A DNA stretch of 24,037 nt from a virus. The DNA lies in IMG/VR virus record IMGVR_UViG_3300045955_000179, positions 1 to 24,037 of that record, one strand, 5' to 3'. Positions within the stretch are counted from its first letter, which is position 1; each line of letters opens with the position of its first letter. Made by a program: the position numbers and the translations under genes. Below, piece after piece: positions 1-24,037 of the stretch. The notes below the pieces were generated by a model. That model was not told the origin of the DNA and did no database searches. It worked only from the letters and a program-made list of their open reading frames with translations.

Positions 1-153
1 CGCCACGCGCGTGGCCCATTCGTTCAAGGCGGCGGCGCGCGCCACGCCGACGAGCTCCTCACTGATGCACGGGGCTTCAACGGGCCCAGCCCATTCACGT
101 GTCCACCGTCCGGACATCACGTCGAAGAACGCAAAATGTCGATAGACCGTCAT
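1..153 (-). CDS. Unknown distal tail-region protein, 3' end cut by window edge
   Basis: An open frame of 51 codons starts with ATG at 153 and runs off the left edge without a stop. It begins MTVYRHFAFFDV and continues through WTREWAGPV and ALNEWATRVA. The start overlaps the stop of the preceding gene by four bases (ATGA), the same coupling used by many genes in this operon, which is the main support for it. The residue mix is protein-like (W, Y and F spread along it, a helical C-terminal part). I do not recognise a family. Its place after the distal tail proteins suggests a tail, baseplate or lysis-associated product, but that is only position-based. Confidence 0.6.
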   Translation of the reverse strand, partial: MTVYRHFAFFDVMSGRWTREWAGPVEAPCISEELVGVARAAALNEWATRVA

Positions 154-452
154 GGTTTCTCGTCAACCTCAAACGAAAGACTGGCCGCATTCTGCGTGCT
201 GGTTCGTGTGGCCGTCACCGTCGTCGCATTCGTCAACCCGATGTGCGGAAACTGCGCAAGATTGCCTGCCCCGGAATCGTCATCCGTCCAAAACCCAAGA
301 AACCGCAGCGTCGCCTTGGCCATGTCCACCGACGAAATCGTCGCCGTGCCGCTGGACGAGGCGTTGGCGATCGCCGCCTGTCCACGCTGCATCGTCTTGA
401 TGATCGTGTAGCTGTCCGGGACCAACGTAGTAAAAGAACGCGTGATGGCCAT
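150..452 (-). CDS. Small beta-rich tail-region protein, paralogue of its upstream neighbour
   Basis: The 100-residue protein starts MAITRSFTTL and shares with the upstream gene product the N-terminal block PDSYTIIKTMQRG, a central TATIS segment, an LTNATTV/STSTTV strand and the C-terminal ending EVDEKP. The pattern of alternating short polar and hydrophobic strands fits a small beta-sandwich. Proteins of this look are common next to phage tail genes and are usually unnamed. The ATG lies directly after the TAA of the upstream gene. The pair is evidently a tandem duplication that has diverged in the middle. A structural role in the distal tail is inferred from position. Confidence 0.8.
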   Translation of the reverse strand: MAITRSFTTLVPDSYTIIKTMQRGQAAIANASSSGTATISSVDMAKATLRFLGFWTDDDSGAGNLAQFPHIGLTNATTVTATRTSTQNAASLSFEVDEKP

Positions 453-755
453 TTACGGCTTCTCGTCGACCTCGTAGCGAGCATCGTTCTGTTGAATGGG
501 CGTGCCGTTCCTCGTCGCCCTCACCGTGGTCGACGTGGACAGGTCGATCTGCGTCATCTCAGGAGGCAGCGCCCCAGCACCCGAATAGATCGCACCGTGC
601 CATCGCAAGGACGCCTTCGACATCGTCACAGCACTAATCGTGGCCGTGTTAGTGCTCTGACCCGCATTGATCGTGACCGTCCCGCGCTGCATCGTCTTGA
701 TGATGGTGTAGCTGTCAGGAGCGAGCGTCGTGAACGTGCGGGAGATGCCAGACAT
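453..755 (-). CDS. Small beta-rich tail-region protein, first copy of a tandem pair
   Basis: A 100-residue product reads MSGISRTFTTLAPDSY from the ATG at 755. This ATG forms a TGATG junction with the upstream stop, and GGAG lies eight bases ahead of it. A GTG one codon earlier is possible. The N-terminal block TTLAPDSYTIIKTMQRG and the ending YEVDEKP match the next gene closely, while the centre (SKASLRWHGAIYSGAG) is distinct. It has no cysteines and a strand-rich pattern. Likely a minor virion or tail-tip protein; the exact role is unknown. Confidence 0.8.
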   Translation of the reverse strand: MSGISRTFTTLAPDSYTIIKTMQRGTVTINAGQSTNTATISAVTMSKASLRWHGAIYSGAGALPPEMTQIDLSTSTTVRATRNGTPIQQNDARYEVDEKP

Positions 756-1540
756 CACGCGAACTCCACGGGCGAGACGCGGACGCTGCCAGTCGTGCCG
801 CTGCTGATCTTGGCGTAGATCGCATCGCCAGGCTCGAGGACAAACCCGTCAAGGATGACGGTCTCTCCGGCGGGGATCAGTTGATTCAGAATGTTCTGCC
901 GATCGGTTTGTGAGCCACCACTCGGTCGTATTTCCACCGTCACCGTGCGCGCGGCCGTATCCGTGTTCGTCACGGTGAGCGCCGGCACGGTCGTGTGCGT
1001 GACGCCCGATCCCGGGCACGTGTAGTACGCCGTGAGCGTCGTGCTCAGGGCACTGCCGTCGTCGACGACCAACGTCACGCCAGCCGTCGCACCAGTCAGT
1101 TCCGTGACCTCCCCGCGCAGGGCAATCTGTCCAGCCGTCGCAGAGGCCGAGATCGACCGAAGGGTATCGCTCGGGTCGAGAAACCAGGGCCCCTCGAAGA
1201 TCGCGGTCTCGCCAGGCTGCAGCAATTTCATCGCCGCCACACAGGTCGCCGCGCTCCGAGAGCCGCCATTCGGCACCAGGTGCACTTCGAACGGGAGCGT
1301 CGCGGAATGGTTGTTCGTCACGGTCAGGGAATGGAGGATCCCGACCGTGATCCCGGACCCGAAGGTGAAGTGTGTCGTCTCGGTGGTGATGATGTCGTCG
1401 CCGTCGATCGGCTTCGCGGCGACGCGCACGACCGAGGCGTCGTCGACGTCGTAGACCGGCAACGCGAGCCGCCCGATAATCGCCGCGCGATTAAGCCTCT
1501 CCTGCTTGAGGACGTCGTTGGTGGCCCAGAGCGCGCCCAT
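755..1540 (-). CDS. Distal tail-region protein with two repeated beta domains
   Basis: The 261-residue protein begins MGALWATNDVLKQERLNRAAI, a helical-looking lead, followed by two similar beta-sandwich-like modules. Module one (about residues 55-150) contains HSLTVTNNHSATLPFEVHLVP and LQPGETAIFEGPWFLDPSDTL. Module two (about 165-261) contains PALTVTNTDTAARTVTVEIRP and LIPAGETVILDGFVLEPGDAI. The shared pattern LTVTN..... / PSGGS / PxGETxIxxG / LxPxDxIxA shows an internal duplication. The start has a strong site, AGGAG seven bases upstream. Modules like this occur in phage tail-tip and fibre-associated proteins, so a structural role is likely, but I cannot name a family. Confidence 0.8.
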   Translation of the reverse strand: MGALWATNDVLKQERLNRAAIIGRLALPVYDVDDASVVRVAAKPIDGDDIITTETTHFTFGSGITVGILHSLTVTNNHSATLPFEVHLVPNGGSRSAATCVAAMKLLQPGETAIFEGPWFLDPSDTLRSISASATAGQIALRGEVTELTGATAGVTLVVDDGSALSTTLTAYYTCPGSGVTHTTVPALTVTNTDTAARTVTVEIRPSGGSQTDRQNILNQLIPAGETVILDGFVLEPGDAIYAKISSGTTGSVRVSPVEFA

Positions 1541-1550
1541 CAGTGGACTC

Positions 1551-2024
1551 CTACACGGCCGCGAACGTGATCGTCCATTCGATCGTCACCGCAATGTCGA
1601 TCGTCTTGACGATGGCGCTCGAGAACAGGCGGCGGGCAAACAGGGTGCCCCCTGACGCCGCATTAAAGAGGCCGGCCTCGCGAAGCGTGTTCCCGTTCGC
1701 GTCATTGGGCCCCAAGTAGTACCGCACCACCATCGCCGCGGTACTCGTGGTGATCTGCGTAAACACGTCGCGGAACACCTCCGCGCCCAGCGCGGTATCG
1801 CCACTCGCCGGCGTGCCGCTGCCCGTCCCGACCGCGAGGTGCGTGAGTTTGCCTACGCCAGTCCCTCCCAGGAATCGATCCCGCAAGAAATTGAGCCCGA
1901 CGGCCGTGATCAGGTTGTGCCCTTCGTCCCGGAGCCGCCTGGCGCCATCTGGGGCATGGAGCCAGACGCGGACATTCACACCCACGCGCGCGCCGTCCAG
2001 ACCCTGCCGGCGGGACCGCCTCAC
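1551..2024 (-). CDS. Phage tail fibre/baseplate-associated structural protein
   Basis: A 157-residue product from a GTG at 2024 overlaps the stop of the hub gene (GTGA). The core GLNFLRDRFLGG, LTHLAVGTGSGTP, ALGAEVFRDV, REAGLFNAASGGTLFARRLF and IEWTITF follows a pattern frequent in unnamed phage tail proteins located after the hub: 'GTG...P...T.L..E..R' followed by 'EaGLF' and 'r....' strands. The first 15 residues (RRSRRQGLDGARVG) are basic and low in complexity, so the true start could be an internal GTG at VNVRVWLHAPDG. The role is inferred to be distal tail or fibre attachment. Confidence 0.8.
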   Translation of the reverse strand: MRRSRRQGLDGARVGVNVRVWLHAPDGARRLRDEGHNLITAVGLNFLRDRFLGGTGVGKLTHLAVGTGSGTPASGDTALGAEVFRDVFTQITTSTAAMVVRYYLGPNDANGNTLREAGLFNAASGGTLFARRLFSSAIVKTIDIAVTIEWTITFAAV

Positions 2025-3445
2025 GCGGCCCTCACGGCACTGAAGTCCACCAGGGCCACGCCCACCTGACGCTCCGGCGCCGCGGACGGCGAACTCAGAC
2101 TGTCGCTGACCGTCGCGCTGTCCGCGAGCAGGGTCAAGCCGACCACCACTTCGTTCTCGTTGATGACGAACTGCCGGCCGATCTTCAGGATGCGGCGGAA
2201 GTACTCCTGCCAGCCGCCGTACGGGTCGCCGGAAATCGCGCGAATGCCATAGCGGATCTCCGTGAGCCCAGCAGGCACAAAGGCCGTCACCGCCTCAATA
2301 AGAAAGTCTTCATCGATGCCGTGGACTGGGAAGTCCATAGGGACGAGCTGGCCAGGCGCGTACCCCGGTTCCCTCGTCTCACAGTCGATCACGCGTCCGA
2401 TCGAGCCATAGCGGTCCAGGATGGCTTGCACCGCAGCGATCGCGGCGTCGACCGAGTCGATATTCGTGCGCTCCTCGACCCGTGAGTAGCGGCCGCTGCC
2501 TCCTTCGATCGCCTGGCGCGCCGAGACTTCAGAACCCTTCGCCGCCGAGATAATTATGGGAAAGAGGCCCTTGTAGGTCACCTCGAGGTCGTCGCTGGCC
2601 GTCAAGACTGTCCCACCAGTGTCCTGCGAGATCTCCGCCGCCCCCTTAGACCAGTACCAATCCTTCCCGGTGTCAACCTGCCGAATGCCGACGGTCTTGC
2701 TGACTGCGTTGACCGTGATCGTGGGTGCCTCGCCGACCTTGAACGCGGTGTTGAAGGTCCGCCGCTCGCTGTCCCCGGCGAACCGCTCGACCCGCGTGCT
2801 GGTCAACCCGGTGCCGGCGCGAAGCACCTGTCGATTCCGGTAGTGCTGCCGGTCGGGGCGGATCCGGAGCGTGCCGTTCGTGACCGTCAGTGAGTCGAGC
2901 GGGGCGGGCGCGGCAATGGAGGTCCGGTCGCGAAACTGCAGCACCTTATTCGCGTCGATGCGCCACACCATCCCCGTGAGCTCTGCGAGCTCGTTAAAGG
3001 CCTGCGTCACAGAGATCCAGTTGAACACGGCCTTCTGAATCGTCGGCCCAGTCTCAACTCCAGTCGTACTAATCCCTTCGTCCGACATCTCCTGCGTGAC
3101 GATGTCGAGCACGATCGCCTTGAGCGTTTGGTTCGTGTAGGCCTTGGCGATCAAATGCCGGTCGCAGATGCTGCTAAACTCGGCCGCGCGACAACTGAAC
3201 ACCAACCGATCGTTGGCGGGCGTGGCGGTTTCCTCGGGTTCGAGCAGCATCCCGCCGAACCGGCGCACCCCGTCCTCGAGCACGAGGATCTCCTGGCCGT
3301 CGAGCGGGACGAACCCCCCCACGACATCCGAAAACCGGAGCGAGAGCTGCCCGCGGCCGTCCAGGTGGTCCTCCCAGCGCACATCGGCGGCCCCGTCCAC
3401 AAAGTCGGTCCGCTCGACGCCGGCCACCTGAATCATGATCGCCAT
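2021..3445 (-). CDS. Tail hub / distal tail baseplate protein
   Basis: The 474-residue protein directly follows the tape measure gene, the usual site for the tail hub. N-terminal residues VAGVERTDFVDGAADVRWEDHLDGRGQLSL and EILVLEDGVRRFGGML look like the first beta-barrel of gp27/gpD-like hub proteins. Next come TNQTLKAIVLDIV and a helical FNWISVTQAFNELAELTGMVWRID segment, which has the shape of the hub's helical insertion. The central and C-terminal parts are strand-rich, with GYAPGQLVPMDFP and FLIEAVTAFVPAGLTEIRYGI. I see no peptidase or lysozyme motif. The assignment rests on position plus overall fold pattern, so the exact family is uncertain. The ATG at 3445 lies two bases after the tape measure stop codon region. 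Confidence 0.75.
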   Translation of the reverse strand: MAIMIQVAGVERTDFVDGAADVRWEDHLDGRGQLSLRFSDVVGGFVPLDGQEILVLEDGVRRFGGMLLEPEETATPANDRLVFSCRAAEFSSICDRHLIAKAYTNQTLKAIVLDIVTQEMSDEGISTTGVETGPTIQKAVFNWISVTQAFNELAELTGMVWRIDANKVLQFRDRTSIAAPAPLDSLTVTNGTLRIRPDRQHYRNRQVLRAGTGLTSTRVERFAGDSERRTFNTAFKVGEAPTITVNAVSKTVGIRQVDTGKDWYWSKGAAEISQDTGGTVLTASDDLEVTYKGLFPIIISAAKGSEVSARQAIEGGSGRYSRVEERTNIDSVDAAIAAVQAILDRYGSIGRVIDCETREPGYAPGQLVPMDFPVHGIDEDFLIEAVTAFVPAGLTEIRYGIRAISGDPYGGWQEYFRRILKIGRQFVINENEVVVGLTLLADSATVSDSLSSPSAAPERQVGVALVDFSAVRAA

Positions 3446-5326
3446 CTACACCAGCCCCACCAGAGAGAGCTCGTGCGGCATGTGCCGCATGACAGTGCGA
3501 GCAACCTCGCGGCCATCGAGATTCGTATGCACGTGAATGACCGTCTCGCGCCCACCACCGATCAGCGAGCCCAGCCGATCGAGCGGAATGACCGCCTCCG
3601 TCCCCGCCTCGCCGAGGAGCCCCATCAACGGCCGCGTCACAATCCCGCCCTCCGCGAACTCCGGCGTGTCCGAATTTTTGATCGCCATAACATTCGCGAA
3701 CCCGGCAGCCGCCGCCCCGGCGGCCAACACTAGGTTGAACGGCCACGGGGTCGTCGCGAGCGTCTTGGCGATGGACAGATAGGTCGCGATGATCGCTTCC
3801 GCAATCGCGAAGGCCTTGTACTTCTTCCCGAGGGCACCGAAGATGCCCCCCGCGAGCGTGACGAATCCGGTCATCGTCCTCCCGATCAACTGAGTACTCC
3901 CGACCGCCGCATCAACATATTTGTCGTAATTCATCACCCAGTCAGCGATAACACCACCCATCCTCGTAAACACTGCTGCCGTGGTAAACCCCAACTCGTC
4001 GAAGTGTGCCGCGGTATTGAAGGTCGTCTGGATGACCGACTCCATGAACCTATCAAGGGAAGATTTCGAGCGCTGATCAAACTCCTCCAACTTCAGCGCC
4101 ATGTTTTCGAACTCTTCCTCCATCGTCGGGGCAATGTCTCCGACAATCTGCATCTTGCTGCGAGCCGCCGCCGCGTCGAATTCCGCGAGAGCGTTCCCCA
4201 TCTTCAAGATGTCGTCACTGATGCGATCGCTCGCCGGCTTGAAGGCCTCCATCGACATCTCGCTCCAGTGCTTGGCGATCTTCTTCGTCGTCTTCTCGCT
4301 GTCGTCTCCGAGACCCAGCATCTTGCCCGCCGTGGCCTGCGCCACGGTGCCCACGGCTTCGATGGGCGTGAACATCTTGACGAGTTGGGCATCGGCAGCC
4401 GCCGCACTCGCGGTCAGCCACTCCGCGGCGGTCGCCGCAAATCCCAGCTTTTCTCCCAAGAACGGGATCTTCGTCACGGCCTCAGCGATCAAGGCCAGGA
4501 ACTTCGCGACGGCGGAATAGGCCGCCGTCAATCCGCGCATGATCCAGTCCACGAAGAACCCCGTCACTTGCCCGACGACGTTGGCAATCTGACCGAGCAC
4601 CGTCATCAGCCCAGACAACGCCGGCAGGAGCGGGCCCACGATCTTCGCCGTCACGGCCATCAGCTGCGTGCCCATCAGCCCGAGCTTGTCGCCAAAGTCG
4701 TCGGCGGCCGCGACCGTTTGTTCGTCGATGACGAGGCCAAGGTTTTCGAACTCGGCCGCCGCCTCTGCGAGATTGCCGGTCAGCGCCGGCAGGAGATCCA
4801 CGCCGCCCTTGCCGAACAACGTCTTCGACGCGAGCAGCTGCTCGCCCTTGTTTTGAATATTGCCGACGGCATCGGCAAGTTTGAAAAACTGATCCTCCGG
4901 CCGCATCATGCGAAGGTCCTGGAGGTTCAGTCCGAGCTTGCCGACCAGGCCCGCCAGGCCTTTGTCACCCGAGGCCAACCGGGCGCCGAGCTCGGCTGAG
5001 GCCTTCGCGGCGGCCTCCATCGACACCCCGCTTTGACTCAGGGCGCCCCCGAGCTTTTGTAACCCCGTGGTCGAGATCCCCGTCTTGCCAGACAAATCCG
5101 TGAGCGTGCCGGCAAAGTCGGTCATCGATTTCACGGCGCCGACGATCGCCGTGACGGTGAACGCGCCCGCGACCCACTTTCCGAAGTTGGCGAGTCCCCC
5201 TTGCGTCCCTTCGACTTTCTTTTCGAAGTCGCCGACAGAATTGCCGGCCGACGCGAGTCCGCTCGTGAGCCCGGACCCATCGGTGACGAGCTCGAGGACC
5301 GCCCGCCCGAGGCGCTCGAGACTCAC
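3446..5326 (-). CDS. Tail tape measure protein
   Basis: This 626-residue protein is long, rich in Ala and Gly and mostly helical, as tape measures are. Amphipathic helices follow from the N-terminus (GNSVGDFEKKVEGTQGGLANFGKWVAGAF). Hydrophobic membrane-like stretches lie in the middle (LLPALSGLMTVLGQIANVVG, VTGFFVDWIM) and near the end (AFAIAEAIIATYLSIAKTL, LVLAAGAAAAGFANVMAI). The C-terminus has the typical signature EFAEGGIVTRPLMGLLGEAGTEAVIPLDRL. The GTG start overlaps the stop of the chaperone frame by four bases. Known tape measures span about 0.15 nm per residue, so a tail of roughly 90 nm would be expected, which fits a siphovirus. Confidence 0.95.
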   Translation of the reverse strand: MSLERLGRAVLELVTDGSGLTSGLASAGNSVGDFEKKVEGTQGGLANFGKWVAGAFTVTAIVGAVKSMTDFAGTLTDLSGKTGISTTGLQKLGGALSQSGVSMEAAAKASAELGARLASGDKGLAGLVGKLGLNLQDLRMMRPEDQFFKLADAVGNIQNKGEQLLASKTLFGKGGVDLLPALTGNLAEAAAEFENLGLVIDEQTVAAADDFGDKLGLMGTQLMAVTAKIVGPLLPALSGLMTVLGQIANVVGQVTGFFVDWIMRGLTAAYSAVAKFLALIAEAVTKIPFLGEKLGFAATAAEWLTASAAAADAQLVKMFTPIEAVGTVAQATAGKMLGLGDDSEKTTKKIAKHWSEMSMEAFKPASDRISDDILKMGNALAEFDAAAARSKMQIVGDIAPTMEEEFENMALKLEEFDQRSKSSLDRFMESVIQTTFNTAAHFDELGFTTAAVFTRMGGVIADWVMNYDKYVDAAVGSTQLIGRTMTGFVTLAGGIFGALGKKYKAFAIAEAIIATYLSIAKTLATTPWPFNLVLAAGAAAAGFANVMAIKNSDTPEFAEGGIVTRPLMGLLGEAGTEAVIPLDRLGSLIGGGRETVIHVHTNLDGREVARTVMRHMPHELSLVGLV

Positions 5327-6020
5327 AACGCGCCCACCTCACGGAAGCCGATGCCCATCGCGGCCAATCCCTCGGGGGTCGCCCGGTGCGCTCGCGCACG
5401 GCGGCCCGCCGCGCGGGCGAGACGATCGCGCACCGCGCGCGCATCGCCGGGTTTCAGTGACCCCGTCCCGAGCGCCGTTACCTGGACCGCGAGCAGGGCT
5501 TCCTCGGCTTGCAGCCGGGGCATCATCGTGAGGGAGGCCCGGACGAGGGCCATCGGCATCCGCATCAGCCAGTCCGCCGGAGAGCCGCCGTAGAAGCGCG
5601 CGAGCCGCGGGGCGAGGTCGCCCCAGTCGTCGACCTGGCCCCCGCCGTCCGACGCGTGGCTCCCGCCGCCCGGCGGGCCGGCCGCGACGAGAGCTCCGTA
5701 AAAGCCTGGAGAATGGCGACGCGCTGGACATCAGAAAGACGGGCCTGGACGTCGGCCGGCGCCGCGAGCACGATCTCGCAGACCCGCGCGAGGGCCACCG
5801 CGGCCGTCGCGAGGTCCTCGTCGGAGAGGGTCCCCACCGTGCCGCCGCGGAACTGTTCGAGCTGCGCGATCTGCGGCCGCAGGCGCTCGACCTCCGCGAG
5901 CTGCGCGATGCTCAGTCGATCGGGCCGATGGAGCTCGTACAACGCTCCGTCGATCCGGACATGGACCGGATCGACCAACGTCGCCAGATCCAGAAGAGGG
6001 GCATCATTGGCCATGGACAT
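5323..6020 (-). CDS. Tail assembly chaperone, frameshifted long product (gpGT-like)
   Basis: The long product, about 232 residues, needs a -1 shift from the gpG-like frame. The -1 frame opens after a stop at 5731-5733 and stays open to the stop at 5323. It encodes DDWGDLAPRLARFYGGSPADW, then MRMPMALVRASLTMM and RLQAEEALLAVQVTALGTGS, before an Arg/Ala-rich end. The block DDWGDL...RFYGGSPADWL lies upstream of any ATG in that frame, so independent initiation would lose it. A -1 shift is the usual arrangement for siphovirus chaperones. One alternative remains: the short frame ends in a TGATG, so the last 80 residues could be made by re-initiation at 5565. Confidence 0.7.
5565..6020 (-). CDS. Tail assembly chaperone, short product (gpG-like)
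   Basis: This 151-residue frame starts MSMANDAPLLDLATLVDP. AAGGAG sits just upstream, and the second ATG at 6014 is better spaced from it and could be the true start. Residues 1-105 are well ordered: VHVRIDGALYELHRPDRLSIAQLAEVERL, then helices EDLATAAVALARVCEIVL and LSDVQRVAILQAFTEL. After about residue 110 the frame turns to low-complexity Arg/Thr/Ser/Ala sequence, while the -1 frame becomes protein-like. This and its place between the tail tube and tape measure genes fit the short product of a gpG/gpGT chaperone pair, which coats the tape measure during tail assembly. Confidence 0.75.
   Translation of the reverse strand: MSMANDAPLLDLATLVDPVHVRIDGALYELHRPDRLSIAQLAEVERLRPQIAQLEQFRGGTVGTLSDEDLATAAVALARVCEIVLAAPADVQARLSDVQRVAILQAFTELSSRPARRAAGATRRTAGARSTTGATSPRGSRASTAALRRTG
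5696..5706 (-). other. Candidate -1 ribosomal frameshift site
   Basis: On the coding strand the codons GCT TTT ACG of the short chaperone frame contain four T residues (5700-5703). Slipping back one base on TTTT gives TAC GGA GCT and joins the conserved downstream frame. It is not a perfect X-XXY-YYZ heptamer. A second candidate is the G run near 5640-5646, where GCG GGG GCC could slip to the same frame. The shift must happen between 5568 and 5730. Which of the two is used cannot be told by eye. Confidence 0.4.
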
Positions 6021-6064
6021 ACGCTCCTTCGCCACACCCCGCGGGCGGACTACGCCGGCGGGCC

Positions 6065-6397
6065 TTACACCAACCGGATCGCGGCCACCGTCACACCGGT
6101 GACCGCGCTGAAATCCACGAAGACCTCCTCCGCACCCTGGTTGTACATGGTGGGCGGGAAGGGCCCGATGATCCGCTCGGTCGACGTGCCGAGCGCCACG
6201 ACCCGGTCGGCGATCGCCTGGCCATCGACGCTTCCAGGCGTCTGGAACGTGACGTTGCACGCGTTCGACGTCGTCTTGATGTGCAGGCATTCCTTGCCAC
6301 CGTTCGGGATCGAGTGCCCGTCGACGTTGGCCGCGGAATAGGTCGGCGTCAGGCCGGCCCGGGTGACTTGCTGGACGGTCAGCGCGGTGCGCGCCAT
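6065..6397 (-). CDS. Small conserved tail-region structural protein
   Basis: The 110-residue protein starts MARTALTVQQVTRAGL with AAGGAG seven bases ahead of its ATG. It has a strand-rich pattern: TPTYSAANVDGHSIPN, KECLHIKTTSNACNVTFQTPG, a DGQAIADRVVAL segment, IIGPFPPTMYNQ and VFVDFSAVTGVTVAAIRL. Small proteins with the layout 'N-G-ordered strands, dGl.v.D..V, GPFP...Y' are common in phage tail operons between tube and chaperones and are generally unnamed. Two cysteines are present. It is probably a virion protein such as a tail or head decoration domain; no enzymatic motif is visible. Confidence 0.85.
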   Translation of the reverse strand: MARTALTVQQVTRAGLTPTYSAANVDGHSIPNGGKECLHIKTTSNACNVTFQTPGSVDGQAIADRVVALGTSTERIIGPFPPTMYNQGAEEVFVDFSAVTGVTVAAIRLV

Positions 6398-6597
6398 CGG
6401 TGTGCTCCTTGTTCAGGCCGTGCAGACGTCTGCACGGCAAACCCAATTCCTACTCGCCGGCACTCAGCCTCCAACCGGCCTAGGGCTTCTGCCGCCGCGC
6501 CGAGCTGCGTGCGGTGCCGCCGAATGGCCGACTTGTGCGCGGCGACCTCCCGTCGCAGATCGACGAGGCGGTTCGAGAGCGTCCCTGGCTCCACCAT
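6379..6597 (-). CDS. Small helical/coiled-coil protein of unknown role
   Basis: A 72-residue frame sits in the three-base-spaced gap after the tail tube gene and overlaps the next gene by 19 bases. Residues 8-50 (LSNRLVDLRREVAAHKSAIR, then HRTQLGAAAEALGRLEAECRR) form one long charged amphipathic helix with a coiled-coil pattern. The end (FAVQTSARPEQGAHRWRAPR) is basic and is encoded by a 22-bp perfect palindrome. The ribosome binding site is weak, so coupling to the upstream gene is likely. Small coiled-coil proteins can act as assembly factors. It could also be a chance frame, but without it the stretch would be an unusually large gap in this operon. Confidence 0.6.
   Translation of the reverse strand: MVEPGTLSNRLVDLRREVAAHKSAIRRHRTQLGAAAEALGRLEAECRRVGIGFAVQTSARPEQGAHRWRAPR
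6417..6438. repeat. 22-bp perfect palindrome inside coding sequence
   Basis: The 22 bases from 6417 to 6438 are their own reverse complement. The 16-base core is GTGCAGACGTCTGCAC, with GCC/GGC flanks. The same core recurs at 23096-23111, and a 15-base half with its flank recurs at 16796-16810. It lies in the C-terminal codons (AVQTSAR) of the small coiled-coil gene. Confidence 0.85.
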
Positions 6598-6600
6598 CGC

Positions 6601-7203
6601 TCAGGCCGGATCTTGATGCTGGGCCACCAGCCGGCCGAACCGTTCGTCGGCCGAGACCGCACTCGGATCGATGATGGCCGTCCACTCGAGCGCCAAGCCG
6701 GCGGGCTCGTCCTTGCGGTAGATGACCTCGGGCTCGCCCGTCTGGAACGCAATCGGCACTTCGTACTGGAGATTCCATCCGTCCCCGTACGGCGACACAC
6801 CGCCACGCACGAGGATGGCCCGCTGCGCGACCGCGGACCCGCGCGAGAGGCCGATCTTCTTGTAACCCGCCGTGCCGGCGCCCGCCGGGACAGTGGTCAC
6901 CGAGTTCATGTTGAGCGCGTGCCGGTACTGCTCGAGCGTGATGTCGGCGAGCACGAGCCGAATCATCAAGTCCTCCTCCGTGCGGAAGACCTTTCGCGGC
7001 GCCGTGTCGCCGAGCGAGCGCCAGCGCTCGATCGACTGCGCGTGCTGCACCGTGACGCCCTCGTCCATGTAGTTCAAGTCGCCAGACGTGCCCACCTTGA
7101 GCCAGTTGCCCGCGGGCGCAACATTGATCAGCGGGAAGGCCTCCCCCACCGGCGCGAACCACACCACGAACGGCGCGGCGATCACTTCATACGGGACGGG
7201 CAT
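6601..7203 (-). CDS. Major tail (tube) protein
   Basis: A 200-residue product starts MPVPYEVIAAPFVVWFAPVG with AAGGAG eight bases upstream. The pattern is typical of siphovirus tube proteins: an N-terminal 'P..vwvAPvGe.fP' strand, a GNWLKVGTSGDLNYMDEGV segment, a central helix ITLEQYRHALNM, and C-terminal strands GWNLQYEVPIAFQTG, EVIYRKDEPAGLALEWTAIID. About 200 residues is a normal size for a tube monomer. Its place before the chaperones and after the gpZ-like gene supports the call. No immunoglobulin-like C-terminal extension is visible. Confidence 0.85.
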   Translation of the reverse strand: MPVPYEVIAAPFVVWFAPVGEAFPLINVAPAGNWLKVGTSGDLNYMDEGVTVQHAQSIERWRSLGDTAPRKVFRTEEDLMIRLVLADITLEQYRHALNMNSVTTVPAGAGTAGYKKIGLSRGSAVAQRAILVRGGVSPYGDGWNLQYEVPIAFQTGEPEVIYRKDEPAGLALEWTAIIDPSAVSADERFGRLVAQHQDPA

Positions 7204-7215
7204 AGCGATAACTCC

Positions 7216-7764
7216 TTACGCCGCGCTCTGCTGCACGGCGAAGCGCAATTCGTGAACGAGGTTCTTGACCAGTTGCTCCTGCCCCCGCGCCAGGCCGGCC
7301 GGGATATGTCGCTCGAAGACCTTCGGGATCGAGGGTCCGTGGAGCTGCACAATCGGTAATCGCGGCAGGCCCTTGCGCTGGAAAACCCCGACGTGCCCAC
7401 TCGGCATCGTCGCAATAAACGCATGCGGATACAGGCCGGCGCCGCCTGGCAGGCGCGCCCGCACGCCACCGCGGCCCGCGCGTGCCCGGAACGCGATCAG
7501 CGGGAGACGTGCCCCGCGCGCCTCGAGCGAGGCCGACATCTGCGCGACTAGGCTGTTCGACACCGCCGGGCGCACGAGGATGGCCTTCCGCACGTCGCCC
7601 TGCTTAATTCCCAGGTCTTCCGCGATCGCCCGCACCATGACGGTGTTGGCGCTGCCAATCGCCCGCGTGAGGGCGCGCGCGATGGCGGCCGGCGCGCGTT
7701 GCTGGAGGCCCTCGAGCCCACGCTTCCAGCCAGCGGCATTCAGTCGCAGATTCAACGTGGCCAT
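7216..7764 (-). CDS. Minor tail protein Z (lambda gpZ-like)
   Basis: This 182-residue basic protein begins MATLNLRLNAAGWKRGLEGLQQRAPAAIARALTRA, an N-terminal helical region typical of the prophage minor tail protein Z family. DLGIKQGDVRKAILVRPA follows, then LPLIAFRARAGRGGVRARLP, a segment typical of the family's middle part. Its C-terminal third, FIATMPSGHVGVFQRKG, LPIVQLHGPSIPKVFE, is the family hallmark. In lambda, gpZ acts at the head-proximal end of the tail and helps connect DNA and tail. The ATG follows the TAA of the terminator-like gene directly. Confidence 0.85.
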   Translation of the reverse strand: MATLNLRLNAAGWKRGLEGLQQRAPAAIARALTRAIGSANTVMVRAIAEDLGIKQGDVRKAILVRPAVSNSLVAQMSASLEARGARLPLIAFRARAGRGGVRARLPGGAGLYPHAFIATMPSGHVGVFQRKGLPRLPIVQLHGPSIPKVFERHIPAGLARGQEQLVKNLVHELRFAVQQSAA

Positions 7765-8214
7765 TTACGGCGTTCCCCACTCCTCGACGTACGGCAGCAG
7801 ATAGGTCACCCCGACCCCCACCGTGGGCGTCCCTGGCTCACGTGGCAACGTCCGCGTGACGCCACGCAGCACTTGCTGCCGCACGAGGCCCCCCAGCGTT
7901 CGGTCCTCGAGCTCAATCGCACGCTTGATGTCCCCCAGCACCGCTTCCACGATCACCCAGGGCTGCGCGAGCTCGGCCCGCGCCAGCGCCTGAATTTCGA
8001 CCTGGAGCGTCAACGCCACGGTGACCTGCTGCGACCGCACGAAATCGTCGGCGACCACCAGCGCGAGGACGACATCCGGATCGCTCTCGCCCAACGACAG
8101 CACCTCGCCCATGAAGACGGTCGCACCGGCGTCGGTGACGAATCCGTTCGCCACGGTGATCTGCTGCACCCGCGCCAGGAGCTCCTGCAGGATCAGTAAG
8201 CGGCGGGTGGCCAT
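7765..8214 (-). CDS. Probable tail terminator / tail completion protein
   Basis: The 149-residue product starts MATRRLLILQELLARVQQITVANGF, a helix followed by the 'i..l...L..I....Gf.tdaG..Vf.G' pattern common to tail terminator-like proteins. The middle has an acidic stretch DPDVVLALVVADD and strands SQQVTVALTLQVEIQAL. Helix VIVEAVLGDIKRAIEL comes next, and the protein ends with VGVGVTYLLPYVEEWGTP. This order of helix, strands and a terminal strand pair fits lambda gpU-like proteins, and the position just before gpZ agrees. Its ATG overlaps the upstream stop by one base (TGATG). The family call is inference from shape and context. Confidence 0.7.
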   Translation of the reverse strand: MATRRLLILQELLARVQQITVANGFVTDAGATVFMGEVLSLGESDPDVVLALVVADDFVRSQQVTVALTLQVEIQALARAELAQPWVIVEAVLGDIKRAIELEDRTLGGLVRQQVLRGVTRTLPREPGTPTVGVGVTYLLPYVEEWGTP

Positions 8215-8561
8215 CAGCTCTCCACATAGGGCACCACGATGACCCGATGATGATCGGCCTCCGCACGATCGACGCCGTCGACCTGCCAGACCGCATCAAG
8301 CGCGGTCGCTGGATCGGCGGCCGGCACGGTAATCAGCGTGCCGCGCGGCACAGACGGCAGCACGCCACGCGGCAGCGCCAGGACCCGCGGGGCCTCACGC
8401 CGGTGGAGTTCCGTGCCCAGGGGATAGATGCCAGTCACCGGCGCGAGCCAAATCCCGCGCGTGTCCACGGGCACCTGGTTCGGCGGGGCCACAGTCAGGG
8501 CCACACCGAGGACCTCGAAGTTCAGGTCCCGCGCCAGCTCACGCAACGCGCCCAGTTCCAT
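8214..8561 (-). CDS. Putative head-tail connector / joining protein
   Basis: The 115-residue protein starts MELGALRELARDLNFEVLGVALTVAP and has strands RGIWLAPVTGIYPLG, RVLALPRGVLPSVPRGTLITVP, ALDAVWQVDGV and HHRVIVVPYVES. The end 'a.W.Vdgv...d..h.rvvv.p' resembles short gpFII-like head-tail joining proteins. Position between the cement gene and the tail terminator is where connectors lie. No clear Shine-Dalgarno is seen ahead of the ATG (only CGGGC), so it may rely on coupling to the gene 17 bases upstream. The family assignment is tentative. Confidence 0.65.
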   Translation of the reverse strand: MELGALRELARDLNFEVLGVALTVAPPNQVPVDTRGIWLAPVTGIYPLGTELHRREAPRVLALPRGVLPSVPRGTLITVPAADPATALDAVWQVDGVDRAEADHHRVIVVPYVES

Positions 8562-8578
8562 GCCCGGCGCCGTTAGGA

Positions 8579-8926
8579 CTACAGGGCGGCGCCGAGATTC
8601 ACACCGGACAGCAGGACCTTGCCAGTCGCGGAGGGGTTCGCCGCGGCGGCGGCCGCCACGCCGGCCCTGAAGTTGCCGGTCGTGACCGTGGTGAACCGCT
8701 TGTTCGTGTCGTCCCAGTTCACCTGCTGCCCTTCGGTCCAGGCCTGCGCTGACAGCTTCGCGTGCTCGACGACGCCGGTGCGCACCCCGGTGAATAGTTC
8801 GGTCTGCGCGGCCGTGATCGTCGCGATCACCAGGATGTCGCCGATCTTGACGCCGGTGCCCGCCACCACGCCGCCAGTCGGCGCGGTGAACGTGAGCACG
8901 TCCCCGGGCTGAACGAAAGTCTTCAT
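8579..8926 (-). CDS. DUF2190-family capsid cement (decoration) protein
   Basis: This 115-residue protein reads MKTFVQPGDVLTFTAPTGGVVAGTGVKIGDILVIA, the characteristic start of DUF2190 proteins. The other family marks also appear: a TGVVEHAKLSAQAWTEGQQVNWDD segment, RFTTVTTGNFRAGVAAAAAANPSATGKVLL and a terminal GVNL. These proteins form small beta-rich trimers that stabilise the capsid surface. The gene directly follows the capsid gene, as expected. GGAG is six bases ahead of the ATG. No gene fusion or oddity is visible. Confidence 0.92.
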   Translation of the reverse strand: MKTFVQPGDVLTFTAPTGGVVAGTGVKIGDILVIATITAAQTELFTGVRTGVVEHAKLSAQAWTEGQQVNWDDTNKRFTTVTTGNFRAGVAAAAAANPSATGKVLLSGVNLGAAL

Positions 8927-8959
8927 GCGTCGCTCCTCACTCGTGTGGAATCGATGTCG

Positions 8960-11029
8960 TTACGCGCCGGGGTTCTTCCAGAGCCCGCGGTGATCGATCA
9001 CCTTCGCGGCGGTGTCGTGCCGGCACTTCACCTCGAGGCCGTCAACATCGAAGCCGATGCGGCTCTCGACGACGGGGCCGTTCTCGCCATCGAGATAGCC
9101 GTACTCGAGGATGTCCACTTGGTCGGGCGACGCCGCCAGAAACCACGCCGTCGCACTGCCCGCCACAGACCCGATACCGACCTCGAGCCGCGGCTCGGAG
9201 ATCACCTCGAGCCGGCCAGCGAACGGATTCACCGCGCTCGACTGACTCGCCAACAGGTTCGTCGACACGAACTGGTCGGCGAGCGTCTCCTTGCTAGGGG
9301 GCACGATGAGGAACTTGGGATTCAGGTTGAGCAGCGTCTGCGCGTCGAGGCCGACCTGCTTGCGCATCGCCGCGCGGCCGGCGCCAATCGCCGCGACCGC
9401 GATCGCGTCGCTCGTGCCCGACAGATTCGCGTGCGTCGCGTGGAAAAGGGCGACACCGTCGCCCATGGTCGGATTGCTCAGAATCTCGAGCCAGACCAGA
9501 TTCGACTCGAGGTTGCGCGCCGCACGGCCGAAGAGCATCGGCACGCGCGAGAACGCGTCGGTGTCGTCGTTGACAAGCGACTTCCGGGTGATGGCGAACA
9601 CGCGACCGTAGGTGGCGAGCTGGAACTGCTCCTTGCCTTCGCCGATCGTCCCTCGGGTGAACTCGCCATCCTCGTCGACCTTCAGGAGCTGCGGCGCATC
9701 GCCGAGTTGGAGACGCTTCACGGGCTTGAAGTCCGGGAGCTGCACGAGGCGCGCGATCCGGGTGAACGTCTGCGGCGCCTCTTCATAGGCGCGGCGCAGG
9801 GTCTTGGCCGTGACGTCGGCCAGCAGGTTGGCAAAATCCGTCGTCGTGTGGAAGCCTGCGCGCGTCTGCAGGCCCAGCGCCATGCCGGCGATCTCCATCT
9901 TCGACATGCCAGACGTCCGCACACCCTGCGCCTGCAGGAAGATCCGGGCGGTGTCGAGCATCGTCAACCCGCGATAGGCGCGGCCGTGCTCCTCGAGCTT
10001 GAAGGCCGTCGGCGCCACCCGGTGGAGCAGCGCATTCTCGATGCCGGCACGCACATGCACCAGCGGGTCGTCGCCGACCAACACGGACCCGCCCTCGCGC
10101 GGCCCCTGCTTGGGCAGATCGCGCTTCGCCAGCTCGTCGAAGATCTTCCGCTGCGCATCGACCAGCGCGACGCCGTCGGCGATCAGCTTCTCGGCCCACG
10201 CGCTGGGCAACCGCGAGGCCCGCACGGCCGCGTGGATACCCTGGCAGCGCTCGCGCTCCTGGGACACACCGGAGTCGTACTCGTTCGGCTCGTCGTCCGG
10301 ATTGTCGGCCGCGCGCGTGCCGGCGCCGTTGCCGTTGCCGGGCCCACCGGGCGCGCCTGGATCGAGGGGATCGCGCTCGACCAGCGTTTCCGACATAACG
10401 GGTTCCGACGCGGGAGACGATGTGCGTTTCGCCATTGAAACTCCTGAACGCGTCACAAGGACGCACTTGTTCGTATTCGCGGACTCGCCGCTGCGAACCT
10501 GGGCGCCGGCGTCCGCCGGCATCGGCACCATCGAGATCTCGAACGGCTCCCAGTCGACGGCCGTTCGCACCGGCAACTTGTTGTCCTTGCCGGCGTCCTC
10601 TTCGAACTTGTGCACGCGATAGCCGACGCTGACGTTCTTGATGATGCCGTCGCGCACGTCGTTCCAAATATCGTCGACCGCCGCACGCTTCGAGAAGCGG
10701 ACGGTGGCCCGCGCTTCTTTGCCGGTGACGCGCGCAGAGTCGGATTCGACGACACCGAGTTGGTCAGTGACACTCCACGCCGAATGCGCGTCGAGCAACG
10801 GCGCGCCCGCATTGAGCCGCTCGAGTCGGACGTGCTCAGCCTTCAGGGACAACTTTTCCAGGAATCGCTTGCCGGTCCACCAGTCATAGCGCTCGATGGA
10901 CGCACCAGTCGAAAACACCAAGTCGACCGTGCGCTTCTCGTCGTCGAATGAGACGACATCGGCGCGCAGACACAACGGCGGGATGTCAGCCGTGTGAGAG
11001 GTTGGCGCTGTCGTCGCCGTGCGCTTCAT
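8960..11029 (-). CDS. Prohead protease - major capsid protein fusion
   Basis: I start the protein at ATG 11029 (MKRTATTAPTSHTADIPPLC), giving 689 residues; starts at 11047 and 11182 are in frame but lack a clear binding site. Residues 20-175 look like an S78/U35 prohead protease: LNAGAPLLDAHSAW with His82, IIKNVSVGYRVH with Ser134, and WEPFEISMVPMPAD (Glu161/Glu164 nearby). A Gly/Pro/Asp-rich linker (about 205-260) and a charged helical region (GVSQERERCQGIHAA...) follow, perhaps with a scaffold role. Residues about 330-689 resemble the Mu gpT-like capsid subunit: RLQLGDAPQLLKVDEDGEF, ATYGRVFAITRKSLVNDD, LFHATHANLSG. Such fusions are known in phages; self-cleavage would free the shell protein. 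The start overlaps the winged-helix gene by 44 bases. Confidence 0.9.
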   Translation of the reverse strand: MKRTATTAPTSHTADIPPLCLRADVVSFDDEKRTVDLVFSTGASIERYDWWTGKRFLEKLSLKAEHVRLERLNAGAPLLDAHSAWSVTDQLGVVESDSARVTGKEARATVRFSKRAAVDDIWNDVRDGIIKNVSVGYRVHKFEEDAGKDNKLPVRTAVDWEPFEISMVPMPADAGAQVRSGESANTNKCVLVTRSGVSMAKRTSSPASEPVMSETLVERDPLDPGAPGGPGNGNGAGTRAADNPDDEPNEYDSGVSQERERCQGIHAAVRASRLPSAWAEKLIADGVALVDAQRKIFDELAKRDLPKQGPREGGSVLVGDDPLVHVRAGIENALLHRVAPTAFKLEEHGRAYRGLTMLDTARIFLQAQGVRTSGMSKMEIAGMALGLQTRAGFHTTTDFANLLADVTAKTLRRAYEEAPQTFTRIARLVQLPDFKPVKRLQLGDAPQLLKVDEDGEFTRGTIGEGKEQFQLATYGRVFAITRKSLVNDDTDAFSRVPMLFGRAARNLESNLVWLEILSNPTMGDGVALFHATHANLSGTSDAIAVAAIGAGRAAMRKQVGLDAQTLLNLNPKFLIVPPSKETLADQFVSTNLLASQSSAVNPFAGRLEVISEPRLEVGIGSVAGSATAWFLAASPDQVDILEYGYLDGENGPVVESRIGFDVDGLEVKCRHDTAAKVIDHRGLWKNPGA

Positions 11030-11330
11030 GCACCGAGGATGCTCCATCGGCCGCGCGCGTGGACCCGCCGAAATGTGGCGGGCGTCGAACTTTGGCGGGT
11101 ATCGATGGCCGCAACACGAGCGACGACGGGGAGTTAGGCGTGCGCAGCCACCCCTTGCGATACAACGCGGAGAGGTGCTCACGCACGGTCGTACGCGTCA
11201 ACGTGAACCGCCGCGCCAAATAACTCGCGGGACACGGCTCGGTCGTCGTGCGGCTGTAGGTTTCGATCGCCTCCAGCAGTTGACGCTGACGCCCCGACAA
11301 CAATCGACGCGGCGTGGGCGACTGCGCCAT
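10986..11330 (-). CDS. LexA-like winged-helix DNA-binding protein
   Basis: The 114-residue protein starts MAQSPTPRRLLSGRQRQLLE at ATG 11330, with GGGAG seven bases upstream; a GTG at 11333 is one codon earlier. Residues 10-63 match the pattern of the LexA N-terminal domain: LSGRQRQLLEAIETY, a short loop, PASYLARRFTLTRTTVREHL and ALYRKGWLRTP. The recognition helix would be RTTVREHLSALYRK. No LexA-type peptidase domain follows. The C-terminal 45 residues are low in structure, encoded partly in overlap with the capsid gene start. It sits between portal and capsid genes and overlaps the portal stop. A regulator of late or host genes is the natural guess; a structural or DNA-tethering role is possible. 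Confidence 0.8.
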   Translation of the reverse strand: MAQSPTPRRLLSGRQRQLLEAIETYSRTTTEPCPASYLARRFTLTRTTVREHLSALYRKGWLRTPNSPSSLVLRPSIPAKVRRPPHFGGSTRAADGASSVHEAHGDDSANLSHG

Positions 11331-12823
11331 CACACGTCTCCCGTCGCGCCACTAGGGGCCGCGCCTGGCTTCGAACTCGCCACGCCCTGGAGTTGCCCGG
11401 CCTGCGTCATCTGGCGCGGGTCGCTGTCGAGCACGATCTTCAACTGGTCGAGTCGCGCATTGTCGGCAGCAAACTCTGCGAGGAGCTCGTCTGGGTCGTA
11501 GCCACGCTCGCGGAGCACCTCCGACAGCGTCGTGATGCCCGCGCGGATGTTCCGCATGTGCGCGAGGCCTTCCTTGTCCGGTTCCACCATCGGCATCGGC
11601 GGCCCGGTCCACCGCGTGTCACGCGGCGCAGACACACCCATGACGGCCATCACCTGCAGCGCCCAGCCCATCGACGGCGCACAGAACTGCGGTATCAGCA
11701 GATTCCAGCGCCAGTCCTCGACCCGGGACCAATGGCGCAAGCGCGACATGCGCGCGGCCGAGAACGGCAGATCCGCGTAGTCGCCCGTCAGGTCCTCGTA
11801 CGTCACCCCGATCCCCGTCGCGATCGCGCGCTGGTTCGTGCGGACATAGTCGGGATACTCGCGGACCGTCGGCGGCTGCACGACCGTCACGTTGCGACCG
11901 GGCGGCGCATTCATCACCACGCCGGGCTCGAGGAGATCAACCTCGGGACTGCCAGCCGCCGACGACGGCTGCGCGGCGCCCAAGGCCGTGGCCGATCCGT
12001 CGACGTCGCTGGTGATCACGGCCAGGCACGCCGCGATCTTCTGCTTCATCAACGTGGCGTCCTCGAACTCGTCGAGATCCTTGAAGCGCAGGAGGACCGG
12101 CGCGAACCACGACGCCCCGCGCAACTGACCGGCGCGGGTGATGCGGAAGATGTGCAGGATGCTCTCAGCAGGAATCCGCTGCGACGACGCACTCGAGCCG
12201 AGTTCGGACCCGGGATGTTCCGGGAAGAGCCAGTACGCGGCCCGCCGCCCGATCGCGTCGAGCTCGACGCCGTGGACAATGCGGCCGCCGTTGGGCAGCG
12301 TCGCATGCCTCGAGGTGTCAAGGAAGTCCGGCTCGAGCACCTGCAGCTGCAACGGCAGCGGGAATCCATCCTCGGGCCGTCGGATCCGCCGGCGCACCAG
12401 GACCTCCCCGGATTCCACGACCGTGCGCATCACCAATTTCTGCAGGCCGTAGAAGTCATGCTTCCCGTACGCGTCACACGCGGTCGTGAGCGCCCAGGAC
12501 TCGAACAACTTCTGCGCCCGGGCGTTCTTGAGCGCCGCGACGATACCGGTGCCCACGACGTCGTCGACAATTGTGCGCAGGGCGCTCTCAGCGTAGGGCA
12601 CGTTGCGCACCAGGTCGCGCGCGACGTTCCGCAACTGCCCCACGAAGGGTCCGGTCGCCGCATTCGGATCGCCGCCGCTGCGGTTCCAGCCCTGCGTGCG
12701 TCGGCCGCCGGCGGCCCCCTCGTAATGACGCTTCGCCAGAAGATCGCCGGCCAGCCGCGCACGCTGCCGCTGGAGCGTCCAGCGCGGCGCGATTCCATTG
12801 GTAATGCGGTCCAGCCAATGCAC
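11330..12823 (-). CDS. Portal protein (lambda gpB family)
   Basis: The 497-residue protein starts with GTG (MHWLDRITNGIAPRWTLQRQRARLAG), GGGAG lying seven bases upstream. Typical lambda-portal features appear in order: Y(E/S)AA-like GGRRTQGW, the segment FVGQLRNVARDLVRNVPYAESALRTIVDDVVGTGI, a helical SWALTTACDAYGKHDFYGL, VLVRRRIRRPEDGFPLPLQLQVLEPDFLD, GGRIVHGVELDAIGRRAAYWLFPEHPG, ILHIFRITRAGQLRGASWFAPVLLRFKDLDEFEDA and a TYEDLTGDYADLPFSAARM block. It forms the dodecameric DNA gate at one capsid vertex. gpW lies just upstream with its stop three bases from this start, the same order as in lambda-type heads. Length is normal for the family. Confidence 0.95.
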   Translation of the reverse strand: MHWLDRITNGIAPRWTLQRQRARLAGDLLAKRHYEGAAGGRRTQGWNRSGGDPNAATGPFVGQLRNVARDLVRNVPYAESALRTIVDDVVGTGIVAALKNARAQKLFESWALTTACDAYGKHDFYGLQKLVMRTVVESGEVLVRRRIRRPEDGFPLPLQLQVLEPDFLDTSRHATLPNGGRIVHGVELDAIGRRAAYWLFPEHPGSELGSSASSQRIPAESILHIFRITRAGQLRGASWFAPVLLRFKDLDEFEDATLMKQKIAACLAVITSDVDGSATALGAAQPSSAAGSPEVDLLEPGVVMNAPPGRNVTVVQPPTVREYPDYVRTNQRAIATGIGVTYEDLTGDYADLPFSAARMSRLRHWSRVEDWRWNLLIPQFCAPSMGWALQVMAVMGVSAPRDTRWTGPPMPMVEPDKEGLAHMRNIRAGITTLSEVLRERGYDPDELLAEFAADNARLDQLKIVLDSDPRQMTQAGQLQGVASSKPGAAPSGATGDV

Positions 12824-12825
12824 GA

Positions 12826-13035
12826 TCAGACTCCCTTTCGCGTCGCGACGAGCCGGTAATGCTGCGGCGTCGCGCTCTGCGCGGCGACGTCGTGTTCCAT
12901 GACGGACAGCAGTTTCAACATCTCATCGATGTCATGAAAGGTGACGGACTGATCCGCGAACGTGAGCGTGCGGACGCCACGACCAGCCGCCATCGCGGCC
13001 TTCAACAAATCGATATCCGCTTGCGTCCACGCCAT
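12826..13035 (-). CDS. gpW-like head-tail joining protein
   Basis: A 69-residue product reads MAWTQADIDLLKAAMAAGRGVRTLTFADQSVTFHDIDEMLKLLSVMEHDVAA. Helix, short beta-hairpin (VRTLTFADQSVTF) and second helix form the gpW pattern, and about 68 residues is the size of lambda gpW. It sits just ahead of the portal gene, as W does in lambda. gpW-type proteins bind the portal after packaging, hold DNA in the head and provide the platform for the connector. The ATG is preceded by AGGGTGAT at suitable distance. Confidence 0.88.
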   Translation of the reverse strand: MAWTQADIDLLKAAMAAGRGVRTLTFADQSVTFHDIDEMLKLLSVMEHDVAAQSATPQHYRLVATRKGV

Positions 13036-13047
13036 TCGATCACCCTA

Positions 13048-13425
13048 TCAAGCAGCAATGCTGCCGAAATTCGCGACGTAGAACCAGATCTCACGCGTCA
13101 CACGTCCACCACCGGTCAATCGGAAATCGAGCGTCAGGACATGCGGCTCATCCTGTTCATTTCCGATGATCGCGTTGTCCGCCTCGGCAAATTGCAAGAC
13201 GAAGAGTCCGGAGGTCAAACTCCCGCCATTCACATCTTTGACTTCTTGACTCGAGCGGCTGTTTAGGATCGTTCCCGTGGCGGCATCGCGCAGCGTGGCG
13301 AGAATACTCGTGACCTGCGCCGGCGCGACGGGCAGACCAGCGGCATCGGTCACGGCGACCCGATACTGATAAGTCGACCGCTCAGGGATCGCCGCAGTCA
13401 CGGGAAAGGTTTTGCGAGCCGTCAT
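13048..13425 (-). CDS. Small beta-rich protein at the end of the adhesin block
   Basis: The 125-residue protein starts MTARKTFPVTAAIPERSTYQYRVAVTDAAGLPV and overlaps the repeat-protein stop by four bases (ATGA). It looks like an immunoglobulin or BppU-N-like sandwich: YRVAVTDAAGLPVAPAQVTSILATLRDAATGTIL, a DVNGGSLTSGLFVLQFAEADNAI hairpin and HVLTLDFRLTGGGRVTREIWFYV. Domains of this sort act in phages as attachment modules for fibres or as small adhesin parts. It has no cysteine and no signal peptide. The coupling to the 901-residue protein suggests that the two work together, but the function is not known. Confidence 0.7.
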   Translation of the reverse strand: MTARKTFPVTAAIPERSTYQYRVAVTDAAGLPVAPAQVTSILATLRDAATGTILNSRSSQEVKDVNGGSLTSGLFVLQFAEADNAIIGNEQDEPHVLTLDFRLTGGGRVTREIWFYVANFGSIAA

Positions 13426-16127
13426 GCCGCCCCCAGATCGTCCGCGTCAAACCGAATCGGAGCAGATACCGCATCTGCACCCAAGCCCACAGGGGATCGC
13501 AGATCATCAGCACTGAAGAGGACCAGCGCCACGATCGGATCATCCGTGCGCGTCACCCGCAAGGCGAATGACTGCAGCGCGGCTGCGGTATAGCGCCTCG
13601 CATGCGCTCGCAGAGCGCCGGATCCACTGATCCCTTGCGCCCATGGCGCCGCGGCTTCTTGTGGCGGTTGCGGGCCGTTGACGTCTTGCGGCGTCCACCA
13701 GACGTACGGCGTGACGGCACGAACGGCTGTCCGCCATCGGGCAGCTCCCGCACGGAGACCGGCCCATCCCTGGACCGGTTGCGTCCAGGGATCGGGCTCG
13801 ATGGATGGCCCAGCATCCTGCTGGCTTGGAACTCTGACCCGATGCTGCCGATCCTGATTGAGACGGGCGAGAGATCGAGTCCCACTGACCGGCTGAATCC
13901 ACGTCAGCGGCTGAATCTCGAGCGGGCCGTCCTGGTCTTGCGCGGTCGTCCACAGCTGCAGAGTCGAAGCTCTGACAGCGACAAGGCGGCGCGAGTGAGC
14001 GGCGCGGAGGCTGAATGTCCCGCTGGCAGGCTGCGGCCAGCTGTCCGGCTCGGGCGGCGCGACGAGGGGCTCGTCGGTCCTGGTGAACCGCAGACCACTG
14101 GATCGAGTCGCTGCGGTTGCGAACCTCCCGAGCGCGGCACCATGGGACCTGGTCCCTGCGACCTGCTGGGTCCACGGAGTCGCAGGTTCTTGCGGAGCAA
14201 GAGGACCGTTGACGTCTTGTGGAGTGCGCCAGAGATGACTCGACAGTGATCGGAACGCACCGAGCCAGCGAGCTGCCGATAGACGGAGGCCCGAGGTGCC
14301 CAGGACCGGTTGTGTCCACGTGTCGGGTTCCGGCGTCGGGAAGAGCGGTTCGTCAGTTCTGGTAACGCGAAGAGACAACGAGCGGAGTACTGACGTGGAG
14401 TACTTCGCAGCTGCTCGCAGGAGAGAGGACGTGCCCTGAACTGGCTGCGCCCATGGAACAAGGCCTTCTTGCGGAGGCGGCGGCGCGGAGCCGTCGACTC
14501 CTCCTGCGCGATACCAGAGCAGCCAGGCCAGGTTCTGATACTGCGCCGGGTAGAAGACCGGGCTTTGCCAGCCGCTGAGAGTACCGGACCCGTCATCGCA
14601 AGTGGCCTGCAGCCAGGGGCGGACGCGGACAGAGATCGTCTGGAACCGCCGAATTGTCCGCTGCAGTGAGGCCGTGCCGACGACGGGTTGCGTGAAGCTC
14701 GGTGGCTCGAGCGGCGGTCCGTCGAATTCGGACCCGAACTGCCGCAGTGCTCGAGAGACAACACCACGCCGCCAGAGATCGGCCGCACGCTGCGACAGGA
14801 GAGCAGTACCGAGAACTGGACCTTGATGCGGGTCGACGAGAACCTGGACGTCGGCCCCACCCGCGGCACCACCAACAAAGGCCGGCCAGGGTTTCAGGCC
14901 TCGCCAGGCACTGACACCGACGGTGTCTTGCGTCCAGGGGACCAGAGCCTCCTGTGGCGGGAGCGGGCCGTCGAACTCACTCCCAGACAGACGGACGCCG
15001 GCAGCGATCGCCGCCGTTCTGGCGTATGCCGCGGCCGACCGCGAGAGCGCCCACGTGCCCTGGGTGGGCTGCGTCCAGGCCTCAGGCTCCGCGGCCAGCA
15101 ATGGAACATCGCCAGCCGGGTTGGCGAGATGGAACAGTTGCGCAAGGGCACTGCGCGCGGCCCGCGCTTTCACGTGACGGCCGAGCGATTCGGTGCCGCG
15201 AATGCGCTGGGTCCACAGAGCCTCGGCGACAGGCTCAATTCCAGCAGACCCGCCGACGAAGGCAGGCCACGGCTTCAGCCCGCGCCAGGCCGATACACCG
15301 ACGGCGCTCTGGGTCCACGGTGTCGCGGATTCCTGTGCCGGCAGCGGGCCGCTGTTGTCCTGTGGCGGCGAGAACCAGAACAACAACGAGGCCGCGATGG
15401 CAACGGTCTTTTGACGGGCCGACGCGTGGCGCCGGACACTCTGAGTCCCGAGTACGGGCTCTACGTAGGGATCGTCAACAGGATGAAAAACGATCGTGTA
15501 CGCGGTCCAATCGTCAAGCGTCCCAGTGACATCCCAGACCCCGGCGTCTTCGGAGGACGCGTTGGCTTTTCGGAACGCCCCGCCGACAGTGACGTTGGTC
15601 GTGACCGCGCCGCCCGTTCCGGAGTTCGCGAACTGTTGACCATCGGCGTAGCTGCTCGGGTAGGAGGTGATTCCTGTCTGCTCGCCCTCCATCCCGTAGA
15701 TCGTGAGCCAGCCGTAGTCTTTCGCCCCTCCTGTGGGTGTGCAGGTCGTCGCGTTGGGTTCAGTCCCTGATCCAGTCGCGACGGTCGACAGCTGGGGCGG
15801 GCGGACGTTGGGGTCGGCGGCACCCTCGATCGCCCAGATGACCGCAGCAAACTTCCCGTTCCCATTCGCACCAAGGGTGATCGAGGAGCCTTCAGACCCA
15901 TCCGCGAGCCGCCAGGCCATCGACTGCTGGTCATCGGCCGCGTCAGCACTTTCATCCGTGAGCTCTGTCCACCCACTCGGCCAGGTGACAGCGCCAGGCA
16001 CGGCGCAGCGGAAGACGGCGAAGAGCGTGTCGCCGGGTTGATAGCCGCTCGGGAGGTCGAGGGTGGCTGTGGTGTCGGCGGTCGTGCCGTTGGTGCCAGC
16101 GACTGCTCGAGAGCTGGGGAAAGACAC
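13422..16127 (-). CDS. Large WTQ-repeat protein with N-terminal beta-sandwich
   Basis: A GTG start at 16127 (AGAGGCG six bases upstream) gives 901 residues. Residues 1-217 are a beta-sandwich-like domain: TATLDLPSGYQPGDTLFAVF, WPSGWTELTDE, FAAVIWAIEG and DDWTAYTIVFHPVDD. From residue 220 to 866 about 14 degenerate repeats of 35-50 residues follow, each opening with a form of (P)WTQPVxGTxSLR, continuing with a basic helix-like AxRxxxAVR and ending in PQDxNGPLxPQEPATP or TRTDEPLxxPPEPD. Repeats 2 and 5 carry the identical 17-residue block GVSAWRGLKPWPAFVGG. The end (LFSADDLRSPVGL...) is different. I recognise no family for the repeats. It sits among surface-type genes, so a fibre or adhesin is likely. 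Confidence 0.88.
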   Translation of the reverse strand: MSFPSSRAVAGTNGTTADTTATLDLPSGYQPGDTLFAVFRCAVPGAVTWPSGWTELTDESADAADDQQSMAWRLADGSEGSSITLGANGNGKFAAVIWAIEGAADPNVRPPQLSTVATGSGTEPNATTCTPTGGAKDYGWLTIYGMEGEQTGITSYPSSYADGQQFANSGTGGAVTTNVTVGGAFRKANASSEDAGVWDVTGTLDDWTAYTIVFHPVDDPYVEPVLGTQSVRRHASARQKTVAIAASLLFWFSPPQDNSGPLPAQESATPWTQSAVGVSAWRGLKPWPAFVGGSAGIEPVAEALWTQRIRGTESLGRHVKARAARSALAQLFHLANPAGDVPLLAAEPEAWTQPTQGTWALSRSAAAYARTAAIAAGVRLSGSEFDGPLPPQEALVPWTQDTVGVSAWRGLKPWPAFVGGAAGGADVQVLVDPHQGPVLGTALLSQRAADLWRRGVVSRALRQFGSEFDGPPLEPPSFTQPVVGTASLQRTIRRFQTISVRVRPWLQATCDDGSGTLSGWQSPVFYPAQYQNLAWLLWYRAGGVDGSAPPPPQEGLVPWAQPVQGTSSLLRAAAKYSTSVLRSLSLRVTRTDEPLFPTPEPDTWTQPVLGTSGLRLSAARWLGAFRSLSSHLWRTPQDVNGPLAPQEPATPWTQQVAGTRSHGAALGRFATAATRSSGLRFTRTDEPLVAPPEPDSWPQPASGTFSLRAAHSRRLVAVRASTLQLWTTAQDQDGPLEIQPLTWIQPVSGTRSLARLNQDRQHRVRVPSQQDAGPSIEPDPWTQPVQGWAGLRAGAARWRTAVRAVTPYVWWTPQDVNGPQPPQEAAAPWAQGISGSGALRAHARRYTAAALQSFALRVTRTDDPIVALVLFSADDLRSPVGLGADAVSAPIRFDADDLGAA
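13530..15470 (-). repeat. Array of about 14 protein-level WTQ repeats
   Basis: The repeats are clear in the protein but degenerate at DNA level, so the array is old and under protein-level constraint. In the C-terminal half (residues 560-866) two unit types alternate. Type A ends WxTPQDxNGPLxPQEPATP; type B ends LRVTRTDEPLxxPPEPD. Together they make a dimer of about 90 residues. The N-terminal half has a different order with GVSAWRGLKPW units at 277 and 404. One unit near 500-555 is interrupted by a non-repeat piece (WLQATCDDGSG...YQNLAWLLWYR). Confidence 0.85.
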
Positions 16128-16134
16128 GTCGCCT

Positions 16135-16725
16135 CTAGCCCCGCAGCCGCGCCATCGAGCGAGGGACGAATGGGACGCTGGTCATAGCCGGAGATTGACC
16201 GCCGCCCCCAATGTCGCCGCCTTCCCAGTCATCAATCAGCGTCCCAGAATTGCCCTGAATCACCACCCCCGCGCGACCACTAGCATGGGTGCTATCAGTG
16301 GCGTTGCCTATCGGCGTTCCATTCTTGTAAGCCGTCAACGTCGTCCCGACCACATCTAGCTTCAGAACGTCTACGTCAGCAGTAAACGACAAGCTTCCGA
16401 TCGAAGCGAGATTGGTCAAGGCGCCAGCGTCGATGCGATCGATCAACACCGTTGTCGGGTTGACGAAATAAGCGCAATACCCATTCTTTGAGGCATCGAG
16501 CCGTACAGCAACACCGCCACCATGAATTCCACCACCGTTAAACGGTTTCACCTGTGCATACTGATCGTTCGCGAACATTCCTCCCGCGTAACGGCCGATG
16601 TGCGGAAAGGCCAATGCGTTCTCATTGCAACAGTTCACGAAGATCCGCAGCGTGCCCTGATCGACCGTCCAGTTCGCATTCAGCGGATCGTCGTTCGCGC
16701 CCGTAAAAGAGTCGGTGAAGACCAT
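16135..16725 (-). CDS. Concanavalin/LamG-like lectin-domain protein
   Basis: The 196-residue protein begins MVFTDSFTGANDDPLNANWTVDQGTLRI, the usual opening of LamG/concanavalin A-like jelly-roll domains ('F.DsF...dg.Ln..W'). It continues with GGGVAVRLDASKNGYCAYFV, TTVLIDRIDAG, TADVDVLKLDVVGTTLTAYKNGTPI and SGRAGVVIQGNSGTLIDDWEGGDI, which are the expected strands. Such domains bind carbohydrate or protein and are frequent in phage adhesins. The C-terminal tail (GGGGQSPAMTSVPFVPRSMARLRG) is a Gly/Pro-rich linker, which may anchor it to another virion part. Its ATG lies one base after the stop of the beta-helix gene. Confidence 0.85.
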   Translation of the reverse strand: MVFTDSFTGANDDPLNANWTVDQGTLRIFVNCCNENALAFPHIGRYAGGMFANDQYAQVKPFNGGGIHGGGVAVRLDASKNGYCAYFVNPTTVLIDRIDAGALTNLASIGSLSFTADVDVLKLDVVGTTLTAYKNGTPIGNATDSTHASGRAGVVIQGNSGTLIDDWEGGDIGGGGQSPAMTSVPFVPRSMARLRG

Positions 16726-16726
16726 C

Positions 16727-19348
16727 TCAATTCACCGTGTGCAACGGGTGCGGATACACGCGGGGCGTGTAGACCCCATTCGTCCACGTGTTATCGGCCG
16801 TGCAGACGTCCAGCGTGCCGTCGTTGGCGCTGCCGTTTGTGGTGTCCCAGTTCCCGCCCTGGTCAGTGCTCCACCAGCTTGGGCCGACGCCTGTCGTTTC
16901 GTTGAAGGTGCAGTTCGACGGCCGCTCCGTCCGCATCCCTGAGCCGATCCCGCTTGTACATGACCCTCCGCTCTGCGGACACACCGAGGCTTTATTGAGG
17001 TCGTGGAAGTATTCTCGGTCCACCACGACGAAATCGGACATCGCGAGGTCAAGCGCCGTGCCGCCATCGGTTTTGAACGTCAACACGCCAGCCAGGCCGG
17101 TGCGATTCGCCGTTGAGTTGGTGATCTCAGGCGTCACGGCGGTCGTGGCGGTGACAGACCGTTGCGACAATACGATTGTCACGTTGGTGTTGTCCGACCC
17201 TCCAGTCGTCCCACGACCGCCCCATCCTGTACTCGACGGACCAGATGACCCGAATGTCGATGGCGTTGTGACGGCAATCGTGTCGGTGCCGAGCCCGGTC
17301 GGGAAGGTGTACGTGGTCGGCCCTTGCAGGGCGTAGTACCCGATCACGATCTCATTCGCTTGAGACAGGGTCCCAGTCGACGGACTGGTGTATGGGCTCG
17401 TGTCATCCGTCACGACGGACGGATTCTTGTCGAACCCCGATGACGGCACCCCCCGCGTGACCCCCATCATTCCGGCTCGCGCCGCGGAGGAGGAATCGTG
17501 CGTGATCGTTACCGTCATGAAGTCGCCGCCGGTCGTGATCCGCGACGTCCAGACCGTCATCCGGAGAGAGCCATTGGTACCGCCATTGCGCGCAGTCCAG
17601 GTGTTACTGTTGTCGTCGGCAATCGTTGGCGTGGAGCCGCCCACGAGATCCGCGAACGCGACCACGACGTCCTGGCCGGCGCTGACGAACCCGCCAAGTG
17701 TGAGCGTCGTCCCCGAGGACTTCGCTTGGTTGTTGTACGTCATCAACCGACAACTGCTCGGGCTGCTCCCAACGAGATCGAACATGGTCGCGGTCGCCGT
17801 GGAGTTGCCCCAGTACTTCATAGGGTCGAGCGCCTGGTCGAACCCGGACCCGTTGTTGGACCCATTGGGTGACGCCGGGTCGTTCTCCTCTGCTGCCTCG
17901 CCGACCAAGCTGTTCGAGCCGTTGATCCATCCCCATCCGATCTGATGCGCGACAGGGTAGCTATCCGGGTACAGCCCAGGCCATCCCAGAATGAAATCGC
18001 ACTGGGCGAGCTTGTAAATCCCGATCAGAATCGCAGGGCCGGTGCCTTCGCTGCCGAAGTCGCACTCGTTGATGTCGTATGCCTCGAACGTATTGTTGAA
18101 GACGTACTCGGTCCCGCCCCTCGTGCCGATCCAGGCGCTCAACGTGAGGAGATCGTCGCAGGTGAATGCGTTGTGGTACACCTCTCGGTGGCGCGAGCCA
18201 GTCACGTTAGAGTCGTAGCCGTGGCCGCTCAATGTGGCGTTGTGCATCTCGTTGAATCGGATCACATCTCGCGCCTGCGACGTCGAATCGATCGTCACCG
18301 CGAACTGATTGAACCGATTCTTCTCGATGTACAGCGAGTCGTCGCCTGTGTCGAGCGCCCCTCTCGTGTGGTTCGTGTCCCAATAGGCTTGGCCCTCATT
18401 GGTCGCATGGACGAGTGCCGGTTGGTTCGTGGTGATATACGGAGAGACTGGGTTATTCTCGAAGCTGTTGCGATAGATCACGCCGCCCTTGGATGCGACG
18501 CGAATTCCCACCCATCCGTACCCGTTAGTAGACAGTGTTAGCTCGAACGAGCAGTGATGCACTACCCATGCATCCCCGGACGACGTTCCGGCAACAACGA
18601 CTCCGTACGTCGGCTGAACCTCAACGCCTTCGGTATGCTCGAACCGGATGTTGCTAAGGATGTTGTGCCCGGTCGTCGCCTCGTAGAGGATGAAGATTGA
18701 CCCCGGAGCTGTACCGCTCGTCCCGGCCTTCAAGGTCGTGCCGCCAGAACTTGCTGAACCCCACGGCGAGGCCCACGACCCCGCGCCGCGCACCTCGACG
18801 TGTTTGTCGGTCCTAAAGAGAATCGAATCGCCCGTGATCGTCGCGGTCCCGGCCGACAGGCAGAGGACGTCGCCGATCGCCGCGCTGTCGATGGCCCCCT
18901 GAATGGCCGAGCCGGTCAGACTGATCCCTGAGGTCGTACAGGGCGGGGCGGCCGGCCCGGCGTCCAGGAATACGCCCAGGCCGATGGCATTCCGTGCGCC
19001 GCCGGCCTCCTGCACGTACCAGTAGCCGAATCCCGCCAGGGATCCGACGCTGACGCTGCTGATGACCACCGAGGTTGACGTCCACGCCCCTTCGGTCTGC
19101 CCAACGCACACGGTACTGGCCGGGTAGGTGCTCGCGTTGCAGAGTTCGACCGTGCCCGTCGAGCTGCCGAAATTGCAGCCGACAATCGTGACCGAGGACC
19201 CTGACCCGATGATGGCCTGAGAGTTCACCACGACCACGGTGACGTAGGGCGTGCAGTTCACCGAGGCCGTGGGCGAGCCCGGTTGGGCGCTCACCGGCGC
19301 GGCCCAGAGCAGGCTAATTGCCAGCAGGCACCAGGAGCACTTGTTCAA
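16727..19348 (-). CDS. Secreted-type TIG / parallel beta-helix protein (tailspike or depolymerase-like)
   Basis: I choose TTG at 19348 (GGGAG nine bases upstream), giving 873 residues. It opens MNKCSWCLLAISLLWAAPVSA, a good Sec signal peptide with a VSA/QP cleavage site. Residues 32-130 resemble an IPT/TIG domain (SGSSVTIVGCNFGSSTGTVEL, STSVVISSV). Residues 140-515 look like a pectate-lyase-type right-handed beta-helix (VLCLSAGTATITGDSI, VEVRGAGSW, LSNIRFEHTEG, WVVHHCSFEL, GVIYRNSFENNP). A beta-sandwich module (about 536-763) is inserted, after which the usual ending resumes (VVVDREYFHDL ... LDVCTADNTW ... TPRVYPHPL). Paired cysteines fit an oxidising environment. A longer in-frame start at 19465 would bury the signal. 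Role: glycan binding or cleavage; catalytic residues cannot be assigned by eye. Confidence 0.88.
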   Translation of the reverse strand: MNKCSWCLLAISLLWAAPVSAQPGSPTASVNCTPYVTVVVVNSQAIIGSGSSVTIVGCNFGSSTGTVELCNASTYPASTVCVGQTEGAWTSTSVVISSVSVGSLAGFGYWYVQEAGGARNAIGLGVFLDAGPAAPPCTTSGISLTGSAIQGAIDSAAIGDVLCLSAGTATITGDSILFRTDKHVEVRGAGSWASPWGSASSGGTTLKAGTSGTAPGSIFILYEATTGHNILSNIRFEHTEGVEVQPTYGVVVAGTSSGDAWVVHHCSFELTLSTNGYGWVGIRVASKGGVIYRNSFENNPVSPYITTNQPALVHATNEGQAYWDTNHTRGALDTGDDSLYIEKNRFNQFAVTIDSTSQARDVIRFNEMHNATLSGHGYDSNVTGSRHREVYHNAFTCDDLLTLSAWIGTRGGTEYVFNNTFEAYDINECDFGSEGTGPAILIGIYKLAQCDFILGWPGLYPDSYPVAHQIGWGWINGSNSLVGEAAEENDPASPNGSNNGSGFDQALDPMKYWGNSTATATMFDLVGSSPSSCRLMTYNNQAKSSGTTLTLGGFVSAGQDVVVAFADLVGGSTPTIADDNSNTWTARNGGTNGSLRMTVWTSRITTGGDFMTVTITHDSSSAARAGMMGVTRGVPSSGFDKNPSVVTDDTSPYTSPSTGTLSQANEIVIGYYALQGPTTYTFPTGLGTDTIAVTTPSTFGSSGPSSTGWGGRGTTGGSDNTNVTIVLSQRSVTATTAVTPEITNSTANRTGLAGVLTFKTDGGTALDLAMSDFVVVDREYFHDLNKASVCPQSGGSCTSGIGSGMRTERPSNCTFNETTGVGPSWWSTDQGGNWDTTNGSANDGTLDVCTADNTWTNGVYTPRVYPHPLHTVN
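16796..16810. repeat. Half-copy of the palindromic element
   Basis: GGCCGTGCAGACGTC is identical to 6416-6430 and, on the other strand, to 23101-23115. The second palindrome arm is lost here (CAGCG follows). It is read in a different codon frame than the other two (DVCTA in the beta-helix protein rather than AVQTSA), so protein similarity does not explain it. Confidence 0.7.
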
Positions 19349-19619
19349 CGGAGGGATCTCCCACCACGCCGCCCACGACCGCGCGTACGCGCCAGAAGTA
19401 GACGCCGGGCCAGAGACTGTGAGCCCAGCTTGTGGTCGGCCGCTCGGTGTTGAGGTTCGCGACATTCAAGAGACCCGCCGCAGTCCCGATCTCAAGGAAG
19501 TAGTGAGTCGCCGAGATGACCGAATTCCACGAGAACGACACGGCAACAGGACCTGGAGCAGGCTCAGGCAGCGAGACTGCTCCAGTCCGGGCCAGGCCGC
19601 GCGCGCCGTATCGCTGCAC
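19314..19619 (-). CDS. Small fibronectin type III-like domain protein
   Basis: A 101-residue frame from a GTG at 19619 runs to a stop at 19314. The end of the protein is a clear FnIII-like module: AVSFSWNSVISATHYFLEIGT, a loop with LNVANLNTERPTTSWAHSLWPGVYFWRVRAVVGG and PSVEQVLLVPAG. The WPGVYFWRVRAV strand is the strongest hallmark. The frame stays open upstream to 19946, but that part overlaps the preceding gene and looks like shadow coding; the GTG lies 22 bases after that gene's stop. Its binding site is weak (GGGTGG). It overlaps the beta-helix start by 35 bases. It may bind sugars or link surface proteins, but a lone FnIII domain gives no specific job. Confidence 0.75.
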   Translation of the reverse strand: MQRYGARGLARTGAVSLPEPAPGPVAVSFSWNSVISATHYFLEIGTAAGLLNVANLNTERPTTSWAHSLWPGVYFWRVRAVVGGVVGDPSVEQVLLVPAGN

Positions 19620-19641
19620 TTGGCGGCCACCCGACGCGGCG

Positions 19642-20118
19642 CTAGTTCTCTTGGAACTCGCAGGTCGTCTCGACGACAACGGACGCCGAGTTGGCGAGTG
19701 AGCCAATCTCGATGTTTCCGTTCGCGCCGCCGTTCGGCAGCAACGCCGGCGCGTGGTCGACTTCGAGTGCGACCCACCCGCCCATGCCGCCCGTCTGCGC
19801 CACACCGACCGACAGGTGCGTGACCGGCGAGGTGCCAGCGGTGATCGCGCTGGTATCGTCGAACCACGTCGTGTCGGCCGCGCGCGCGTTCGGATTGCGC
19901 TTTGCGGGGGTCTGCGACGTGCCGCCGGAACCGGCCGCGCCACCACGAATCAGCTTGAGCACAGCGCCGCCCGCCGTGCCGAACCTCGCGGCACCGAAGA
20001 GGCCCATGATGCGCGCCATCATCTGGTTGGCAACTGTTGCGGCGCGGAAGTGCGTGCTCAGCGTGTTGGCGGTGCCGTTGGTCGTAATGACCTTCTTGAC
20101 ATCGTAGTAGAAAGGCAC
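19642..20118 (-). CDS. Small virion-like protein at the start of the adhesin block
   Basis: A GTG start with a strong AGGAGG six bases upstream gives 158 residues. It begins MPFYYDVKKVITTNGTANTLSTHFRAATVANQMMARIMGLFGAARF, followed by a Gly-rich AGGAVLKLIRGGAAGSGGTSQTPAKRNPNARAADTTWFDDTSAITAG. It ends with strands HLSVGVAQTGGMGGWVALEVDHAPALLPNGGANGNIEIGSLANSASVVVETTCEFQEN. The last part looks like a jelly-roll edge. I know of no named family. A tail, fibre-foot or capsid-decoration role is plausible from the neighbours. The strong ribosome binding site suggests it is made in quantity. Confidence 0.8.
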   Translation of the reverse strand: MPFYYDVKKVITTNGTANTLSTHFRAATVANQMMARIMGLFGAARFGTAGGAVLKLIRGGAAGSGGTSQTPAKRNPNARAADTTWFDDTSAITAGTSPVTHLSVGVAQTGGMGGWVALEVDHAPALLPNGGANGNIEIGSLANSASVVVETTCEFQEN

Positions 20119-20141
20119 TGGCGTCCTCCTCGGTCTGTCTG

Positions 20142-20423
20142 TCAGTTCAGCGGTGGCGCAGGTGCGCGTGCGGATGAACGCACGAGCGATTCAGGAATCT
20201 CTGGCACGGGAACCCTCCCGTGCGTGTTGACGCAATCGTCGCAGAGGTAGAAGACGTGCGCGGCCCACGCCTTCGAGATCATTCCACCCGAGGTGCCGCA
20301 GTTGACACAGAAGATTTCCTCCATCCAGCCGAGCAGTCGATGTTTCTTTTCGTTCCTCGATTGGCGCGCGCGCGCGTCGGGAAGGACTTTGGCGATACCT
20401 GACCAAAGAGGATCAAGCGGCAT
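20142..20423 (-). CDS. Small zinc-ribbon protein
   Basis: I start at ATG 20423, where GGAGAGG lies seven bases upstream; the frame is open to an ATG at 20528, but that start sits on the repeats and has no binding site. The 93-residue product is MPLDPLWSGIAKVLPDARAR, a basic stretch, then EEIFCVNCGTSGGMISKAWAAHVFYLCDDCVNTHG. Two CxxC pairs (CVNC and CDDC) spaced about 24 residues apart form a likely zinc ribbon. The end (ARAPAPPLN) is disordered. Such small ribbon proteins bind nucleic acid or protein. It is placed after a gap and may head its own transcription unit together with the adhesin block. Confidence 0.8.
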   Translation of the reverse strand: MPLDPLWSGIAKVLPDARARQSRNEKKHRLLGWMEEIFCVNCGTSGGMISKAWAAHVFYLCDDCVNTHGRVPVPEIPESLVRSSARAPAPPLN

Positions 20424-20545
20424 TGCGCATTCCTCTCCAGATGCGATGGTCAGAGCTTGGATCCATGCGACGACCGCAGGATAACAACGGCGCAGACCGA
20501 TCCTGCACCACTGTTCACAAGTGTTCACAAGTGATCAGAGAGAGA
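20424..20545. promoter_or_regulatory. 122-bp gap with tandem repeats; candidate control region of the adhesin block
   Basis: This is the largest gap inside the operon. It holds two head-to-tail copies of TGTTCACAAG at 20512-20531 and then a degenerate third (TGATCAGAG). Read on the minus strand this gives GTGAACACTTGTGAACA, the same motif as at 23789-23807. No convincing -35/-10 pair was found by eye. The placement upstream of the zinc-ribbon and adhesin genes makes an operator or promoter likely, but that is inference. Confidence 0.5.
20512..20531 (-). repeat. Tandem 10-bp repeats (GTGAACACTT motif)
   Basis: TGTTCACAAG occurs twice in a row on the plus strand. On the coding strand it reads CTTGTGAACA twice. 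One helical turn of spacing (10 bp) is typical for cooperative protein binding. Confidence 0.8.
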
Positions 20546-20764
20546 TTAGGATCGATTCAGGCGGAGGCGGTGCAGGAGCCGTGTCGGCACGCGAATGAGA
20601 ATGCTGCGGCCATTGCGCAAGATCGGAAAGAGGTCGAACCGCTGGTGACGGATGCTGCGATACAGGCTATTGGGATGCTGCCGCGACACGGCCGCAAACT
20701 CCTTAACCGTCAGGAGCTGCTCCGGGGGGGCGACGTCCGGGACACCGCGGCCGTCCTTCATCAT
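20546..20764 (-). CDS. Excisionase/AlpA-type helix-turn-helix protein
   Basis: From ATG 20764, which overlaps the TerL stop by four bases (ATGA), the 72-residue protein reads MMKDGRGVPDVAPPEQLLTVKEFAAVSRQHPNSLYRSIRHQRFDLFPILRNGRSILIRVPTRLL. The core LLTVKEFAAVSRQHPNSLYRSIRHQ...ILRNGRSILIRVP is the short winged HTH of excisionase/AlpA-type (MerR-like) proteins. A GTG three codons earlier is an alternative. Such proteins bind DNA and act in excision or activation. It could bind the repeats that begin only a few bases beyond its stop. No integrase is nearby, so regulation rather than excision is my preferred inference. Confidence 0.8.
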   Translation of the reverse strand: MMKDGRGVPDVAPPEQLLTVKEFAAVSRQHPNSLYRSIRHQRFDLFPILRNGRSILIRVPTRLLHRLRLNRS

Positions 20765-22725
20765 CGGAGCCACCGCGATCGCCGCGGCAACCAGCGCGCC
20801 GCCGCGGGTGTGGCGCTCGTCGCGCCGCCATCGACCGCACTCTCGGCCACCGGCGGCGCATCAACGAGCGGCAGGTCGATCTGCGCCTGGCCAGCCGCCC
20901 GCTCGAGCTCACACCAGTCGGCCTCCGTGAACCGATCGAGGCCAAAGACCGAGGCCGCCGCGCGCGCGTAGACCCGGCAGTCGAGATAGTGATTCTCGCG
21001 GCCCGGGATCTGCTCCCAGACATAGACCGTGAACCCGTTGCGTTTCTTGTGCGGCACGAGCTGCTCGGCCGTCAGCTGCTTGAAATACTCCTCGCCGTAC
21101 TCCGGGAAGTGACAGAAGCCGGGCGGCATCGTCTCCCCCGCGGCGCGCGCCTCGTCGGTGGGCGGGTCGAGCTTCAACCAGCCGTACAACTCACCCTTCG
21201 CGACCTTGCCCGACACGGGCCAGACGCGATACCCGCGCTTGACCATGCGGCCATAGATCGAGACGTCGACGGGCTTCGGCAGGCCGACCAGGACGTTGGC
21301 CGTGTCGATGCCCTTCACGGCCATCACCAGCGACGGCGGCTGCCGGCGCGCCCAGTTGTAGACCATCTGCGTGGAGTAGCCGCTGTCGATCGCCAGAATC
21401 GCGATGCGCAGGAGCACGCCGCTCTCGGACGGATAGGAGCGGTACAGGAGCTCCTCGAGCCGCGACCACACCTCGGTACCGCCGGGATCGCCGAGGAGGA
21501 CGCCGGCGTCGATCGACCAGGACTGCTTGCCACGGCCCCACCCCACGAGCTCGTAGACCAGCCGGTCCTTCTGGACGTCCACGCCGGCCGTCACGAACAG
21601 CACGCCGAGCGGACACTGCCCGAGCGCGTAGGCCTCGCGCCGCTGATAGAGCCGCTCCCATTCCGGCGCCTCGCCCTTGTCGTGCCACACCTCGCCGAGT
21701 ACGGTGTTGACGAACGTCTTCAGTTCGTCGGGCCGCTTCTCCGCGGCAACGAACTCCGCGCAGAGCTGGCCCCACGTCGCGTTCGGACTGAAGCTGTACG
21801 CCGCCCAAAGATGAAAACTGGCGTGCCCTTGAAACGGCCCAGGCGCCGGCACGTCAGCGAACTGGGCATGAGGACCTGGCCGCCACTCGCCGGCGGCCAC
21901 CATCGCGCGCTTGTGCGCGTGGTCAATCTCGGCCCCGCAGCCGATGCACACATAGATCGCCAGCTCGGGCTGGCCCTTCGGCCAGCGGAACTGCGCGAAC
22001 CGCAGGACCTGCATCTCGCCGCAATGCGGACAGGGCACGTAGTAGCGACGCTGATCGCCGGCGTCGAAGAGCCGCTCGATGCGACTGCGACCGGCGACCG
22101 TCGGCGTGCTGCCGTACCCGATCTTGCGGTCCCAGTAGTAATCGGTGCGGCGCAGCCCGAGCTTGATCTGGTCGCCCTCGGCGCCGGCGCTCGCCGGGTA
22201 GCCGTCGATCTCGTCGAAGAGCACAACCTTCCGCGAGACGCGACGGAACCCGCGCGCGCTGTTCGCGCCGACGAGCGACAGACTCCCGCCAGGAAAGAGC
22301 TTGTGCAGGATCGTGTTGTCGGCGTCTTTCGCTCGAGCCTCGGGGACAAGCGCCGCCAGGGCGCCGCAGTCGCGCAGCATCGGCGCGATCTCCTCCTTTG
22401 AGTAGCCCTGTGCGTCCTCGAGTGTCGGCTGCACCACCATGATTGGACACGGGTCCTGGTGCATGTAGTAGCCGACCACCGCGTTCAGGCACTTTGTGTA
22501 GCCCACGCGCGCGGACTTCATCAACGTGACCTGCTCGACGCGCGGATCCGAGAAGGCGTCCATGATGCCGCGCTGATACGGCAGCGTCCGCCAGCGTCCG
22601 GGCTCCGCGGCGGACTCGACGGAGAGGTAGTAGTACTCGTCGGCCCACTCCGAGAGACGCAGGCGCCGCGGCGGCCGCCAGGCGGAGAGCGTCGGCTCGA
22701 GCAGCGCGTCGACCGCCGGCATCAT
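20761..22725 (-). CDS. terL: Terminase large subunit (lambda GpA family)
   Basis: The 654-residue protein is a GpA-type packaging motor. The ATPase half has LPYQRGIMDAF, a Walker A-like KSARVGYTK (residues 70-78, nearly identical to the lambda gpA motif), the adenine-side PIMVVQPTLEDAQGYSKEEI and Walker B VVLFDE (167-172). A zinc-binding insert follows (CPHC at 232-235 and CIGC at 260-263). The nuclease half begins at FVTAGVDVQKDRLVYELVGWG (Asp383), with a second acidic site at LAIDSGY (Asp447). In this family the enzyme cuts concatemers at cos and drives DNA into the head. ATGATG at the start overlaps the TerS stop. Length is normal. Confidence 0.97.
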   Translation of the reverse strand: MMPAVDALLEPTLSAWRPPRRLRLSEWADEYYYLSVESAAEPGRWRTLPYQRGIMDAFSDPRVEQVTLMKSARVGYTKCLNAVVGYYMHQDPCPIMVVQPTLEDAQGYSKEEIAPMLRDCGALAALVPEARAKDADNTILHKLFPGGSLSLVGANSARGFRRVSRKVVLFDEIDGYPASAGAEGDQIKLGLRRTDYYWDRKIGYGSTPTVAGRSRIERLFDAGDQRRYYVPCPHCGEMQVLRFAQFRWPKGQPELAIYVCIGCGAEIDHAHKRAMVAAGEWRPGPHAQFADVPAPGPFQGHASFHLWAAYSFSPNATWGQLCAEFVAAEKRPDELKTFVNTVLGEVWHDKGEAPEWERLYQRREAYALGQCPLGVLFVTAGVDVQKDRLVYELVGWGRGKQSWSIDAGVLLGDPGGTEVWSRLEELLYRSYPSESGVLLRIAILAIDSGYSTQMVYNWARRQPPSLVMAVKGIDTANVLVGLPKPVDVSIYGRMVKRGYRVWPVSGKVAKGELYGWLKLDPPTDEARAAGETMPPGFCHFPEYGEEYFKQLTAEQLVPHKKRNGFTVYVWEQIPGRENHYLDCRVYARAAASVFGLDRFTEADWCELERAAGQAQIDLPLVDAPPVAESAVDGGATSATPAAARWLPRRSRWLR

Positions 22726-23324
22726 GCGGCGGCTCCGGTGCCGGACCCCGTCACCCGCGACACCGAGAGCTCCTCGAGCGATTGCCGAACCAGGTCGTCG
22801 AGCAGACGGACGTGGTCATGGCTCAAATCGGGGATGACCTGCTTCGCCTTGCTCGGCAGCGCGAGCAGCTGCGTCCGGCACACCGTGAAGAGATGCGTGA
22901 CGCGGTCGACGACCTCGCGCGCGTCGATGAGCTCGCCGGCCCGCTTGCGGTATTCCTGCTCGGCGATCTTTGCCTTCCAGCGCTTCTCCTCGGCCGAGGC
23001 CTGCGAGAGCGTGAGCTCGGCGCCGGCGTCGACGTCGGCCTGGCCATCGGGTATTGCGCCGGCGGAGCCAGTAGGCGGCGGGGGCACGGGACTGAGTGCA
23101 GACGTCTGCACGGCCTGGTCGCCGCGGGCCTTCACATAGCCCGGGGCGCGAGAGAGATCCGTGTTCCTGGTCCATTCTGCGTCGGCGAGCGCGACGTCGG
23201 CGATCTTCGGCTGCCCGCGCTCGTTCCGCGTCACGCTCTCCTTGAGCCGGCCCGCCTTCACCGCGCGAGACACCGCGACCACGGAGGTGCCGCGGTGCTT
23301 GGCATAGTCGCGCAGGGAAATCAT
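22722..23324 (-). CDS. terS: Terminase small subunit (Nu1-like)
   Basis: The 200-residue protein opens MISLRDYAKHRGTSVVAVSRAVKAGRLKESV, a winged HTH as in lambda Nu1-type small subunits. A variable linker (about 60-105, with AVQTSALSPVPPPPTGSAGAI) follows. A charged helix (QASAEEKRWKAKIAEQEYRKRAGELIDAREVVDRVTHLFTVCRTQLLALPSKAKQVI) is the typical oligomerisation part. It overlaps TerL by four bases and the upstream gene by four. The small subunit binds cos-like sites next to the cut site and recruits TerL. The linker region is encoded by a 16-bp palindrome found elsewhere in this window. Confidence 0.92.
   Translation of the reverse strand: MISLRDYAKHRGTSVVAVSRAVKAGRLKESVTRNERGQPKIADVALADAEWTRNTDLSRAPGYVKARGDQAVQTSALSPVPPPPTGSAGAIPDGQADVDAGAELTLSQASAEEKRWKAKIAEQEYRKRAGELIDAREVVDRVTHLFTVCRTQLLALPSKAKQVIPDLSHDHVRLLDDLVRQSLEELSVSRVTGSGTGAAA
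23096..23111. repeat. 16-bp perfect palindrome (second copy)
   Basis: GTGCAGACGTCTGCAC is self-complementary and identical to the core of the palindrome at 6417-6438. It falls in the TerS linker, where it is read AVQTSA, the same peptide as in the other palindrome-bearing gene. Confidence 0.85.
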
Positions 23325-23554
23325 CCGACTCCCGGTCCAATCGAGAATTCGAAGATCTCGGCTTCACGAATGTATTGCTCTCCATTGACCACGTCGACGT
23401 CGATGAATTGAGCGCCGGCGTTGAAGGCCTGCAAGAACATACCTTGGGTCACACGTGCCTCGGCCGTGAACCTCACAATCAGGCGGCCACCTTCGTACGA
23501 GAAGGCCCCGATTGGGTTCTTGGGATCGTGGTCGTGGAGGATTGGGATATTCAT
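23321..23554 (-). CDS. Small unknown protein upstream of terminase
   Basis: The 77-residue product starts MNIPILHDHDPKNPIGAFSYEGGRLIVRFTAEARVTQGMF and continues QAFNAGAQFIDVDVVNGEQYIREAEIFEFSIG. It is acidic and strand-rich, with a pattern of a small beta-barrel or double-strand domain. The ATG has AGGA seven bases upstream. It is coupled to TerS by ATGA. No family is recognised; it may be a small accessory factor for packaging or a regulator. Confidence 0.75.
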   Translation of the reverse strand: MNIPILHDHDPKNPIGAFSYEGGRLIVRFTAEARVTQGMFLQAFNAGAQFIDVDVVNGEQYIREAEIFEFSIGPGVG

Positions 23555-23578
23555 CGCAGAATCCTACTCCTACGCTCT

Positions 23579-23773
23579 CTAGAGATCGCGCGAGAGCAAT
23601 GAAACACCGGGAACCTGGCTGACCGCAGCCGCCAGGCGCTCGATCGCAGTGGCGAGCTGGTCGTTCGTCAGCGGAACATCATCCGCGAGACCGATCGCGC
23701 GACCAACCGGAAGACGGACGCGCTCGAGCACTGCCTGAGCTGACGCCGTCGCCGGATCCGTTCGTCGTCCCAT
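23579..23773 (-). CDS. Small helical protein at the head of the operon
   Basis: The 64-residue protein reads MGRRTDPATASAQAVLERVR, then LPVGRAIGLADDVPLTNDQLATAIERLAAAVSQVPGVSLL. It is short and mostly helical, with a basic start. The binding site is excellent (GGGAGG eight bases before ATG), the main support for it. It is the first gene after the repeat-bearing leader. Small proteins at this site in other phages can be regulators or packaging helpers, but I see no motif and assign no function. Confidence 0.7.
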   Translation of the reverse strand: MGRRTDPATASAQAVLERVRLPVGRAIGLADDVPLTNDQLATAIERLAAAVSQVPGVSLLSRDL

Positions 23774-23788
23774 TTTCGTTGCCTCCCA

Positions 23789-23809
23789 GTGAACACTTCC
23801 GTGAACACT
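23789..23809 (+). repeat. Paired GTGAACACT motif
   Basis: GTGAACACTTCCGTGAACACT contains two copies with 12-bp phasing. Site 20512-20528, in the opposite orientation, has the same motif pair with 10-bp phasing. The pair lies just ahead of the ribosome binding site of the first gene. Confidence 0.75.
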
Positions 23810-23839
23810 CAGAAAGTTGATTGCCTAAGCTCTGTTTTG
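23800..23839 (+). repeat. 40-bp direct repeat, copy A
   Basis: The stretch begins CGTGAACACTCAG, contains TTGCCTAAG and ends CTGTTTTG. About 33 of 40 positions match copy B at 23986-24024, allowing one single-base gap. Confidence 0.8.
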
Positions 23840-23985
23840 ATCACTTCTCCACTTTTGCCTTTGTCCTGCGGTGGACACCCGCGACAACGAGTCAGGGGGC
23901 GCTGTGCCGCGCTCTGCGTTTTTGCCATACCCAGCTAAGGGGACGACGCCGATCGATCGACCACGGCCAAGCAGGAGTCACTGAT

Positions 23986-24024
23986 CGTGAACACTCAGGA
24001 AATCCACTGCCTAGGCCTGTTTTG
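23986..24024 (+). repeat. 40-bp direct repeat, copy B
   Basis: CGTGAACACTCAG, CTGCCTAGG and CCTGTTTTG match copy A in order and spacing, 186 bp away. The window ends 13 bases later, so more copies may follow outside it. Confidence 0.8.
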
Positions 24025-24037
24025 CGCCGTCGCTACC

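Follow-up and report, generated by a model that had tools for sequence, protein, structure and literature searches.

What a protein made up mostly of uncatalogued repeats contributes to a phage particle is the question raised by the window, that is, the whole 24,037-base IMG/VR virus record analyzed here. Its minus strand codes for a terminase (gpA type), Cys-rich 104-aa, 158-aa, 912-aa and 196-aa proteins, a 901-aa repeat protein, 125-aa and 69-aa proteins, a lambda-type portal, a protease/capsid fusion, and a tape-measure protein, and the 901-aa ORF is packed tightly among these co-oriented late genes. The 901-aa protein, which has a near-identical counterpart in another contig (L002), consists of a 217-residue β-sandwich, 14 repeat units (residues 218–868; termed WTQ units), and a short acidic tail of 33 residues (Table 1). 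Some 40 residues past its first ATG, the 912-aa protein has a stretch resembling a signal peptide, CSWCLLAISLLWAAPVSAQ, and its true start may be internal.

Table 1 Features of the WTQ locus in the window, and proteins of other contigs that carry the tail motif discussed in the text
Feature	Coordinates	Strand	Basis
901-aa WTQ-repeat protein, whole gene	13422..16127	-	ORF, GTG start
N-terminal domain, residues 1-217, β-sandwich, common to phages with other repeats	15477..16127	-	homologues, AlphaFold2, fold matches
Array of 14 repeat units (residues 218-868), each with WTQPVxGTxxL, a predicted helix rich in Arg and an acidic linker rich in Pro	13524..15476	-	
Units 2-5, residues 270-432, with both GVSAWRGLKPWPAFVGG units; unit variant recurs in L037/L055/L074	14832..15320	-	
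Unit 7, 81 residues, insertion SGWQSPVFYPAQYQNLAWLLWY; identical insertion in L055, L046, L074	14457..14699	-	
Units 8-14, two alternating unit types, dimer of about 93 residues, interrupted by short unit 12	13524..14456	-	
Tail at the C-terminus (residues 869-901), FSADDLRSPVGLGADAVSAPIRFDADDLGAA, with stop; suggested anchor	13422..13523	-	sequence only
125-aa gene directly 3' of the repeat gene, in the gp77-type adaptor slot of L057/L060/L061/L079; not recognizable as gp77	13048..13425	-	
Conserved protein of 158 aa, also encoded upstream of the WTQ genes of L055, L058, L060, L049, L074; candidate bead/partner	19642..20118	-	
Gene for a 104-aa Cys-rich, zinc-ribbon-like protein; conserved partner of the 158-aa gene	20142..20456	-	
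196-aa protein, its gene flanked by the repeat gene and the 912-aa gene; L016 has a homologue	16135..16725	-	
Surface-type protein of 912 aa, its gene upstream of the repeat gene within one run; L016 has a homologue	16727..19465	-	
Proteins with E/D-x-R-x-L/I-x-V tails	L095 6294-7151, L096 3147-4001, L098 about 3470-4001, L099 4292-5482, L092 744-1421		

With a profile built exclusively from the units of other phages, the window protein scored 162.6 bits, as against a maximum of 8.7 over 1000 shuffles; 11 of its units exceeded 10 bits, as none did in any of the 1000 shuffles, and 12 of the 14 scored >5 bits. The roughly 14 units that the first-pass annotation had counted in the 901-residue protein are thus real. 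The peptide GVSAWRGLKPWPAFVGG, likewise reported there as occurring twice unchanged, was indeed found at residues 277–293 and 404–420, whereas the two 17-residue copies are identical in 38/51 nucleotides and differ in 13/51. Tandem Repeats Finder detected no tandem repeat in the window DNA, and the differences within the core motif are concentrated at third codon positions (0.38/0.37/0.64 for the three positions). These results indicate that it is the protein pattern that is kept over a diverged DNA, as had been claimed.

The layout of the array is less uniform than the alternating dimer of about 90 residues described earlier for the second half. The dimer itself holds, the best autocorrelation lags of the protein being 177 and 93 residues, but it is evident only in units 8-9-10-11 and 13-14; units 8, 10, and 14 are of a TRTDEP type and units 9, 11, and 13 of a PQDxxGP type, and the short unit 12 breaks the alternation. 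The first half is irregular, containing two WRGLKPW units and the 81-residue unit 7; unit length ranges from 34 to 81 residues over the array. The unit 7 insertion and a WxGLKxWP unit are common to the window and L055/L074. Many window units are closer to each other than to the units of relatives, which suggests that part of the array was copied more recently; the units of L057, L060, and L061 mostly pair as reciprocal best matches with their order preserved, which argues that their array is old.

WTQ is an uncatalogued repeat, shared by the window and at least eight further environmental phages. The array matched no family in Pfam, PHROG, NCBIfam, or PDB, and a below-cut-off match of SPMIP11 to L054 (4.9e-4) was judged to be due to chance. 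Units were found in at least eight further proteins of uncultured phages (L033, L057, L037/L055, L046, L049, L054, L060/L063, L061, and L074), whose end domains are unrelated, so that the earlier proposal of an unrecognized family with homologues in other phages was upheld. Searches of bacterial genomes gave no credible copy: a tandem-motif scan of GTDB genomes yielded two spurious matches only (an RND pump and a simple repeat), a profile scan covering 794 genomes that belong to the same phyla as these two, in which part of the candidates were scored and no positive control was included, yielded none, and a genome scan with the N-terminal alignment A2 yielded no relative. A tblastn search of the WTQ proteins against cultured phages, with the low-complexity filter on, also gave no match.

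Comparison among the relatives indicates that the N-terminal domain and the array are exchangeable modules. In L033 and L057, a C-terminal LamG lectin is fused to the WTQ repeats. Conversely, homologues of the N-terminal domain (L004–L008, L010, and L015/L016; 50–62% identity) are followed by WPNP units (L004, L007, and L008), by PWLPPAQPLxLPRWPVR units (L015/L016), or elsewhere by no clear repeat. The L015/L016 gene (7001–9274) is syntenic with that of the window and has the same N-terminal domain, and hence represents repeat replacement behind a conserved domain. AlphaFold2 predicted this domain as a β-sandwich (pLDDT about 60–88), for which the fold matches in BFVD were uncharacterized phage proteins and actinophage minor tail proteins; the best PDB match, with a Z of 5.3, was not convincing.

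Each unit is divided strictly into two parts of opposite charge, Arg being confined to the helix part and Asp/Glu to the linker. Among 73 units from nine proteins, Gln occupies position +2 in 72/73 and Gly position +6 in 73/73, figures to be read with a search pattern that itself demanded Gly at +6 and Gln or Glu at +2, and Trp is the first residue in 57/73. Positions 8–28 contain Arg and almost no acidic residue, and positions 31–45 contain acidic residues and almost no Arg or Lys, Lys being rare throughout. The basic/acidic counts are 279/18 in the helix part against 15/218 in the linker, with a p-value that is nominal for such non-independent units. For both the window protein and L061, AlphaFold2 runs with relatives, using shallow alignments and single-chain models, gave one separate helix of about 20 residues per unit at pLDDT about 25–50, joined to the next by a long loop. 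No packed regular repeat fold, either globular or solenoid, was obtained at this low confidence, and the solenoid or bead-chain fold expected earlier was therefore not borne out; on these models, the rigid-solenoid reading is unsupported. Amphipathicity of the unit helix was only weak (p 0.045). The first unit (15327–15476 in the window, with equivalents in L055, L057, L060, and L016) is unusually hydrophobic in many relatives, including those carrying other repeats (AIAIAFVPVI, AALVAASLIFAVSV); a transmembrane assignment was rejected, as the hydrophobicity is only modest in the window.

WTQ genes are always located among virion genes, although their position in the late region varies. The gene lies between those for terminase and portal in the window and L074, as does the gene with other repeats in L016; it precedes the portal gene in L046, falls between the portal and head-protease genes in G002, sits a short way ahead of the major capsid gene in G004, and is distal to the sheath, baseplate, and tail-fiber genes in G001. 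It is thus not fixed behind tail genes. Several WTQ genes are accompanied by those for the 158-aa and Cys-rich proteins, and for the former, a candidate bead, there is no known relative in either PDB or the cultured phages.

A functional clue comes from the neighbor immediately 3' of the WTQ gene. In L061 (8.4e-15) and L057, it belongs to PF23148 (Gp77, the fiber-tail adaptor of podophage GP4), the gene in the same slot of L060 is 50% identical, and in L079 a PF23148 homologue directly follows a gene with another repeat, ETN. Matches of the gp77-like profile to WD40 proteins in PDB were judged spurious, as no single domain passes. Neither the 125-aa downstream gene of the window nor those of L016, L046, and L074 matched the Gp77 profile; on account of its position and size, we propose that the 125-aa gene is equivalent to the gp77 adaptors. 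Moreover, a strongly periodic protein is encoded at or near the adaptor in 5/8 of the cultured phages with gp77-family genes: directly beside it in BcepIL02 (gp56, period 20), Moosehead (28, period 24), and POI1126 (gp16, period 20), and with two small genes in between in Mae-JY22 (period 22) and two genes in Aegeus (25, period 20). The surrounding structural genes exhibit no periodicity. No clear repeat signal was found near gp77 in Itty13, Atu_ph08, and Bernal13, and the repeats of the cultured phages have no sequence similarity to the WTQ units. A C-terminal anchor motif common to the WTQ and gp77-neighbor proteins looked good by eye and failed shuffling. The gp77-neighbor proteins themselves end in repeated E/D-x-R-x-L/I-x-V motifs, such as AETRALVVVAETRALAIAAEVRALTI, perhaps an anchor; in Atu_ph08, the copy is apparently an open frame that lacks annotation. 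In fiber I of GP4, an elongated rope protein reportedly connects a row of gp80 dimers, which gp77 holds in place.

The gp77-family adaptors beside the relatives, the periodic proteins near gp77, and the reported build of GP4 fiber I together make a flexible strand, or rope, of a virion fiber the best reading of the 901-aa protein, for which we estimate a probability of about 0.45; a virion-surface, fiber-type role in the broader sense is likely. We infer that the array would form a string of similar linear segments, each a short Arg-rich helix bounded by the Trp motif and followed by an acidic Pro-rich linker, which may lie extended, its order coming from recurrent contacts with a partner (bead subunits, the 158-aa protein being a candidate) or with its own copies. 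The C-terminal tail would be held by the small adaptor from the next gene, and the opposite end would present the β-sandwich, or the LamG lectin in some relatives, for contact with the host or another surface. The LamG fusions, the occurrence of the N-terminal fold in minor tail proteins, the absence of packing in the AlphaFold2 models, the segregation of Arg and acidic residues, and the virion-gene setting are consistent with the rope, while the downstream gene of the window lacking a Gp77 match, the tails that are not significantly similar, the three cultured phages without a signal, the dissimilarity to cultured-phage repeats, and a candidate bead with no known relative count against it.

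The first-pass annotation preferred a self-folding fibrous or solenoid adhesin, the units of which stack into a rigid rod binding the host directly. The fibrous and adhesive part of that view is plausible from the LamG fusions and the fiber-adaptor neighbors, and the solenoid part is not supported. Regular units of 40–48 residues and the lectin ends of some relatives would suit such a rod, and single-chain models may miss trimeric fibers; however, the unpacked low-confidence helices, the wide range of unit lengths with Pro-rich linkers, and the lack of any fold or sequence relative render it rather unlikely. Low predicted order, a Pro/Ala/Gln-rich composition, and the rapid exchange of the array for other repeats downstream of a common N-terminal domain would be explained by a disordered spacer, a flexible charge-patterned linker that holds the lectin or β-sandwich off the virion with no bound partner. 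Such a spacer is hardly expected to keep Gln at +2 and Gly at +6 nearly invariant, and the retention of units by position among L057, L060, and L061 suggests specific contacts, so that we consider this reading improbable as well.

The array is also basic (pI 10.6), with Arg-rich segments nearly free of acid, and its gene is often found among head genes, as might be anticipated for a head-associated or ejected protein binding packaged DNA. This assignment is very unlikely in view of the lectin-domain fusions, the G001 gene lying beyond the baseplate and tail-fiber genes, the acidic linkers that match the basic segments, and the small net charge in several relatives. Finally, a spurious reading frame or assembly artefact, suggested by a codon-position GC contrast below that of the neighboring genes, has a negligible chance, being refuted by homologues in which the protein is conserved across independent contigs with diverged DNA.

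The WTQ array is not the only one of its kind. Large proteins in other environmental phages (L004, L007, L008, and L021–L026) are filled by a second uncatalogued repeat, WPNP (FNQxDWPxP...R...TW), with units of about 32 residues; a common origin with WTQ found no support (hhalign probability 0.3%) despite the N-terminal domain shared by L004, L007, and L008. The WPNP proteins of L021/L024 have a basic C-terminus, GGHARAKALTSKQRSSIASKAASIRW, resembling small DNA-binding tails, and that of L007 (1409–3733) ends in HNNLQPYIAVYHWYRIA, like tail-collar or short-fiber ends (weak Gp10_C and PHROG tail matches). A third uncatalogued repeat, ETN (ETNxHFxGRF....L.RF....D...GPLPxQ), is found in L082 (2039–4387), L079 (1090–2034), L085 (12427–13506), and L090 (5330–6154), where its gene follows that for the 158-aa protein; other contigs with the gene for the 158-aa protein also encode further W/R/P-rich repeat proteins, including ETN in these four. 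Only the acidic linker D..GPLxxQ-ET aligns between ETN and WTQ units (probability 21.8%). In L082, an extra C-terminal stretch, β-rich by eye, is fused to the repeats.

It is conceivable, if on balance doubtful, that beads-on-a-rope virion fibers constitute a widespread unannotated class, in which one gene encodes a tandem-motif strand whose copy number sets the bead count, unrelated motifs (WTQ, WPNP, ETN, and PWLPP) fill an equivalent gene slot, and the lectin or β-sandwich ends are exchangeable. Fiber strands of the rope type are known from one solved phage and are not known to have been linked to WTQ repeats before. Environmental phages commonly encode large virion proteins of unrecognized repeats, which usually stay annotated as "hypothetical"; the link to a fiber adaptor gives them a testable role and permits annotation by context where sequence fails. 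If the motif count sets the fiber length, it would be a simple ruler for a virion appendage.

Several known systems can be compared with this proposal. The bead-chain neck fibers of Anabaena myophage A-1(L), gp80–gp82, are flexible, beaded, and made of repeated units at the head-tail neck (PMC10966104), which resembles in architecture the strand proposed for WTQ; unlike it, they are separate trimers arranged head to tail with no rope protein (PMC10966104). In Burkholderia phage BcepIL02, a tandem-repeat virion structural protein (gp56) similarly adjoins a gp77-family gene (gp57), but its units are Gly/Ala-rich and of 20–22 residues, as against 40–48 in WTQ, and it has no N-terminal β-sandwich. 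In Gordonia phage Moosehead, the tandem-repeat protein of gene 28 adjoins the adaptor of gene 27 (gp77 family) and has a terminal domain that is sandwich-like in its sequence pattern by eye, although the units are of 24 residues, the domain is at the other end, and the adaptor gene lies upstream rather than downstream. The comparison with GP4 fiber I (gp80 beads, rope protein, and gp77) is one of genes, not of repeat sequences: GP4 is a podophage, whereas a tape-measure gene is present in the window and a contractile sheath in G001, and the 3' gene of the window is not recognizable as gp77. In likeness to that fiber, a gp77 homologue adjoins WTQ and ETN genes, small partner genes are located nearby, and an extended strand of multiple parts would be expected.
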